This document shows, in pieces, positions 1 through 64,000 of a DNA stretch of 64,000 nt. The position numbers and the translations under genes are program-made. The notes under the pieces are model-generated. The model was not told the DNA's origin and did not search any database. It worked only from the letters and a program-made list of their open reading frames with translations. Positions within the stretch are counted from its first letter, which is position 1. Each line of letters opens with the position of its first letter. The stretch comes from Methanospirillum stamsii (GTDB taxonomy: Archaea > Halobacteriota > Methanomicrobia > Methanomicrobiales > Methanospirillaceae): assembly GCF_003173335.1 (NCBI RefSeq), contig NZ_QGMZ01000010.1, positions 76,974 to 140,973 of the forward strand. Reading direction: 5' to 3'.

Positions 1-681
1 GATTCCACATCCACGCAGGGAGTAACTCAGGCAGCTGTTGCCGAAGAGGGAATTAATGCCATTAACACAGCGGTGAACGATGTAGGTTCGATGATTAATG
101 ATATCCGGAACCAGATGACGGAGATCGGAAAGATTGTTGAGATCATCAGTAGTATTGCAGATCAGACAAACCTGCTTGCGTTAAATGCTGCAATTGAGGC
201 CGCTCGTGCCGGTGATGCAGGGATGGGATTTGCCGTGGTTGCCAATGAAGTAAAAACCCTGGCACAGGATTCACAGCGTTCTGCGGTAAATATTGCAGAG
301 ATAATTGCATTATTACAACAAAAATCAGAAAAAGCAGCAGTGGCGATGAATCAGGCAACAGATGAAGTCTCAAAGGGTTCTGAAGCCATTACCGATACTA
401 TCTCCTTTTTCCGGTCAATTGCAGACCAGACAAAACAGATCTCTGTGCATATGAATGAAATTGCAGTATTATCTGAAGGTGAAGCAGCTTCAGTAGAGGA
501 GATAACCGCAAGTGTGTCTGAAGTAAATACCATTGCAGGTTCAACAGCTGAGGAAGCAGTGGGAGCGGCAGCAGCATCAGAAGAAGCCGCAGCGGTGCTC
601 AAACAGTTATCAGAGATGCAGGTAATCCTGGCAGAGGCGTCATTAAAAATACAGGCTTCAATGACCAGATTGTCCGGATAA
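1..681 (+). CDS. Methyl-accepting chemotaxis protein, C-terminal part (5' end outside window)
   Basis: The reading frame is open from the first base, so the gene starts upstream of the window. What is present is the cytoplasmic signalling domain of a chemoreceptor: a long Ala/Glu/Ser-rich coiled coil with the hairpin-tip sequence [20 protein letters not shown], which in this family docks CheA and CheW. The conserved GRGFAVVA stretch reads GMGFAVVA here, so the usual Arg is Met, a change not seen in the second receptor of this window (14437-16950). Glu/Gln/Ala pairs that could be methylated are present on both sides of the tip. It ends in TAA at 679-681. The sensor part cannot be seen, so the ligand is unknown. 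Confidence 0.93.
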
Positions 682-775
682 CCTAAATTTCAGAACTTTT
701 TTTATTATTCCCATGCTTTTTTCCCGGAAAAAAGATTATATGAATGTTCAAATGATGTATCAAAATACTGAATAA

Positions 776-1411
776 TCAGAGAGAAAATACCGGATAGAGT
801 ATTTTTAACCGGTCACGTTCTTTTATTCTGTCGTCAATTATCTGATTAATCTGTTTCATTCTTTTTTCTTTGCATTCTTCATCGGAGAGAACACTATCGG
901 GGATACAGTAGGGACTTACAAACTCTAAAAGCCGGGAATATGCATGGATCTGACGAACAACCCGGACCCATCTGGCACAGATGTCGTCAGGAACTCCTTG
1001 TGTTTTTGCTGCTTTTGCATTTGAAATCAGGAGATCATACCAGGAGAAGAATTCGGTCAGGGTTTCACATAATTCAGCATCAACAAAGGGTTTTTTGATA
1101 AATCCGGAAAGATAATTTCCGTACCTGATTATTTCATCCAACTGGAGATTTTTCACAGAAAACAAAATGACCGGGATATCTACTCCGTTCGGGAGATTTC
1201 GAATCCTTGCCAGAGTGTCCCATCCGTCAACCGGATCCATGATGATATCAAGAAGAACAAGGTCGTATGACTCCCTCTTCAGATGCATAATACCATCGGC
1301 AGGGTTATCTACCGCAGCAAAATGCCATTGCCGGCTGCAGGATTTCAGGGCTTTGGTTATCGATTCGATAAAAATCAGTTCATCGTCGATAAGAAGAATT
1401 TTCTTTTGTAT
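776..1411 (-). CDS. Stand-alone response regulator, receiver domain plus helical C-terminus; apparent ATA start
   Basis: The translation begins IQKKILLIDDELIF, the classic start of a CheY-like receiver with its acidic pair. The phospho-acceptor Asp is near residue 55 (VLLDIIMDP) and the conserved Lys lies in FIKKPF. About 90 residues of helical sequence of unknown function follow. The frame has no ATG, GTG or TTG upstream of the domain before an in-frame TAA 13 codons earlier. A GGAGGT motif sits 7 nt before an ATA codon at 1411-1409, which is where a start would be expected. The first ATG (1288) would remove the acidic pocket. So either ATA is used or a start codon was lost. Likely partners are the many orphan kinases nearby (inference). 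Confidence 0.75.
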   Translation of the reverse strand: MQKKILLIDDELIFIESITKALKSCSRQWHFAAVDNPADGIMHLKRESYDLVLLDIIMDPVDGWDTLARIRNLPNGVDIPVILFSVKNLQLDEIIRYGNYLSGFIKKPFVDAELCETLTEFFSWYDLLISNAKAAKTQGVPDDICARWVRVVRQIHAYSRLLEFVSPYCIPDSVLSDEECKEKRMKQINQIIDDRIKERDRLKILYPVFSL

Positions 1412-1686
1412 GATCCCAACCTCCAGGGCATATTCACTGATTCTGATGAATTATAGTATCTCTATGTATTGACATAAAACTCCTTTCTACCATCAATATG
1501 AGAGGAAACAAAAAAGTAAATACCTGGGCGATCATGAGCTACATTTATACCGGATAAAATCATAGCCTCTCTCAATAATAATAAAACCTGAAAAAATAGT
1601 AATCATCTCCAATTTCTCAGAACATACGTGAAACAGCATATTATTCTACAAAAATTTGTTTCAAATGGATACTGACGAGTCAGACA

Positions 1687-4600
1687 ATGAATCCGGTACA
1701 TGTTCTATTGGTTGACGATGAACCCTTATTTCTTGAGGCAATAACTGAATCCCTGGCAATAAGAGGGAATTTTATTTTTGATTGTGTCTTATCAGCACAG
1801 GAAGCCCTTCAGAAAATTGGGCACATGAAGTATGATGTCATCGTTTCAGATTATTCAATGCCTGAGATGAATGGAATTCTACTCCTGAAAGAGATCAGAA
1901 AAACATCATCCATTCCGTTCATCCTTTTTACCGGTCAGGGTAGTGAGGATACTGTTATTGACGCAATAAACAGCGGGGTCGATTATTACCTGAAAAAAGG
2001 AGATAATGCGGAGATTCTGTTTACCGAGCTTACCCATATGATAAGGCAGGCTGCATACAGGAGATATTCTGATGAACGTCTGCTCGAAAATGAAAAAAAA
2101 TACCGTGAACTGTTTGAAAAGTCACCAATAGGGATTATTATTTTTAATCCGGAGGGAATGCTGATAGACATAAACCCGGCAGCCCTGCTATTACTTCGGA
2201 TATCATCAATATCAAAGATAAAGAACAGAACACTCTTTTCGAACCATATGTTCTCTCAGGAAACACTTGAAAAACTCAAAACCGGAAAGACCATCAGATA
2301 TTCTACGACTTTGGATTTTCAGGCACAAAAATCAGGAATATTTCAGGTCGATAACAGGGAGGATACCATTTTTGTAGACATCTCCCTGACACCTCACACA
2401 AAGCGTGATGGAACAATTTCTGCATACTATATTCATATTATTGATCTTTCTGCCCAGCACCTGGCAGAAGAAGCACTTCGCAAAACCGGGCAAAAACTCA
2501 GTCTTGCTCTTGAAGGTTCAAGAATCGGCCTTTGGGACTGGAATATTAAGAAGGGTGAGATGACATTTAACGAGCGAACTGCTGAAATTATCGGATACAC
2601 TCTTCCTGAACTTATGCCCATGACCATTGAAAAATGGGAGAGTCTGACCCATCCTGAAGACCTGAAAACTCTTACAAAGATAATTCATGAGCATTTATCC
2701 GGAAAAATCCCTTATTATGAATCTGAAATCCGGATACGCCACAAAGATAACAGATGGGTATGGATTCAGGACCGAGGAAAAATTACTGAATGGGATGAAA
2801 AAGGCCGCCCGGCCAGGATGACAGGGACTACCATTGATATTTCAGACCGTAAAAAGACTGAACAGCAGTTAATACGCAAGAAAAATATTCTTGGAGCCAT
2901 CAGTTTTGCTGCTACAAAGATGATGTCATCGCTCAGTGACGAAACAATAAATGAGGTCCTATCAAGAATTGGTAAAGCGGTCGGTGTTTCCCGGGTATAC
3001 ATTTTCAATCATGAATATTCCAAAGATGGAATAGCTCTTATCAGTCAGAAATATGAATGGGTTTCAGAGGGCATCATTCCCCAGATAAACGATCCGCTTT
3101 TTCAGAATCTGGATTGGAAATCCGCAGGTTATGAAAGATGGGGTTCGGTCCTTTTTAACGGAGGTATAATCTATGGGAACATACGGGATTTTCCAGATAA
3201 AGAGCAGACCATGCTTTCCATTCTGGATGTAAAATCAATCGCCATGGTCCCCATCTTTTCAAATAACAAATTTTCAGGTTTTGTCGGATTTGATTATTGT
3301 GCTTCGGAGTTTGAATGGAGCTATCTGGAACTTGAAACACTCGAAGTTGCTGCAGGACTTTTTGGTGCATCATTTGAGAGAAAAAAACTAGATGAAGAGG
3401 TAAGAATTCGTGAAAACAACCTCTCCACTTTCTTCAATACCATTGAAGATTTTATCTTTGTCCTCAGTCCGGAGGGGATTATTCAAAAGGTCAATGAAAC
3501 GGTCATTCGAAGGCTTTTATATACCGAAGAAGAACTTATCGGCCAACCGGTCCTGATGGTTCACCCGGAAATGAGGCGGGCAGAGGCAGCGAGTATAATA
3601 TCAGATATTATTGCAGGAAAGAGGAATTATTGCCCGATTCCTTTAATCACGAAAGATGGAAATCTGATACCGGTTGAAACCAGAGTCGTCCCGGGCATCT
3701 GGGATAATAATCCGGCGATATTCGGAGTTTCAAAAGATATTTCTGCATTAACACTTTCAGAAGAGAAATTTTCAAAGGCGTTTCACTCCAGTGGTTCGCT
3801 TATGGCGATTTCCAGATTGGATACCAAAGCTTTTGTTGATGTCAACAAAACGTTCCTTGACACCCTTGGGTTCAGTCCTGATGAAGTGATTGGGAAAACC
3901 CCTGCAGAACTGGGCATATTTGATGATGTCCGGATGCAAGCGACGATAAGTAAGCAGATACAGCAGAAAGGCAGCAGCAGAAATAATCAGATTACCATCA
4001 AAACAAAAGATAAGCGGTTAGTTACCGGAATTTTGTCAGCAGACATCATTCATATCCAGGATACTGATGCTCTGCTCATGGTAATGAATGACATCACCGA
4101 AATAATCAGGCTTAGTGATGCCCTTCTTCAGGCAAACAAAAAAATGCACCTCCTTTCTTCAATAACCAGGCATGATATTTTAAACCAGGTCCAGATTTTA
4201 TTTTTAATGCAAAATAATTTTGAGAGGAAGATAAGCCCTGATTCTCCATATAAAGAAGATTTAGATATATTTACCAGGACCACCGATACTATTTACCGGC
4301 AGATTCTCTTTACCAGGGACTATCAGGAGATGGGAATTAAAGAACCGGTATGGGAAAGAGTTGAGAGGGCTGTGGAGAATGAAAAAAATAATCCTATATT
4401 TTCAAAATTACAGATAGAAGTTACGACAGGAGATCTGGAAATTTTTACCGACCCCATGTTTTCAAAAGTCTGTTATAATCTCCTCGAGAATGCAATTCGT
4501 CATGGCGGGCATGTTACGAAAATTACCATATCCTTCAAAAAAACTCCAGAAAATGGGATTATTATCTTCGAAGATAACGGGATCGGAATTCCGGATAAAG

Positions 4601-4782
4601 AGAAAGAAAAGATATTCGAACAGGGATTTGGCAAGAATACCGGTTTTGGATTATTTCTAACCCGTGAAATACTATCAATTACCAAAATGTCAATTCAGGA
4701 AACCGGAACTATAGGCAAAGGTGCCAGGTTTGAGATTATCGTACCTCATGATAACTGGAGATATAACCCGAGACAAACGTGA
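1687..4782 (+). CDS. Hybrid histidine kinase, REC-PAS-PAS-GAF-PAS-PAS-HATPase (1031 aa)
   Basis: Domains in order: receiver (about 1-120, phospho-acceptor Asp55 in VSDYSMPEMNG), two PAS domains (about 135-390), a GAF domain (about 400-560), two more PAS domains (about 570-805), an H-box (His829 in ITRHDILNQ) and a HATPase_c domain (N-box NLLENAIRHGG near 930, then DNGIGIP and GFGKNTGFGLFLTREIL). No membrane segment is apparent, so it should be cytosolic. The N-terminal receiver suggests that it takes phosphate from another kinase and integrates it with PAS/GAF inputs. The same H-box and C-terminal style recur in the kinases at 10265 and 28450, so the three belong to one expanded lineage. Ligands are unknown. 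Confidence 0.93.
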   Translation: MNPVHVLLVDDEPLFLEAITESLAIRGNFIFDCVLSAQEALQKIGHMKYDVIVSDYSMPEMNGILLLKEIRKTSSIPFILFTGQGSEDTVIDAINSGVDYYLKKGDNAEILFTELTHMIRQAAYRRYSDERLLENEKKYRELFEKSPIGIIIFNPEGMLIDINPAALLLLRISSISKIKNRTLFSNHMFSQETLEKLKTGKTIRYSTTLDFQAQKSGIFQVDNREDTIFVDISLTPHTKRDGTISAYYIHIIDLSAQHLAEEALRKTGQKLSLALEGSRIGLWDWNIKKGEMTFNERTAEIIGYTLPELMPMTIEKWESLTHPEDLKTLTKIIHEHLSGKIPYYESEIRIRHKDNRWVWIQDRGKITEWDEKGRPARMTGTTIDISDRKKTEQQLIRKKNILGAISFAATKMMSSLSDETINEVLSRIGKAVGVSRVYIFNHEYSKDGIALISQKYEWVSEGIIPQINDPLFQNLDWKSAGYERWGSVLFNGGIIYGNIRDFPDKEQTMLSILDVKSIAMVPIFSNNKFSGFVGFDYCASEFEWSYLELETLEVAAGLFGASFERKKLDEEVRIRENNLSTFFNTIEDFIFVLSPEGIIQKVNETVIRRLLYTEEELIGQPVLMVHPEMRRAEAASIISDIIAGKRNYCPIPLITKDGNLIPVETRVVPGIWDNNPAIFGVSKDISALTLSEEKFSKAFHSSGSLMAISRLDTKAFVDVNKTFLDTLGFSPDEVIGKTPAELGIFDDVRMQATISKQIQQKGSSRNNQITIKTKDKRLVTGILSADIIHIQDTDALLMVMNDITEIIRLSDALLQANKKMHLLSSITRHDILNQVQILFLMQNNFERKISPDSPYKEDLDIFTRTTDTIYRQILFTRDYQEMGIKEPVWERVERAVENEKNNPIFSKLQIEVTTGDLEIFTDPMFSKVCYNLLENAIRHGGHVTKITISFKKTPENGIIIFEDNGIGIPDKEKEKIFEQGFGKNTGFGLFLTREILSITKMSIQETGTIGKGARFEIIVPHDNWRYNPRQT

Positions 4783-4864
4783 ATATCCCGAATTATCGTC
4801 AGAAAATATTCGAATTTACCAATTACATAAGGTTTACATCACTGCTCACCATACCTGAATTATT

Positions 4865-5749
4865 ATGTCAATTGACAGCCGGGAAGGATACATCGAGGTT
4901 TGCGGACACCGGATCTGGTTCAGGATGGATGGAGCTCAAAACCCCGGCATTCCACTTCTTATTCTCCATGGAGGGCCGGGTGTTCCCCATGATTACCTTA
5001 CCGGATTGAATCCGCTTTCTTCAGACAGGCCGGTTATCTGGTATGACCAGTATGGATGCGGAAACTCTGATAAACCTGCAGATACCCACCATTATTCGCT
5101 CGATTATTACACCCGTGAACTTGAGACCATCAGGGAGAAACTCGGACTTGAAAAAATTCACATTCTGGGTCAGTCCTGGGGGACGATGCTGGTGGTGGAA
5201 TATATGCTTGCCATGAACCCCCGTGGCGTCAATTCTTTAATCCTCTCCGCTCCCTGCCTGAGTGTTTCACGCTGGCATGCCGACCAGCGAAGATATATCG
5301 GTGAATTACCTCAGAAAACCAGGGAAATAATTCTAAAATGTGAAGAAACAGGTGATTATGACTCCCCGGAATACCAGGAAGCAATGATGGTATTTTACAA
5401 AAAGCATGTCTGCCGGCTTGACCCCTGGCCAGTATGCCTGGAAGCATCCATGAGTAAAATGGCCTTTGATGTGTATGAATATATGTGGGGACCGAGTGAA
5501 TTTACCATAACCGGAACACTAAAGACCTATGAAAAAGGGCCTTACCTCTCCAAAATCGCTGTACCAACATTGTTTACCTGTGGGAGATATGACGAAGCAT
5601 CTCCGGATTCCACCAGGTATTATCAGAGTATGGTCCCGGATTCACATCTGGTGATTTTTGAGGATGCATCTCATTCACATCATCTCGAGCAGGAAGAGGC
5701 ATATATCAAAACAGTCAGGGAATTTCTCTTTTCTATTGAAAAACCGTAG
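4865..5749 (+). CDS. pip: Alpha/beta hydrolase, proline iminopeptidase-like (294 aa)
   Basis: The alpha/beta-hydrolase fold shows the oxyanion motif HGGPG (in LILHGGPGVPHDYL), the nucleophile elbow GQSWG with the catalytic Ser, a late Asp region (GRYDEASPD) and a final His (ASHSHHLE). HGGPG plus GQSWG is typical of the prolyl aminopeptidase / tricorn-interacting factor F1 family (peptidase S33), which removes N-terminal residues, often proline, from peptides. Length matches the family. No signal peptide is seen, so it is cytosolic. It starts at ATG 4865, about 80 bp after the kinase. Substrate preference cannot be read from sequence; other esterase or haloperoxidase-like activity is possible. 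Confidence 0.85.
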   Translation: MSIDSREGYIEVCGHRIWFRMDGAQNPGIPLLILHGGPGVPHDYLTGLNPLSSDRPVIWYDQYGCGNSDKPADTHHYSLDYYTRELETIREKLGLEKIHILGQSWGTMLVVEYMLAMNPRGVNSLILSAPCLSVSRWHADQRRYIGELPQKTREIILKCEETGDYDSPEYQEAMMVFYKKHVCRLDPWPVCLEASMSKMAFDVYEYMWGPSEFTITGTLKTYEKGPYLSKIAVPTLFTCGRYDEASPDSTRYYQSMVPDSHLVIFEDASHSHHLEQEEAYIKTVREFLFSIEKP

Positions 5750-5787
5750 ACAGGCAGATCAATGACCAACAAAACAGGGTTTTAACC

Positions 5788-5829
5788 ATGAAAACAACAG
5801 ACCAAAAACGGACGGATACGGTATCATGA
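5788..5829 (+). other. Possible 13-codon leader ORF overlapping the next start
   Basis: ATG at 5788 opens a 13-codon frame ([13 protein letters not shown]) whose TGA overlaps the ATG of the next gene at 5826 as ATGA. Such overlap would allow translational coupling, since the ribosome-binding site directly in front of 5826 is weak. There is no comparative evidence, so it may be chance or an extended upstream leader. Confidence 0.2.
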
Positions 5830-7889
5830 CCACTGACCGGAAAAACAGGCTGGCCGGAGAAAAAAGCCCGTACCTCCTTATGCATGCCTCAAATCCGGTG
5901 AACTGGTATCCTTGGGGGGATGAAGCATTTCAGGAGGCAAAGGAGCGTGACCTCCCGGTTTTTCTCTCAATCGGATATGCTGCCTGTCACTGGTGTCATG
6001 TAATGGAGCAGGAATGTTTCTCAGATAAAACCGTTGCAGAATCACTCAACAACCATTTTATCTGTATCAAGGTTGACCGGGAGGAACGGCCTGATATTGA
6101 CCAGGTATACATGACGGTCTGCCAGATTATGACCGGCACAGGGGGATGGCCGCTCAGTATCTTTCTTAACTTTGACCGGGAACCGTTTTATGCTGCAACC
6201 TATATCCCAAAGAAGGGTCGTCAGGGTATGCCGGGGATGATGGAGCTCATCCCATACCTCTCTGATATCTGGAAAAACCATCGTGGAGAGGTGAACAATG
6301 CCGGAAAAAAACTTATCAATGCAGTTATACAGGTTACCACCCATCATCCAGATGATTTTTCTGAAAAAACCATTCATGATGCATATGCTTCACTCTCTGC
6401 CGGATTTGATAAGACCTATGGAGGGTTTTCTAAAAGCCCCAAGTTTCCATCAGTTCCCCAGATTTTTTTTTTGCTCAAATACTACCACGTATTTTCACAA
6501 AAAAAGGCATGGGAAATGGCAGAGTTTACCCTTCAAAAGATGGCAGTAAGCGGGATCAGGGACCATCTTGACGGAGGATTTCACCGGTATGCAACAGACA
6601 GGGAATGGAAACTTCCTCATTTTGAGAAGATGCTCTATGACCAGGCTCTTCTTGCAATGGCATATGCACAAAGTTACCAAATCTCACCCGATCCGATCTT
6701 TCAAACCACAGGAACCGGAATTTTAGATTATGTCTGTGCATACCTTACCGACCCGGAGGGCAGATTCTGGTCTTCGATTGATGCCGACAGTCAGGAAGGA
6801 GAAGGAGCGTATTATCTCTGGAATTATGATGAGGTGATGGCAGTTCTTGGAAATGATGACGGCAGACTGTTTTGTGAGCTGTATGGAATTACCAGGGAAG
6901 GAAATGTATCCGGCCACGGGATAGCGAGCGGGAGCAATGTCCTTCATCCGGGAAAAAACCCTCTAATCGCCCTGAATGACCGGGGAGTTTCATCACCGGA
7001 GACCTGGCTTTCCCGGATGCAGGAGAAATTACTCATGGCCCGGAGCAGGCGTTCCTATCCGGCAATTGATGACAAGATCCTGACCGACTGGAACGGACTT
7101 ATGATATCCGCCCTGGTTCAGGGTTTTCTGACGTTTGGAAAGAGAACGTATTATGATACAGCCGTCCGGGCGGCCCGGGCTCTTCAAAGAACCATGATCC
7201 GGGAAGATGGCAGTATCTACCATCACTGGCACCGGGGGAACACCGGGCAGCCAGGAATGAGCGGTGATTATATCTTCTTATCGCAGGCATTCCTTGATCT
7301 CTTTCAGGCAGACGGGGATATCACCTGGATGACTGCCACGAATCAACTCATGCACCAGGTTACCATGCGGTTTTGGAATCCGGAAAAAGGAGGATATTAT
7401 CACTCTGCAAACGATGCCACTGATCTTCCGGTACGCCTTATGGACCTTCCGGATGGAGCAATACCATCAGTTAATGGTGCTGCAGCCCTCCTGCTTGAAC
7501 GCCTTGTCCGGGTAACCGGAGATAAAACCCATGAACGGCAGTATCATCAGCTCATGAGAATAGCAGGCGGCGTATCTGGCAGGGGTTCAGGAGGTATGCT
7601 CTCATTTCTCAGTGCCTACATGGAAAAAAAGACCGGCTTTCGGATAATTGCCCTGTTATACAACCAGTCAGCAGAGATATCCGGCCTTCTTGAAAAGGCC
7701 AGAACACACTATCTTCCGGGCAGCGTAATTATTCCGGTTGTGGATCCTCTTTCTGTCTCATCAGTCATCCCGGAGGTCATGGCATATCCCCGGACACCGA
7801 CCCTTCATATCTGTGGTGAAACGCACTGTTATCCTCCGGTAACTTCTGTCAAAGAATGGGAAAAATGGATAACTGATCAGGGAATGTGA
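5826..7889 (+). CDS. DUF255 / YyaL-family thioredoxin-domain protein (687 aa)
   Basis: The N-terminus ([21 protein letters not shown]) and the motif CHWCHVM are hallmarks of the YyaL / spermatogenesis-associated protein 20 family. An N-terminal thioredoxin-like domain (about 1-165) carries a CxxC, followed by a long alpha/alpha-toroid domain resembling N-acylglucosamine 2-epimerases ([29 protein letters not shown]). Length is normal for the family. The biochemical role is poorly defined; a redox-linked or sugar-related function has been suggested for homologues. No signal peptide is seen. It stands alone after the hydrolase gene; a tiny leader frame overlaps its start. Confidence 0.9.
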
Positions 7890-8081
7890 TACGTATCAAA
7901 AATATCCGGGGGGAACTGACGAGAGTAAAAAGTGGATCATCCGGAGTTTTTTATCGTTTTTTAAGGAGATTAACAGGTATCACTAGTGCATGAGAGATCT
8001 AAATAAATGACAGATAATAAATATTTTCTTGAGAAACTATAAGCCCGATACTAATAGTCAGAATACCATCAGGACCCCATC

Positions 8082-10244
8082 ATGAAAGATACCATTCAAC
8101 TCCTTTATGTTGATGATGAACCTACTCTGCTTGAAATCGGAAAAGTCTTCCTTGAGAGGTTTGAAAATTTCCAGGTTTTTACAGAGGAATCTGCATTATC
8201 AGCACTTGATATTCTGAATTCCCAATCCTTTGACGCGATAATATCAGATTATCAGATGCCAAAAATGGATGGAATTGAGTTCCTGAAAGTTGTCCGGAAA
8301 ACAGGAAACAAGATTCCATTCATCTTATTCACCGGAAAGGGCCGGGAAGAGGTAGTCATTGAAGCCCTTAATGAAGGAGCCGATTTTTACTTACAAAAGG
8401 GCGGTCTACCAAAATCCCAGTTTGCAGAACTGGCCCATAAAGTCCGGCAGGCAGTAAAACAGAGAAGACTTGAATCCAGCATCAGGGATCATGAGCAACT
8501 TGAAGCAGACATCATGAATTTTCTTCCGGATGCAACCCTCGCAATAAATTCAGATGGCATCGTTATTGCATGGAACCGGGCAATGGAACAATTGACCGGA
8601 GTTCAGGCAGGAGATATCTTAGGAAAAGGAGATTATGAGTATTCCATCCCGTTTTATCTTACACGCCGCCCCATGCTCATTGATCTTGTCTTACATGATG
8701 ACCCGGAGACATCTGCAAAATATTCTGCAATAAAAAAACTAGGAGAAAACCTCTCAACCGAAATCACTCTTTCACATTTTCATGAGGGAACAGGGGCTTC
8801 ATTCTGGTTTTGTGCTTCCCCACTCTATGATAATCAGGGCGGAGTTGTCGGGGCTATCGAATCCATCCGGGAGATAACCGAAAATAAACGGGCAGAGGCT
8901 GCATTACGACTTGATGAGGCACGCCTTGAAAAACTCTTAGAGTTACACCGGATGATTGACGAACCGGAACAGGTTATTACCCGGTTTGCCCTGGATGAAG
9001 CAGTCAGACTTACCGAGAGTACTATCGGATACATCGCATTCGTACATGAAGATGAATCAGAACTTACCATGTACTCCTGGTCTGAAAAAGCGATGAAAGA
9101 GTGCCAGGTACTGGATAAACCACGAACATTTAAGCTAGCCAACACAGGTCTATGGGGAGAGTCACTCAGACAGAGAAGACCTGTTGTCACCAATGATTAT
9201 GCAGCAGACAGCCCTCTTAAAAAAGGGATACCAAAGGGGCATGTACACCTGACAAGACATTTGGGCATTCCGGTTTTTGACGGGGATCGTATCGTCATTG
9301 TTGCAGGAGTAGGAAACAAGGAAAAAAATTATGAACCATCAGATATCCGCCAGTTAAACCTCCTGATGAGCGGCATGTGGGGAATTCTTCAGAGAAAGAG
9401 ATCAGAACAGGATCTTCTCCGGAAAAATGAAGAGATAATGGCTGCATACGAAGAGATAACTGCAACAGAAGAGGAACTACGGGCAAATTACGAAGAACTT
9501 GTTCAGCAGGAGAAGGAACTACATAGGAATGAGCAGCAGTTCCAGTCAATGGCCGGCAATGTTCCCGGGGTGGTATACCGGGTCCATGCAAAACCTGACG
9601 GAACATTCATATTCGAGTATATCAGTGACCAGAGTATCCGAATATTAGGAATAGAAAACAATTTTAATACATTTCTGGAGAATTTTTTTCAGGGAATCAT
9701 ACAAGAAGACCAGGAACGATTCAAACTATCAATGCAGGATGTTGTAAAAAACAAAAAACCGTGGGATTATGAAGGCTGGTTTCAAAAACCCTCCGGGGAG
9801 AGAATCTGGCTTAAAATTGTTTCAAATCCAATCATGGAATATGGCAACCTCATCTTTGACGGAATTATTTTTGACGATACAGACCGGAGAAAGAGAGATG
9901 AACTTGTCAGGCTTCTAGCAAAAATTTCTGATGAATTCCCGGCATCTGTGACCGTTCATGACTATGACGGAAACATGCTCTATGCAAATGAACAGACCTT
10001 CCTCCTTCACGGATATACGAGTCAGGAATTTTTATCAAAAAACCTGCATGAACTCGATGCTCTGGAGAGTGAACAATTGATTAACGAACGGATGAAAATG
10101 TTGCAGGAAAGAAACGAAATCGAGTTTGATGCCGAACATTATCACAAAAACGGTTCAATAATCCCTCTTCATGTATTCGTGAAAAAAATAGCATGGGAAG
10201 GGAAAGATGTCCTCCTTAGCATCGCAACAAGGCTGACACCATAA
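8082..10244 (+). CDS. REC-PAS-GAF-PAS-PAS signalling protein without kinase domain (720 aa)
   Basis: It starts with a receiver (Asp56 in IISDYQMPKMDG, Lys in YLQKGG). A PAS domain follows (about 150-275, FLPDATLAINSDGIVIAWNRAM), then a GAF domain (about 285-450), a short coiled coil rich in Glu (about 455-495) and two PAS domains (about 500-715). It ends just after the last PAS: there is no H-box, no HATPase_c and no output domain. It therefore probably works as a phospho-acceptor and sensor adaptor that signals through protein contacts (inference). It is convergent with the kinase at 10265, with 20 bp between stop codons. Truncation of an ancestral kinase is possible, but the C-terminus shows no visible decay. 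Confidence 0.88.
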   Translation: MKDTIQLLYVDDEPTLLEIGKVFLERFENFQVFTEESALSALDILNSQSFDAIISDYQMPKMDGIEFLKVVRKTGNKIPFILFTGKGREEVVIEALNEGADFYLQKGGLPKSQFAELAHKVRQAVKQRRLESSIRDHEQLEADIMNFLPDATLAINSDGIVIAWNRAMEQLTGVQAGDILGKGDYEYSIPFYLTRRPMLIDLVLHDDPETSAKYSAIKKLGENLSTEITLSHFHEGTGASFWFCASPLYDNQGGVVGAIESIREITENKRAEAALRLDEARLEKLLELHRMIDEPEQVITRFALDEAVRLTESTIGYIAFVHEDESELTMYSWSEKAMKECQVLDKPRTFKLANTGLWGESLRQRRPVVTNDYAADSPLKKGIPKGHVHLTRHLGIPVFDGDRIVIVAGVGNKEKNYEPSDIRQLNLLMSGMWGILQRKRSEQDLLRKNEEIMAAYEEITATEEELRANYEELVQQEKELHRNEQQFQSMAGNVPGVVYRVHAKPDGTFIFEYISDQSIRILGIENNFNTFLENFFQGIIQEDQERFKLSMQDVVKNKKPWDYEGWFQKPSGERIWLKIVSNPIMEYGNLIFDGIIFDDTDRRKRDELVRLLAKISDEFPASVTVHDYDGNMLYANEQTFLLHGYTSQEFLSKNLHELDALESEQLINERMKMLQERNEIEFDAEHYHKNGSIIPLHVFVKKIAWEGKDVLLSIATRLTP

Positions 10245-10264
10245 AAAAATAAACCCTGATTTTA

Positions 10265-12193
10265 TCATTTGTTTTCGGTTTTATTTCGCTTGAATCCACC
10301 CCATGGAACCTGAATTTCAAACCTGGCACCAACCCCCGGGGTACCGTTTTCTATAATCGAGATGTTGGTCAGAGAGAGGATTTCCCGGACAAGAAACATG
10401 CCAAGACCGGTATTCTGACCAAAACCTCGTTCAAAAATCTTTTCTTTTTCTTCAGAATCTATACCAACTCCGTTATCTTCCCAGATTACCGTAAGGCCAC
10501 CTGCTGATTCACGGGCTGATAGCATGATTTTTGATACGCTCTTCCCATGCCGTATTGAATTATCCAGAAGGTTAAAGAATACCCTTTCCAACATAGGATC
10601 TGCAAACAGGGAGATTTCATCAAGATCCATACTCAAATGTATACCTTCAGGGATCAGTGTCCATGGAATGATGGATTTGAGAGAGACCCATTTTGGTTCA
10701 CAGGAACCAAGTTTCTCATAAATCCGGGTGAAATCAATCTGGGTCTTAATTTCATTGGTTACATCTTTTATTATCTCAAGATATTCAGATTGTTGGGGCA
10801 TTAAAGAGTCCATCTCAATGATCTCCAGATATCCAAGTATTATGGTAATCTTATTGAGAATGTCATGCCTGGTAATACCCGTAAGCAGACTTAACTGACG
10901 ATTTGCTTTCCGGATTGCCTCTTCAGAACTCCGGAGAACGGTAATATCATGGCTGATACCCTGGACCCTGATAACAGTATTATGGGAATCGACTATCGGA
11001 GAGAGGCTTAAGGAATGCCACTGCCAGGAACCATTCTTATGTCTGACACGATATACATTCCCGTTCATGTTTTTTCCGGTTTTGACGGCTTTTAGAAAGA
11101 TCTCACGATTTCGTGGAAAATCATCGTTATGAATTACAAGACGGGCTGATTTACCAATTAATTCTCCGGGTTCATATCCGAGTTGTGCGGTAATCCGTGG
11201 TGAGATATAGGAGAAAATTCCGTTCGTTGTCATTGAGTAGACGATATCATATGCATTCTCAACAAAGGAACGAAATTTTTCTTCACTATCTTTGAGGGCT
11301 TTTTCTGCAATTTTTACCGGAGTTACATCCCTGATTGAAACCTGTGCTCCTTCAAAGACCCCATCACAGATGATAGGAACTGCAAACAAATTCACATCTA
11401 CCTGACTTTTGTCTTTTTTACTTAGACAGATCTCAATGTTACCTACGAACTCTCCCCGCAGAATCCTCTGAATTGCATGTACATATTGAGAACCACTTTG
11501 AGCAAATATGGTTTTGGAGGCGTAATTTAACGATTTCCCTAAAAGTTCATGTGATTCATACCCAAGGAGCGTCAGGGAGGAAGGAGAGACATAGGTCAAA
11601 GTCAGGTCTTCATCAAGAATCAGGGTAAGATCTGAAGATCTCTCTGCAATGCCCCTGAACCGCTCTTCGCTCTCAATGAGTGCAGCTTCTGCCTGTTTTT
11701 TTCGCACTGCCTGCTTTACCCGGAAAGCGAGTTCGGCAAACCGGATTTCTGGTGAACCACTTTTTTGCAGGTAAAAGTCAGCACCATTATTGATAGCATC
11801 AATAACAATCTCTTCACTTCCTTCGCCGATGAAAAGAATGAAGGGAATATTGCCATATAATTTTTTAACTTTCTTTAAAAAGTCAATCCCGTTCATCCCT
11901 GGCATCGAGAAATCAGAGACTATGGCATCATAATATTGTATTTGGGGATTTTTCAGGGCTTCCTGAGCAGACTGTACAGTATCTACCCTGAACTCTCCTG
12001 TTCGTTCCAGGAATATCTTTGTCAGAACAAGAATGTCCGGTTCATCGTCCACAAAGAGAACAGAGATCATCTGCTTTTTTGCGGACTGAAATCCCGGATA
12101 TCTCATGCTCAAATCCTTATGCCACAGCCCTTCGGTTATTTCACCCAGCATGCTTCTTTTGCCTGAGGAGACGGATTCCAGATAATCATGCAT
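10265..12193 (-). CDS. REC-PAS-PAS histidine kinase (642 aa)
   Basis: The receiver begins at MISVLFVDDEPDI (about residue 42) with phospho-acceptor Asp94 (VSDFSMPGMNG). Two PAS domains follow (about 175-415), then the H-box (His443, ITRHDILNKI) and a HATPase_c domain (NLLDNSIRHGKS, DNGVGID, GFGQNTGLGMFLVREIL). It is cytosolic. The first 40 residues are not receiver-like. An ATG at 12106 preceded by AAGGAT, or the ATG at 12070 directly before the receiver, may be the true start. The 3' end is convergent with the REC-PAS protein at 8082-10244. Confidence 0.9.
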   Translation of the reverse strand: MHDYLESVSSGKRSMLGEITEGLWHKDLSMRYPGFQSAKKQMISVLFVDDEPDILVLTKIFLERTGEFRVDTVQSAQEALKNPQIQYYDAIVSDFSMPGMNGIDFLKKVKKLYGNIPFILFIGEGSEEIVIDAINNGADFYLQKSGSPEIRFAELAFRVKQAVRKKQAEAALIESEERFRGIAERSSDLTLILDEDLTLTYVSPSSLTLLGYESHELLGKSLNYASKTIFAQSGSQYVHAIQRILRGEFVGNIEICLSKKDKSQVDVNLFAVPIICDGVFEGAQVSIRDVTPVKIAEKALKDSEEKFRSFVENAYDIVYSMTTNGIFSYISPRITAQLGYEPGELIGKSARLVIHNDDFPRNREIFLKAVKTGKNMNGNVYRVRHKNGSWQWHSLSLSPIVDSHNTVIRVQGISHDITVLRSSEEAIRKANRQLSLLTGITRHDILNKITIILGYLEIIEMDSLMPQQSEYLEIIKDVTNEIKTQIDFTRIYEKLGSCEPKWVSLKSIIPWTLIPEGIHLSMDLDEISLFADPMLERVFFNLLDNSIRHGKSVSKIMLSARESAGGLTVIWEDNGVGIDSEEKEKIFERGFGQNTGLGMFLVREILSLTNISIIENGTPGVGARFEIQVPWGGFKRNKTENK

Positions 12194-12279
12194 CGTTCTG
12201 GTTTAGCCAGAGCTTTGAATACTACCATAGTGATTATTACGTAGACCAGAAAATCCCTTTATTTTATGAGAATTTTTAA

Positions 12280-12611
12280 GGATTTCCAGTATTCCGCAAT
12301 TATCAGTTGAATAAATAGATACGTTTTGAATGAGTAAAAAGATATTCAATTGAACTTTCTATAATTCTGAAGAAATTGCGCCCGTTTTCAGAATTTGATA
12401 GAAATATGACTCTAAACATTCATACTCCTGATTGTCTGAATCATGTATCTGCCGGTTGTATTATCCAACCGGTCAAATCAGGTTTTCTTATATAAGTTAG
12501 TGAGAAACAGGGAGTACTTTGGTAGCTGATCGCTCTGGAGAATACCCGTGATTCGTTCTCAATCAGACGATCAGAATCCGAGATAAAACGCATACTATAT
12601 GGCGGGCATAT
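12280..12611. promoter_or_regulatory. Intergenic region with TATA-like box ahead of cotH
   Basis: No gene is seen between the divergent starts of the kinase and cotH. A TATA-like CTTATATAAG lies at 12488-12497 on the plus strand, about 115 bp before the cotH ATG, so a fairly long leader would follow if it is used. A long antisense open frame here and inside cotH has no protein-like features. Confidence 0.35.
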
Positions 12612-14240
12612 ATGAAAGACAAAAAATGCACAACTGTGATAATAACCCTGTTTTTTGCGGTTATAATTGCTATCCTCTTTCAGGGAGTGTGTGCAGAAGT
12701 GGTAACAGACGGTGAAGAGCCTGTTATTGATGAAGCAGATAGTGATGCATCCGATACTGCACCAGATTATGAAACCGTTTTCCCGGATGATGAAATAAGG
12801 GAGATCTATATAACCATCAGCCAGGACTCCTGGGAAGAAATACAGGAAGATATGGAGAGTAAATATGGTGAATTCGGCAACCGGACCATGACCGGGCCCG
12901 GACAGATGGGCGGAATCCGACCGGAGAACTTTACAAACGTAACTCCTGGTGAGAACATGATGGAACCTCCCGGAGATGGTGGTCCGGGCGATATGATGGA
13001 CCAGGAAGATCCAATCTATGTTCCGGCCAATATCTCCTTTAATGGAGAGAACTTCGAGAACGTCGGGCTTCGGTATAAGGGAGTTAACTCGCTGATGACT
13101 GCCTGGCAGCAGGGAATCGGGAAAATATCTCTGAAAATTGATATGGATCATTATGAGGACGATTATCCTGAAACAGAAAACCAGAAATTCTATGGATTTA
13201 AAGAACTGAATCTGCAGTCCGGAATGTCTGACAAATCGGTTATCCGGGAGAAAATTGTTCCGGAAATCTTCCAAGCGGCCGGAATTGTCGCTCCAGAGAC
13301 GGCATTTTACCGGGTATACCTTGACCATGGGGACGGGCCGGAATATTTTGGATTATATACCCTGGTTGAAAGTATCGATGATACCGTAATTGAGACTCAG
13401 TTTTCCAACGGAACCGGTAATCTCTATAAGCCTGAAGGAGAAGGAGCCACCTTTGCCGAAGGGAAGTTAGACCTTGAAGACTTTGAGAAGAAGACAAACG
13501 AGGACGAAGGAGATTACTCTGATATTGAAACGCTCTATTCCGTTCTTCACGCTGATACCCGAAACACCAGTCCGGAAACCTGGCGGTCAGACCTTGAATC
13601 CATCTTTGATGTCGAGGAATTTCTCACCTGGCTTGCAACGAATACCCTGATTAAAAACTGGGACACATATGGTGGAAATTCACGGAATTATTATCTGTAT
13701 AACAATCCGGATACCGGAACTCTCAGCTGGATCCCCTGGGATAATAATTATGCATTGATGGATGGCATGGGAGGCAGCATGGGAGGAATGGGTCCGGACG
13801 GGATGAATAGAACCGAGGGGTTCGGGATGATGCCCCCCGGTGATATGAATATGACACAACCCCGTGGATTTGGAATGCCGGAAGATGGAGGCGGACATGG
13901 AGGTATGGGCAGCACTGTTACCTTTAGTATGGATACCGTTACTGACCGGTGGCCTCTTATCCGGTACCTGATGGATGATCCGGTCTACCATGCCATGTAT
14001 GTGGATATCCTGGCTAATGTGGCAGAGAACTGTTTTAATACCACCGAACTTGCAGAAGAGTTCGATAAATACCATGATATTATCGAATCATCCGTCATCG
14101 GTCCGGACGGGGAACGTGAAGGGTATACCTATCTCACCGATGATTCTGACTTTGATGCTGCATACGAAGAGCTGAAAGAACATATAAATACGCAATATGC
14201 CGAAGCAATGGAGTATTTACAGGAAGAAGAAACGAAATAA
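12612..14240 (+). CDS. Secreted CotH-family protein (542 aa)
   Basis: An N-terminal signal peptide or anchor (MKDKKCTTVIITLFFAVIIAILFQG) precedes an acidic linker. The CotH fold follows: the beta-strand start REIYITISQDSWEEI, VGLRYKGVNS, GFKELNLQSG, GLYTLVESID, NWDTYGGNSRNYYLY and IPWDNNYALMDG. CotH proteins are atypical protein kinases; in Bacillus CotH phosphorylates coat proteins outside the cytoplasm, so an extracellular kinase role is possible here (inference). Two Gly/Met-rich inserts (about residues 95-130 and 380-425) are unusual and might bind metal or be flexible loops. Archaeal targets are unknown. Confidence 0.85.
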   Translation: MKDKKCTTVIITLFFAVIIAILFQGVCAEVVTDGEEPVIDEADSDASDTAPDYETVFPDDEIREIYITISQDSWEEIQEDMESKYGEFGNRTMTGPGQMGGIRPENFTNVTPGENMMEPPGDGGPGDMMDQEDPIYVPANISFNGENFENVGLRYKGVNSLMTAWQQGIGKISLKIDMDHYEDDYPETENQKFYGFKELNLQSGMSDKSVIREKIVPEIFQAAGIVAPETAFYRVYLDHGDGPEYFGLYTLVESIDDTVIETQFSNGTGNLYKPEGEGATFAEGKLDLEDFEKKTNEDEGDYSDIETLYSVLHADTRNTSPETWRSDLESIFDVEEFLTWLATNTLIKNWDTYGGNSRNYYLYNNPDTGTLSWIPWDNNYALMDGMGGSMGGMGPDGMNRTEGFGMMPPGDMNMTQPRGFGMPEDGGGHGGMGSTVTFSMDTVTDRWPLIRYLMDDPVYHAMYVDILANVAENCFNTTELAEEFDKYHDIIESSVIGPDGEREGYTYLTDDSDFDAAYEELKEHINTQYAEAMEYLQEEETK

Positions 14241-14436
14241 TTTATCCTTTTTTTCAGTAATTCCACATTATGGCTCTGTCAATTTTTCAAGTGAGACAGA
14301 GATATTTTCAGAGTCACTTGACTCATTCAATCGTTCCATATTTTATGATCTCAAAGAAACTCAAATTACCGTTCTTGAAAAGGAGGGAGATTGAAAGAGT
14401 GATGCCAGTTGATTTCCTGACTGGGCCTTTTGAAAT

Positions 14437-16950
14437 TTACGAAATAACAAATTTCCCCATCTCATGATTGATGAGATCTGTGGCAGCTCCAACCTCAGAT
14501 ATCGACTGGGAAATCTGGTCCAGAGCAGCAGAAGTTTCTTCAGTCGCTGCTGCTGACGATACTGCCTCTTCTGCGGTTTTGGTAACCTGGGTTTCCAGTT
14601 CGTGAACACTTGCAGTAATTTCCTGAACCGCAGCAGCCTGTTCTTCTGCTGCAGATGCCACTGCCGATGTATTCTCTGATATCTCCTGGATGTGGGTAAC
14701 GATATCTGAAAAAACGTTAAGGGTTGCGGTTACTGCTTTATTGCCGTCAGATACTTCTGTTGATGACCGGTTCATTGCTCCTGCTGCATTTTCTGATTGT
14801 CTCTGAAGGGTTTGAATAATTGTTGATATTTTCTCCGCAGACTGCTGGGATTCAACTGCAAGTGCCTTTACTTCGTCTGCAACAACAGCAAAACCTCTTC
14901 CGGCATCACCTGCGCGGGCGGCTTCAATTGCTGCGTTTAATGCAAGGAGGTTCGTCTGGTCTGCTATCTCACTGATAAGTTTAACAATCTGACCGATATG
15001 ATCCATCTGCTCTGACATTTCATTCATCATTCTGGAACTCTCTCCAATGGATGTGGTGATATTCTGCATCCCCTGTTCAGCCTGATGAGCAAGTTCAGCA
15101 CCTTTGGTAGAGAGAAGGTCAGTAGAATGAGAGACTGAAGCAACTTTATCTGTCATTTCTGCAACGTGAGATATGGTGTTTGAGAGATCATTCATTGCCC
15201 GTAGAATCTGACTTACTCCGAAAAGACTAGTTTCAGCAAGTGAACTTACTTCGTTGGAACTTTGTGCCAGTTTTGAAGAACCTGCCGTTACTTCTTCCAT
15301 TGAAGCAGTTGTCTCTTCAATACTTCCTGCCACCGATTCCATCTGAACTTTAACCTTCTGTACTGAAGCGGCGGTCTGTTCCCCGATCTTGTCCAAGGCA
15401 TCACGAAATGTCAAAAAGTCACCTGAAACAGGGATTAAAGGATCAAACCTTGCGGTATAGTTGCCAGATGCATAAATACCTGCAAGGTTCATCGCCTCGT
15501 TAATTGGCCTTATTACTGCATCGAGGGTTTCATTAACTCCACCGATTATTTCGCGGTATTCTCCCTTGAACTGTCCAGTTTCTCCCCTTACCTTAAGATC
15601 CCCCGCTGCTGCCTGGCGGGAGATATCCCTGACGGTATTGCTCATCTGACTGATGGTATCTCTCATGGTTACCATTGATTTACCGAGCATATCCCGTTCT
15701 GAAGCGACTGGGATGTCAACCAGGAGATCACCTGCAGCAATGCCATCTGCAGCAAGAGCTTTTCCTTGCAAACTGGATAACATTCTTCTGAAAGAATCTG
15801 CTAGTATTCCAATTTCATCCCGCCGGGTTATCGTTATCTCCTCTCCAAGTTCACCCTCGGCAATATTGTCAGCATGATTTGATATCCATTCTATCGGACG
15901 TGAAATGCCTTTCGCTGCCAAATATAGAATAATAAGACCAATAAAGGTAAAAAACGAGCCGATAAGAATGAGGATAATAGTGTTCATCCGTGCTTTGGCA
16001 GTAGCAACATCTACCGGAACGGTGAAAATAACTGACCATGGCTGACCAGAATTCCCGGTATTTATTTGAGAATATGCAATAAACTGGCCATTATGCTCGG
16101 TGACATCATTTCTTCCGGCCTGAATATCTTTAATTATGGTTTCTGCATCATCAGACAAAGGAATATCTGCATCCGCAAGTGGTTTTCCCACACTATCCGG
16201 ATATCCCGTGGCCCCGGTTACGATACCATCATATGAAACAAAATAAACCTTCCCTGAATCCTGATATTCATCCAGAGCATTGGCAAGATCCTGTACTTTG
16301 TCAAGGGGAACATCAACTCCGGAAATTCCGAAAAAACCATTGTTAACCATTATTGGAACCACAACGGATGAGAGGAGTATTTTTCTTCCCTGAATTTCCC
16401 AAGGGAAGGGCTGGGTGATATATTCCTTACCTGTGGTTTTTGGGACCTGGTAATAATCACTCCCTTCTTCACCAGCATTATAGGAATATACTTTATCAAG
16501 AAGAGGATTTCCTGCAGCATCTCGTGAATAATATGCCATGAATCTGCCGGAATCATCAGTTCCCGGTTTACCACTGAATGCCGAATCTTTTCCTTCCCAT
16601 ACATCAGGTTCAAGGACAATGTATAATCCGTTATAATCAGGGTATGCTCGCATCATACCAAGAATCATTCCCTGGAATTCTTCTCTTGCAGGTTTGTTCC
16701 CTGTTTCAACCGCACCAATGACAGAATTGGCAAGGGTTCTGTCGATAACGAATGCCTCATCAAATATTTCTTTCAACTGCGTAGATTTCTCTGAAGATAT
16801 CGCCTTAACGGTATTAAGAGATCCTTCCACAGATGTTCCATACAGAGAAATACTTGCATATGCAATTATCGCTACAGAGACTATTATCAGTGCAATAGCT
16901 CCAAAAAATAGTATTTCATGCCGTATTGATCTAAAGGATAAATGTATCAT
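14437..16950 (-). CDS. Methyl-accepting chemotaxis protein with extracellular dCache-like sensor (about 837 aa)
   Basis: A transmembrane helix near the N-terminus ([21 protein letters not shown]) is followed by a roughly 290-residue extracellular domain of Cache type ([26 protein letters not shown]). Then come a second membrane helix, a HAMP region ([20 protein letters not shown]), a second HAMP-like repeat (about 450-540) and the signalling coiled coil with the tip [20 protein letters not shown] and [15 protein letters not shown]. It senses an external small molecule, ligand unknown. The start was placed at ATG 16950, which puts the membrane helix near the N-terminus; an in-frame ATG at 16989 would add 13 residues. 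No chemotaxis partner genes are adjacent. Confidence 0.92.
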
Positions 16951-17039
16951 AATATCATCAATTAATGATAGTAAGGAGGAGGAGAACATTATTAAAAATT
17001 TCTCTATAGAATATATTCACTCAACTATTTTTTTATGAA

Positions 17040-17412
17040 ATATCCATAGGAAATGCCAGATTAAGGTCGGAACAAAAATTGTTCGATTACCAGCATATAT
17101 ACCATGGTTTTTTAATCTTCAAAATATGGGTTTTTTGACGAAATATGGCCAGATTACACATTCAGAAAACTCGTTGATCATGCAACAGATAATATGCCTA
17201 TATTGAAGATAAAATATGAAATTACGGGCACAGGTAGTTTAATAACAGGCCGCTATTGAAAGTTACAGGGGGGGTTAGTTTGGTATGGCTCAGAGGTACA
17301 TAGACCAATGACGACCCGCTATGTGAATCCCCCTCTTTATCACGTAATTTAAGCCCTTTTTTACTATCTGGAGATAAAAAAGCCATGCGAGCAGTAACCC
17401 GAAAGATTATAT
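17040..17412. other. Gene-free region between chemoreceptor and marR genes
   Basis: No protein-coding frame is supported here. The 3' half carries a G-run/C-run inverted repeat (listed separately) that could fold as RNA or act at DNA level. The rest is AT-rich and presumably holds the promoters of the divergent flanking genes. Confidence 0.4.
17268..17333 (+). other. Possible structured RNA or hairpin element
   Basis: A run of seven G (17268-17274) followed by TT can pair with AATCCCCC (17326-17333) with one bulged A. Inside it a perfect 5-bp inverted repeat, CATAG (17299-17303) and CTATG (17319-17323), is present. The outer arm is followed by TCTTTAT. The nested arrangement suggests a folded transcript, but no known RNA family is recognised and covariation cannot be tested here. 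Confidence 0.25.
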
Positions 17413-17431
17413 TTAGGTAAACCCAAACTAA
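17407..17431 (+). promoter_or_regulatory. marR promoter: TATA-like box overlapping a 19-bp operator
   Basis: A TATA-like ATTATATTTA (17407-17416) overlaps the sequence TTAGGTAAACCCAAACTAA (17413-17431), an imperfect inverted repeat with TTAG and CTAA ends. The same 19-mer, differing only in the central three bases, occurs directly in front of lon (17886-17904). A repressor bound here would block TBP, so autoregulation by the MarR protein is the natural inference. Confidence 0.65.
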
Positions 17432-17444
17432 TTAGAAGTGGATC

Positions 17445-17864
17445 ATGTGTAACAGAAAAGAGCATTTATTCAGCATCTTTGATCATCTGGTCCAAATGAA
17501 AGCTGAATGCTCATGTGGGATATTTTCGGATTGTTGTCTTTCAGATATCACCCTAAAGCAGATCCATTACCTGAAGACTATCGACATGAATGGAGAGGTA
17601 ACTTTTAGCAGACTTGCTGAGATTACCAGAAATTCAAAACCCACAATTACCGAGATGATAAATAAACTCTCGAGATTAGAGTGCGTTTACCGCGAACCCT
17701 GCCCTAAAGACGGACGGATCCACTACATAAGGCTTACGAAAAAAGGAGAGATGATTGCCCGGGCTGAACAAAATGCCCTGCACCAGGTCATAGAAAAACT
17801 GGTTGAATCACTAGACGATCATGAAATAGATCTCCTCATTGCAATTCTCAGAAAAGTCAGGTAA
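17445..17864 (+). CDS. MarR-family transcriptional regulator, Cys-rich N-terminus (139 aa)
   Basis: The protein has a MarR winged-helix layout: a helical N-terminus, then the HTH around KQIHYLKTIDMNGEVTFSRLAEITRNSKPTITEMINKLSR, a wing with REPCPKDGRIHYIRLTKKG, and a C-terminal dimer helix. Five Cys in the first 31 residues (Cys2 and AECSCGIFSDCC) are unusual and could bind metal or sense redox state (inference). Its promoter and the promoter of lon, 41 bp downstream, share a 19-bp palindromic element, so it probably controls both. The ATG follows GAAGTGGATC, a plausible ribosome binding site. Confidence 0.85.
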   Translation: MCNRKEHLFSIFDHLVQMKAECSCGIFSDCCLSDITLKQIHYLKTIDMNGEVTFSRLAEITRNSKPTITEMINKLSRLECVYREPCPKDGRIHYIRLTKKGEMIARAEQNALHQVIEKLVESLDDHEIDLLIAILRKVR

Positions 17865-17885
17865 TTTTTTTGCCGGAATAATTAG

Positions 17886-17904
17886 TTAGGTAAAATAAAA
17901 CTAA
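17886..17904 (+). promoter_or_regulatory. 19-bp operator-like element abutting the lon start codon
   Basis: TTAGGTAAAATAAAACTAA ends one base before the lon ATG at 17905. It matches the marR upstream element at 16 of 19 positions, with all differences in the middle three bases, giving TTAGGTAAANNNAAACTAA. No ribosome-binding site fits between it and the ATG, so lon is either leaderless, starts at the second ATG (17914), or is co-transcribed with marR and only modulated here. Confidence 0.6.
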
Positions 17905-20310
17905 ATGACGAAAATGACACACACAGAAAATACACAACCGACACAAAACCAAAAGCATTACATCCTGCCCCTTCTCAATACCGTCATCTTCCCGAAATCC
18001 CGGACAAAAATCCTGGTAGATACCGATTCCGGGAATATTCTTATGAAAGAAAAAACCCGTCCGGATAATCAGTATCCGGTGGGAGTTTTGATACACGGCA
18101 GTGAGGAGCCATCAGAGATATCAGAAAAACACTTGTGTAAAACAGGGTGCATCCTTGATATCTCGTTTATTCAAAAGACAGAAGAAGGATACCTGGTCGG
18201 AGTAAAGGCACTAACGCGAGTGCACCTTCATACCATTACCCAGGTGGATGACCGGCTGTATGCTGGTTGCACACCGGTTCCGGATATTGAAGATGTTGAT
18301 TCTCAGACTCACCAGGAGATGCTGTTAGAGGTAAGAAAAACCATCCACGAGATAAGCAGTAACTTTCCCGGATCAGGTAATTTTACCGGACCCATTGACA
18401 AACTTGAATCGGTCGATGAAATAATGGGTTTTGTCATGCCGTTCATTCCCATCTCTTCAGAAACAAAGCAGGAATTACTAGAGACTGACTCTCTTAGCAA
18501 GCGGTATTTGATGTTTCTTGAGATACTTCTCGAGTTCAGGGAGAACATTAATCTCCAGATTGAACTCCGGAAAAAAGTATCAGAGAAGTCTGCAAAACTA
18601 AACCGGGAAACTCTCCTCCGGGAACAATTAAGGGCCATCCAGGAAGAACTTGGTGAAATTGACGGGCAGGGATCAGGTACTGGTGGATACCGGGATCGGA
18701 TTTCAGAGTCAAAGATGCCGGAGGAAGTGAAGAAAAAGGCTTTCGAAGAGATTAAAAAACTGGAAACCTGCGGAGCCCAGAGCCATGAAAGCCCGGGAAT
18801 CAGGAATTATCTGGATCTCCTTCTTGACCTTCCCTGGACAAACGGAGAAATACTAAGTATTGACCTTGAGAAAACCCGGCATATTCTTGATTGTAACCAT
18901 TATGGTCTTGACAAGGTGAAGGATCGGATTGTTGAACACCTGGCAGTCCTCAAATTAAAACAAGAAAAACAGGGTTCCATTCTCCTCCTTGCCGGACCAC
19001 CGGGAACCGGAAAGACCAGTCTTGGAAAGAGTATTGCAGAGGCTCTTGGAAGGAAGTATATCAGGGTCAGCCTTGGCGGAGTAAAGGATGAAGCAGAGAT
19101 TAGGGGTCACCGGAGGACATATGTCGGGGCATTACCTGGCCGGATAATCCAGGGATTACGGAGAGCCGGGACAAAAAATCCGGTCTTTGTCCTTGATGAA
19201 ATCGATAAACTGTCCAGTTCATATTCAGGGGATCCGGCAAGTGCTCTTCTGGAAGTTCTGGACCCGGAGCAGAACAGCAGTTTCTCTGATCATTATCTGG
19301 AAGTGCCGTATTCTCTCTCGGATGTGTTCTTTATCGCAACCGCGAACTCCCTGGCATCTATTCCTCCCCCACTTCTTGACCGGATGGAACTCATAGAAAT
19401 ATCAAGTTACACAAAACAGGAGATGTTCTTCATTGGAAAGAACCATCTCCTGCCCAAATCCCTGAAAGAACACGGACTGGACGAAAATACCACAAGTATC
19501 GAGGATGAAGCCCTACACCGGATTATTGAAAAATATACCCACGAAGCCGGAGTAAGGGGGCTAAAAAAGCAACTTGATCGTATTTCCAGGCATGTATCAG
19601 AGAAGATTGTATCAGGGAAATGGACAATGCCGTGTGTGATAACATCAGGAATGCTTTTGGATATCCTCGGGCGAGAGGTCCACCGGCATGAGATTGCAAA
19701 AAAGAACCTGACTCCGGGGGTTGCAACCGGCCTTGCCTGGACTCCGGTCGGCGGTGATATCCTCTTTATCGAAGGCACTTTCATGCCGGGAACCGGGAAA
19801 CTGACTCTTACCGGTCAACTCGGAGATGTAATGAAAGAGTCGGCAAACATATCGATGAGTCTTATCCGCTCAAGATTTGCGCATACGGCATATAATTTCG
19901 ACTTTATGGCAAGTGATGTGCACATCCATGTTCCCTCCGGAGCAACACCAAAGGATGGGCCGTCTGCCGGAATTACGCTCTTTACCGCCCTTGTATCTCT
20001 CTTTACCGGGAGATCCGTTGATTCAAAACTTGCAATGACCGGTGAAGTGACACTCAGCGGATCAGTGCTTCCGGTCGGTGGAATCAAAGAGAAGGTCCTT
20101 GCTGCTCACCGGGCAGGGATAACAAAAATCATTCTCCCAAAAGAGAATGAAGCTGACCTTGAGGAGATTCCAAAAGAGGTACGAAATGAGATGATATTCA
20201 TTCCGGTTGAGACAATTGACGAGGTCTTAAAAGAAACCCTTGACATAACACTTCCTTTTCCGGTTCTGACCGGGACTGGAAATCATCAGCTCCCGACATC
20301 ATATGTATAA
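17905..20310 (+). CDS. lon: ATP-dependent protease Lon, bacterial LonA type (801 aa)
   Basis: The protein has the full LonA plan: an N-terminal substrate domain (HYILPLLNTVIFPKSRTKILV to about 210), a coiled-coil linker, and an AAA+ domain with Walker A GPPGTGKTS near 364-372 and Walker B VFVLDEIDK near 428. The C-terminal serine protease domain has Ser687 (DGPSAGI) and Lys730 (GGIKEKV) as catalytic dyad. It degrades damaged or regulatory proteins in the cytosol. Most archaea use membrane-anchored LonB; here no membrane helices are present, so this looks like the bacterial form, probably acquired by transfer (inference from family knowledge). It lies 41 bp behind a marR gene with which it shares an operator-like sequence. 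Confidence 0.96.
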   Translation: MTKMTHTENTQPTQNQKHYILPLLNTVIFPKSRTKILVDTDSGNILMKEKTRPDNQYPVGVLIHGSEEPSEISEKHLCKTGCILDISFIQKTEEGYLVGVKALTRVHLHTITQVDDRLYAGCTPVPDIEDVDSQTHQEMLLEVRKTIHEISSNFPGSGNFTGPIDKLESVDEIMGFVMPFIPISSETKQELLETDSLSKRYLMFLEILLEFRENINLQIELRKKVSEKSAKLNRETLLREQLRAIQEELGEIDGQGSGTGGYRDRISESKMPEEVKKKAFEEIKKLETCGAQSHESPGIRNYLDLLLDLPWTNGEILSIDLEKTRHILDCNHYGLDKVKDRIVEHLAVLKLKQEKQGSILLLAGPPGTGKTSLGKSIAEALGRKYIRVSLGGVKDEAEIRGHRRTYVGALPGRIIQGLRRAGTKNPVFVLDEIDKLSSSYSGDPASALLEVLDPEQNSSFSDHYLEVPYSLSDVFFIATANSLASIPPPLLDRMELIEISSYTKQEMFFIGKNHLLPKSLKEHGLDENTTSIEDEALHRIIEKYTHEAGVRGLKKQLDRISRHVSEKIVSGKWTMPCVITSGMLLDILGREVHRHEIAKKNLTPGVATGLAWTPVGGDILFIEGTFMPGTGKLTLTGQLGDVMKESANISMSLIRSRFAHTAYNFDFMASDVHIHVPSGATPKDGPSAGITLFTALVSLFTGRSVDSKLAMTGEVTLSGSVLPVGGIKEKVLAAHRAGITKIILPKENEADLEEIPKEVRNEMIFIPVETIDEVLKETLDITLPFPVLTGTGNHQLPTSYV

Positions 20311-20392
20311 AAAACAAACGAAAAAAGGGATGATCAATTCGTGGTCAGGAGAAAACCCCTTAATTTTATTTTGAAATACACAACTCCTGTAA

Positions 20393-21181
20393 TTAAAAGA
20401 ATTTTCTAACCCTTTTCTTTCCTTCGTCACTTAGAAATCCATACAGAGAGCCTGCCATCACCGAAAGCCAGGCAAGTATCTCTTCCCTTGTAACCCCGGT
20501 TGCCTTGGTATACTTTTCCAGGTATTTCTCTGCATATTCTTCTTTATACAGCATATAATCGATATAACTCCGGCATGCATCGGCTGCCGGATTCCCACAG
20601 GTAACCTCTGCCCAGTCGATAATCCGGTATGACTCCCCATCAAAGAGAACATTTCCCCCGTGAAAATCACCATGAAGAATAGAAAGCCCATCGGGAAGTG
20701 TGAGGAGGTTATTTTGGAGGCGTTCCCGTTCTTCTTTGGTTAGACTGGGACTTGCCAAAATCATTCCGGTCAGTGCCAGTTTTAATGGGCGAAAATCGGT
20801 TGTCTCTACTGCATGCATCGACTTTTGAAGCTCCACCACAGTATCAATACATTCATCTGCCTTTTCCGGATTCTCTTCCATAATATCAAGCAGGGATTTC
20901 CCCCGGACCTGATCCATGAGAACCGCTGTTCTGCCACAAACCGTTTCAACACCATAGACCGCTGGTGCCGGAATCCCAAAATCGGTTACGACGGCAAGGG
21001 TAAATGCTTCCTGATACACCTGTCTTTTGAGCTGACCTTCACGGTACACCTTTGCTGCAATCCCATCACGTGCATAAATCACTGCAGACATCCCACTGCC
21101 AATAAGCTCTCCAAATCGTTCCCTGAATGCCGTATCATCTCCGATCTCCCCAAAGAGATTTTTTGCCTCATCACTGGTCAT
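20393..21181 (-). CDS. Aminoglycoside phosphotransferase-fold small-molecule kinase (262 aa)
   Basis: The N-lobe shows GSGMSAVIYARDGIAAKVYRE with the ATP-binding Lys. The catalytic loop HGDFHGGNVLF and the metal-binding IIDWAEVTCGNP are diagnostic for the APH/choline-kinase superfamily. It transfers phosphate to a small hydroxylated substrate; which one cannot be told from sequence, and drug resistance should not be assumed. It is cytosolic with no membrane segments. It is divergent from the SDR gene at 21275, with an inverted repeat in the shared promoter region. Confidence 0.85.
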   Translation of the reverse strand: MTSDEAKNLFGEIGDDTAFRERFGELIGSGMSAVIYARDGIAAKVYREGQLKRQVYQEAFTLAVVTDFGIPAPAVYGVETVCGRTAVLMDQVRGKSLLDIMEENPEKADECIDTVVELQKSMHAVETTDFRPLKLALTGMILASPSLTKEERERLQNNLLTLPDGLSILHGDFHGGNVLFDGESYRIIDWAEVTCGNPAADACRSYIDYMLYKEEYAEKYLEKYTKATGVTREEILAWLSVMAGSLYGFLSDEGKKRVRKFF

Positions 21182-21213
21182 AGTATATCACAATGATTAT
21201 GTCAGTAATTTAA

Positions 21214-21241
21214 TATATCCTAGATATACCATCAGGATATA
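21214..21241. promoter_or_regulatory. Inverted repeat in divergent promoter region
   Basis: TATATCCT (21214-21221) and AGGATATA (21234-21241) form a perfect 8-bp inverted repeat with a 12-bp spacer, lying between two divergent genes. The left arm overlaps a TATA-like TTTAATATAT. It may be an operator for one or both genes; no dedicated regulator is adjacent. Confidence 0.35.
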
Positions 21242-21274
21242 CCGGTTGTCAGGCACACAAAAAGGAGGAAGATT

Positions 21275-22105
21275 ATGGTTGATGCAAATTATTACAAAGA
21301 CAAGATCTGTATCGTCACCGGAGCAAATTCAGGAATCGGATATGCAGTAAGTGAAGAACTCCTGAAAAGGGGAGCGGTTGTCTACATGGCCGGACGAAAT
21401 CCGGGTAAACTGACCGACGCAGCCGGAAAATTATCTGGATATGGAGATAGGGTCCATACTCTTGTCATGGATGTAACAAACCAGGAGCAGGTACAAAAAG
21501 GGATAGAAGATACCGCATCAAAAGCAGGCAGAATTGATCTTCTCTTTAATAATGCCGGAGTTGGCGGAACACTGCCATATGAACAGGCAACCCTTGAGGA
21601 CTGGAAGAATATCATCGATACCAATCTCTGGAGTGTCATATTCGGAGTTCATGCTGCGGTCCCCATCATGCTCAGGCAGAAAGCAGGGCACATCGTAAAC
21701 ACCAGTTCAATAGCCGGAATTGTTCCGTTTCCCTTCCAGGCACTTTACTCACTGACCAAATACGGGGTCACCGGATATACCGAATGCCTGAAGTATGAAT
21801 ATCTTGATAAAGGACTGCATTTTTCCACGATCTGTCCGGCAAACATTGCAACCCCCATCTTCAACAAGGGAATAGACGGGACATCTCATGGTGATCTGAG
21901 AATTCCCGAGGATGCCTGGCCGGTAGAGAAAGCCGCAGCCCTCATCCTTGACCGGGTTTCAGAACAGAAAGGGATTATTATCGTCCCTGAAGAACCATAC
22001 ACCGACCTTTGGAAAGGGTATATCAACGGAGAACAGGAAGATATGCTCATTCAGCTTGCCCATGACCGGAGAAAGTCATTCGAGACGGGTGGCAGTTACT
22101 TCTAA
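21275..22105 (+). CDS. Short-chain dehydrogenase/reductase (276 aa)
   Basis: This is a Rossmann-fold SDR: cofactor motif TGANSGIG near the N-terminus, NNAGVGG, catalytic Ser in NTSSIAG and YSLTKYG as the YxxxK pair. The Arg in AGRNPGK just after strand 2 hints at NADP(H) preference (inference). Substrate is unknown. A strong AAAGGAGGAAG ribosome-binding site precedes the ATG. Two small membrane proteins follow at once (gap 10 bp, then a 4-bp overlap), forming an apparent three-gene operon. Confidence 0.9.
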   Translation: MVDANYYKDKICIVTGANSGIGYAVSEELLKRGAVVYMAGRNPGKLTDAAGKLSGYGDRVHTLVMDVTNQEQVQKGIEDTASKAGRIDLLFNNAGVGGTLPYEQATLEDWKNIIDTNLWSVIFGVHAAVPIMLRQKAGHIVNTSSIAGIVPFPFQALYSLTKYGVTGYTECLKYEYLDKGLHFSTICPANIATPIFNKGIDGTSHGDLRIPEDAWPVEKAAALILDRVSEQKGIIIVPEEPYTDLWKGYINGEQEDMLIQLAHDRRKSFETGGSYF

Positions 22106-22115
22106 AACCGGTATC

Positions 22116-22736
22116 ATGACGATAAAAATCACATACGAATCAGACCTGACACTTGAGGTTGTTATCCTGCTCATTCTCGGAGTGTTCATGACCATATTTG
22201 GCATACTCCTCTTTTTCATTCACACCGGGAGCCTGCCATATAATCCGGACAGTATGTATGGCCTTTTACTGGTAATCGCCTCCATCCAGATAATTACCAT
22301 GGGAAAGACTCCTTTTGGTGACATGAACCGTTCCTGGGCAGTCATTATTCTCGGGATGATAATGTCAGTCCTTGGAATGCTCGCATGTTTTATTCCCGGA
22401 TTTGTTACCGATATTGTAAGAACTCTGGTAGGAGCAATGCTTTTGTTCGGTGGAGCAACGCTTCTCTTTGTGCTGTTTGTTTCAGAAGAAAAAGCAAAGA
22501 AATGGATGCACGTCCCCGGAGTATTACAGCATTTGATCATTGCCTGTGGCACGGTTTACATCCTCACCATATTAGCAGGATTAATCACTCTTATCCCCGG
22601 AATAATCACCATTCCACAGATAGGATGGTTCCTTATCATCTATGGCATCTCTTTCTTCTATCTTGCCGGATGTATCCAGAGTGTGAGCAGAACATATCCG
22701 GAAACCCGTTCTGATGGATTCGGAGGTATTACATGA
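22116..22736 (+). CDS. Multi-spanning membrane protein, paralogue of next gene (206 aa)
   Basis: About six hydrophobic segments are seen, starting with LTLEVVILLILGVFMTIFGILLFF. The style resembles small DUF308/HdeD-like membrane proteins, but no signature allows a functional call. The start at ATG 22116, 10 bp after the SDR stop, is preferred over an upstream in-frame start because residues before it overlap the SDR coding sequence and are not membrane-like. The next gene encodes a clear paralogue (LLLVIASIQIITMGKTPFGDMNRSW versus LLLVLNALQMMALGNTPLGQFKRSW). Confidence 0.75.
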   Translation: MTIKITYESDLTLEVVILLILGVFMTIFGILLFFIHTGSLPYNPDSMYGLLLVIASIQIITMGKTPFGDMNRSWAVIILGMIMSVLGMLACFIPGFVTDIVRTLVGAMLLFGGATLLFVLFVSEEKAKKWMHVPGVLQHLIIACGTVYILTILAGLITLIPGIITIPQIGWFLIIYGISFFYLAGCIQSVSRTYPETRSDGFGGIT

Positions 22737-23347
22737 ACGCCAGTTCCCGGCTTTCTAAACGAAACATTATCTTTCGTGAGGCATCCCTCCCTCTGTCATT
22801 TGCCATCATCATCCTGCTTGGACTTCTTCTTGTAGTCCTTGGAATACTTCTCTTTCCGGTAAACCTGGGACTTCTTCCCTTCTCTCCGGACGGGCAGTTA
22901 GGACTGTTACTGGTCCTGAATGCTCTTCAGATGATGGCCCTTGGAAACACTCCGCTCGGCCAGTTCAAACGTTCGTGGATAATGGTTCTGATTGGAATCG
23001 GATTTGCATCCATGGGAATTATCTCCTGTATTGTTCCGGGTATACTGACATTTATCATCCAGTATCTGCTTGGACTCTTAAATATCGGAGGAGGAGTAAT
23101 CTTCCTTGCAACCGGATTTCTCCCGACCTATCGGGCTATTCAAAACCCGCCCCCGGAATTGATTTCTTCTGTGCCGGTTTACAAAAAGATGCTGACGACC
23201 CAGACGGTTCTGAATATTGTCTCGATAATGTTTGGTATCACCATGCTGCTGCCCGGGCTTGTTTCAGGGTTTATTATATCCGGAATCGTCATCATCAATG
23301 GAATACTGCTCTTTATGCTGGTCAGGATACTTCAGAGAGTTTCATAG
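22733..23347 (+). CDS. Multi-spanning membrane protein, tandem paralogue (204 aa)
   Basis: It overlaps the preceding gene by 4 bp (ATGA), so translation is probably coupled. It has the same layout of about six membrane helices and the same central motif (TPLGQFKRSWIMVLIGIGFASMGIISC). The two proteins may form a hetero-oligomer in the membrane (inference). Function is unknown. A link to the SDR upstream is suggested only by operon structure. Confidence 0.75.
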   Translation: MNASSRLSKRNIIFREASLPLSFAIIILLGLLLVVLGILLFPVNLGLLPFSPDGQLGLLLVLNALQMMALGNTPLGQFKRSWIMVLIGIGFASMGIISCIVPGILTFIIQYLLGLLNIGGGVIFLATGFLPTYRAIQNPPPELISSVPVYKKMLTTQTVLNIVSIMFGITMLLPGLVSGFIISGIVIINGILLFMLVRILQRVS

Positions 23348-23541
23348 ATTCGAAAAAAATAATCAGAACCCGGACAAAAACGCAATAAAAAGATTTATCC
23401 ACTAAAAGATATAATTCAAAACTTATATTTTTCTGTAAGAATGGTGTATTCTGGTCAGAAAATAACGAAGTGATTGCTGGATCTCCGGATTTCGGGGACA
23501 ACAGGAATCTCTTTTGGTACATATCAGATTATGGGGGAGAT

Positions 23542-25362
23542 ATGTATCATCCCGTCAAAAAGAGGAAGTTTTGGATGTCTCGACATTACATAGTATGCAT
23601 AATAATGCTCCTTTTCATTGGTATATCAGGAGCAGGCGCTACTGAACCGGTGGATGATGATTTAAACACAAGCGAAAAGTTCGTGGCTTCTCCACTCAGT
23701 CCGGCTTTTATCTCCTACCTGGAAAACCAGGAGGTGGCCGGGGATGAGCAGCAGACGTTAGAACACGGACTTGGAGCGATTCCATCTCCTTTTTACCGTC
23801 CGGAACTTACCGATGCAGAGATGGATATCCTTTCCATACAGGAGTTCAATTCCACGTTTGATTTAAGAGATGAAGATAAAGTGACTCCTGTCCGGGACCA
23901 GGGAAATTTTGGAACCTGCTGGGCTCACGGTTCTTTGGCTTCGCTTGAATCATACCTGCTTCCGGAAGAAAACCGGTCGTTTTCTCCGAAGAATATGGTA
24001 AATCTCCATGGGTTTGATAATGGAGTTAACGATGGTGGTCAGATATACATGGCTACAGCATATCTCACCAGGTGGAACGGGCCGGTAGACGAGGCTACAG
24101 ATCCCTATCCGGAGGAAAACTGGACATTATCTGAAGTTTATCCGCCACAATACCATGTGCAGGATGTTGTCATTTACCCGACAAGAACTGACCGGAACGA
24201 TACTGCCAGCATCAAGGCCGGACTTATGGAGTGGGGAACAGCTTCTGTCGGTTTCTACTGGAATAGCTCATTTTATAATCCGGCATCTTTCGCATATTAT
24301 CAGCCGGAAACTGCCGAAAACCAGAAACCGGGAGGCGGACATATCGTAAGTCTGGCCGGATGGAATGATACCTACCCGGCATCTGCCTTCATGAACACAC
24401 CTCCGGGTGACGGGGCATGGATAGTCAAAAATAGCTGGGGAACCGGGTTTGGAGATGAAGGATTTTTTTATGTTTCATATTTTGACAAATATTTCGGATC
24501 TGTGACCAAAACCGGGGATCTAAACTATGAAACAGCCTTTGTAACCGGTGAACCGGTTGATAATTATGACCAGGTCTATTCTTATGATCCCCTGGGAGAG
24601 TGTAATGAATACTATATCGGATATCCAAAGACCGGAACGGTTGCCAGCAGGTACAAAGCCACTGAAACCGGAAAGATCTCTGCAATCGGGTTTTTCACAA
24701 CCGATGTGAGTACTCACTATAACGCTACAATCTATCGGCATGCAGATGACGGCCCGGTTGGAACAAAAGCAGCAGAGATTGAAGGAAACCTTTCATTTAT
24801 CGGATATCACACCGTCAGTCTTCCAACGGGTGAAGAGGTTCCGGTTGAAAATGGTGAATTCTTCTCAATTGTCCTCTATCTTGAAAATGAAGAGAATAAT
24901 TACCCTGTTGCAATGGAGTATCCGATTAATGGATACAGCAGTAACGCCACTGCAAATCCGGAAGAGACCTATTATTATGACATAGACTTGGAATCTTTCA
25001 TAGATTTAACCCATTTCAATCCGAATATGAGTGCTTGTCTTAAAGCATATTCCATATCTGAACCGGTGCCAACTCCAACCCCGACTCCGGAGCCTCTTTC
25101 GGCATCATTTACGGCAAAGCCGGTTAAGGGAAAGGCACCTCTTACCGTCGCATTTACTGACACCTCATCCGGAGATCCAACCAACCGGATTTGGAGCTTT
25201 GGGTCCGGTTCACAGTCAATGCTTCAAAATCCGGAGATAACATACACCGAGCCCGGACAATATACCGTCTCACTCCTTGTCCAGAAAGGAAAAGAAGTTG
25301 ATAAGGAGACCAAATACCATCTGATTACCGTTCAGGAAGGCTCCTCAGCAGAAGAACAATAA
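23542..25362 (+). CDS. Secreted papain-like (C1) protease with lectin-like and PKD domains (606 aa)
   Basis: A basic N-terminus and hydrophobic helix (HYIVCIIMLLFIGISGAG) form a signal peptide. The C1 peptidase domain follows: Gln in VRDQGNFG, Cys126 in GTCWAHGS, His267 in GGGHIVSLAGW and Asn297 in KNSWG, so the catalytic set is complete. After it come a beta-rich domain (about 330-490) like the lectin-like domain often attached to archaeal C1 peptidases, a short Pro/Thr linker, and a PKD domain (SASFTAKPVKGKAPLTVAFTD). It acts at the cell surface or outside. ATG 23542 follows a GGGGGAG ribosome-binding site; an upstream GTG in frame at 23470 is less likely. Confidence 0.9.
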   Translation: MYHPVKKRKFWMSRHYIVCIIMLLFIGISGAGATEPVDDDLNTSEKFVASPLSPAFISYLENQEVAGDEQQTLEHGLGAIPSPFYRPELTDAEMDILSIQEFNSTFDLRDEDKVTPVRDQGNFGTCWAHGSLASLESYLLPEENRSFSPKNMVNLHGFDNGVNDGGQIYMATAYLTRWNGPVDEATDPYPEENWTLSEVYPPQYHVQDVVIYPTRTDRNDTASIKAGLMEWGTASVGFYWNSSFYNPASFAYYQPETAENQKPGGGHIVSLAGWNDTYPASAFMNTPPGDGAWIVKNSWGTGFGDEGFFYVSYFDKYFGSVTKTGDLNYETAFVTGEPVDNYDQVYSYDPLGECNEYYIGYPKTGTVASRYKATETGKISAIGFFTTDVSTHYNATIYRHADDGPVGTKAAEIEGNLSFIGYHTVSLPTGEEVPVENGEFFSIVLYLENEENNYPVAMEYPINGYSSNATANPEETYYYDIDLESFIDLTHFNPNMSACLKAYSISEPVPTPTPTPEPLSASFTAKPVKGKAPLTVAFTDTSSGDPTNRIWSFGSGSQSMLQNPEITYTEPGQYTVSLLVQKGKEVDKETKYHLITVQEGSSAEEQ

Positions 25363-25455
25363 CCTCTCCATCAGGGACTTCTTTTTTCCGGGATTACTCT
25401 TTTTTTACCATAACTCCTGAAAATCAGGGAATTTAAAAAAGGAATCGTTTGATTC

Positions 25456-27684
25456 TTATTGTGATACAAATTCTGCAGGAGGAGCCTTCACTTCAGGAGT
25501 GTTAAGAGGTCCTGCAGATGCTGCAATTATCGGAGTGCTTTGGCATTTGTAACTCATCATCTTCAGGTTATACGTTCCACTTCCGGATCGTGCATATATC
25601 ATGACATAGTACGTTGAACCTGACGCCGGAGAGGGTATAGAAACGTATGAATTCGGGCCATATGAGTAATATCTTGTGTAACAATACGAATGCTTCGGGT
25701 TGCAGTCTTTGAATACATAGATGTCAAAGGTTGATGTGGATGCTCCGGCCTGTTGGTTATCTGTTATTTTCGTTGTTTTTGCTGCATGTTCCAGGCCTTT
25801 CCCAACACCCGCTGATCCATATGATTTGAGTTCCCACTCAATTTTTGACCTTCCGTCAGTCGGGATCAAGTATCCATACACCATTGCCTGGCCCTGTCTT
25901 AAAAATCCGGACTGTATGTCGGTTTTATACACTCCACAGGGAGTGGGAGGGACAGAAGTCGGAATCGGAGTAGGAGTAGGTGTGGGAGTAGGTGTGGGAG
26001 TCCGGGTGTAGGTTGGGGTAGGAATCGGAGTAGGAGTAGGTGTGGGAGTCCGGGTGTAAGTGGGGGGAGGAATCGGAGTAGGAGTAGGTGTGGGAGTCCG
26101 GGTGTAAGTGGGGGGAGGAATCGGAGTAGGAGTCGGCGTAGGGGTTCGGGTGTAAGTGGGGGTTGGAATTGGTGTAGGAGTAGGTGTGGGAGTCCGGGTG
26201 TAAGTTGGGGTTGGAATTGGAGTAGGAGTTGGCGTTGGTGTGCTGATTCCAAGGGCTTTTGCTGCATTTAATCTTCCTCCGGTTCCTACCTTTCCGGATA
26301 AAGAAGAGATTATGTCACAGGAACCAAGGATTTTACTTTTTATCTGCGAACTGGTCATTGAGGGATTCTGTGCTTTGAGGAGTGCTGCAACCCCGGTTAC
26401 ATAGGGAGTTGCCATTGATGTTCCGTCAAGATACTTGTACCCTGCAGATTTTGTTGTGCTGTAAATACTGACTCCCGGTGCAGCAAGATCCACTGAACTC
26501 GTTCCATAATTCGAGAACGATGCAAGAGTATCATGGTAATTCGTTGCTGCGACGGATATGATATTACTACAGGTATATGCGGCAGGATACTGGGGAGTAA
26601 CATCTGAATTAGCCCCGGAATTTCCGGCTGCACAGATGACTACTGCCGGAGATGCATCAAGGGCATCTTTGAGTGACTGCGAATATCCCGGACCGTTCCA
26701 TGAGTTTGAGATGATGGGAACTCCTTTCTTGTTTGCATACAGGATGGCCGAGATTGCATCTGATGTATACCCGGACCCCTGGGAATCCAGGAATTTGAGC
26801 GGTAATATCTTTGAATTCCAGGTCACACCAGTCGTACCGATTCCATTATTCCCGACCGCTGCAAGTGTTCCGGCACAATGTGTCCCATGTCCGTTGTCAT
26901 CCATGGGATCATTGTTCTTTGATACAAAATTCCATCCCCGGACATCATCGATATAGCCGTTCCCGTCATCATCGATTCCATTTACGGTTTCAGCGGGGTT
27001 CTTCCAGATGTTTGCTGCAAGGTCCGGATGAGTATAATCCACCCCGGTATCAATCACGGCAACAACGATTCCGGATGAGCCGGTTGTGGCACCCCAGGCA
27101 AGGGTAGCATCGATATCGACACCGGGAGTTCCGGAAAATGGTGCCTGTCCGGTATTTTTAAGACCCCATTGATTTGAAAATCCCGGATCGTTCGGATAGG
27201 TGGCCCCTGCAGCCTGCATGCTTTGAATGTCGGCGGTTTTTCCGGCTTTTTCTATCGGACTGAGTGATATTTTGTAATCCGGTTCGACGTACAGGACATC
27301 CGGGTTCGCATCGTATGCTGCCATTGCACTCTCAAGTGATGTTCCGGTGACCTGGACGACCTGCATACCAGGAACTCCGTTGTTACTGTGGTCTTTGATA
27401 ACTTTTGATCCGGTCTGTGCATTAGCCACCGACTGAACAGACATCATTGCCTGACTGGACCGTACCTTATCGGTGTTATATCTGACAATCAACCGGTCCG
27501 GGGCATGTTCTTTAGAGAGTTCCTGTGAGATCTGGTACTGACTTGCCATTCCGGAAGGATACCATTGATTGTTCGGATAGAAATTCATATTTGGATCGGC
27601 AAATCCGGCCTCTATGGATAGACCAACCAGAAGTAAGAGTCCGATGATGGAGATTGTTATTGATAATATTCTAAAATGTTTCAT
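25456..27684 (-). CDS. Secreted subtilisin-like (S8) serine protease with Thr-Pro linker and PPC-like domain (742 aa)
   Basis: A signal peptide ([20 protein letters not shown]) is followed by an inhibitor-like prodomain ([13 protein letters not shown] to about 135). The S8 catalytic domain has Asp212 (VIDTG), His266 (GHGTHCAG) and Ser423 (GTSMATP). A linker of 16-residue Thr/Pro repeats comes next, then a C-terminal beta domain resembling bacterial pre-peptidase C-terminal domains ([19 protein letters not shown]). It is exported and matures by prodomain cleavage, as is usual for the family. ATG 27684 follows GGGGAG; an upstream in-frame ATG at 27867 would add 61 residues without secretory character. 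It is convergent with the C1 protease gene. Confidence 0.92.
26001..26240 (-). repeat. Five tandem 48-bp repeats encoding Thr-Pro linker
   Basis: The anchor TCCGGGTGTA (TTCGGGTGTA in one unit) recurs at 26001, 26049, 26097, 26145 and 26193, an exact 48-bp period over 240 bp. On the coding strand each unit gives 16 residues of the type [16 protein letters not shown]. It forms the extended spacer between the protease domain and the C-terminal domain. The in-frame period means that copy number can change without breaking the gene. Confidence 0.95.
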
Positions 27685-27923
27685 ACGCTCCCCCGGGAAA
27701 TTATATACTGACTGTGAGATCTGCTGCACATGGTCATGAAGTTTCTTCATGTACGATATGATGTTTTTATAGCGAAGGCCGGGGACGAGAAGAAAGGTTT
27801 TAACAGGGAAGATAGTCCGGTTTTTACCGCATCCGGGCTTCAGGGTAAGAAGAAAAATCCGAAACAAAAGTCAGTTTTTCATTCTCACAGATATCTATTA
27901 GCCTTTTTAATCCGAATGAATAT

Positions 27924-28310
27924 ATGAATAATCAGCTCAATATAGCGTGGTTTTTACCATATTTCCTGGTTCTCTGTACCGCCTGTTTGTTTGCCGGATG
28001 TACTGGAACAGACGATAATCAGTCATTAATAGCAGAGGAGCCTTCCATCGCTTCAGACCTGATAATCATCGGAGAGATGACTTTTAATCCTGATTTGATG
28101 GTTGTGACTCCCGGCACAACGGTAAGCTGGGTGAATGAGGACTCTGTTTTGCATACCATTGAGTCTGATCCGGAGTCTGCGATTCAATTCTCTTCAGACG
28201 AACTTGCAAAAGGTGATACGTTTTCATTTAAGTTTTCAGAACGGGGGACATACCACTATCATTCATCAAATTATCCATCAGTGACCGGAACAATCATTGT
28301 TCAGACATAA
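27924..28310 (+). CDS. Cupredoxin-fold lipoprotein with missing copper ligands (128 aa)
   Basis: The N-terminal hydrophobic segment ends in LFAGC, a lipobox, so the protein is probably lipid-anchored at the outer face. The rest is plastocyanin-like: EMTFNPDLMVVTPGTTVSWVNED, then SVLHTI with the first His ligand, and GTYHYHSSNYPSVTGTIIV at the end. In copper-binding relatives this end reads like TYHCxxHPxMxG; here the Cys, His and Met positions are Ser, Tyr and Val. So the type 1 copper site should not form in the usual way. It may be a structural or binding module, or use the extra His residues for another metal (inference). Confidence 0.85.
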   Translation: MNNQLNIAWFLPYFLVLCTACLFAGCTGTDDNQSLIAEEPSIASDLIIIGEMTFNPDLMVVTPGTTVSWVNEDSVLHTIESDPESAIQFSSDELAKGDTFSFKFSERGTYHYHSSNYPSVTGTIIVQT

Positions 28311-28449
28311 CCCCATTTTTGAGGGGCTGTTTCGGGAGATTTCCATGGGCTGCTGCGAGAAATATGCCGCTTTGAGTGATAGTTACCCGGTGATATCTCC
28401 CACATTTTTCCTGATGGTTTATCCACCATAGGTTGAACATTAAAAAATA

Positions 28450-31209
28450 TCAGGAATTATCTTTTCGCCAACCGCCTTTCGGAACGATCATTTCAAATCT
28501 CACTCCGGCATTATGAACCCCGGTTTCTTGAATCCGGATATTCGTTAATAACAAAATTTCTCTGGCAAGAAACATCCCAAGACCGGTATTCTTTCCAAAA
28601 CCCCTCTCGAATATTTTTTCCTTGTACGTATCCGGAATGCCAACCCCGTTATCTTCCCAAATAAGGACCAGATCACGATCTGACTCTTCTGCAAAAACCC
28701 CGATATCGGTGACATACTTACCATGCCGGATGGAATTATCAAGCAGATTATAAAACACCTTTTCAGCCATAGAATCAGCATAAATAAAATAATTTGCAAT
28801 ATCGGCATGCAACACGATACCGGATGGGAGATGCAGACGGGAAATGACCGTCTGTAGATTTATCCATATGGGATCATGTGAACCGAGGTCTTCATAGACC
28901 CGGGTAAATTCAATCTGCTTCTGAACCTCATTTGTCGCATTTCTCATAATGGAAATGTAATTCAGTATCCGGGAATCTGAAAAATCCATCTCCCCGATAT
29001 CTAAGTACCCGAGAATCAGCGAAATGCCATTTAAGATATCATGCCGGGTAATACTGGTCAGAAGGTTTAACTGACGGTTTGCCTGACGAAGAGCAACTTC
29101 AGCCCTTTTTCGCTCGGTAATATCCTGATTTGCCCCATGAGTCCGGATGGCCCGCCCTTCATCATCCCGGGTAATTCCAAACCGTACCGTAATATACCGT
29201 ATCTCACCATCCCTCTTTATTATCCGGTGCTCAACCTGTGAGATAATTTCAGAACCCACCGAGTTTATGACCTGGTACAAACCCTCCAAAACCCTGTTAC
29301 GGTCATCCGGGTGGATAAATTCCCGGCCATATGTTTCAGAGGACATAACCATACCACCTTCCCGCTCTGCGGTGGTTCCATACATGGCATAAAACCGGTC
29401 ATTAAAGATAAAAATGTCATTTTGGATATCATATTCCCAGTTTACCAGATTTGCCATGTCCATGGCTTCAGCGAGAAGCCGACGGTTCTCCTGAAGATTT
29501 TCTTCAATATGAGACCGCTCAATATCTGCTGCTGCCTTAACAGCAATAATCTCAAAAATCTGCCTGACATACGAAAAAGTATCAATCGGTTTTTTAAAAA
29601 AAGCACACAGAACACCGATCACATTGCCGGTCGAATCCCGAAGCGAAGTGCCGACATAACCCTGAAAGCACAATCCTTTAAGCACCTCACATTCAGGAAA
29701 GATACATGCAACTTCATCGTCACAGAGGCTGAATCCAACCTTTGCAATCTCTTCACAGGGAGTCCCGTGTATCGGAAAGGAAAACCCAGGAATCTCATTC
29801 CCGTCAAGGACAATAGAGAGAACCCGGATATTTTCTTTGTCCGGTTCAAACTCTCCGATAAGCACACAATCAGCCATAAGCCATGAACTAATTATCTCGG
29901 AGATCTTCCGGAGAGAATTAAAACCGGTAGTCTCTACAACACTCATCATCAGGGCACGATTCGCTGATTCGGTCTTCCTCCGCTCGGTGATATCCCGCAT
30001 GGAGACCTGTGCACCGGTAACTTTTCCTTCATCAATAATCGGAACTGCATACAGACTGACATAGATGACAGAATTATCTTTTCTTACCAGGGGTATCTCT
30101 ATGTAATCCACAGATTTCCCGAGCATTGTCTGTCTTACAGCCTGCATCAATTCCGGACCACTCTGAGAGAAGATCGTCGCTGTAGCAAAATCTGCATTCT
30201 TTCCAACCAGTTCTTCAGGTTCATAACCTAAAAATAACCGAACAGAAGGAGAGACATACGAAGCACTCATATCCTCATTCAGGGTAAATATAAGGTCAGA
30301 TGACCGTTCTGCCATACCTCTGAACCGTTCTTCACTCTCCAGAAGTTTCCTTTCGGTCTTTTTTAACTCGGTGATATCCCTGATGGACTCAATCGTCCCT
30401 ATCATATCCCCTTCCGGACTGAAGATCCGGGAGACTTTTACCAGTGCAGATAATTGGTTTCCTTTTGGATGGGAGAGTTCTGTCTCACCGGTAAGGGTTG
30501 TTTCGTTCCGGTAGATCTGCGTATAATACTGCGAAATAGTCTCGTCAGACTCATCAATCAGGTCAATCAGAAGTGGCCGCCGGTACCCGTAGAAGGGAAT
30601 GCCATACTCATAATTTCCCTTTCCAAGCATAACCTTCGAAGGAACTCCGGTCATCTCTTCAATAGCCCTGTTCCATGCGATGACATGACCGGTCTTATCA
30701 ATGGCAAAGGTTGCATCAGGAAGAAAATCCAGAATATCTGCGATATATTTCTCCGAGTTCCGGATGATTCTTCTCTCTTCCTTTCTTTTGACCGCCCGTT
30801 TTATATTTAATATCAGTTCTGCAAACTGGGCCTCACAGGACGAACTCTTCTCAACATAAAAATCAGCCCCGTTATTGATTGCATCAATTATTACATCCCC
30901 CCGGTTCCGGACAGAAAAGAGGATAAAGGGAATTTCACCATAATTTTCCCGGATTGCTTTGAGAAAGGAAAGCCCGTCCATATCAGACATGTAATAATCA
31001 GATACTATTGCGTCATATTCCAGGATTTTTTTATATCGGAGGGCATCACGAGCTGAGGTCAGGACATCTACTTTGAATTCACCGGTTTTTTCAAGATAAC
31101 GTTGTGCCAGATAGAGAAGATTCTCATCATCATCTACAAAGAGAAGGGAGATTATTTTTCCCCTCGATTCAGGGATAATGGTTGAGATATTAAAATCCTG
31201 ATTTGACAT
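28450..31209 (-). CDS. REC-PAS-PAS-GAF-PAS histidine kinase (919 aa)
   Basis: Domains in order: receiver (about 15-135, Asp71 in VSDYYMSDMDG), PAS (about 150-270, FLPDATFAIDKTGHVIAWNRAI), PAS (about 280-400), GAF (about 405-555, CVLIGEFEPD), PAS with PAC (about 570-690), H-box (His723, ITRHDILNG) and HATPase_c (NLLDNSIRHGKY, DNGVGIP, GFGKNTGLGMFLAREIL). It is cytosolic. Its first PAS is close to that of the kinase-less protein at 8082, and its C-terminus is close to the kinase at 10265, pointing to domain shuffling within one local family. Confidence 0.92.
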   Translation of the reverse strand: MSNQDFNISTIIPESRGKIISLLFVDDDENLLYLAQRYLEKTGEFKVDVLTSARDALRYKKILEYDAIVSDYYMSDMDGLSFLKAIRENYGEIPFILFSVRNRGDVIIDAINNGADFYVEKSSSCEAQFAELILNIKRAVKRKEERRIIRNSEKYIADILDFLPDATFAIDKTGHVIAWNRAIEEMTGVPSKVMLGKGNYEYGIPFYGYRRPLLIDLIDESDETISQYYTQIYRNETTLTGETELSHPKGNQLSALVKVSRIFSPEGDMIGTIESIRDITELKKTERKLLESEERFRGMAERSSDLIFTLNEDMSASYVSPSVRLFLGYEPEELVGKNADFATATIFSQSGPELMQAVRQTMLGKSVDYIEIPLVRKDNSVIYVSLYAVPIIDEGKVTGAQVSMRDITERRKTESANRALMMSVVETTGFNSLRKISEIISSWLMADCVLIGEFEPDKENIRVLSIVLDGNEIPGFSFPIHGTPCEEIAKVGFSLCDDEVACIFPECEVLKGLCFQGYVGTSLRDSTGNVIGVLCAFFKKPIDTFSYVRQIFEIIAVKAAADIERSHIEENLQENRRLLAEAMDMANLVNWEYDIQNDIFIFNDRFYAMYGTTAEREGGMVMSSETYGREFIHPDDRNRVLEGLYQVINSVGSEIISQVEHRIIKRDGEIRYITVRFGITRDDEGRAIRTHGANQDITERKRAEVALRQANRQLNLLTSITRHDILNGISLILGYLDIGEMDFSDSRILNYISIMRNATNEVQKQIEFTRVYEDLGSHDPIWINLQTVISRLHLPSGIVLHADIANYFIYADSMAEKVFYNLLDNSIRHGKYVTDIGVFAEESDRDLVLIWEDNGVGIPDTYKEKIFERGFGKNTGLGMFLAREILLLTNIRIQETGVHNAGVRFEMIVPKGGWRKDNS

Positions 31210-31313
31210 TTACGGCTCTTCTCTCAAGTTTAACCAGTACCGATATTACTATTTAGCATTTTTGATAATACCAAAAAAAATCCGGAGAATGAGAGTTCAG
31301 CATGATGAAACCA

Positions 31314-31649
31314 TCACTCTTCTTCCGGACTTATCGATTCCCGGATAAATAACGCTGCTTTCTTCTTTGGCCAGTCCCGGATCATGCCCCTGACCTGTGT
31401 TACCAGCACAACATACTCTCTTTCGTCTGTGCCTGAAATTATCATCCGGTTTCCTGACTCACTTAACCGGAAGCCTTCTACCTCCACTCCGTTCAATGCC
31501 AAAAGAACATCCCTGGTCCGGACACACCTGATGACTCCATGCCCGTCCCGAACCGCCTCTACCATTCCGTCATCTATTGGCCGGAGCCTGCCTATCTTTT
31601 CATACCTGACCGATGAAGCATCCCGCTGTGATGTAATGAGAAAGGGCAT
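31314..31649 (-). CDS. Hypothetical protein, last gene of primase-helicase operon (111 aa)
   Basis: Not recognised. The protein is mixed alpha/beta and charged (MPFLITSQRDASSVRYEKIG to ESISPEEE), without membrane segments or known motifs. Its ATG overlaps the stop of the primase-helicase gene by one base (TGATG), so it is almost certainly co-translated. Context suggests an accessory replication or regulatory protein of the element. Confidence 0.6.
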   Translation of the reverse strand: MPFLITSQRDASSVRYEKIGRLRPIDDGMVEAVRDGHGVIRCVRTRDVLLALNGVEVEGFRLSESGNRMIISGTDEREYVVLVTQVRGMIRDWPKKKAALFIRESISPEEE

Positions 31650-34600
31650 CAGATCTTCTCCTGCTCTATCCTCATTCCTTCATCTCTTTCCTTAGATTCA
31701 CGGGCATAACAGACATCACAGATACCAGTCTTTGTTTCATGGTCGTACCAGGTAACTTCTCCAAGACCACAGACACTGCACCGCCCATAATCCTTCTCGG
31801 CCTTTGCCATGCTGGAAATATTGAGAAGACCAGGAAGGGTAGAGAAGATCCTGCTCTTTTTTGCCACCGCAGTGCTGTAGCATTTCTGACAGATCTTTCT
31901 TGGATCCCGGCCTTCTTGTTTCATCTTTTTCGTAACCCGCTCAGTATACTGCACTATCTTACTACCACAGACAGCACAGGGGCCGGTCCATAGCCCCCGG
32001 AACTGATGAAATTGGGAAGGGTCTATGTCACCAGGCGGAACATTACCACTCATGGCGGAACCCGGCGGATTTTTCCGACTGGGGTTTTCAGTGTTTGTTT
32101 TTAAAACCAGCGCCGAATCGCAGCCTGATTGAACGGGCAGAAGGGTGTCGGCGGAAATGGCGGGATCAGTAATACAGGAAGATGATGCCGGAGGTTCCTC
32201 TTGTGAACCCAAATCTTTCCGCCTTGATGTACTATCTAAGAAATTATTTGTACTATTATTAGTATTTAGAGAATCAACGACTGTTTCAGTGAGATTTTCC
32301 CGGCGGAAATCTTCCGCTTCATGCCGCCTTGTTCCGCCGTTCCGCCGGGTATCATCATTGGTCCCATCGGTACCGGTACCATCGGTACCATCCCCGTCTT
32401 TCTTGTCAGAGCCATCATCCTGACCCAAAAGCCAGCACCCTCCACCGGATGACCATAATGCATAGATTTCAGGATTCCATGCATACACTCTCACTCTCCT
32501 GCTGGTAATCCCACCGTCATATGTTCTGGTTCGTTCCAGAAATGACAGTGCAGGGCATTTCTCCAGGAGTCCGGAGTACTGATTACCATGACTTGCATAC
32601 CCGTGCAGCATCTTCTGAATGCTGGAATAGGACCTTCCGGTTAATTGCTGCATCTCTTCGATGGACAACTCATCTTTCCCGCTATCCCGGATTGCATCGA
32701 CAAGACCAGACTCATTTCTTGTCAGTTTGGTCATCTGTCCGCCTGAATCACTGTTCAGAGCCAGGTATATCTGGCTGGCGTAATGAAAATCATCAATTGA
32801 TGCAAAGACCACGTCTCTTCCGGAAATGACCGTTTTTTCTCTCTGGAACTGAAAAAGAGCAGCAATGGATTTGATAAGGTCAAGGAGCATCCCCGGATTT
32901 CTTCGGTTTGCCGATGAAGAGAACCTGATCTGTTTTGCATACGGAATGACCACATGCACCGGAGTCATATGTTCCCAGATCTGCTGGCATACCAGGACTT
33001 CCCTTCGTGTTATCTCGAGTTCGGTGGGGAGAGCCTGTGCCATCTCAAGTTCTCTCTCCAGAACTTTTTCATCCTGCTCAGGGCTTTCATCAATCCAGCA
33101 GGTAAGCATGCGATTCCAGACCTGATCGTCACCGGTTCCCTCCATCTTGGCTACCCACCACAGACACCGCTCCGGGATGAACCGTTTCTGCCCTTTCCGG
33201 TCCTTGTCCACCGTCCGATATACGAATCCTTTCTGAAACGCAGATGTTACCCCTTTCAAAACTTCCTGCATCTGGTCAGAGAGGGTGACATCATCAAGGC
33301 AGATTGCAGAACCGGCTTTGAGATCGTCAGCGTAAAAGAGAGCCTTATCACTCATCCGTCCGTCCAGCCGGTATTCAGGCGGGATATGCAAAAGCATGTT
33401 GTCAAAGGCATGAGTCTTTCCTTTCCCTGATTCTCCGGTGACAAGGACATGAAGACCATTTGAGTTTATCACCGACCGGGATGCAAGCGACATGATAAGA
33501 CACCGGGCAACAACTTCGTCACCTTCATGGTCAGCAGCAAATGACTCAAGAAGATATTCGATGGGATTTCTATCCCGAAGCACCCGGAATGCTTCTTCGA
33601 TGATATCAGGATTTACATATGCATCATGTTCCGGTTTTAGAGAACCCACCGTATTTTCAGAATTATTTTTTTCTTCCAAAGGCATTGGACGATTGCCATA
33701 ATAGGCGGCTTTTGCCTCTGCCCGGTCTCGTGCTAGTTGTTTGAGGCGGTTATCATAATCCCGTTCAGTCCGGGGGGTTTTGCCTTCTAATCGTGCCCGA
33801 AGTTCACTCCATCGCTGGGTTCCACCACCACAACTGTTGTGATGGCATCCGGCGAATATTCCACCGTTTTGGAACTGGATTGCATAGGCTCCATCCTTGT
33901 GAGCGGAAGAGAACGGGCATTCGTCAAAGAGAAAGAGTCTTCCTCCGGCATAGGGCTTTTCAGTGCAGGAGATGTTATTTTCAGCGAGCCATGAACCAAG
34001 ATCGATGGAGCGGGAGTCCTGCGAACTATCAGGCCGGATTTTCTGGTTTCCCGGGTTATTTTCGTTTTCATCCGGGATGAGAGCAGCAAGACGGAGGAGA
34101 AGGTCTCCGGAGACTGTCTTTACCGATTCCGGGGATGAAAGCACCCGGGATCTCCGGTGTGGCCGCTCTGGTGTTGAGTCCCCTTTTCTTGACTGCGTCC
34201 CATAAAGTTTCCAGATTCGTGAAGCATTTGAAACAGCCGTGTCAATCTCGGAATGGTTGTCTGAAAAGAATGCAGAGAGAACGTTCAGACAACTCCGGAT
34301 AAGTTTCGTGGCTTTTGCATCATTTGGAAGGTCGATTAGATAGAGGAGGTGTGCACCATTTCCGGAGTCGGCACTGACAGGGTCAGGCCATCCGAGTTCA
34401 GAGAGAAATTTCCGGATCTTTTCAGCCTTTTCCAATGCTTCATTGTGTTCTTCGTCTGATGAGGATATCCCGGACGGACGCTTTGGATCGATGTCAACCG
34501 GGAACCAGTGCCGGCGGATGATATCTTCGTCTCCGGTCGTCCGGTCATCTTTTGAAAGTCTCATATCGGTCCGGTTTGCTCTCCGGGATACGAGTGCAGG

Positions 34601-34798
34601 GTTTACTTCGTTTAAGGTGACATAGATGCCGGTTATGTCACTTGTAGAGTCCAGTACCTCTGCATCCCGGGCAAGTTTTTCATGGTCGGTGAAGTACCCT
34701 GATGCAATTCCTCCGGATTTCCGGAGAGCACGAAGCTCTACGACATTTTCCCGTGGAAAAAGGAGAGAAAGAACCGAAAGGATGTTATTATCGTTCAT
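31649..34798 (-). CDS. Primase-helicase of a plasmid/virus-like element, with C-terminal zinc ribbons (1049 aa)
   Basis: The N-terminal part looks like an archaeo-eukaryotic primase: acidic motif WFPVDIDPKRP, SADSGNGAHLLYLI with the motif His, and SRIWKLYGT. A Cys/His cluster follows (ECPFSSAHKDG, FAGCHHNSCGGG), a possible zinc module. The middle is an AAA+/SF3-like helicase with Walker A VTGESGKGKTHAF and Walker B AICLDDVTL. Then come a winged-helix-like stretch (LSIEEMQQLTGRSYSSIQKML), a Gly/Asp/Thr-rich disordered linker, and two CxxC zinc ribbons at the end (CAVCGSK/CQKC and CSVCGLG/CDVC). It should start replication of an integrated element. It is the third gene of a four-gene overlapping operon. 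Confidence 0.8.
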   Translation of the reverse strand: MNDNNILSVLSLLFPRENVVELRALRKSGGIASGYFTDHEKLARDAEVLDSTSDITGIYVTLNEVNPALVSRRANRTDMRLSKDDRTTGDEDIIRRHWFPVDIDPKRPSGISSSDEEHNEALEKAEKIRKFLSELGWPDPVSADSGNGAHLLYLIDLPNDAKATKLIRSCLNVLSAFFSDNHSEIDTAVSNASRIWKLYGTQSRKGDSTPERPHRRSRVLSSPESVKTVSGDLLLRLAALIPDENENNPGNQKIRPDSSQDSRSIDLGSWLAENNISCTEKPYAGGRLFLFDECPFSSAHKDGAYAIQFQNGGIFAGCHHNSCGGGTQRWSELRARLEGKTPRTERDYDNRLKQLARDRAEAKAAYYGNRPMPLEEKNNSENTVGSLKPEHDAYVNPDIIEEAFRVLRDRNPIEYLLESFAADHEGDEVVARCLIMSLASRSVINSNGLHVLVTGESGKGKTHAFDNMLLHIPPEYRLDGRMSDKALFYADDLKAGSAICLDDVTLSDQMQEVLKGVTSAFQKGFVYRTVDKDRKGQKRFIPERCLWWVAKMEGTGDDQVWNRMLTCWIDESPEQDEKVLERELEMAQALPTELEITRREVLVCQQIWEHMTPVHVVIPYAKQIRFSSSANRRNPGMLLDLIKSIAALFQFQREKTVISGRDVVFASIDDFHYASQIYLALNSDSGGQMTKLTRNESGLVDAIRDSGKDELSIEEMQQLTGRSYSSIQKMLHGYASHGNQYSGLLEKCPALSFLERTRTYDGGITSRRVRVYAWNPEIYALWSSGGGCWLLGQDDGSDKKDGDGTDGTGTDGTNDDTRRNGGTRRHEAEDFRRENLTETVVDSLNTNNSTNNFLDSTSRRKDLGSQEEPPASSSCITDPAISADTLLPVQSGCDSALVLKTNTENPSRKNPPGSAMSGNVPPGDIDPSQFHQFRGLWTGPCAVCGSKIVQYTERVTKKMKQEGRDPRKICQKCYSTAVAKKSRIFSTLPGLLNISSMAKAEKDYGRCSVCGLGEVTWYDHETKTGICDVCYARESKERDEGMRIEQEKI

Positions 34799-35109
34799 TT
34801 CGACTCCTCCCTGTTTTTCTTTGTCTTCTTTGTACTCCTGGTTTCCCTGGTCTCTCTAATCTCTCTGATTTTCCATACCAACGATGATGACGTTTTCTCC
34901 GGAGAATCAGTCCAGCAAGGATGCCGGGCGTTCATTATCCTGCTGATGATGTTCCTTCGGTTTGTCTGGGTTTCAAGGGTAAGGAGCGGATACATGCCAG
35001 GGTTATCCAGGATCTGGTATTCGATGCTTTTTCGTGAAACAAGGGAACTGTTATTTCCGGAGGCATGATGGGAGGCATCGATGACTTCGGCTGTAATGTC
35101 AGGATTCAT
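34795..35109 (-). CDS. Hypothetical protein of primase-helicase operon (104 aa)
   Basis: Not recognised. It overlaps the upstream gene and the downstream primase-helicase by 4 bp each, which strongly supports that it is translated. The N-terminal half (TAEVIDASHHASGNNSSLVSRKSIEYQIL, LLTLETQTNRRNIISRIMNARHP) could be a small helical DNA-binding domain. The C-terminus is very basic and repetitive (REIRETRETRSTKKTKKNREE), suggesting nucleic-acid contact. Confidence 0.65.
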   Translation of the reverse strand: MNPDITAEVIDASHHASGNNSSLVSRKSIEYQILDNPGMYPLLTLETQTNRRNIISRIMNARHPCWTDSPEKTSSSLVWKIREIRETRETRSTKKTKKNREESK

Positions 35110-35438
35110 ACCAATCTCCCAGAGATCTCAATTGCTCCACCAGGGAGAACCTGGTACCGTTTCCATTCATATGACTGAAAGAGCCAGACCTGTATCTCAC
35201 CTGGAAAGAGTTGTTTCTGAACGAGTCCGGCAAGTTCTGCGATGAGTGATGAGTATCCGGCTATTCCTTTTGTCCGGGATCTCCTGATGACAAATCCGAT
35301 GAGTTTGTCCCGGTTCCATGCGATGATGTCAAACTTCCGGGACGATCCGGTTACTTTTTCAGCGATGTATCCGGATGATTTGAGGATGGATATGGCAGTA
35401 TATACCGCCGTACGGCCTGCTTTTCCAATGGTGTTCAT
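35106..35438 (-). CDS. Small resolvase/nuclease-fold-like protein, first gene of primase operon (110 aa)
   Basis: The arrangement GRTAVYTAISILKSSGYIAEKV followed by FDIIAWNRDKLIGFVIRRSR resembles the core of PD-(D/E)xK nucleases such as Hjc-type resolvases, with the Asp in FDIIAW. The expected E/QxK is replaced by VIRR, so catalytic activity is doubtful. A strong GGAGGTATC ribosome-binding site precedes ATG 35438, and the next gene overlaps by 4 bp. A role in DNA binding or junction processing for the element is an inference from fold resemblance and context. Confidence 0.6.
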   Translation of the reverse strand: MNTIGKAGRTAVYTAISILKSSGYIAEKVTGSSRKFDIIAWNRDKLIGFVIRRSRTKGIAGYSSLIAELAGLVQKQLFPGEIQVWLFQSYEWKRYQVLPGGAIEISGRLV

Positions 35439-36182
35439 AACCGGATACCTCCGGCAGATGATGCAGGTGTCGTGAAAAGGCAGGAGAATAAAGAGAAAGA
35501 TAATGAACTTATAACATGATATATCCGGTAATCCCCTGCTGAAGTCGGCAGCCCGTCAAAGTTACTGATCAGGCGGGGGTTTTCTCTGTTCTTTCCAAAG
35601 TTTTTGTTTTCGGTACATTTCTGCGTTTTTTCTGTGATTGTATCACCTCTACGGTCGGTTATGGCCGTGCCCTGAAATGTCTGTAGAGGGGTAGATAATT
35701 CACACCATTTCCAGGCGTCCTGATGACCGAAATGTATTAACCGGTTAGAGACGTTCCGGAGTTGGAGAGGCGTTGATCGCGGAAAAATACTCACCTGAAT
35801 TTACGCGCAAATAGCGCCTGAATTTTGTTTTCAATAATATATAAGGCTGTAAACAAAAACAGGATCTCCTTATATGCTCAGGTTTCCGGAGTGAAAATAT
35901 CGGTTAAATGAACGGGATTTTTCTCTGCGGCATGGTCATTTCGGATCACTCCTGCTGACTCCGGGTGATGGCATGAGAGAGTGAGAGAAGCAGAGTCCGG
36001 GGGTTGCCGCAATGGGAGAATATAAAGAGAAAATAAATCCGGTTGTGGTCAGGAAGGAACGCAGAAAAATTTCGTTCAGGAAGGGTTCCGGGGAGAGAGG
36101 GATGTTGTTTTAGAGTATTTTAGATGTCTGTAGAATACTTTAGATAGTGCGGCAGGGCCTTGAGGTGATTGGTGATGAGTTT
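35439..36182. other. 740-bp gene-free region ahead of the primase operon
   Basis: No protein-like frame is supported; one antisense frame of 119 codons has low-complexity composition. Visible structure: a CTGC/GCAG hairpin (about 35536-35552), and two near-identical direct repeats TAGAGTATTTTAGAT (36111-36125) and TAGAATACTTTAGAT (36132-36146). The position upstream of a replication operon makes it a candidate origin or control region, but nothing here proves that. Confidence 0.3.
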
Positions 36183-36564
36183 TCAAGGGGTCTTGTTCTT
36201 CCGGGTTCTATTGAAACCATTATCATATGAGATAAGAGTGATTTTTTGGATGTTAGAAATAGCATATTTATATCCATCATCAAAATCGAGGTCATATCTA
36301 TTTGATCCGTATATCGATTCCGGGGGATATTCCGGAATAAATGAGGTTATTTTTTCCTTCCGATTTGAAAACCTCATTCGCAAATCGAAGGTAGAGTTCC
36401 TTTTTATCTTTATTAAAGAAGTGCAATCCGATTGAAGGAAAGGAATAATCACTAATTAAGCAGATATTCCCAAAAGTCCGGATAAATTTTATTACAACAA
36501 CAGCGTGTTTTCTTCCTAAAAGTAAGTTCAGGAGAATATTTGTATCGAGGATTGTCATGCCCAC
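36183..36564 (-). pseudogene. PIN-domain ribonuclease toxin, frameshifted
   Basis: Frame one begins TILDTNILLNLLLG (the first PIN Asp) at ATG 36558, or GTG 36564, and runs to about 36350. The conserved end of a PIN domain, RYDLDFDDGYKYAISNIQKITLISYDNGFNRT, lies in another frame down to 36183. The switch falls at or near a run of six A on the coding strand (36350-36355). A one-base change there would restore a VapC/PIN protein of about 120 residues that cleaves RNA. It is read as a broken toxin; slippage at the A-run or a sequencing error are alternatives. Confidence 0.75.
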
Positions 36565-36653
36565 ATATTATTAATCCAGTTTTCAAAAGGCCAAATGTCT
36601 ACACTTAAATGGTTGTAAGTAAAAAGTTTTGATTCATTATAATAACATCGCGA
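36555..36653 (-). pseudogene. C-terminal remnant of the antitoxin partner of the PIN toxin
   Basis: The open frame ends SVDIWPFENWINNMWA with its TGA overlapping the PIN ATG as ATGA, the usual layout of an antitoxin-toxin pair. Only about 32 codons remain before a stop and no start codon exists. The 5' part is missing where the restriction gene at 36658 begins, so the left edge of that operon seems to have truncated the pair. Confidence 0.45.
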
Positions 36654-36657
36654 TCAA

Positions 36658-39642
36658 ATGCCACAAACTGTTATTGAAAATCCAGTGATAAATTCTCCAT
36701 ATACTGAACCTGACAAACATTTTCGCTTTTCCGATGAAGGAATTACTAATGAAATAATATCAGGAAGGCGGGTTAGTTCCTATTTTATCCCAATTCCACA
36801 ACCGAAACAAAAAACGAAACAACTTACCATTACTGAAAGTGAGTGGGTGGGTGACAGAATTGAAGAGAACACCTTTATTAATCAGATACGCGACCGGGTA
36901 AAAATCTGGCGGGATAACAATTGGCCGGGGACTACTGAAGTTACCCGAAAACTTCTTCGCTATTGGACTTCTTCAGAACGTGAAAAACCCTTATTTTTTT
37001 GTCAGATAGAAGCACTAGAAACGGCAATATATCTTACTGAGGTAGCAGAAAAGCAGGGAGATTCCTGGATTTTGGAACAACTTAAATCCGCGAATAATGA
37101 GGTCAATCCAGGACTATGGCGTATCGCATTTAAAATGGCAACCGGCACTGGTAAAACCGTTGTCATGGCGATGATCCTTACCTGGCAAACCCTGAATAAG
37201 ATTCAGAATCCACGAGATAGCCGGTTTTCTGATACATTTCTTATCGTCACCCCAGGCATTACCATTCGGGACCGGCTTCGGGTCTTATACCCGAATGATG
37301 TTGATAATTATTACCGTCAACGTGATCTCGTTCCTCCGGATATGCTCGAGCGACTTGGTCAGGCAAGAATCCATATAACTAATTTTCATACATTTCAGCT
37401 TCGTGAAACGGTTTCTGTAAGTAAACTTACCAAAACAATTCTTTCAAAAGGGGAAAATGGAATATTTACCGAGACACCCGATCAGATGGTCAGAAGAGTC
37501 TGCAGGAGTTTTGGAAATAAAAAGAATATAATTATCCTGAATGATGAGGCTCATCATTGTTACCGACCCAAGCCCCGTGATCCATCTGAAAAATTAACCG
37601 GGGAAGAGAATGCAATCGCAAAGAAACAGGAAGATGAAGCAAGAACCTGGCTTTCAGGTATAGAGGCGATAGCAGCAAAAATCGGTGTTCGGAATGTTTT
37701 TGATGTTTCAGCAACTCCTTTCTTTTTAAAGGGGTCTGGTTACCGGGAAGGGTCACTTTTTCCCTGGGTGGTATCTGATTTCTCTCTCATTGATGCAATT
37801 GAATCGGGGATTGTGAAAGTTCCCAGAGTTCCGGTGTCTGACAACTCAATGTCAGGGAATGAGCCCACATACCGGGATCTCTGGTATCGGATCCGGGATA
37901 ATCTTCCCAAAAAAGGAAGAAAGACTGAAGCGATTTCAGGAGAGCCGAAATTACCTCCTGAGCTTGAAGGAGCGATTCATAGTCTGTATAGTAATTATGA
38001 GCAGTACTTCAAACTCTGGGAACAGGATACTATCGGTCGTGAAAATGGAAGAACTCCTCCGGTTTTTATAGTGGTCTGTAATAATACCAACGTCTCCAAA
38101 CTTGTATTTGATTACATATCCGGGTGGGAACGGGATATTGACGGGCAAAAAGTTGTTGCTGCAGGAAATCTTCCACTCTTTGCGAATGATAACGGGAATG
38201 GAAGATGGCTATCCAGACCGAATACCATTCTTGTTGATAGTGAGCAGATTGAATCGGGAACTGCTATGAGTGCCGAGTTTAAGCGGGCTGCCTCCCGGGA
38301 GATTGAAGAGTTTCGAAATGAACTTCGGGAGCGGTTCCCTGGCCGGGATGTTTCCACCATTGATGATACCGAGATTCTTCGTGAAGTTATGAATACAGTA
38401 GGAAAACCAGGAAAACTCGGAGAACATATCAGGTGTGTCGTGAGTGTTTCGATGCTTACCGAGGGGTGGGATGCTCAAACGGTGACTCATATTCTCGGTA
38501 TCCGGGCATTTGGAACCCAGTTACTCTGTGAACAGGTTGTGGGAAGAGCTCTTCGAAGGCAGAGTTATTCAGTCGGTGATGATGGTCTGTTTCCGCCAGA
38601 ATATGCTGAGGTATATGGAGTTCCCTTTTCCTTTATTCCCTGCAGTGGAAGCACCAAGATCCCACGAGCACCAACGCCGACGACCCGTGTCCGTGCTCTT
38701 GAAGAGCGTATTGAGTGTGAGATTTCATTCCCAAGGCTGGCAGGATACCGGTACGATATCGGGTCTGAACAACTGTCTGCCTCTTTTACCAAAGCATCCC
38801 AGTTTGCTCTTTCAACCGCGGATATTCCGACACAAACCGAAAATGCCCCGATTATTGGTGAGAGTAGTATTCATACCCTGGATGATTTGAAACGACACCG
38901 GCCAAATGAGGTGGCGTTCCAGCTGGCAAAGCGGGTGTATGAACAAAAATTCCCGGATAAAAAAATAGAAGATCAACCGTGGTTATTCCCTCAGGTTCTT
39001 TCGATTACCAAACAGTGGCTTTCAGAATGCCTGTACTGTAAGGATAATACGTTTATTCAACTGCTCCTCCTTGTGGGTCCGGCTGATAATGCAGCAGAGA
39101 AGATCTATCATGCAATCGTAAAAGGGAACACATCTAATCCTTGTGTTCTCCCGGTAATGATGTCATATGATTCGATTGGGTCTACCCGGTATGTTGATTT
39201 TGACACCTCAAAACCAATCTGGCCTACATCTCCACAAAAATGTCATATCTCTCATGTGGCAGCGGATACTACCTCATGGGAACAGAAGATGGCACAGGTT
39301 CTTGAGGAGATGGATGAGGTTGTGCATTATGTTAAGAACCAGAGTCTTGGTTTTACGATTCCTTATACCATAAACGGGCAGGAACACCAGTACAATCCTG
39401 ATTTTATTGCGAGGATTGATGACAGTCATGGCCCAGATGATCTTCTCTCCCTTATCGTTGAGGTGAGCGGGCAACAGCGACTTGATAAGGATGTAAAAGT
39501 TTCAACCGCCCGAGAACTCTGGATTCCTGCGGTAAATAATCATGGCGGATTTGGCAGATGGGGATTTATTGAAGTGACCGATCCATGGGATGCTGCTCAT
39601 GCGATCAGAGGGTATATTTTAAGTGAAAGGAATAATTCATGA
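36658..39642 (+). CDS. res: Type III-like restriction enzyme, DEAD/DEAH helicase-nuclease subunit (994 aa)
   Basis: The superfamily 2 helicase core is clear: Walker A MATGTGKTVVM near residue 160, DEAHHCYRP, DVSATPFFLKGSG, and the late motif QVVGRALRR. The C-terminal part has QYNPDFIARIDD and LIVEVSGQQRLDKDVK, the nuclease-like end typical of the Res/BPTD_3080-type proteins. In type III systems it cuts unmodified DNA after ATP-driven translocation together with Mod. Mod is encoded at 40542, after three addiction-type genes. A TATA-like ATTATAAT about 20 bp upstream suggests a leaderless transcript. The last 4 bp overlap the hicB start. Confidence 0.9.
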   Translation: MPQTVIENPVINSPYTEPDKHFRFSDEGITNEIISGRRVSSYFIPIPQPKQKTKQLTITESEWVGDRIEENTFINQIRDRVKIWRDNNWPGTTEVTRKLLRYWTSSEREKPLFFCQIEALETAIYLTEVAEKQGDSWILEQLKSANNEVNPGLWRIAFKMATGTGKTVVMAMILTWQTLNKIQNPRDSRFSDTFLIVTPGITIRDRLRVLYPNDVDNYYRQRDLVPPDMLERLGQARIHITNFHTFQLRETVSVSKLTKTILSKGENGIFTETPDQMVRRVCRSFGNKKNIIILNDEAHHCYRPKPRDPSEKLTGEENAIAKKQEDEARTWLSGIEAIAAKIGVRNVFDVSATPFFLKGSGYREGSLFPWVVSDFSLIDAIESGIVKVPRVPVSDNSMSGNEPTYRDLWYRIRDNLPKKGRKTEAISGEPKLPPELEGAIHSLYSNYEQYFKLWEQDTIGRENGRTPPVFIVVCNNTNVSKLVFDYISGWERDIDGQKVVAAGNLPLFANDNGNGRWLSRPNTILVDSEQIESGTAMSAEFKRAASREIEEFRNELRERFPGRDVSTIDDTEILREVMNTVGKPGKLGEHIRCVVSVSMLTEGWDAQTVTHILGIRAFGTQLLCEQVVGRALRRQSYSVGDDGLFPPEYAEVYGVPFSFIPCSGSTKIPRAPTPTTRVRALEERIECEISFPRLAGYRYDIGSEQLSASFTKASQFALSTADIPTQTENAPIIGESSIHTLDDLKRHRPNEVAFQLAKRVYEQKFPDKKIEDQPWLFPQVLSITKQWLSECLYCKDNTFIQLLLLVGPADNAAEKIYHAIVKGNTSNPCVLPVMMSYDSIGSTRYVDFDTSKPIWPTSPQKCHISHVAADTTSWEQKMAQVLEEMDEVVHYVKNQSLGFTIPYTINGQEHQYNPDFIARIDDSHGPDDLLSLIVEVSGQQRLDKDVKVSTARELWIPAVNNHGGFGRWGFIEVTDPWDAAHAIRGYILSERNNS

Positions 39643-39881
39643 AGGGAGACCTGAATTCGTTCTCCGTAAGAATAGAAAAGGCAGGGAACAATTACTCCGG
39701 ATTTGTTCCTGATCTTCCCGGTTGTATTGCCACCGGGAAGACCAGAAAGGAGACAGAGAAACGTATGATTGAAGCGATTTCCTTTCATATTCAGGGACTT
39801 ATGGAAGACGAACCAGGTCTGCGAAAAGTAGAGTCAAGCTCTCCAATAATAGAATTTCAATATTCAGATAGTTCAGAATGA
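39639..39881 (+). CDS. hicB: HicB-like antitoxin (80 aa)
   Basis: The protein has the HicB partial RNase-H-like fold: SFSVRIEKAGNNYSGFVPDLPGCIATGKTRKETEKRMIEAISFHI. HicB normally neutralises the HicA mRNA interferase, but no hicA is adjacent, so this is a solitary member. It overlaps res by 4 bp (ATGA) and precedes mntA by 13 bp, so it is part of the restriction operon. A second, truncated copy lies at 51945-52142. Confidence 0.85.
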   Translation: MKGDLNSFSVRIEKAGNNYSGFVPDLPGCIATGKTRKETEKRMIEAISFHIQGLMEDEPGLRKVESSSPIIEFQYSDSSE

Positions 39882-39894
39882 CAGGGTGATGATA

Positions 39895-40191
39895 ATGACA
39901 GAACGGGAAGAGGTACTTTCAATCTTAAAACGCGAATCTCATGATTTAAAAGACCGGTTTGGGGTTTTAAAGGTCGGTCTTTTCGGATCCGTAGTTCGGA
40001 ATGAAGCAGGAGAGAGTAGTGATATTGATCTCTTTATTGAGTTAGATCCAGAATCGGTAACCTACAAAAAATATCTTGATCTTGAAGTGTATCTCCAGTC
40101 ATTATTCCCCAGAAAAATTGAGATTGTCACTACTGATGGTGTTTCTCCTTACATCCTCCCGTATATCTCCCGGGAGGTGGTCTGGGTTTGA
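39895..40191 (+). CDS. mntA: MntA-type nucleotidyltransferase antitoxin (98 aa)
   Basis: A minimal nucleotidyltransferase with GLFGSVVRNEAGESSDIDLFIEL (GSx10DxD) and a later carboxylate region (KIEIVTTDG). In MntA/HepT pairs this enzyme adds AMP to the HepT toxin and silences it. hepT follows with a 4-bp overlap. The start at ATG 39895 is favoured because GGTGA precedes it; the paralogue at 52188 shows the same arrangement. Upstream in-frame GTG and ATG exist at 39886 and 39889. Confidence 0.88.
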   Translation: MTEREEVLSILKRESHDLKDRFGVLKVGLFGSVVRNEAGESSDIDLFIELDPESVTYKKYLDLEVYLQSLFPRKIEIVTTDGVSPYILPYISREVVWV

Positions 40192-40532
40192 AAGCATCCA
40201 TCCCGTTTCTGTATCACATCCTGGATGAAATTCAGTATATTCTCGATAAAACTGATACTCTGACTGTTGACGATATCAGATTAGATCCTGATCTCAGTCG
40301 TTCTATTCCCCGTTCTCTTGAGATAATCGGTGAAGCGGTGAAAAATCTCTCTCCTGATCTTCGGGATGCTCATCCGGAGATTCCCTGGAGTGATATTGCC
40401 GGTATGAGGGATAAACTCATTCACGGGTATTTTGGTATTAAATGGATAGTCGTTTGGTCAGTAATCAAATATGATATTCCTGACCTTGATAGAAAGATCC
40501 GGAGGATCATTGAGGATATTAAAACCGAATAG
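40188..40532 (+). CDS. hepT: HepT-like (DUF86) RNase toxin (114 aa)
   Basis: This is a HEPN-superfamily protein: IPRSLEIIGEAVKNLSPDLR, then MRDKLIHGYFGIKW containing the RX4HXY catalytic motif (RDKLIHGY), which is intact. HepT proteins cleave RNA or tRNA ends as toxins and are AMPylated by MntA. The TTG start overlaps the mntA stop (TTGA), which fits coupled translation. It lies 10 bp before mod. Confidence 0.88.
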   Translation: MKASIPFLYHILDEIQYILDKTDTLTVDDIRLDPDLSRSIPRSLEIIGEAVKNLSPDLRDAHPEIPWSDIAGMRDKLIHGYFGIKWIVVWSVIKYDIPDLDRKIRRIIEDIKTE

Positions 40533-40541
40533 AGTATAATC

Positions 40542-43334
40542 ATGCCACCAAAAAAACAACCCGCAAAATCAGGTATCGACGCAATACGTCACAATGAGAA
40601 GCGAAAAAATATTCCCACCGAAGAACTTCGTGATTTTGTTATAGGAGATGAACATAATCCATCCATTCTTCGGTATCCCCGTGATCCTTCTCTTGATCCC
40701 CAATTGGTCTGGAAGGGGAAGGATGAACAGGATGGAAAAGATCTTGAGGTTCCATCTGTTCCGATCTACATACAGGAGAAGATCCATCCCAAGGTCATTA
40801 TTGAAGAGTTTTTAGAGAACCAGAAGAAAGCAGACGGAGTAAAAGAGGCAGGCAGCACCTATCAGGTCTCGCTCTTTGATGATTTTAACGGGCTTCCGGA
40901 AGAATTTGATGAGCGGGTAGAGTTCTACCAGCATGACCAGAATTGGAGTAACCGGATGATTCTGGGTGATAGTCTTCTCGTGATGGCTTCCCTGGCCGAG
41001 AAAGAAGGGCTGAAAGGGAAAGTCCAGACGATATACCTGGATCCCCCCTATGGGATTAAATTTGGGAGTAACTGGCAGGTTAGTACGAGAAAAAGAAATG
41101 TCTCTGACAGTAAAGCAGATGATGTGACCAGGCAACCCGAACAGGTAAAGGCTTTTCGTGATACCTGGGAATTAGGGATTCATTCTTATTTGTCGTATAT
41201 TAGAGATAGATTAATCATCGCAAGAGAATTATTGTCTGAATCGGGGAGTATTTTTATTCAAATAGGCGATGAAAATGTTCATTTGATCCGCTCATTATTA
41301 GATGAAATTTTCGGAACAGAGAATTTTTGTGCTCAAATCGCTTTTGTGAAAACAACAAGTCAGACGAGTAAACTTGCTGCTTCATCTATTGATTATATTC
41401 TTTGGTATGGAAAAAACCGAGAATGTATTAAATATCGTCAAATTTTTCAGGAAAAAGGATTACTAACTGATAAATCAGGAGTATATAGTTGGATAGAATT
41501 TCCAAATTTAATGCGGCAAAAATTAACTCCCATGCAGAAAGCAGAAATAATAAACTCTCCAAAAATTCCAGGTAAAATATTCATGACCAGTGATATTACA
41601 AGTCAATCTGGTGGGAGTACAACGGGATATGAAATAACTTTTTATGGGCAAAAATATTTACCAGGTAAAGGATTTTGGAAAACGCATTCGGTAGGAGTTG
41701 CAAGATTAATAAGATCAAATAGAATTACACGTTCGGGATCAACTCTTAGATATGTTAGATACATTGATGATTTTCCAGCATATCCATATGTGAATTTATG
41801 GACTGACACAGGTACAGGTAGTTTTACTGAAGACAAGGTTTTTGTTGTTCAAACCTCGACAAAGGTTATCGAACGCTGCATCCTCATGACCACGGATCCC
41901 GGAGATCTTGTCCTCGACCCAACCTGTGGATCCGGGACCACTGCTTACGTAGCAGAACAATGGGGTCGTCGCTGGATAACTATCGACACATCACGGGTTG
42001 CACTGGCATTAGCCAGAACACGGCTCATGGCAGCCAGGTATCCGTTCTATTATCTCTCTGACTCTCCTGAAGGATTGGAGCAGGAAGCGAAGATTATAGG
42101 AAGAGACCCGATCAAAACAAAGACTCTCCATGACATCAGGAAGGGGTTTGTCTACAAACGAGTACCCCATATCACGCTCAAATCTATCGCAAATAACGAA
42201 GATATCGATTCCATCTATGAAAAATATCTTGCTCTCATGGAACCGGTACGTGAGAAGATCAATAAAAAGGCGAAACAGAAATGGGAAGAATGGGAGATTC
42301 CACGACCTGAAGACGGACCAAAAGAGATTACTGATCTTCTCGAAGAATGGTGGAATATACGCATACAACGGCAGGATTCCATTGATGAATCTATCGCTCA
42401 GCGGGCAGATACTGAACTTCTCTATGACCAACCCTATGAAGATAAAAAGCGGGTTCGTGTCACCGGTCCCTTCACGGTGGAATCCCTCTCTCCTCACCGT
42501 GTTCTCCCTGCTGACGGGAATATTGACGGGGTGGTTTCATCAGAAGAGAAAGAGCAGCATCAGGACTTTACCACCATCATTATTGATAATATCCGGAAAG
42601 CCGGGGTGCAGAATACCAAGAAGAATGAGCGGTTAAAACTGGACACCCTGGAGTTATTTGCCGGTTCATGGATTCATGCAACCGGTACATATCATGAGGA
42701 AGACGGGACCGAAAAACGTGTTGCACTTTCCATTGGTCCGGAACATGGAACTGTCGGGCCTCAGCAGGTGAAAGAAGCCGTAAAAGAAGCTGTTCAGGGT
42801 CTAGGATATGATCTTCTCCTGGTCTGTGGGTTTGCTTTTGATCCGCACGTCTCTGAAGAAGTAAAGAGGTATGGCAATTTGATGGTATTACCGGTGAAGA
42901 TGAACCCTGACCTTGCTATGGGAGATGAACTCCTGAAGAAGACCGGAAGCGGGAATCTCTTTATGATCTTCGGAGAGCCGGATATCGATATTGTTAAGGA
43001 TAAAGGGTTCATTACCGTAGAACTGAAGGGAGTGGATGTTTATGATCCGACAACCGGACAGGTCCGGAGTTCTTCGACAGATGATGTTGCCTGCTGGTTT
43101 ATCGATACCGATTACAATGGAGAGAGTTTCTTTGTCCGTCATGCTTACTTTACCGGTGCAGATAAACCGTATGATAAGTTGAAGAAAGCACTCAAAGCTG
43201 AAGTGAATGAGTCTGCCTGGGAAGAGATATACAGAACGGTGAGCAGAACGTTTCTCGTTCCGGAGAGTGGGAAGATTGCAGTGAAAGTGATAAACCACTA
43301 TGGGGATGAGGTGCTGAAGGTGTTTGGGGTGTGA
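40542..43334 (+). CDS. mod: Type III-like DNA methyltransferase, Mod subunit (930 aa)
   Basis: The N6-adenine methyltransferase motifs are in the beta order: YLDPPYGIKFGSN (motif IV, DPPY) near residue 167, and LVLDPTCGSGTTAYVAEQWGRRW (motif I, SAM binding) near 455-480. The region between them is the target-recognition part. A long C-terminal extension of about 400 residues is typical of partners of this Res type. It methylates the recognition site and guides Res. The stretch from about 41165 to 41850 is clearly more AT-rich than the rest, suggesting that the recognition domain was exchanged. Confidence 0.9.
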   Translation: MPPKKQPAKSGIDAIRHNEKRKNIPTEELRDFVIGDEHNPSILRYPRDPSLDPQLVWKGKDEQDGKDLEVPSVPIYIQEKIHPKVIIEEFLENQKKADGVKEAGSTYQVSLFDDFNGLPEEFDERVEFYQHDQNWSNRMILGDSLLVMASLAEKEGLKGKVQTIYLDPPYGIKFGSNWQVSTRKRNVSDSKADDVTRQPEQVKAFRDTWELGIHSYLSYIRDRLIIARELLSESGSIFIQIGDENVHLIRSLLDEIFGTENFCAQIAFVKTTSQTSKLAASSIDYILWYGKNRECIKYRQIFQEKGLLTDKSGVYSWIEFPNLMRQKLTPMQKAEIINSPKIPGKIFMTSDITSQSGGSTTGYEITFYGQKYLPGKGFWKTHSVGVARLIRSNRITRSGSTLRYVRYIDDFPAYPYVNLWTDTGTGSFTEDKVFVVQTSTKVIERCILMTTDPGDLVLDPTCGSGTTAYVAEQWGRRWITIDTSRVALALARTRLMAARYPFYYLSDSPEGLEQEAKIIGRDPIKTKTLHDIRKGFVYKRVPHITLKSIANNEDIDSIYEKYLALMEPVREKINKKAKQKWEEWEIPRPEDGPKEITDLLEEWWNIRIQRQDSIDESIAQRADTELLYDQPYEDKKRVRVTGPFTVESLSPHRVLPADGNIDGVVSSEEKEQHQDFTTIIIDNIRKAGVQNTKKNERLKLDTLELFAGSWIHATGTYHEEDGTEKRVALSIGPEHGTVGPQQVKEAVKEAVQGLGYDLLLVCGFAFDPHVSEEVKRYGNLMVLPVKMNPDLAMGDELLKKTGSGNLFMIFGEPDIDIVKDKGFITVELKGVDVYDPTTGQVRSSSTDDVACWFIDTDYNGESFFVRHAYFTGADKPYDKLKKALKAEVNESAWEEIYRTVSRTFLVPESGKIAVKVINHYGDEVLKVFGV

Positions 43335-43474
43335 GGGGAGGAATCGTCACAAACCATTTTCATAAATGGAAGTAGATCATAATATTCATCAATACACTCC
43401 ATTAAATGTCAAATATAAGATTCTTATGAAAAAATTTGTAACTCATAAATAATTATTTCGTGAAGGAATAAATT

Positions 43475-44011
43475 ATGGATTATTTATTAAAAGAAATAAT
43501 TGATTGTTCTTGTGGTAGCACAAATATTTTTTATGACACCGAGGCTTTAAATAAAAATTTATTCTGTATCTCATGTGGAAAAAAATTGGAAAATCCAAAT
43601 GTCATTGCAAATTTAGAAGAATTTGCAAAAAAGACGCTTCCACGAGGGACTAAGTTCTCTATTATGGATTCAAATATTTGGATTTCTACTCATATCGCTG
43701 GAGAATTATTGCTAGAAACGGGATTTGGAAAAAATATTAAATCTATACAAACACAAATTCGAGAAAAAATCAATAAGGGGATTATTAATGGAGAAAAAAT
43801 TGGTCGAATCTATAGAGTAGCATGGCCCTCCATTTTTGATTATATGAATAAAAAGCAGAAAGAAGTGGTTCGTGGAAAATCTACAAAAGAAATTGCGTTA
43901 GAACTTGGTATTACTGTTGCAAGGTTGTATAAATATTTGCAAAATGATGATCATCCTAAATATTATGGGATTAAAGGGGATAATAATCGATGGATAATTA
44001 AAGAAAGGTAG
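43475..44011 (+). CDS. Zinc-ribbon / HTH hypothetical protein (178 aa)
   Basis: Not assigned to a family. The N-terminus has CSCGSTNIFYD and FCISCGKKL, a likely zinc ribbon. The C-terminal third has STKEIALELGITVARLYKYLQND, a helix-turn-helix, followed by a wing-like GDNNRWIIKER; the middle region (IWISTHIAGELLLETGFG) is helical. This suggests a DNA-binding regulator. The gene is strongly AT-rich, unlike the mod gene before it. It ends one base before the stop of the convergent GmrSD-like gene, so the two probably moved together. Confidence 0.7.
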   Translation: MDYLLKEIIDCSCGSTNIFYDTEALNKNLFCISCGKKLENPNVIANLEEFAKKTLPRGTKFSIMDSNIWISTHIAGELLLETGFGKNIKSIQTQIREKINKGIINGEKIGRIYRVAWPSIFDYMNKKQKEVVRGKSTKEIALELGITVARLYKYLQNDDHPKYYGIKGDNNRWIIKER

Positions 44012-46075
44012 TCAAGCAAATTGATATTTTATTTTATCTTTCTTCGCAACTCCATACCAGTCAACATTTGGTTCCCATCCTGCAGACTCAATTAGGTTTC
44101 TACAAAATTTGTAAGCATTCTCCAATTTAGGAATTTTTTTACAATAAATTATCCCATTTTCACCACAATCAAAAATATAATCTGATTTCTCTAATTGAAC
44201 CAGGGATATTTTTTTTTCAATATCCTTATCTATTAAATTTTTAAGTGTCCATTGTTTATTAGATAAAATTCCTTTAATTGTTAATTCAATTAGTGGGGTA
44301 ATTTTCGTTACATCATATGTTTCACCTTTAATTGTGAGAGATAATAATTGTGAGTTTTTTTCGAGTGGCCGAAATTCTATTCCTTCTAAACCCTGCCAAA
44401 TTTTTAATGCGATCTTAGAAAATTCCTCAGCTCTTTTTTCTATATCGTTGATTTTCCATTGATTTTTGCATGACAATTCATTATTGATACAAAATCCAGT
44501 CTTTTTCAACTCTTCGAATTTAAATGTACAATAATTGTTATATAGTGTGCAATTAACTTGAGACGTAACTAAAGTCAGGTTACCAATCGTGTGAACATAG
44601 TATTCATGGTCATTGACAAATCTCCCTAAATGCTCTTCCCACTCTTTTGTAAGATTTTGAGGCATAATATGTTCAATAGTAAATTTCTCATCGGGATTAT
44701 AGTGCACACCCATACCACCTTTACTTTCTTCAATAGATAGTAGAATAAATTGAGTAAGAAGATTAAATTCGCTTGATTTATAAAAATCGCTTTTTTGAAA
44801 ATTTTTCTCAAAGGTACCATCTGATGGTAACTCCTTAAAAATGACTTTTTTCAGATTGTTCAATAAAGTGATATTAGATTCTGATGGTATTGATGAGCAA
44901 AGATCAAAAAACATTTTTTCAGCGATAACAAAATTTTGCCCACAAACTGATCTTCTTACGTAATAAGTTTCAATTGCTCTCACAATTTCTAGAATAGTTT
45001 CAATAATAATTTTTTTATTGTCTTTATAGAGGCCATAAACTTTCATTAAATAGGGCATATATTGGGTCCCTCGGAGGTATCTTAATCGTTGAAATGGGAC
45101 TTTCAATACTTTATCAATTGGAGGTAATTCATTCGGATTCTTTATTATTTTGTAATAGCGAGCATATTTTTTCATTTCTGCTAAAAAGTCTTCAATATCT
45201 TTAAATTGAGAATCTGCCCTTAATTCTATTGATAAACGGTCCATTATTGCTTGGGTAAGATGATCCGGTTTAAAAAAACCATTTTTTAACTTTTCAGGTT
45301 CTTTTAATAAAAAGTAACGTAAAAAATTTGGAAAGTCTCCGATGTTATTAAATTCTGCTTCTATGTCTCGCCAAAAAGTTTTATATAAAAAATTCATTTT
45401 ATCAATATCATCAAACTTTCCAAGAATATTATTTCTAATTGTATCTATTGGTTCAAGATGAATACCTGTTAAATTTATAGTTTCAAATATATATCCTGCC
45501 TTATCAGTTTTATCTAATTTTATTACAATAAACTGTAATCCATTAAGAATTGAATCTAACACTCGATAAAAATTTAATTGTGATTGCATCTTTTCAAAAT
45601 TATCTATAAAAAATGCATGACAACGTTTTATTTTAGAATTTGAAAAACAATTATGGTTTTTTAATACTGCAGAAAAGTCAGAATAATTAGTTTCTGATAA
45701 TTCTAATTTTGATAAAATTGATTGATTTCCATCTTTATTTTTTAAGAATAATACCGAATCAATTTCACTAGCTTTGCCATCATTATCTGATATAAAGGTT
45801 TTTAGTGCAGCCAAAGCTAAGAAGATAGTAGTTAAACGCTGTTGTCCATCTATTACCCAATATTTACTGTTACGATCAGAATTTATCTCCTTTATTACTA
45901 CACTACCCATAAATTCCAAGTGTGTTGGATCATCTGAATCATATTTCCTCATCAGAGTTGTAAAAAAACCCTCCCATAAATCTTCATCCCATTCAAATGT
46001 TCGTTGGAAAACAGGAATTGTATATATTCTTGATTCAGAGAAAATTGTTGAAATTGTTTCTGAGGAGGGAATCAT
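44012..46075 (-). CDS. GmrSD-like DUF262/DUF1524 restriction protein (687 aa)
   Basis: The N-terminal DUF262 (ParB-like) domain has IPVFQRTFEWDEDLW and VIDGQQRLTTIFLAL, the DGQQR NTPase signature. The C-terminal half has an HNH-type DUF1524 motif, FTIEHIMPQNL with GNLTLV after it, followed by about 150 residues of unclear fold. Such single-chain GmrSD-like proteins are type IV restriction enzymes that cut modified phage DNA. Catalytic motifs look intact. The gene is AT-rich compared with flanking DNA, a sign of transfer. It is convergent with and directly abuts the zinc-ribbon gene. Confidence 0.88.
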   Translation of the reverse strand: MIPSSETISTIFSESRIYTIPVFQRTFEWDEDLWEGFFTTLMRKYDSDDPTHLEFMGSVVIKEINSDRNSKYWVIDGQQRLTTIFLALAALKTFISDNDGKASEIDSVLFLKNKDGNQSILSKLELSETNYSDFSAVLKNHNCFSNSKIKRCHAFFIDNFEKMQSQLNFYRVLDSILNGLQFIVIKLDKTDKAGYIFETINLTGIHLEPIDTIRNNILGKFDDIDKMNFLYKTFWRDIEAEFNNIGDFPNFLRYFLLKEPEKLKNGFFKPDHLTQAIMDRLSIELRADSQFKDIEDFLAEMKKYARYYKIIKNPNELPPIDKVLKVPFQRLRYLRGTQYMPYLMKVYGLYKDNKKIIIETILEIVRAIETYYVRRSVCGQNFVIAEKMFFDLCSSIPSESNITLLNNLKKVIFKELPSDGTFEKNFQKSDFYKSSEFNLLTQFILLSIEESKGGMGVHYNPDEKFTIEHIMPQNLTKEWEEHLGRFVNDHEYYVHTIGNLTLVTSQVNCTLYNNYCTFKFEELKKTGFCINNELSCKNQWKINDIEKRAEEFSKIALKIWQGLEGIEFRPLEKNSQLLSLTIKGETYDVTKITPLIELTIKGILSNKQWTLKNLIDKDIEKKISLVQLEKSDYIFDCGENGIIYCKKIPKLENAYKFCRNLIESAGWEPNVDWYGVAKKDKIKYQFA

Positions 46076-46529
46076 GAATAAATACCGATTTTTTTAATAA
46101 TCCACTTTTCTTCAATAAATAATGATAAATTTTAACAAATAAGAATAATTTTAAGCAGATCAACTCTTTGAATTTACACAATATATATTATTAACGATTT
46201 AATCTCACTACTTACTATTATTATGAGAATCATATCTCTTTTATTTCTTTTACTATGAGGGGAAAATTTGGCTCTGTCTAAAAAACAAGTGATAATACAA
46301 ACTCAATTATCTTCTCACATTCAAAGATCATTCGATTGGTCTTCTGAATTATAATAAACCAATATGAAAGATTAGTATGAATCAGGTGATAGAAAAATCT
46401 GCAGAATCCGAGGCCCTGATAAAACTTCCCCTAAATATTGATTCTTCGTTGTTGTAGGCATTAAAAAAGCATATTGTTATCTACAAATACGCTTGTGTGT
46501 ATCTGGTGACACACAAATAATACCCATTC
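46076..46529. other. AT-rich gene-free region with palindrome ahead of a Fic relic
   Basis: No gene is supported here. Near the right end TGTGTGT (46494-46500) and ACACACA (46509-46515) form a 7-bp inverted repeat with an 8-bp spacer. It is followed by CAAATA and CCATTC directly before the relic ATG at 46530. The same order of elements precedes the second Fic relic at 54018. Confidence 0.4.
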
Positions 46530-46650
46530 ATGAAACCAGAACCCTTACCACCACCAGACGGGAAGGAACAGTCATATTCCTCTCATTGGGGCTGTAAATT
46601 CAACCCTGATCCGGTTTATAAGACTTTATCAGAGCATCCCGTTAATCACT
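46530..46650 (+). pseudogene. Fic/DOC protein N-terminal relic, copy 1
   Basis: The start MKPEPLPPP matches the second relic at 54018 and the Fic_N consensus PLPP. After about 10 codons the DNA still aligns with copy 2 (for example TTGGGGCTGTAAATTCAAC against TTGGTGCTGCAAATGCAGC), but the frame is lost. Only the N-terminal domain is recognisable and no Fic core motif (HPFxxGNGR) is present. The 106-codon frame that happens to run through here is therefore not a real protein. Confidence 0.6.
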
Positions 46651-46746
46651 CAGTAAGCTTTCATATCCTCCGGAAAGAAGGGACACAGGCAACCATGAGA
46701 GACCTGTTTCTCTTTGAAGTAGGGAAACCTACATACATCAATTATA

Positions 46747-47160
46747 TTATCCCATTACCCCCATTTTCCAAAAACACCATTTTTCCCGCCGGGTTAACCG
46801 GTCCTTCTGTTTCGGGCTATTCGGTGAATCCGGCTGGGTCATCTCAATAAACCCTCCCTCCATGGCAGGTTTAAGATAATGGCACATGAACGTCGGAGGT
46901 GATTCAGCCCGACTCCGGACATCATCTCTCTCACGCTCATTGCAGAATTTCCAAAGCAATGAATCGGTCTGGTTACTTGTTCGGTTACTTCTATCCGCTG
47001 GCTCTCTGCAAGATATTTAGTTATCCGAACCCGCACCCAGATCTCTGCGATATCCGGCTCAAATAGCCCGAGTTCTTCAGCCTCCCGGAGAATCCTCCAA
47101 AATACTGACACCCACTGCCCGATAGGCAGGTTCATATTCACAGAATTGAGAGAACAACAA
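46747..47160 (-). pseudogene. Relic of AlbA_2/HATPase_c_4 ATP-binding protein, copy 1 (frameshifted)
   Basis: Two frames together give RILREAEELGLFEPDIAEIWVRVRITKYLAE, VTEQVTRPIHC and then, in another frame, PPTFMCHYLKPAMEGGFIEMTQPDSPNSP. Both parts match the longer relic at 50210-50730. This is the C-terminal third of an AlbA_2-type regulator (the QWGSGFRRI and TEQVTEQV region). The frame breaks near 46895, and the N-terminal ATP-binding part is missing. Confidence 0.6.
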
Positions 47161-47185
47161 TCCTGGATCATCACCCTGGAAATAC

Positions 47186-48320
47186 TCACCCCTGTTCCCT
47201 CATCTGATTCGCAATAAACCGTTGCATCTCTTCTTTGTTCGGTAGTTCTAAAAGATATCGGGATACAAACAGATTATTATCCATCCCTGCCAGGGCATAC
47301 TCCACGAGAGCATGATCCTTATGGGTACAAAGAAGGATTCCAACCGGGGGATTATCCCCTTCTGTCATCATATTTGCCTGGTACCAGCTCACATACGTAT
47401 TGAGCTGCCCGATATTCTCATGAGAAAACTCCGCAAGTTTGAGTTCAACAAGCACATGACATTTCAAGATCCGGTGATAAAAAACGAGATCCACATAGTA
47501 CGAGGTATCCCCGATAAGTATCCGTTTCTGCCGCCCTTCAAAACAGAACCCATGACCCAGTTCAAGAAGGAATTCCTGTAATTTGTCCAGGAGTTGATCC
47601 TCGAGATGTGACTCACTCATCACTTCCCTGGGGGTAAGACCCAGAAACTCGAAGACATACGGATCCCTGATGATTCCCTCCGGGTTCGTAGTCTCACTCA
47701 AAGAATGGGTGAATTCAGATAACTTATCCTTGTTGGTGGAGAGTCCTGAGCGTTCATAATACAGACCATGGATCTGGCGTTTCAACTCACGGACCGACCA
47801 GTTCCCTCTGATGCATTCCACCTCATAAAAAGCCCTCTTTACGTCATCGTCAATCTCTATCAACTCAGAAAGATTCGTGAACGAGAGTCGGGTGATAAGA
47901 ACGGATCCGGCCGGATGCAATTGTGCAGTCACTGACTGCACAATCTGATCATCGTCCCGGGTGAGGTAATCAGGGGGAACATACTTTGTGAGATCTATGA
48001 GTCCTGAACATTGTGGAGTCAGTGACTGCACAATCCGGGGATACGTACGATAGAACTTTCGATACCGGTATAAATCTCTCCGTTCACACCGGGGAAGACC
48101 TGCCAGTGAGAGCGTTTCAGTAAGGCCGGTCCATCAACCGTTCACCGTATTCTGCACGGTCAGAACCAGACCGCTCATATTCCTCAATATAATATCCCAT
48201 CACCCAGTTCCGGAGCGTGAGACTGATATTGATTGCCCAGGTTGCCTGGTCGGTTAATTCCTCATGGATATGACGGATTGAACCGAGAAGGTCCGGGAGT
48301 GTTTGTGGATGTACGATCAT
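47186..48320 (-). pseudogene. YhcG/DUF1016 PD-(D/E)xK nuclease, frameshifted
   Basis: The N-terminal DUF1016 domain starts at ATG 48320 (LPDLLGSIRHIHEELTDQA, RAEYGERLMDR), then hits a stop at 48117. The continuation LTETLSLAGLPRCERRDLYRYRKFYRTYP lies in another frame and leads into the C-terminal nuclease domain (DTSYYVDLVFYHR, HVLVELKLAEFSHENIGQ) down to 47186. One extra C in GGCC at about 48124-48127 explains the break. YhcG-like proteins are proposed nucleases often found with restriction systems. The nuclease half alone (from GTG 48031) keeps its D...ExK residues and could still be made. Confidence 0.8.
47920..48034. repeat. Two 25-bp palindromes inside the yhcG coding region
   Basis: ATTGTGCAGTCA-C-TGACTGCACAAT (47920-47944) is a perfect 12-bp inverted repeat with one central base. 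A nearly identical copy with one arm mismatch lies at 48010-48034, exactly 90 bp away. They encode IVQSVTAQ and IVQSLTPQ, so internal protein repetition may be the cause, but the perfect symmetry goes beyond what the protein repeat requires. Confidence 0.7.
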
Positions 48321-48459
48321 ATCAGGAATACCTTTCCGTATGAAAACTCATGATTCGCCGTGAATTTATTCGCAGATTTTATACTCATCATTTTAGACCA
48401 GAACACCTATCAGTTTTTTTATTCATCGGCTGAAGGGTAATTTATTCAATCTATGGATT

Positions 48460-49752
48460 TTACTGTTTTCTGACATACATGGTCCGTGGACCTGAACCCT
48501 TTTTCTCGACAAGCCCAAGGTTCTCCAGGCGGTCAATTCTCCTGAGTATGGTATTTTTGGAAACATTCAGTCTTGCTGCAATATCTCCACTTTTCGTAGG
48601 TACCTGAACCAGTTTGAGGATCTGGCTATCCATATCATCAAGATTCGAGGGGATCTCTTTTCTGAATATCACCGTAAAAGAAGATGGAGAGACTTTAAAC
48701 TCAACCGAACACATCGGATGGCTGGCGACCTCCTCTTCAATCATCTTTATGCCAAACCCATATTGCTCGATGTACCCTGAATCAAACAACAAGTTTGATA
48801 ATGCAGGATTCCGGGGGATATGCTCTGGATCACTGATTTCTACACCGGGCATTAAGGAACCGGGATTCTTTATCTCAAACCGGTCAGGATACATAAGAAT
48901 CTTCACATCCGCACTGATGGTGTAGTTCCTGTGAGCAATTGCATTTATCAGAGCCTCACGAATTGCCCGGGGAGGATACTCCTCAATCTTCACTCTTCGT
49001 GTGCCTGATACGACATCGATCTTTTTTATATCCCGCATGAGACCGTTATATGCTTCCTCAATTACTTTCCATACCGGCCCTTCATATTCTTCACTCCATT
49101 GAGGACCTTCATCACTCATGCCCACTTTTCTTATCCTGGCTGAGGGAATATGTTCAGTGGCCTCTGTGAAAAAGAGTATTCCAGCATTTGTTAGTTTGAA
49201 ATCATTCTGTGCTCTGGCACTTCTCAGGTATCTGGCCCTGTTTGAAGCAGATATTGATTTACCTCTTGTCTCCTGAACTTTTTCAAAAAACCAGTTAATA
49301 TACTCGGGTTTTGCCTCTTTTTTAGAGAGCATGGGAATTTCATCCCAATGGATAGTTCCCATCTCTGAAGAGAGCATAATTATCTCCTGAAGAGAAAGGG
49401 GCCGGACTCCGGTACCCGCCCGGATATACACAATACCACCGATCGAGCAAAGGGTAGGACTTTTATCTACACTGATTACCAGGATATCCTTACCATCAAC
49501 TGATATCTTCAGTGTTTTTATCTTGGGTGGTGGAATAATGGATTGGATGGAACTGGTAACCTTTTCAATTGCTTCTTTTACATTCGTCCCGATGATCTTC
49601 CCGGAATCAGATACACCGACTAATATCTTTCCGCCATCTGAATTTGCAAAAGCGGCAATTTCATGGTGAATATTTTTGCTTTCCGATTCTTTAAACTCTA
49701 ATACTTCAGATTCTCCGGATTGTATCAGGTAAATGAGGTCTTCAATATCCAT
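48460..49752 (-). CDS. AlbA_2-domain ATP-binding transcriptional regulator (430 aa)
   Basis: The N-terminal AlbA_2 (divergent AAA_4) domain shows ESEVLEFKES, FANSDGGKILVGVSDSGKIIG and YIRAGTGVRPLS. A middle HATPase_c_4 region has EALINAIAHRNY, MYPDRFEIKNPGSLMPGV and RNPALSNLLFDSGYIEQYGFGIKMI. The last 60 residues form a winged helix (TKSGDIAARLNVSKNTILRRIDRLENLGLVEKKG). The family is widespread and usually described as putative regulators, frequently in defence or mobile regions. ATG 49752 is chosen; an in-frame TTG at 49779 is the alternative. The upstream region carries repeated operator-like elements, which suggests autoregulation. Confidence 0.85.
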   Translation of the reverse strand: MDIEDLIYLIQSGESEVLEFKESESKNIHHEIAAFANSDGGKILVGVSDSGKIIGTNVKEAIEKVTSSIQSIIPPPKIKTLKISVDGKDILVISVDKSPTLCSIGGIVYIRAGTGVRPLSLQEIIMLSSEMGTIHWDEIPMLSKKEAKPEYINWFFEKVQETRGKSISASNRARYLRSARAQNDFKLTNAGILFFTEATEHIPSARIRKVGMSDEGPQWSEEYEGPVWKVIEEAYNGLMRDIKKIDVVSGTRRVKIEEYPPRAIREALINAIAHRNYTISADVKILMYPDRFEIKNPGSLMPGVEISDPEHIPRNPALSNLLFDSGYIEQYGFGIKMIEEEVASHPMCSVEFKVSPSSFTVIFRKEIPSNLDDMDSQILKLVQVPTKSGDIAARLNVSKNTILRRIDRLENLGLVEKKGSGPRTMYVRKQ

Positions 49753-49783
49753 AGGTATCGTTGCAATCTCACCAGACAAAAAT

Positions 49784-50017
49784 GTAACGATAGAGAGGTT
49801 ACTGTTCCATTACTCAGTGAACAGTAGTGAACAGTAAACTACTGCATAAATGACAATTACACCAGGAAGAATTATCCACCCGAAAGAACGGATTCCCCTC
49901 CATTGCAGATTAATTTAACAACCGGATCATTCTATCGTTACATATTTACCGTAACATTATGGAACGATAGAGAAGTTACTGTTCCATTTCTCAGTGAACA
50001 GTGGTGAACAGTAGACG
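49784..50017. promoter_or_regulatory. Operator-like repeat array upstream of the AlbA_2 regulator
   Basis: Two imperfect copies of a block of about 57 bp start 177 bp apart (49784 and 49961). Each has AACGATAGAG, then TTACTGTTC and two GAACAGT half-sites. In copy 1 TTACTGTTC (49799-49807) pairs perfectly with GAACAGTAA (49829-49837). AACGATAG occurs again in inverted form as CTATCGTTA (49932-49940) and CTATCGTT (near 50110). This looks like a multi-site operator for the adjacent gene. Confidence 0.6.
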
Positions 50018-50209
50018 GTCGTTATGATGCCGATAAATAGAGGACATATGCACCCAAAAATCGGGATATAACCTCAATATTACCGAAAAATAGTACTGAG
50101 TGATATCTCTATCGTTGCACACTCACCAAAGCAGCATGGATGTAGAGTGAGAGTCACGGTTACATCGCATCCCGTTCGACAACCAAAAAAAATCCATTCA
50201 TCCCTGTTA

Positions 50210-50730
50210 TCACCGGTTTTGACCTTTTTCAGATAAGAACATCACCTGTCCTTTCCGGGAAAGCCGGTATTTCTGGGTCGGGCTTTTTGGTGAATCCGGT
50301 TGCGTCATCTCTACAAATCCTCCATCCATGGCCGGTTTCAGGTAATCATACATGAATGTCGGACGATGACTCATCCCTAAGCAGGAGATCATCTCTTTCA
50401 CACTGAGATCCTTATCTTTCAGACAGTGAATAAGCCGGATTACTTGTTCGGTTACTTGTTCGGTTACATGTATCTTCAGTTGTTCTGCCAGGAATATCGT
50501 CACCCTGACCCGCATACCAATCTCTTCAATAACCGGTTCAGAAAGTCCGAGTTCTTCAGCTTCCCGGAGAATCCTCCGAAACCCGGAACCCCACTGCTCA
50601 ATCAGGTCAAGTTCCCGGAACACCCGTGCTAATACCCGGTTTCGGATCTTTGAAACCCCCTGCTTCACATCCTCAATAGTCATTCCAGGGAGGAGGATGC
50701 CGGGAAGGTCGATATATGTTTTTAAATTGT
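50210..50730 (-). pseudogene. Relic of AlbA_2/HATPase_c_4 ATP-binding protein, copy 2 (N-terminus lost)
   Basis: The frame reads GILLPGMTIEDVKQGVSKIRNRVLARVFRELDLIEQWGSGFRRILREAEELGL, then VTEQVTEQVIRLIHC and a winged-helix-like end (PTFMYDYLKPAMDGGFVEMTQPDS). This is the C-terminal half of an AlbA_2-type regulator; the N-terminal AlbA_2 domain is absent. Homology stops at about 50730, where the oppositely oriented EVE gene begins. The relic at 46747-47160 is a more decayed relative. No start codon fits, although a C-terminal peptide could still be translated. Confidence 0.65.
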
Positions 50731-50750
50731 GGTGCGGTGAATCTGATACT

Positions 50751-51188
50751 ATGGCAATATGGATCGCCTCCGGTAACCGGGAGAACTGGGAGGTCGTGAA
50801 GAAACACAATATCTGGGGAGTTCCGAAACGGAGCAAAGGACTGCATTCCGGGGTGAAGGTGGGGGATACCATTCTCATCTATGCCCGGTCAGAAACACAT
50901 GCAAAAGAAGTATTCCCATCGGTCATCATGGGAGAATACAAAGTTACTGAACTCTATGAAGATACAATTCCGCTTTTCACCGCTCCGTCACAAATGGGGG
51001 AAGAGGTGTTTCCGTTCCGGTTCCGGTTAAAGCCGGTGAAAATATTCAAGGAGCCGGTTGAGATTAAACCGCTGATTCCGGAACTCGGGTTTGTGACAAA
51101 TAAGACGATGTGGTCCGGACATTTCAGGCAGGCAATGAGGGAGATTCCGGAAGGGGATTATCGAAAGATTTTGGAGAAAGGAAGATAA
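50751..51188 (+). CDS. EVE-domain protein (145 aa)
   Basis: The protein reads MAIWIASGNRENWEVVKKHNIWGVP, then VKVGDTILIYARS, VFPSVIMGEYKVTELYED and RFRLKPVKIF. This is a stand-alone EVE (PUA/ASCH-like) domain of usual size. EVE domains bind modified bases and are often encoded beside restriction enzymes that target modified DNA, which suits the GmrSD-like gene nearby (inference). The ATG at 50751 lies just past the end of the oppositely oriented relic. Confidence 0.85.
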   Translation: MAIWIASGNRENWEVVKKHNIWGVPKRSKGLHSGVKVGDTILIYARSETHAKEVFPSVIMGEYKVTELYEDTIPLFTAPSQMGEEVFPFRFRLKPVKIFKEPVEIKPLIPELGFVTNKTMWSGHFRQAMREIPEGDYRKILEKGR

Positions 51189-51214
51189 TTTTCCAGAGAT
51201 TCAATTACAGGACT

Positions 51215-51766
51215 TCATCTCAAATTCATATCTCTTTTAAAAGCATCATTAATACTGTCGATTAACTCATATTGATAATAATTATCGTGATATCGCCCCT
51301 CGATATCCTTTACTTTTTCTGAAATATCTTTCTTACCGACAATCTTCCCGTCTGATAATTCAAGATCCCAAACAATCCCGTATGCAGACGGTTTCTGAAA
51401 GCCCATGTGAATATACTTTTCAGAGTGGAAATCTGCTCCAATTCTCAATAAGCCTGAATACTGGATTGGAAGATTCAGATGAAGATATTCATACGCATCA
51501 TATCTCCCGGGTGATACATCAATTCCATTAATCGTGGGGTAGGTATCATGCCCATCATTTACACATAATATATCCAGATAGAGAACATTTCTCACAATTT
51601 TATAGGTACAGTAAAATCCTCTATAGCAAGCAGTATGCATAACTTGGGGAGATAATCCAAATATTTTCGGATCGAATAACTCCACATCATTTTCTTCTCC
51701 TTCATATCCCGGGAGATCATATTTTTTCTTCTTCCATATGACAGTATCAGGGATTTGTCCGGTCAT
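51215..51766 (-). CDS. Hypothetical protein (183 aa)
   Basis: Not recognised. It is rich in aromatic residues and beta-like (LPGYEGEENDVELFDPKIFGL, GRYDAYEYLHLNLPIQYSGLLRIGADF), with a helical end and no membrane segment or signal. The region YSGLLRIGADFHSEKYIHMGFQKP is the most structured part. It is convergent with the EVE gene, 26 bp apart. The location in a defence island and the single-domain size would suit an immunity-type or accessory protein, but there is no motif to support this. Confidence 0.6.
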   Translation of the reverse strand: MTGQIPDTVIWKKKKYDLPGYEGEENDVELFDPKIFGLSPQVMHTACYRGFYCTYKIVRNVLYLDILCVNDGHDTYPTINGIDVSPGRYDAYEYLHLNLPIQYSGLLRIGADFHSEKYIHMGFQKPSAYGIVWDLELSDGKIVGKKDISEKVKDIEGRYHDNYYQYELIDSINDAFKRDMNLR

Positions 51767-51944
51767 AATTTCTCAATGTGATGATATTGAGATTAACAAG
51801 TTAAGAGATTTTTGATTGCTCTTCGTCGTTTCAAGTGGGTGTTGAAGTATAAAGAAAAAAGGATGGAGGTCATCCATCTGAAGGTATTTCTCCAGGTACA
51901 GAAATGAGTATTTAGAAACAAACAGCAATTTAGCATGAAAGGAT

Positions 51945-52142
51945 ATGCAAAAATTTTTGATAGTTGTTGAAAAAGGTGGTGATAACTATTCTGCATATGT
52001 TCCGGACCTTCCCGGAGGTATTGCCACAGGGAAGACAAAAGAGGAGGTCGAAGAACATATGATAGAGGAAATGGAATTTCATATTCAGGGTCATTTACAA
52101 GATGAACCTTCACCATTAAAAACAGATTCTATTCCCCAATAA
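51945..52142 (+). pseudogene. hicB: HicB-like antitoxin, second copy, C-terminally truncated by frameshift (65 aa)
   Basis: It closely matches the copy at 39639 (KFLIVVEKGGDNYSAYVPDLPGGIATGKTKEEVEEHMIEEMEFHIQG). Aligning the DNA after codon 60 shows an extra C here (CCCC at 52134-52137), producing an early TAA; the bases beyond it still align with the 3' end and intergenic spacer of copy 1. The HicB core is intact and may still fold; only the tail is lost. Confidence 0.75.
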
Positions 52143-52187
52143 TACAATTTCTATATTCAAATAATCCAGAACGACAAGGTGAACATA

Positions 52188-52484
52188 ATGAGAGAACGTG
52201 ATGAGGTACTATCAATATTAAAACGTGAATCTCATGTTTTGAAAGACCAATTTGGTGTGATAAAGATTGGTCTCTTTGGTTCTGTAGTCCGGAATGAAGC
52301 CCTAGACTCAAGTGATATCGATCTTCTCATTGAACTTGATCCGGAATCGGTCACATACAAACAATACCTTGATCTTGAAGCGTATCTCCAGTCATTATTT
52401 CCAAGAAAAATTGAGATCGTCACTACTGATGGCGTATCTCCTTATATCCTCCCATATATATCCCGTGAGGTAATCTGGGTATAA
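52188..52484 (+). CDS. mntA: MntA-type nucleotidyltransferase, second copy (98 aa)
   Basis: It is nearly identical in sequence and length to the copy at 39895 (GLFGSVVRNEALDSSDIDLLIEL, KIEIVTTDGVSPYILPYISREV). Catalytic GSx10DxD residues are present. GGTGA precedes ATG 52188. Unlike copy 1 there is no hepT behind it; only the first few bases after the stop resemble the hepT start. It is therefore an antitoxin-type enzyme without its own toxin. Confidence 0.85.
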   Translation: MRERDEVLSILKRESHVLKDQFGVIKIGLFGSVVRNEALDSSDIDLLIELDPESVTYKQYLDLEAYLQSLFPRKIEIVTTDGVSPYILPYISREVIWV

Positions 52485-52737
52485 GATTCCATCCACTTAA
52501 GGTAGCATATTCAAACAAAACTAAGAAGTCATTTTTTTTTTGTTAGTGGTAAATTGGGTTTTAAAACCCGGCTATGTGATTCAAGTATTCTCGTTAGTAT
52601 GACTCATAACCATTACCCTGACCAACCGGATAGGATCCAGGCGAATTTCCTACTGAAAAGGGTGTGAATGCTTATGAAGGATGAATATAAGGTATTATCG
52701 GCAAAAACAGGTAATACTCATTACCTGGTGAACATAA
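52485..52737. other. Gene-free spacer after second mntA
   Basis: No gene, relic or strong repeat was seen. The right end supplies GGTGAACATAA, the ribosome-binding site for the GTG start of the next gene. Confidence 0.4.
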
Positions 52738-53892
52738 GTGACACTCACACTAACAATCAAGGACTTTGGACCCATTCACTCAGTTTCACTCTCACTCACA
52801 CCCCTGACAATCCTGACATGCGATGACGATACTGCCCTTTCACTGGTTACCCATCTCATCTATACCCTCTCTGCTGCCCACCGGGACAGTTGGTATATTG
52901 TACCTGATTGGGATATCCCAACAGAAAACAGAGATGATCCTCTCCCGGATCTCGCGAAACATATCGCACAATCCGGTATCAGGGATTACTACCATACTTA
53001 CCTGACCCCAGTTCTCCAACGATATCTTCCCGGATACCCTGACACAGAGAAAGAAGCCACCATCACTATCAGGAATGGTGAGAGTTTTGCAACCCTCCTT
53101 ATAGAAAAAAACAGTTCAATCACCGTTCCTGAATGTCATTATCCACTTCCACAAGATCTCTTTGAAAAAATTCCATCACACCCTCCAAAAACAGAAAAAG
53201 AAAACTATGTAGTAGAATCGTTCATCAAAAAGGCATCAGAATGTTGGTTGGATACAATCTTTCCACATTCCTGCCCGGACCCATATTTCATCCCAGCATC
53301 GCGATATGGAATCATGCAGTTATTACCCTGGCTCGATGATAAAGAAACACAATATCCCCCATTTCTTGAAGATTTTATCGCATGGTTAGAAAGCCTTGCA
53401 TATCATGAAACACCGAAAACAGGATGGTGGAAGGAGTATGAAGAAACACTCCTTGATGGAACAATCATCATAAAAGAGAACAAAGATACTTTCTATGATA
53501 TCAGGATAAAAAAAGGAAGACTATCACAGAACCTCTTAACCCGTCCGGGGTCAGTAATTGCTCTATCTCCGATTTTTTTGTACACAAAATATCTGTCGGA
53601 GGCCGACCAGATCATCATCATTGAAGAAATAGATGCACACCTGACAGAAAATCAGCAGACTCTAATCGGAGAATTCCTGATAGCCATGATTCAATACGGC
53701 ATACAAATCATAATCACAACAAAAAATGAATATTTCATAAAAAATCTCCGGGAAACTATTCAAAAACTCCCCCCGGAAATGTTTGATGCAGGATTAGTAT
53801 CGTATGACATGATCTCACTGTGCAAACTGAAGAGTTCATCAACAGGATGTATCGGCACCTCTCAACAATTGTATCCTACTAAAGATCGATAA
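52738..53892 (+). CDS. RecF/OLD-like ATPase relative lacking Walker A (384 aa)
   Basis: The N-terminus LTLTIKDFGPIHSVSLSLTPLTILTC and the C-terminal block QIIIIEEIDAHLTENQQTLIGEFLI with IIITTKNEYFIKNL follow the plan of small RecF/OLD-type ABC ATPases, including Walker B (IIIIEEID). The Walker A site, expected just after LTIL, reads TCDDDTALS instead of GxNGxGKS, and the signature region reads RPGSVIALSP. So ATP binding is likely lost or altered. The GTG start follows a clear GGTGA site. The gene is open for its whole length, so it is not obviously decaying; a regulatory or structural role is possible. Confidence 0.7.
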   Translation: MTLTLTIKDFGPIHSVSLSLTPLTILTCDDDTALSLVTHLIYTLSAAHRDSWYIVPDWDIPTENRDDPLPDLAKHIAQSGIRDYYHTYLTPVLQRYLPGYPDTEKEATITIRNGESFATLLIEKNSSITVPECHYPLPQDLFEKIPSHPPKTEKENYVVESFIKKASECWLDTIFPHSCPDPYFIPASRYGIMQLLPWLDDKETQYPPFLEDFIAWLESLAYHETPKTGWWKEYEETLLDGTIIIKENKDTFYDIRIKKGRLSQNLLTRPGSVIALSPIFLYTKYLSEADQIIIIEEIDAHLTENQQTLIGEFLIAMIQYGIQIIITTKNEYFIKNLRETIQKLPPEMFDAGLVSYDMISLCKLKSSSTGCIGTSQQLYPTKDR

Positions 53893-53983
53893 ATTTTTAC
53901 CGGGCTAACTTATTCATACTATAAAATACCCGGATAGGTTATAGGTACCAGATCCCTATCATGTGATCCACAAACAAGATTGC

Positions 53984-53999
53984 GGGTATCCGATAACCC
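53984..53999 (+). promoter_or_regulatory. Palindrome ahead of second Fic relic
   Basis: GGGTATCCGATAACCC is a near-perfect inverted repeat (one extra A in the right arm). It is followed by CACAAATA and CCATTC before the ATG at 54018, the same order as in front of the relic at 46530, although the palindrome sequence differs. It is a probable operator left from the ancestral Fic gene. Confidence 0.45.
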
Positions 54000-54017
54000 A
54001 CAAATACCACTCCATTC

Positions 54018-54210
54018 ATGAAACCAGAACCCTTGCCACCAACTGAAATTGACCGGATCAATCATATCTCTCTTATTGGTGCTGCAAATGCAGCCCTGGT
54101 CCGGTTTGATGGACTACTCCAGAGCACATAAAACCCGGATCTTCTCCTCACCCTGTATATCACTCAGGAAGCCGTCATATCTTCCCGGATAGATGAGAGA
54201 CCGGTTTTAC
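54018..54210 (+). pseudogene. Fic/DOC protein N-terminal relic, copy 2
   Basis: The frame from ATG 54018 reads MKPEPLPPTEIDRINHIS, GAANAALVRFDGLLQ, an in-frame TAA, then NPDLLLTLYITQEAVISSRID. This is the Fic_N domain, whose consensus ends EAxxSSxIEGT. The catalytic Fic core is absent: the sequence runs into the convergent nucleotidyltransferase gene at 54229. Fic proteins transfer AMP to targets and are often toxins. Both Fic copies in this window are therefore dead. Confidence 0.75.
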
Positions 54211-54228
54211 CAGGTTATTACCATTATT

Positions 54229-54561
54229 TTATACCAGGGCAGAAACAGGAATTCCCTGACGAATAAATGACATACGTAGAGACTTTTCATTTTCGTACTC
54301 TTCAGGAGTAAGAAGAATAAGATCAACAGGTACTTTATAGGTTTTAATTATTTGACGGAGAGAATTTTTAACTTCTTTTCTTCGCTCAAGTGAACTAAGA
54401 CCAATAAATGAGGGAGAAACAATTGCAAGATCAACGTCACTTTCATTGGTTGCTGTTCCATCAAATTGTGAGCCGAACAGGACAATCACGGCAATCTGTA
54501 TCCCCTGTTTCTTTATTTCTTCTGATAAATCAGAGATTAAAGATTCAACCCATGAATCCAT
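54229..54561 (-). CDS. MNT-domain nucleotidyltransferase (110 aa)
   Basis: IAVIVLFGSQFDGTATNESDVDLAIV holds the GSx10DxD catalytic motif, with the third Asp in VPVDLILLT. Size and composition fit the antitoxin-type nucleotidyltransferases that pair with HEPN toxins. No intact HEPN gene is adjacent on either side, so the partner appears lost. It is divergent from the MNT gene at 54852 and differs from both mntA copies, so it comes from a separate lineage. Confidence 0.82.
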   Translation of the reverse strand: MDSWVESLISDLSEEIKKQGIQIAVIVLFGSQFDGTATNESDVDLAIVSPSFIGLSSLERRKEVKNSLRQIIKTYKVPVDLILLTPEEYENEKSLRMSFIRQGIPVSALV

Positions 54562-54810
54562 GTAATAAAATCTCCAGTATCTTCAATAATCATCCGTGCA
54601 GTCTTTAGTAATATCATTGAGCAGGATGGCAATAAAGGGGTAATATTCGATCCAACATCCGGACTCAATGAGAAAAATATTACAACTCCTTCTTTTTGAA
54701 TATGAAATTTTGCTTGATTTTTAGTTAATTTGTGTAGGGTTTTTCAACCAGGAAAAAACCTATCATATTGATAATCTACAAAACCTATAGAATGATACAT
54801 ACTTAAGAAA

Positions 54811-54820
54811 AATTATATAC
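54811..54820 (+). promoter_or_regulatory. TATA-like box of the MNT-HEPN operon
   Basis: AATTATATAC lies about 32 bp before the ATG at 54852, the right distance for an archaeal TATA box with a very short leader. No good ribosome-binding site precedes the ATG, which agrees with near-leaderless initiation. Confidence 0.45.
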
Positions 54821-54851
54821 ACCATATCATTAATCAGAAGTTTTTACAAAA

Positions 54852-55184
54852 ATGAGTAATATACCTCCAATCGAACTCCTGTCAAAAATAATTCGCGACG
54901 AATTCGCGAAACAGGAGATAGTTGTCATTTCAGTCTATCTATTTGGTAGTCGTGCGAGGGGAACTGCAAAACCGGACAGCGATTGGGATTTTCTTATAAT
55001 TACAGAGGGAAAAATCCCCCATTTATTGCAAAGAAAAATCATATCAGGAATTAGAAAAATATTCGTTTTTGATTATGATATCGATGCAGATTTTATCGTA
55101 CTGGCAAAAGATGAAATTCAATCAGCAAACAACGACAAGGGTAGAATCTCGTACTATGCCTTACGGGAAGGATTACCCGTATGA
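54852..55184 (+). CDS. MNT-domain nucleotidyltransferase of a HEPN/MNT pair (110 aa)
   Basis: VISVYLFGSRARGTAKPDSDWDFLII gives the GSx10DxD motif, and IDADFIVLAKDE holds the third acidic residue. It should act as antitoxin to the HEPN protein encoded next, whose ATG overlaps the stop by 4 bp. That HEPN gene carries an amber codon, so the antitoxin may now lack a functional partner. Confidence 0.88.
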   Translation: MSNIPPIELLSKIIRDEFAKQEIVVISVYLFGSRARGTAKPDSDWDFLIITEGKIPHLLQRKIISGIRKIFVFDYDIDADFIVLAKDEIQSANNDKGRISYYALREGLPV

Positions 55185-55588
55185 GTATAAATATTGAAAC
55201 TCTACGACGATGGTGCGTAAAGGCTGATAATGATTTAAAAAATGCATGCCATGAGATAGAACACGAAGATCCGGCTCTGGATACCGTATGTTTCCATGTT
55301 TAGCAGACCGCTGAAAAATATCTAAAAGCATTTTTAGTTTTTTCAGATAGTGAAATTCCTAAAACTCATTCATTAATCAGACTCATCAGAGACTGTATAC
55401 TAATTGATCCATCTTTTAATGAACTAATACAGAAGAACATTGATGAATTAACTGATTTTGCGGTTGAAATCCGATATGCTGATGACTTTTACTTTCCAAG
55501 TATAGAAGAATCTCGGGATGCAATAAAGAAAGCCGAATTTGTCCGAGCATTCGTCCTTTCAAAAATAACCAATATTGAAAATAACTAA
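55181..55588 (+). pseudogene. HEPN-domain toxin interrupted by an amber codon
   Basis: The frame from ATG 55181 reads LRRWCVKADNDLKNACHEI, CFHV, then TAG at 55301-55303, then QTAEKYLKAFLVF and on to a TAA at 55586-55588. HEPN proteins have CFHxQQAAEKYLKAFL at this point, so the amber replaces the first Gln and is one C-to-T change from CAG. Everything else aligns without gaps over about 135 codons, so the lesion is recent. Readthrough is unlikely, because TAG also ends normal genes here (for example at 5747-5749). Upstream coupling to the MNT gene is intact. Confidence 0.82.
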
Positions 55589-55721
55589 GAGTTTTTCGCT
55601 TTTGGAAATAATATTGAAATTCCGGATTGAAAGAAGGGATAATCCGTAATAATCAGGATTTTTTGTAGTATTGAATGGGAGGACACTTTCTTCTCAGTCT
55701 CTAATAATATCGGTACCGGAT

Positions 55722-56411
55722 CTACACATGGTTAATCAGTTCGAGGACATCTTTTCTCATGAAAGGACCTCCATGTCCGGGATAAAAGACCGTAGCATTA
55801 TCATCGGCAATGGTCCGGATACTTGAGAGTATTTTATCAGGTTCATCAGCCCAGAATGGAAATCCTGGCTTTCCGGATGGAATTTTCGGGAATATCAGAT
55901 CTCCTGTAAACCTCTCACCTGAATCAAGTGCTACAGACACCGACCCTTTTGCATGGCCGGGAGTTGGAATTACCATTCCGGATATTCCGTAAGAAGAGAG
56001 ATTATAGGGGGCATCGATGAGAATATCCGGTTTAAATGGAGGAAATGCCGAGTGTTTCTTCATGGAAAAAAAGAATTTTAAAAGATGTCCCGTCATCGAA
56101 CAGGGCTGTAATTCACCCTGCACCCCTTTTTGCAGTAACTCTGCAGTATTTACATGCGACAATACCGGAGCCGTAGTTCTCTCACGAATAGCAGATACTG
56201 ATCCGGCATGGTCCTGATGACCATGGGTGAGAATAATAAGCGAAAGATCCTGAAAGTTAATTCCGTTTTCCTTCATTATGTCAAAGATTTTCAATGCACT
56301 ACCGGGTATTCCGGTATCAATAAGAATAATTCCCTCCTGTTTCACCAGGTATGCATTCACAAACCCGAGCGATATTGGGATTATCTCCAGTGGCGGTACG
56401 ATGTCAGTCAT
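55722..56411 (-). CDS. MBL-fold metallo-hydrolase (229 aa)
   Basis: The beta-lactamase-fold metal motif THGHQDHAG is present, with later ligands in TPGHAKGSVS (His), FTGDLIF (Asp) and FYPGHGGPF (His), so a binuclear zinc or iron site should form. The size fits glyoxalase II-like or related hydrolases, but the substrate is not predictable. There is no signal peptide. It marks the return to ordinary chromosomal sequence after the defence island. Confidence 0.88.
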   Translation of the reverse strand: MTDIVPPLEIIPISLGFVNAYLVKQEGIILIDTGIPGSALKIFDIMKENGINFQDLSLIILTHGHQDHAGSVSAIRERTTAPVLSHVNTAELLQKGVQGELQPCSMTGHLLKFFFSMKKHSAFPPFKPDILIDAPYNLSSYGISGMVIPTPGHAKGSVSVALDSGERFTGDLIFPKIPSGKPGFPFWADEPDKILSSIRTIADDNATVFYPGHGGPFMRKDVLELINHV

Positions 56412-56519
56412 GCATGAATGATAGATCTGTGAAGTAATAGGATCTTTGGTTGAGGAAAAAAAGAAAATTCAGAAAAAAGGTTCCAATGCAGTAATTCAGC
56501 ACAAAAAAAGAGAAAAGAA

Positions 56520-57023
56520 TTATGCCAGGGCCGGAATCGTGTCTGCCCAGGTCTCAATGGTTGTGAGAATGCTATCTGCTTCGTAACTTGATACCATGAC
56601 TCCGGTACGGTTGAACCGGATATTAAAGAGTTCTCCGGTTTCAGTATGACATTTGAGTGTCACGGAGAAGTTATCTTCTGAACTGTCATGTGATGCAGTC
56701 CCCCCCATCGCACTTGCCATGGCAGTGTTTGCCAGAACAGTTGAGGTAATGGTGTCAAAGGCTCCGGATGATCCGGCACGGACAGTCACATACCCGACCT
56801 GTTTTCCTTCGGTGTTTTCATAGACGACCTTCCCGGTATAATACTCGGAAGTTTTCTGGACCGGAGCAAGAGTTTCCCCTCCGGAAGTGTATGGCGTGCA
56901 GTTCCACGGATTATCAGTGATTATTCCGGCGATGATGGTATTCATCGCATCTTTGCTTGCAAACGGAGCTGCGAGAACCCGTTCAGCACTTTTTACGGTT
57001 GACTTTGCTACAAAATCTGCCAT
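56520..57023 (-). CDS. Conserved-looking hypothetical protein (167 aa)
   Basis: Not recognised. The protein begins MADFVAKSTVKSAERVLAAPFASKDAMNTIIAGIITDNPW and continues with a beta-rich middle (YTGKVVYENTEGKQVGYVTVRAG, FSVTLKCHTETGELFNIRFNRTGVMV) and a short helical end. It is soluble with no signal peptide. ATG 57023 is preferred, since the 27 residues before it look like untranslated leader and no ribosome-binding site supports the longer form. It is a single-gene unit. Confidence 0.65.
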   Translation of the reverse strand: MADFVAKSTVKSAERVLAAPFASKDAMNTIIAGIITDNPWNCTPYTSGGETLAPVQKTSEYYTGKVVYENTEGKQVGYVTVRAGSSGAFDTITSTVLANTAMASAMGGTASHDSSEDNFSVTLKCHTETGELFNIRFNRTGVMVSSYEADSILTTIETWADTIPALA

Positions 57024-57384
57024 GTTCGACTTTTCCCCTGTCTCGAACTGAGACATACAGTATTGAACCGGAGTGTATAAGGGAAAAAAACAAAATGAGA
57101 ACATAGCGAGAATTTCAGCCGATTTAACGATTGATTGGCATTAAAGAGCGTGGCCTGGAAACCTGAAAATGTTTCCATGAAAATAGAAACCAGACCGGAG
57201 TGGACTGACTGCTCTTGGCCATATGAATAGGACCACTCATCCACAGAGAAGACAATGTCAGGCTTGCTGTATGAAAAAAGAAGCAGGGATTTTGGTCATT
57301 TAGAGGGTTTGATTAAAAAACGGAGGGGAATACCCGTAATGGACGGAAAAATTCACAATCTATGGACCGGATGGAAAAACCATC
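57024..57384. other. Gene-free spacer
   Basis: Short open frames occur on both strands, but none has protein-like composition or a ribosome-binding site. No strong repeat or hairpin was noticed. It should include the promoter of the gene at 57023. Confidence 0.35.
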
Positions 57385-57699
57385 CTACTGATGGTGGCCT
57401 TTTCCATGCCCATGTTGTCCGGACTTTCCACCATTTCCGGATTTGCCTTCTAATCTTCCATACTGCATTCCGGTTCCATCACGGGGCGGGTTTTCGTTAT
57501 GCGGACAAACCTCCCGGATGCAGGATCCATCAGCACCCTGCTGACCGGCATTGCTTTGATTATTCAGACCAAAGTGGTAGCCGGTTCCATCCTGGGGGCC
57601 GGTCTTTCCTGCTCCTGATACCGGAAGAGTCATGATCAGAATCACCAGTACGGCAATGATTCCAATTCCTACAATACCCATGGTGGTTCGTTTCATCAT
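57385..57699 (-). CDS. Small secreted/anchored protein with PPRDGTGMQYG motif (104 aa)
   Basis: An N-terminal membrane or signal segment (GIVGIGIIAVLVILIMTLPVSGAG) is followed by a hydrophilic, glycine-rich body. It has two Cys (CIREVCPHNENPPRDGTGMQYG) and a His/Gly-rich tail (GQHGHGKGHHQ) that could bind metal. The motif CP(x)nN(x)nPPRDGTGMQYG is shared with the next gene, only 13 bp upstream, so they are tandem paralogues in one operon. Function is unknown; likely extracytoplasmic. Confidence 0.7.
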   Translation of the reverse strand: MMKRTTMGIVGIGIIAVLVILIMTLPVSGAGKTGPQDGTGYHFGLNNQSNAGQQGADGSCIREVCPHNENPPRDGTGMQYGRLEGKSGNGGKSGQHGHGKGHHQ

Positions 57700-57712
57700 C
57701 TCACCTGGTTTC

Positions 57713-57946
57713 TTATCGCTTCAGGTTTTTTCCATACTGCATTCCGGTTCCATCCCGGGGAGGAGTCTGGTTAAACGGACAATCTTCCTGGGGACAATCC
57801 GGATTTGGACACGTTCCAAGGTTCTGGCCTAACTCTCCTCCACTCTGGAGCATCTTTCCATTTCCACCCTGGCCGGCTGCTGATGCCGGGAGTATAAACG
57901 CCAGAGCAATCAGACCTAATATGAGAAAAATTGTTATTCCTTTCAT
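57713..57946 (-). CDS. Small secreted protein with PPRDGTGMQYG motif, paralogue (77 aa)
   Basis: A signal peptide (MKGITIFLILGLIALAFILPASAAG) precedes a short mature part with three Cys (CPNPDCPQEDCPFNQTPPRDGTGMQYG). It is the first gene of the pair; the shared 3' ends give a direct repeat at DNA level (about 57732-57760 and 57457-57485). The regular Cys spacing suggests disulfides or metal binding outside the cell. It is divergent from the HTH-FHA gene. Confidence 0.7.
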   Translation of the reverse strand: MKGITIFLILGLIALAFILPASAAGQGGNGKMLQSGGELGQNLGTCPNPDCPQEDCPFNQTPPRDGTGMQYGKNLKR

Positions 57947-58092
57947 GATTTATCTGCACCTCCTGCAGTGCATACTCTTCCATTAGGCTTTGTGAGATAT
58001 AAACGGACAAAATGGGACTGGTTCCCCCCCTGAACCGGTTGGTTACAAGAGGGTAGACATTGATATTGACCGGCCGCCAATGAACAAGTGAG

Positions 58093-58887
58093 ATGATACA
58101 TGTGAATCCGGATAAACCAGATGACCGGACGATCCTTACCAGTTCAGATCAGGAATTTATTTCTGAACTCTCAGAATATCTCGATGTTCTTGCAAGTCCC
58201 ATCCGTCTTCAAATACTCTCATATGTCGGAACCAGGCCCCGGACAGTCAGACAGATCTCACATGAGATTAAAACAAGTTATGAGAATACCAAAAAGCACC
58301 TGAATAAACTGTTATCACTGGGTCTGATACAAAAAGAGATAGGGGTTTCAGATGAACCTGCAAACCAGGGTCAGCCGGTGTTCTATTATATTCTCATTCC
58401 CGATGCGTTAAAACATGCAGCAAACAATCTTACCATCTTTACCTCGGTAACAGGAAGTAATATTCCGGATTTATCAGAGCGGGCTATACAGGTAAAAACC
58501 GGATTGCACAGCATCCTCCCATCATCCGGACCCGGACTTGTTATTACGAGCGGTTCACAGACTGGAGATGTATTTGAATTAACAGAAAATGTCTACCGGA
58601 TTGGACGGGTAGAAGAGGGATGGGACGGGATCTCTTTGGAACCTGCAATACTGCTCAATGACGGGTATCGATCGGTCAGCCGGGTATCACGTCCCCATGC
58701 ATGGCTTCGAATACAGTCAGGATTCTGGACGATTTCAGAAGGTAACAGTAAAGGAGGGACGTATGTAAATGGTAAACCCGTGTCTCATGACCCCGTGGTG
58801 CTTACAGACGGAGACCATATTGAACTCTCACCCGAATCACTGGGAGTGGCGTTTATCTTTCGTTCAGGAAAAACCGATAATTCATGA
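58093..58887 (+). CDS. ArsR-type HTH protein fused to FHA domain (264 aa)
   Basis: The N-terminal half is an ArsR-like winged helix (LDVLASPIRLQILSYVGTRPRTVRQISHEIKTSYENTKKHLNKLLSLGLI). The C-terminal half is an FHA domain: YRIGRVEEGWDGISL, SVSRPHAWLRI-like core VSRVSRPHA, GGTYVNGKPV and LTDGDHIELSPE. FHA domains bind phosphothreonine. The next gene, overlapping by 4 bp, is a Ser/Thr kinase. The pair suggests that phosphorylation controls, or is read by, this DNA-binding protein (inference). The fusion of ArsR HTH with FHA is uncommon. Confidence 0.88.
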   Translation: MIHVNPDKPDDRTILTSSDQEFISELSEYLDVLASPIRLQILSYVGTRPRTVRQISHEIKTSYENTKKHLNKLLSLGLIQKEIGVSDEPANQGQPVFYYILIPDALKHAANNLTIFTSVTGSNIPDLSERAIQVKTGLHSILPSSGPGLVITSGSQTGDVFELTENVYRIGRVEEGWDGISLEPAILLNDGYRSVSRVSRPHAWLRIQSGFWTISEGNSKGGTYVNGKPVSHDPVVLTDGDHIELSPESLGVAFIFRSGKTDNS

Positions 58888-60125
58888 AAACCACCATTTT
58901 TCCACCAGCAAATACGATTGCAGATAAAAAACACATCTCCGCCGGAATAGGTAATATTCTAAGCCTCATCCTTGCTGTGAATTACCTCCTCGCTTTTGTA
59001 CTCCTCCTTTCTACATCTGTGCATCATGGACATGGGGGAGGAATGGGAGCCGGGCCGGGGAATGCAATCAATCTCTATATGCCTTCGTTTTTGATACTTT
59101 TCCTTCTCCTTATCCTGTTTCACCTCATCTCTCTCTTTCAGGTTCGTCTTCCTGTCCGGTTGATAGTAGTAATCGGCTTTGGTCAGGTAATATCAGGGAC
59201 ACTGGCATTAGGTCTGTTATTATTCTCCCGTCAATCACTCAGTCTTCTTCAGACGGTATACCCGGGCACGACGCTTCTTATCATTTCATTGGCACTATCT
59301 ATTCTGAGCGGAATGGTAATGATCATAAAGCAGGTCAGACATGGACATTTTTTCGAGATAAAATCTGATTCAAGGAATATTTCCGCATTTCCTCTCCCCA
59401 TGAACAGATATAAAAATGTCCGGCTCATTGGTGAGGGCGGAGTAGGGGCTGTCTGGTATGCAGAACGCATCGGAGATGGAGTTCCGGTGGTTGTTAAGGT
59501 TCCAAGAAGAGATGATGAAAAGACCGGAATGTCATTTATGCAGGAGATAAATATCTGGAAGGATCTGGAACATACGCATATTGCACGGGTTTTTTCGGCT
59601 AATATCCTTCCGGTTCCTTATATCGAGATAGAATATCTCCCCGGATCAGTTGCAGAACTGAATACGCCGGTGCAGTTGGAGCAGGCATTAGGGATTATCA
59701 GAGGTCTGGTCTCTGCTCTCATGTATGCCCATGCAAGGGGAGTAATTCACTGCGATATAAAACCGACAAACATCCTGTTAACCGCGGAAGGAATCCCAAA
59801 ACTTACCGATTGGGGTCTTGCCCGGTCAGGTTCATCCCGATGGTCGGTAGAAGGATTTTCTCCAACATATGCATCTCCGGAACAACGAAAAAGTCATCCG
59901 GAGTGCAAATTTTCAACAGACATCTGGCAGACCGGGATGGTATTTGCTGAACTTCTGACCGGCAAAGCAGATATTCCTTCAGGTAAAGAACCGGTATTTC
60001 TGACAGAAAAGGGAAGTTTAATCCTTTCTATCTTACAAAAGTGCATGGCAATCGATCCAACTGAGAGATACCCATCAGTTCAGGCACTCTCCGATGACCT
60101 CTCTCATATCATCATCAGGGAATAA
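58884..60125 (+). CDS. Membrane-anchored Ser/Thr protein kinase (413 aa)
   Basis: The N-terminal 150 residues hold about four membrane helices, with a short His/Gly loop (HHGHGGGMGAGPG). The cytosolic part is a Hanks-type kinase: Gly loop GEGGVGAVWYAE, ATP Lys205 (VVVKVP), catalytic Asp291 in HCDIKPTN, metal Asp309 in DWG, and SPEQ in the activation region. All key residues are present; HRD and DFG are HCD and DWG. It is coupled by a 4-bp overlap to the HTH-FHA gene, a likely substrate or reader. A decayed copy of its 3' end lies at 60716-60921. Confidence 0.9.
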   Translation: MKTTIFPPANTIADKKHISAGIGNILSLILAVNYLLAFVLLLSTSVHHGHGGGMGAGPGNAINLYMPSFLILFLLLILFHLISLFQVRLPVRLIVVIGFGQVISGTLALGLLLFSRQSLSLLQTVYPGTTLLIISLALSILSGMVMIIKQVRHGHFFEIKSDSRNISAFPLPMNRYKNVRLIGEGGVGAVWYAERIGDGVPVVVKVPRRDDEKTGMSFMQEINIWKDLEHTHIARVFSANILPVPYIEIEYLPGSVAELNTPVQLEQALGIIRGLVSALMYAHARGVIHCDIKPTNILLTAEGIPKLTDWGLARSGSSRWSVEGFSPTYASPEQRKSHPECKFSTDIWQTGMVFAELLTGKADIPSGKEPVFLTEKGSLILSILQKCMAIDPTERYPSVQALSDDLSHIIIRE

Positions 60126-60186
60126 TTGAATTATACATCCCCTAAAGCCGGAGAGTTCAGGGATTAAGCAGACTATAAAATTAGAT

Positions 60187-60468
60187 TTAGCGGGGAATTT
60201 TCTCATTCAGGAATTTATAAAACTTCACATAGATATCCGGATGTTTTTTCATGTTCCTGAAAATTTTCTGGTTTACCAATTCATCACACGGAAGAAATGG
60301 TTCCTGTTTGTTTTTAAGATCTTGTGATGTGATGATGGTTGTTTCTCCCGAATTCAGAGAAAAGATAATAGATCTTTCTTTTTCACCCGGGCCGATGAGC
60401 GTTTGAATGGGTTCTCCATGAATATCAGTACGATATCCAAGAACTTTGTTTGGTCGTTTTTGCTGCAT
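60187..60468 (-). CDS. Hypothetical protein (93 aa)
   Basis: Not recognised. It is a small soluble protein (VLGYRTDIHGEPIQTLIGPGEKERSIIFSLNSGETTIITSQDL) with a basic helical end. A TATA-like TAATATATAC about 20 bp before ATG 60468 suggests a leaderless transcript; an in-frame TTG at 60474 is the alternative start. It lies between the kinase gene and the decayed copy of that gene, so it may have been inserted by the same rearrangement. Confidence 0.5.
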   Translation of the reverse strand: MQQKRPNKVLGYRTDIHGEPIQTLIGPGEKERSIIFSLNSGETTIITSQDLKNKQEPFLPCDELVNQKIFRNMKKHPDIYVKFYKFLNEKIPR

Positions 60469-60994
60469 GGTCAAATGATACAGTATATATTAGATCTTAA
60501 TCATAGATAATAGATCGGATAATCCCATTTAATTTAATATTTAAAATAAATAGATGTGATTAACCCTTATTTATGAGTGTTTTTGTAATCTACGTAAAAA
60601 TACAAAAAATAGGAATAAAGATCACATTCATCAGTAGAATTAATCAACCGATTAGAGGTATCTGCGATGAAATCATCCATTATCCGGAGATATTTTTTCG
60701 ATATCCCTTTTTTGAACCTCATGGCAGATAGATATGGTATTTGCTGACCTTCCGACCGAAAAAGGAAGTAGCATCTTTTCTATCTTATAAAAGTGCCATG
60801 CAGTGGGTCCAACTGATAGATATCAATCTGTTCAGGTACTCACCAATAATCTCTGCCTCATCTCAAAATCAGGAAATAATTGAATTGCATATCCCCTAAA
60901 ACCAGAAAGTTCAGGGATGTAACCCCCCTGTTTTGAAAGTTTATATCTCTTGAGAATGTATAGATGATTATCCACCAGACAGGCGGTATGCATC
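60469..60994. other. Region without intact gene; holds kinase relic
   Basis: The left 240 bp are AT-rich and hold the promoter of the gene at 60468. From 60716 to 60921 lies a degenerate copy of the 3' end of the kinase gene (listed separately). No intact coding frame is seen. Confidence 0.5.
60716..60921 (+). pseudogene. Decayed duplicate of Ser/Thr kinase 3' end
   Basis: ATGGTATTTGCTGACCTTC, then TTTTCTATCTTATAAAAGTG, CCAACTGATAGATATC and AATAATTGAATTGCATATCC match the kinase sequence at about 59937-60162, including about 35 bp beyond the kinase stop codon. Frameshifts and stops prevent translation. It shows that a segment of this locus was once duplicated in direct orientation. Confidence 0.75.
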
Positions 60995-61567
60995 ATGAAA
61001 AAAATTATTGTGCTCCTCATTCTTCTCCTTGCATCCCTGGTAATTATCCTCCCCCTATCTGCTGCCGGACAGGGGAATGGAAACAGATTTGTAGATAATA
61101 TGAATCTGACCCTTCCAGAGCCGGATACCTACAACCTGACTGATATTGAAGTTTTAGATCTCCTCTTCATCAGAGAAGAAGAACAGATGGCACATGATCT
61201 CTATAGAGTATGGTATGATATGTATTCTATTCCGGTATTTGAGAATATTGCAGATGCTGAAGAGACACATGCCAGTGAAGTGCAATTTTTACTTGACAGG
61301 TACCAGGTTCCTTCTGACATGATTGGAAATCTTTCATCAGGCTATAGTAACCCGGATATCCGGACATTGTCTGAAGAACTGGCAGAACAAGGAAAACTGT
61401 CGCTGACTGATGCACTAAAAGCCGGAGTATCTATCGAAGAAACAGATATTGCAGATCTCGATAAAGCAATTGCAAACACCAGCAAACCGGATATTATTCT
61501 GGTTTACACGAACCTCCGGAGCGGGTCGGAAAATCACTTAAGTGCATTTACCAGGCAACTCACTTAA
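60995..61567 (+). CDS. Secreted DUF2202 ferritin-like protein (190 aa)
   Basis: A signal peptide (IIVLLILLLASLVIILPLSAAG) is followed by a helical domain with FIREEEQMAHDLYRVWYDMY, FENIADAEETHASEVQFLLDRY and a late Glu/His pair (RSGSENHLSAFTRQL). Repeated ExxH pairs are the metal ligands of ferritin-like four-helix bundles, and DUF2202 belongs to that group. It probably binds iron outside the cytoplasm; activity is unknown. Confidence 0.85.
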   Translation: MKKIIVLLILLLASLVIILPLSAAGQGNGNRFVDNMNLTLPEPDTYNLTDIEVLDLLFIREEEQMAHDLYRVWYDMYSIPVFENIADAEETHASEVQFLLDRYQVPSDMIGNLSSGYSNPDIRTLSEELAEQGKLSLTDALKAGVSIEETDIADLDKAIANTSKPDIILVYTNLRSGSENHLSAFTRQLT

Positions 61568-61827
61568 ACCGATTTTTATCTGCCCTTATTTTTTTCTCCG
61601 GGGATAGGAACATCATGCTCCCTGCACCAGATAGACCAGGATACTAAAATCACAAAATTATTCAGATTTTATAATAGTCGGGGGAATATTCCCTTAAAAT
61701 GAGTGAGGTCATCTTTTTTTACAATCAATGTAAGTATCAACCCGGGTTAACCGATATTCAAAGAACCATTCGGGCATTATTGCTGCAAACAGGAAGATAA
61801 TTAATTATTCACAGCAAAAACGTAAGG

Positions 61828-62340
61828 ATGAAAAAAGTAATAATACTGCTTTTCCTTTGCTTTATCGTAGTAATGGTGCAGGGAAGTGATTCTTCCGGCA
61901 CAAGTGATACCAAAAGGCTGGTTGACTACCAATTAGACAGGTTTAACAAAACACCTGATTTAATCGATACTGAACTTGAACGATTCAATAAAACACCAAA
62001 ACCTATTGATATAGAAATGGAAAGAATGAACAAGTCACCTGAGTTCATTGATACTGAACTTGAAATTCTCAATAAAACACCAAAACCAATTGATATAGAA
62101 ATGGAAAGAATGAACACGTCACCTCAATTCATTGATACAAAACTTGAAATTCTCAATAAAACACCAAAACCCATTGACATAGAAATGGAAAGAATGAACA
62201 AGTCACCTCAGTTCGTTGATACAGAACTTGAAATTCTCAATAAAACACCAAAACCCATTGACATAGAAATGGAAAGAATGAACACGTCACCTCAGTTAGT
62301 TGATACCGAACTCTACCGATTTAATAATACTCCATACTGA
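61828..62340 (+). CDS. Secreted protein of ten 14-residue repeats (170 aa)
   Basis: A signal peptide (MKKVIILLFLCFIVVMVQGS) and a short linker are followed only by 14-residue repeats of type DTELEILNKTPKPI / DIEMERMNKSPQFI, ten units up to the last codon. Asn-Lys-Thr/Ser-Pro recurs in nearly every unit, and acidic and hydrophobic positions alternate, which would suit a solenoid or amphipathic helix-turn array. NKT/NKS/NTS sites resemble N-glycosylation sequons (NxS/T), although Pro follows them. No family is recognised. Confidence 0.75.
   Translation: MKKVIILLFLCFIVVMVQGSDSSGTSDTKRLVDYQLDRFNKTPDLIDTELERFNKTPKPIDIEMERMNKSPEFIDTELEILNKTPKPIDIEMERMNTSPQFIDTKLEILNKTPKPIDIEMERMNKSPQFVDTELEILNKTPKPIDIEMERMNTSPQLVDTELYRFNNTPY
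61924..62340 (+). repeat. Ten tandem 42-bp repeats in coding sequence
   Basis: Units begin every 42 bp from 61924 (61966, 62008, 62050, and so on to 62302). Pairs of units form an 84-bp higher-order repeat in the middle, where DNA identity is highest. The outermost units have diverged most, the usual sign of unequal exchange in the centre. Confidence 0.95.
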
Positions 62341-62531
62341 CCGGGTATCCACAATTCCACAGACCATTAATCTCACCCTTTTTTCAAATTGCCTTCATGG
62401 CATCCAATGGTTAATCATAACTCAGATCTCTTCATACCAGTATCTCTGTTTAGTTACAGATACCAAAGACCAGGGAAAATATACGAGATTAAAAAAGATT
62501 CATCCGGTTTTTAACCGGAAACATATAAAAA

Positions 62532-64000
62532 TTATTTGTTAGAATGAGGATGATGCAGTACCTCTTCCTCGAATTCATGGACATCATGCATAACCTTGTC
62601 AACGAACGAGAGAATTGCGGGCATTACTGCAATTGCTCCAATCAGTGAGAAGAGCACAGCGATAATAGTGGTGAGACCAAAGTTTGAGATAATCGGGAAG
62701 GTAGAGAGAATTAATGCCGAGAACCCAAAGAAGGTAGCAAATCCGGATACCATAATGGCAGAGCCTATCTTGCTCACACTGTTCTTGAGTGCTTCGATAA
62801 CATTCGGAGTAACCTCTTTCTCCTCGATAAACCGTTCCATCACCAGGATAGTGTACTCAGCAGCAACTCCGATGGTCATCGATCCAAGACATGCCGTCAT
62901 CACATTGTAATCAATTCCAAGAAGATACATCGCCACTGCATTCCACCCGACAACCGCTGCAATGGGCACAATCGGAGTGAGTGCATTGATATTCCGGTAG
63001 ACAACAGCCAGAAAGAGTACCACCAGGATAAATCCTATGTAGGTGATAAGATCCTTACTCTCAACGATATCATTCACGAGGTTGGTAAACACCGCAAAAC
63101 TACCGGTCAGATCTGCCTTGATTCCAGGCGGTGGCGGATAGAGTCTTAAATCTCCTTCAATATCCTCTTTAAGATCGCTCTTTGTGGTTGTGGTCAGTTT
63201 TACCGTGTAAAACTGGATTACTGCTTCATTGTTCCCATTTATGTATGTCTTTTTGGTACCTTCCGGGATCTTTTCCATTGCTGCATCCAGTTCAGCCTGG
63301 GTCGAGGGCATCACTCCGTTATTGTAGGTAATCAGGTAATCTGCAATACTGACTCCCCGGGTAATCTTTGACCGTGTTTTAACCTCAAGATCCGTAAATT
63401 CTTTCATCCAGACTATCGAGTCCAGAGTTAAAACATCAGAACCATGAATTACAATAGGTGCTGAGTCAGTTGAGCCTATCGTGCGGGTAACCTTGTCAAG
63501 AGTGGTTTTTGCCGGCATATCCGGAGGAACAAAGGAGTTTTCATTCGTATCCACCGGAATCCGGGTATCCATCTGAATACCGATGAAAGCAACGAGCAGG
63601 ACTGCCAAAAGAACCGGAACAGGACGTCTTGCTATCCATACTGCTATCGCAGATAATCCGGAGTCTACTATTGCTGCCTGTCTGGAAGCCCCATGTCCTT
63701 TCGCCTTGTAATTAATGAGTATGGCAAAAAGGGGTATCCCAATCAGTGACGTCAGGTAACAGGTCACAACACCGATGATACTGACAAGACCAAAGCCCTG
63801 CATCATCGGTACCGGAGAGATGAACATCGCGATAAAACCCATACAGGTTGCAAGCATCGCAAACATAACGGCAGGTCCGGTTTTGGTGACCGTGGTATGG
63901 ATGGCTTTTGGAAGAGGATTGTCCCTAGCTTCTTCTTCCAGGCGTGAATGAAACTGAATGGCGTAATCAATACCAAGACCAATCATGACCGGAAACGCAG
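62532..64000 (-). CDS. RND-superfamily (MMPL/HAE3-type) transporter, C-terminal part
   Basis: The frame is open to the window edge, so the N-terminal part lies outside. Visible are AFPVMIGLGIDYAIQFHSRLEEE (TM4-like segment with the GxDYA motif), a block of membrane helices, a large extracytoplasmic loop (about residues 145-310) and a second set of helices with TACLGSMTIGVAAEYTILVMERFIEE, the repeated motif of the second half. This two-fold repeat defines the RND fold. Archaeal members are poorly characterised; lipid or hydrophobic-compound export is possible. It ends in a His-rich tail (HHPHSNK). Confidence 0.9.
   Translation of the reverse strand, partial: AFPVMIGLGIDYAIQFHSRLEEEARDNPLPKAIHTTVTKTGPAVMFAMLATCMGFIAMFISPVPMMQGFGLVSIIGVVTCYLTSLIGIPLFAILINYKAKGHGASRQAAIVDSGLSAIAVWIARRPVPVLLAVLLVAFIGIQMDTRIPVDTNENSFVPPDMPAKTTLDKVTRTIGSTDSAPIVIHGSDVLTLDSIVWMKEFTDLEVKTRSKITRGVSIADYLITYNNGVMPSTQAELDAAMEKIPEGTKKTYINGNNEAVIQFYTVKLTTTTKSDLKEDIEGDLRLYPPPPGIKADLTGSFAVFTNLVNDIVESKDLITYIGFILVVLFLAVVYRNINALTPIVPIAAVVGWNAVAMYLLGIDYNVMTACLGSMTIGVAAEYTILVMERFIEEKEVTPNVIEALKNSVSKIGSAIMVSGFATFFGFSALILSTFPIISNFGLTTIIAVLFSLIGAIAVMPAILSFVDKVMHDVHEFEEEVLHHPHSNK

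Follow-up and report, generated by a model that had tools for sequence, protein, structure and literature searches.

To our knowledge, the route from archaeal Ser/Thr kinases to transcription is largely open, and a gene pair of Methanospirillum stamsii is a candidate for such a route. In the 64,000-nucleotide stretch of DNA analysed here (the window), a gene for a protein with a winged helix and an FHA domain, which we call the HTH-FHA regulator, is followed directly by a gene for a membrane kinase. An earlier reading made from the sequence alone had proposed that the two form a one-step connection from the membrane to the promoter. We compared both genes and the DNA around them with their relatives in 150 genomes of the order Methanomicrobiales. 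The features of the locus are listed in Table 1.

Table 1. Features of the HTH-FHA/kinase locus, in window positions
Feature	Position	Strand	Remarks
Second small secreted Cys/His/Gly-rich protein, 104 aa	57385..57699	-	13 bp behind the first
Small secreted Cys-rich protein, 77 aa, CPNPDCPQEDCPFNQTPPRDGTGMQYG	57713..57946	-	divergent from the pair; candidate target
Operator-like repeat GGTT-N9-AACC-N4-GGTT, GGTTCCCCCCCTGAACCGGTTGGTT	58020..58044	+	between the divergent genes
HTH-FHA regulator, 264 aa	58093..58887	+	intact ORF, Pfam
Parts of the regulator (residues)			N-tail 1-19; ArsR-type winged helix ~20-101; linker helices 105-141; FHA ~148-257
Codon of Thr13, candidate phosphoacceptor	58129..58131	+	Thr in 80/80 homologues
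Membrane Hanks-type Ser/Thr kinase, 413 aa, four membrane helices	58884..60125	+	ORF, Pfam, hydropathy
Second operator-like site, one mismatch, GGTTACATCCCTGAACTTTCTGGTT	60900..60924	-	70 bp before the DUF2202 gene
Secreted DUF2202 protein, candidate second target	60995..61567	+	Pfam, repeat upstream

Domains of the regulator and the kinase

Both open reading frames are intact and share a 4-bp overlap, ATGA. In the regulator, a Pfam scan identified an ArsR-type HTH_5 domain at residues 35-81 (E 1.9e-8; 34.5 bits, cut-off 22) and an FHA domain at residues 195-245 (E 1.9e-10, above the curated cut-off). It was found that G171, R172, R197, H202 and N226 of the FHA domain are invariant in 80 homologues, and the phosphothreonine-binding motifs GR (G171 R172), SxxH (S199xxH202) and NG (N226) are all present. 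The Asn of the SxNGT motif of FHA domains usually touches the backbone of the phosphopeptide; since this residue is replaced by Gly in 71 of the 80 regulators, their binding of a phosphopeptide may be weak or altered. In a structure search the best fold matches of the FHA domain were phospho-OdhI (2kb3) and GarA, ArsR-like folds were also among the matches of the regulator, and the profile of the HTH-FHA family additionally matched EmbR (2fez, in the FHA domain), pThr22 GarA and DgcB. Assignment to the ArsR/SmtB metalloregulators was rejected (HTH_metalloreg, 28.7 bits; cut-off 55). Given this missed cut-off and the complete lack of Cys in the window protein, metal sensing by the regulator itself was rejected as well.

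The second protein carries a Pkinase domain at residues 176-406 (E 4.7e-32, above the curated Pfam cut-off). Its membrane segments start near residues 25, 69, 93 and 130 according to hydropathy, and AlphaFold placed helices at 12-43, 66-84, 91-114 and 128-152, in a model of poor quality (mean pLDDT 56). K205, H289/D291/N296 and D309 were invariant in 80 kinase homologues, E221 was Glu in 79 of them, and the usual DFG read DWG in all 80. The Pkinase fold and the Lys, Glu, HxD, Asn and DFG Asp of a Hanks-type Ser/Thr kinase were thus all found. What had been described from the sequence alone, that is, the 4-bp overlap, an FHA domain joined to a winged helix and a complete Hanks-type kinase behind four membrane helices, was therefore borne out. 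We also considered a PASTA kinase of the PknB/StkP kind and rejected it, as the NCBIfam model PknB_PASTA_kin gave 114.5 bits against a cut-off of 450 and no PASTA domain appeared in the Pfam scans.

The extracytoplasmic loop between the first two helices of the kinase (about residues 45-65) is rich in His and Gly. In most orthologues of the window type it is rich in His, Met and Gly, for example HHGHGGGMGAGPG, and this composition suggests that the loop might bind metal. Reading the kinases of 80 pairs in full, we found that the catalytic part is conserved and the N-terminal part varies: besides the four helices of the window type there were kinases with one or two helices and an outer domain of 70-130 residues, with a signal peptide and about five helices, with large outer domains and several helices, and with a large outer domain and a single helix. 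Pfam identified PEGA in one of these outer parts and NosD-type beta-helix domains in others. The right-handed beta-helix of the NosD type in the kinases of loci L163 and L178 is an unusual sensor for a Ser/Thr kinase.

Pairing, distribution and co-evolution

The HTH-FHA protein was found in at least 98 of the 150 genomes and in at least 29 of the 35 genera of the order, the kinase in at least 100 genomes. Among the 146 HTH-FHA matches listed, from 98 genomes, 131 were followed by the kinase in the same orientation, no more than 3.5 kb further on, and several of the 15 unpaired ones sit at contig ends. This pairing is far beyond chance. The pair of the window type was present in 8 of 11 Methanospirillum relatives, so that the expectation of a pair conserved in other archaea clearly held, with the family confined to the order: a profile scan of 295 genomes across the phylum gave no full-length member outside it, and four out-of-order matches covered the winged helix alone.

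In addition, the distance matrices of regulators and kinases correlated at 0.80 for the true pairs. When partners were swapped within genomes, which was done only in those holding several pairs, the correlation averaged 0.57 and reached at most 0.76 in 2000 trials. The true value exceeds all the swaps, so the co-evolution signal argues for cognate pairing over and above species history.

The genus also commonly has a second, paralogous pair, whose kinase is larger. In the genome studied here this pair lies at C56:140113-142544 and is followed by a secreted or membrane protein and an operon for an ABC transporter of the MacB/FtsX type, a linkage kept in three relatives of the genus; the whole locus (L008) spans C56:140113-146757. 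Another locus of this genome (L009, C10:226520-232359) holds three large kinases in tandem, with open frames of 697-853 aa, and no HTH-FHA match was found beside them. Four genes for PP2C-type phosphatases are present elsewhere in the genome; no phosphatase gene is encoded with the pair.

A conserved threonine in the N-terminal tail

The tail of the regulator is variable around Thr13, which is preceded by 4-28 residues in the different homologues, and the six columns before it have entropies of 2.7-3.6 bits; the column of Thr13 itself has zero entropy. The tail is predicted to be disordered, with residues 1-15 below a pLDDT of 50 in an AlphaFold model built from four sequences only, and the nearest winged-helix relatives that lack an FHA domain have no comparable tail. 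Ser never substitutes for Thr13 in the 80 homologues. FHA domains prefer phosphothreonine over phosphoserine, so the absence of Ser fits a ligand of such a domain. We therefore regard Thr13 as a candidate phosphosite that the regulator's own FHA domain would read.

The FHA domain could instead bind a phosphothreonine of the autophosphorylated kinase, for example in the activation segment or the juxtamembrane part, and the regulator would then be held at the membrane or docked there for phosphorylation elsewhere. Such docking has reportedly been proposed for EmbR and PknH, and it would agree with the strict one-to-one pairing, with the co-evolution and with S326 near the end of the activation segment, which is Ser or Thr in 80 of 80 kinases. 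However, the activation-segment columns of W320 and S321 are mixed across the same kinases, whereas the regulator has Thr13 without exception, and the invariance of the tail Thr would be left unexplained. We consider docking on the kinase rather unlikely.

A structural role of Thr13 is conceivable because its distance to Tyr29 in the winged helix is fixed at 16 residues in all 80 homologues. The residue following Thr13 is hydrophobic in 79 of them, and the T-I-L segment might pack on the winged-helix dimer. The regulator would in this case be phosphorylated elsewhere or never, and the kinase would still control it through another site or a partner. Disorder of the tail in the four-sequence model, the lack of a tail in the FHA-less relatives and the strict exclusion of Ser, as expected of an FHA ligand, all argue against such packing, and we judge it to be unlikely as well.

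An operator-like repeat and its neighbouring genes

The repeat between the divergent genes falls inside the region 57947-58092, where binding of the HTH protein had been suggested, 48 bp before the start of the regulator and 73 bp before that of the divergent gene. Counting of inverted repeats in the upstream regions of 80 pairs found AACC-N4-GGTT in 14, whereas no word in shuffled sequences exceeded six. The iterated unit is GGTT-N9-AACC with 4 bp between units, that is, a period of 21 bp, and two full units are present in several species. With at most one mismatch, the repeat occurred in 13 of the 80 upstream regions and in none of the shuffled ones, nor did the reversed pattern occur there; it also occurred in 12 downstream regions. 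Nine loci of the genus together contained 14 such sites, compared with 0.35 expected.

In the 150 genomes, the exact 12-base repeat gave 124 matches, the reversed pattern 19. For thirty of the exact matches a pair is no more than 2 kb away (0.31 such matches were expected). Merging of overlapping matches leaves about 23 sites, spread over 22 genomes, 8 genera and 4 families. Many of them stem from related species and cannot be counted as independent, but their spacers differ widely while the half-sites hold. These data make GGTT-N9-AACC-N4-GGTT a candidate operator of the HTH-FHA regulator, and family members that have no repeat nearby may use other sites.

Could the repeat be the site of another order-wide regulator that lies near the pairs by coincidence? 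Most exact matches (94 of 124) are found beyond 2 kb of any pair, and ten belong to a family (f6) that almost lacks the HTH-FHA gene. Against this, a pattern of 12 bases should give scattered chance matches, the enrichment beside the pairs is about hundredfold and extends over four families with diverged spacers, and the putative DNA-reading helix of the regulator, TSYENTKKHL, is nearly invariant, which fits a shared site. We regard ownership of the repeat by another regulator as quite improbable.

Two other inverted repeats were rejected as operators. GATCCG-N4-CGGATC was set aside as it occurred at five closely related loci only, and ACCGC-N4-GCGGT because it is local to the genus and has not been retained in the window. 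The latter motif is found close to where translation of the divergent small gene starts (57947-57975; orthologues L124-L130), and in L129 and L130 its arms have changed yet still pair.

In the genus, the divergent gene for a small secreted Cys-rich protein keeps its place upstream of the pair, with sequences of the kind CPNPDCPQ-DCP-NQTPPRDGTG, and is followed by a second, similar gene; from their spacing in the window the two are probably on the same transcript. An exact repeat precedes the DUF2202 gene of a relative (L127). Two other families have the repeat at the end of the kinase gene or shortly after it, before genes for small secreted Cys-rich proteins. One of these proteins, near locus L137, carries CPNNGVRPLDGTGFKHG, which is the same sequence kind as in the divergent protein of the genus. 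In genome G157 the small Cys-rich gene and the pair sit on separate contigs, and the small gene nevertheless keeps its repeat. In L125 and L126 the repeat stands before the genes of a P-type cation ATPase and of a DUF4405 protein. Taken together, the genes preceded by the repeat suggest a candidate regulon related to the envelope or to cations.

We also noticed a 35-codon stretch at 60752-60856 (+), 60% identical to residues 373-407 of the kinase and surrounded by stops. It is what is left of a second copy of the kinase that has decayed, and it lies directly before the operator-like site and the DUF2202 gene. Further on, positions 61828-62340 encode a secreted protein built of the short repeated unit FNKTPKPIDIEMERMNKSPQFIDTELE, for which no convincing Pfam family was found.

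Comparison with known systems

The closest analogue is PknH-EmbR of Mycobacterium tuberculosis, and the archaeal pair would work in a similar way. Both combine a membrane Hanks-type kinase with a DNA-binding protein that carries an FHA domain, and phosphorylation of EmbR by PknH enhances its promoter binding (PMC6213207). EmbR has a DNA-binding domain of the OmpR type (PMC6213207), whereas the winged helix of the archaeal regulator is of the ArsR type, lies N-terminally and comes with linker helices. The archaeal pair also differs in its order-wide one-to-one operon, its many sensor types, the invariant Thr of the N-tail and the shared DNA repeat. Membership of the EmbR family was rejected, as the Pfam scan detected neither an OmpR-type nor a bacterial transcriptional activator domain in the regulator.

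In OdhI, GarA and DgcB, the FHA domain recognises the phosphorylated threonine of the protein's own N-terminal tail (PMC6733907). The archaeal regulator resembles them in its FHA fold and in having, ahead of it, a flexible N-terminal tail whose Thr is conserved. However, those proteins control enzymes and not DNA, and in the archaeal regulator the tail motif is T-[ILV] and a winged helix stands between tail and FHA domain.

Among archaea, the FHA protein ArnA, with ArnB and the Hanks-type kinases ArnC and ArnD of Sulfolobus, acts on gene expression (PMC10470591, PMC4858521). DNA binding was not detectable for ArnA, which contains a Zn-ribbon (PMC10470591), and it works with a vWA partner and without a winged-helix fusion, unlike the HTH-FHA fusion described here. 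The Pfam scan found neither a Zn-ribbon nor a vWA domain in the pair, and membership of the Arn network was rejected.

The arrangement resembles two-component systems in that a sensor kinase with an exchangeable outer part is encoded in one operon with its cognate DNA-binding partner. Phosphothreonine and FHA would here replace the histidine kinase and the receiver domain; neither of these domains was detected in either protein by Pfam, and the pair was not counted as a two-component system. We found no description of the archaeal pair in the open-licence literature, a scope in which an earlier mention may have been missed.

A possible membrane-to-promoter route

It seems fairly probable to us that the two genes form a phospho-signalling system on Ser/Thr, operating in the manner of a two-component system. 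The genes, their pairing, the conserved residues and the repeat with its location were observed directly. The kinase would sense a condition of the envelope through its exchangeable N-terminal part, here the four helices with the short His/Gly-rich outer loop, and would phosphorylate its co-encoded partner, most likely at Thr13 of the flexible tail. The FHA domain would then bind this phosphothreonine in cis or on a neighbouring dimer, as in OdhI/GarA and DgcB, and the contact would change the cooperative occupancy of the iterated GGTT-N9-AACC repeat. In this way the operon could control itself and envelope genes, namely those of the small secreted Cys-rich proteins and the DUF2202 protein and, in relatives, of the P-type cation ATPase. 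The PP2C phosphatases encoded elsewhere could reset the system.

The one-step route proposed earlier is thus strengthened in part: it gains the co-evolution, the invariant Thr13 and a repeat within the divergent region, while the signal, phosphotransfer to the regulator, binding by the FHA domain and to DNA, and the direction of regulation are what we infer. That the two genes are conserved neighbours without a direct functional link, with a kinase that targets unrelated proteins and an ordinary one-component regulator, would agree with phosphotransfer between them being our own deduction, but is very improbable in view of the order-wide pairing, a co-evolution beyond within-genome swaps and the FHA domain in the partner.

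More tentatively, the whole order may use one family of such systems, in which swappable sensors drive kinases that phosphorylate the N-tail Thr, and links between FHA and phosphothreonine of neighbouring dimers control the cooperative loading of the operator with its 21-bp period. One conserved output pair is combined with outer parts that can be exchanged (PEGA, NosD-type beta-helix, multi-helix and four-helix), which parallels two-component systems. Kinase, candidate substrate, candidate phosphosite, DNA site and target genes are available together, which makes the whole route directly testable, and the family occurs in organisms with many sequenced relatives. By its use of phosphothreonine and FHA chemistry, the family would be a threonine-based counterpart of the bacterial two-component systems and, if this is true, would add another kind to the sensor-regulator pairs in wide use among prokaryotes.
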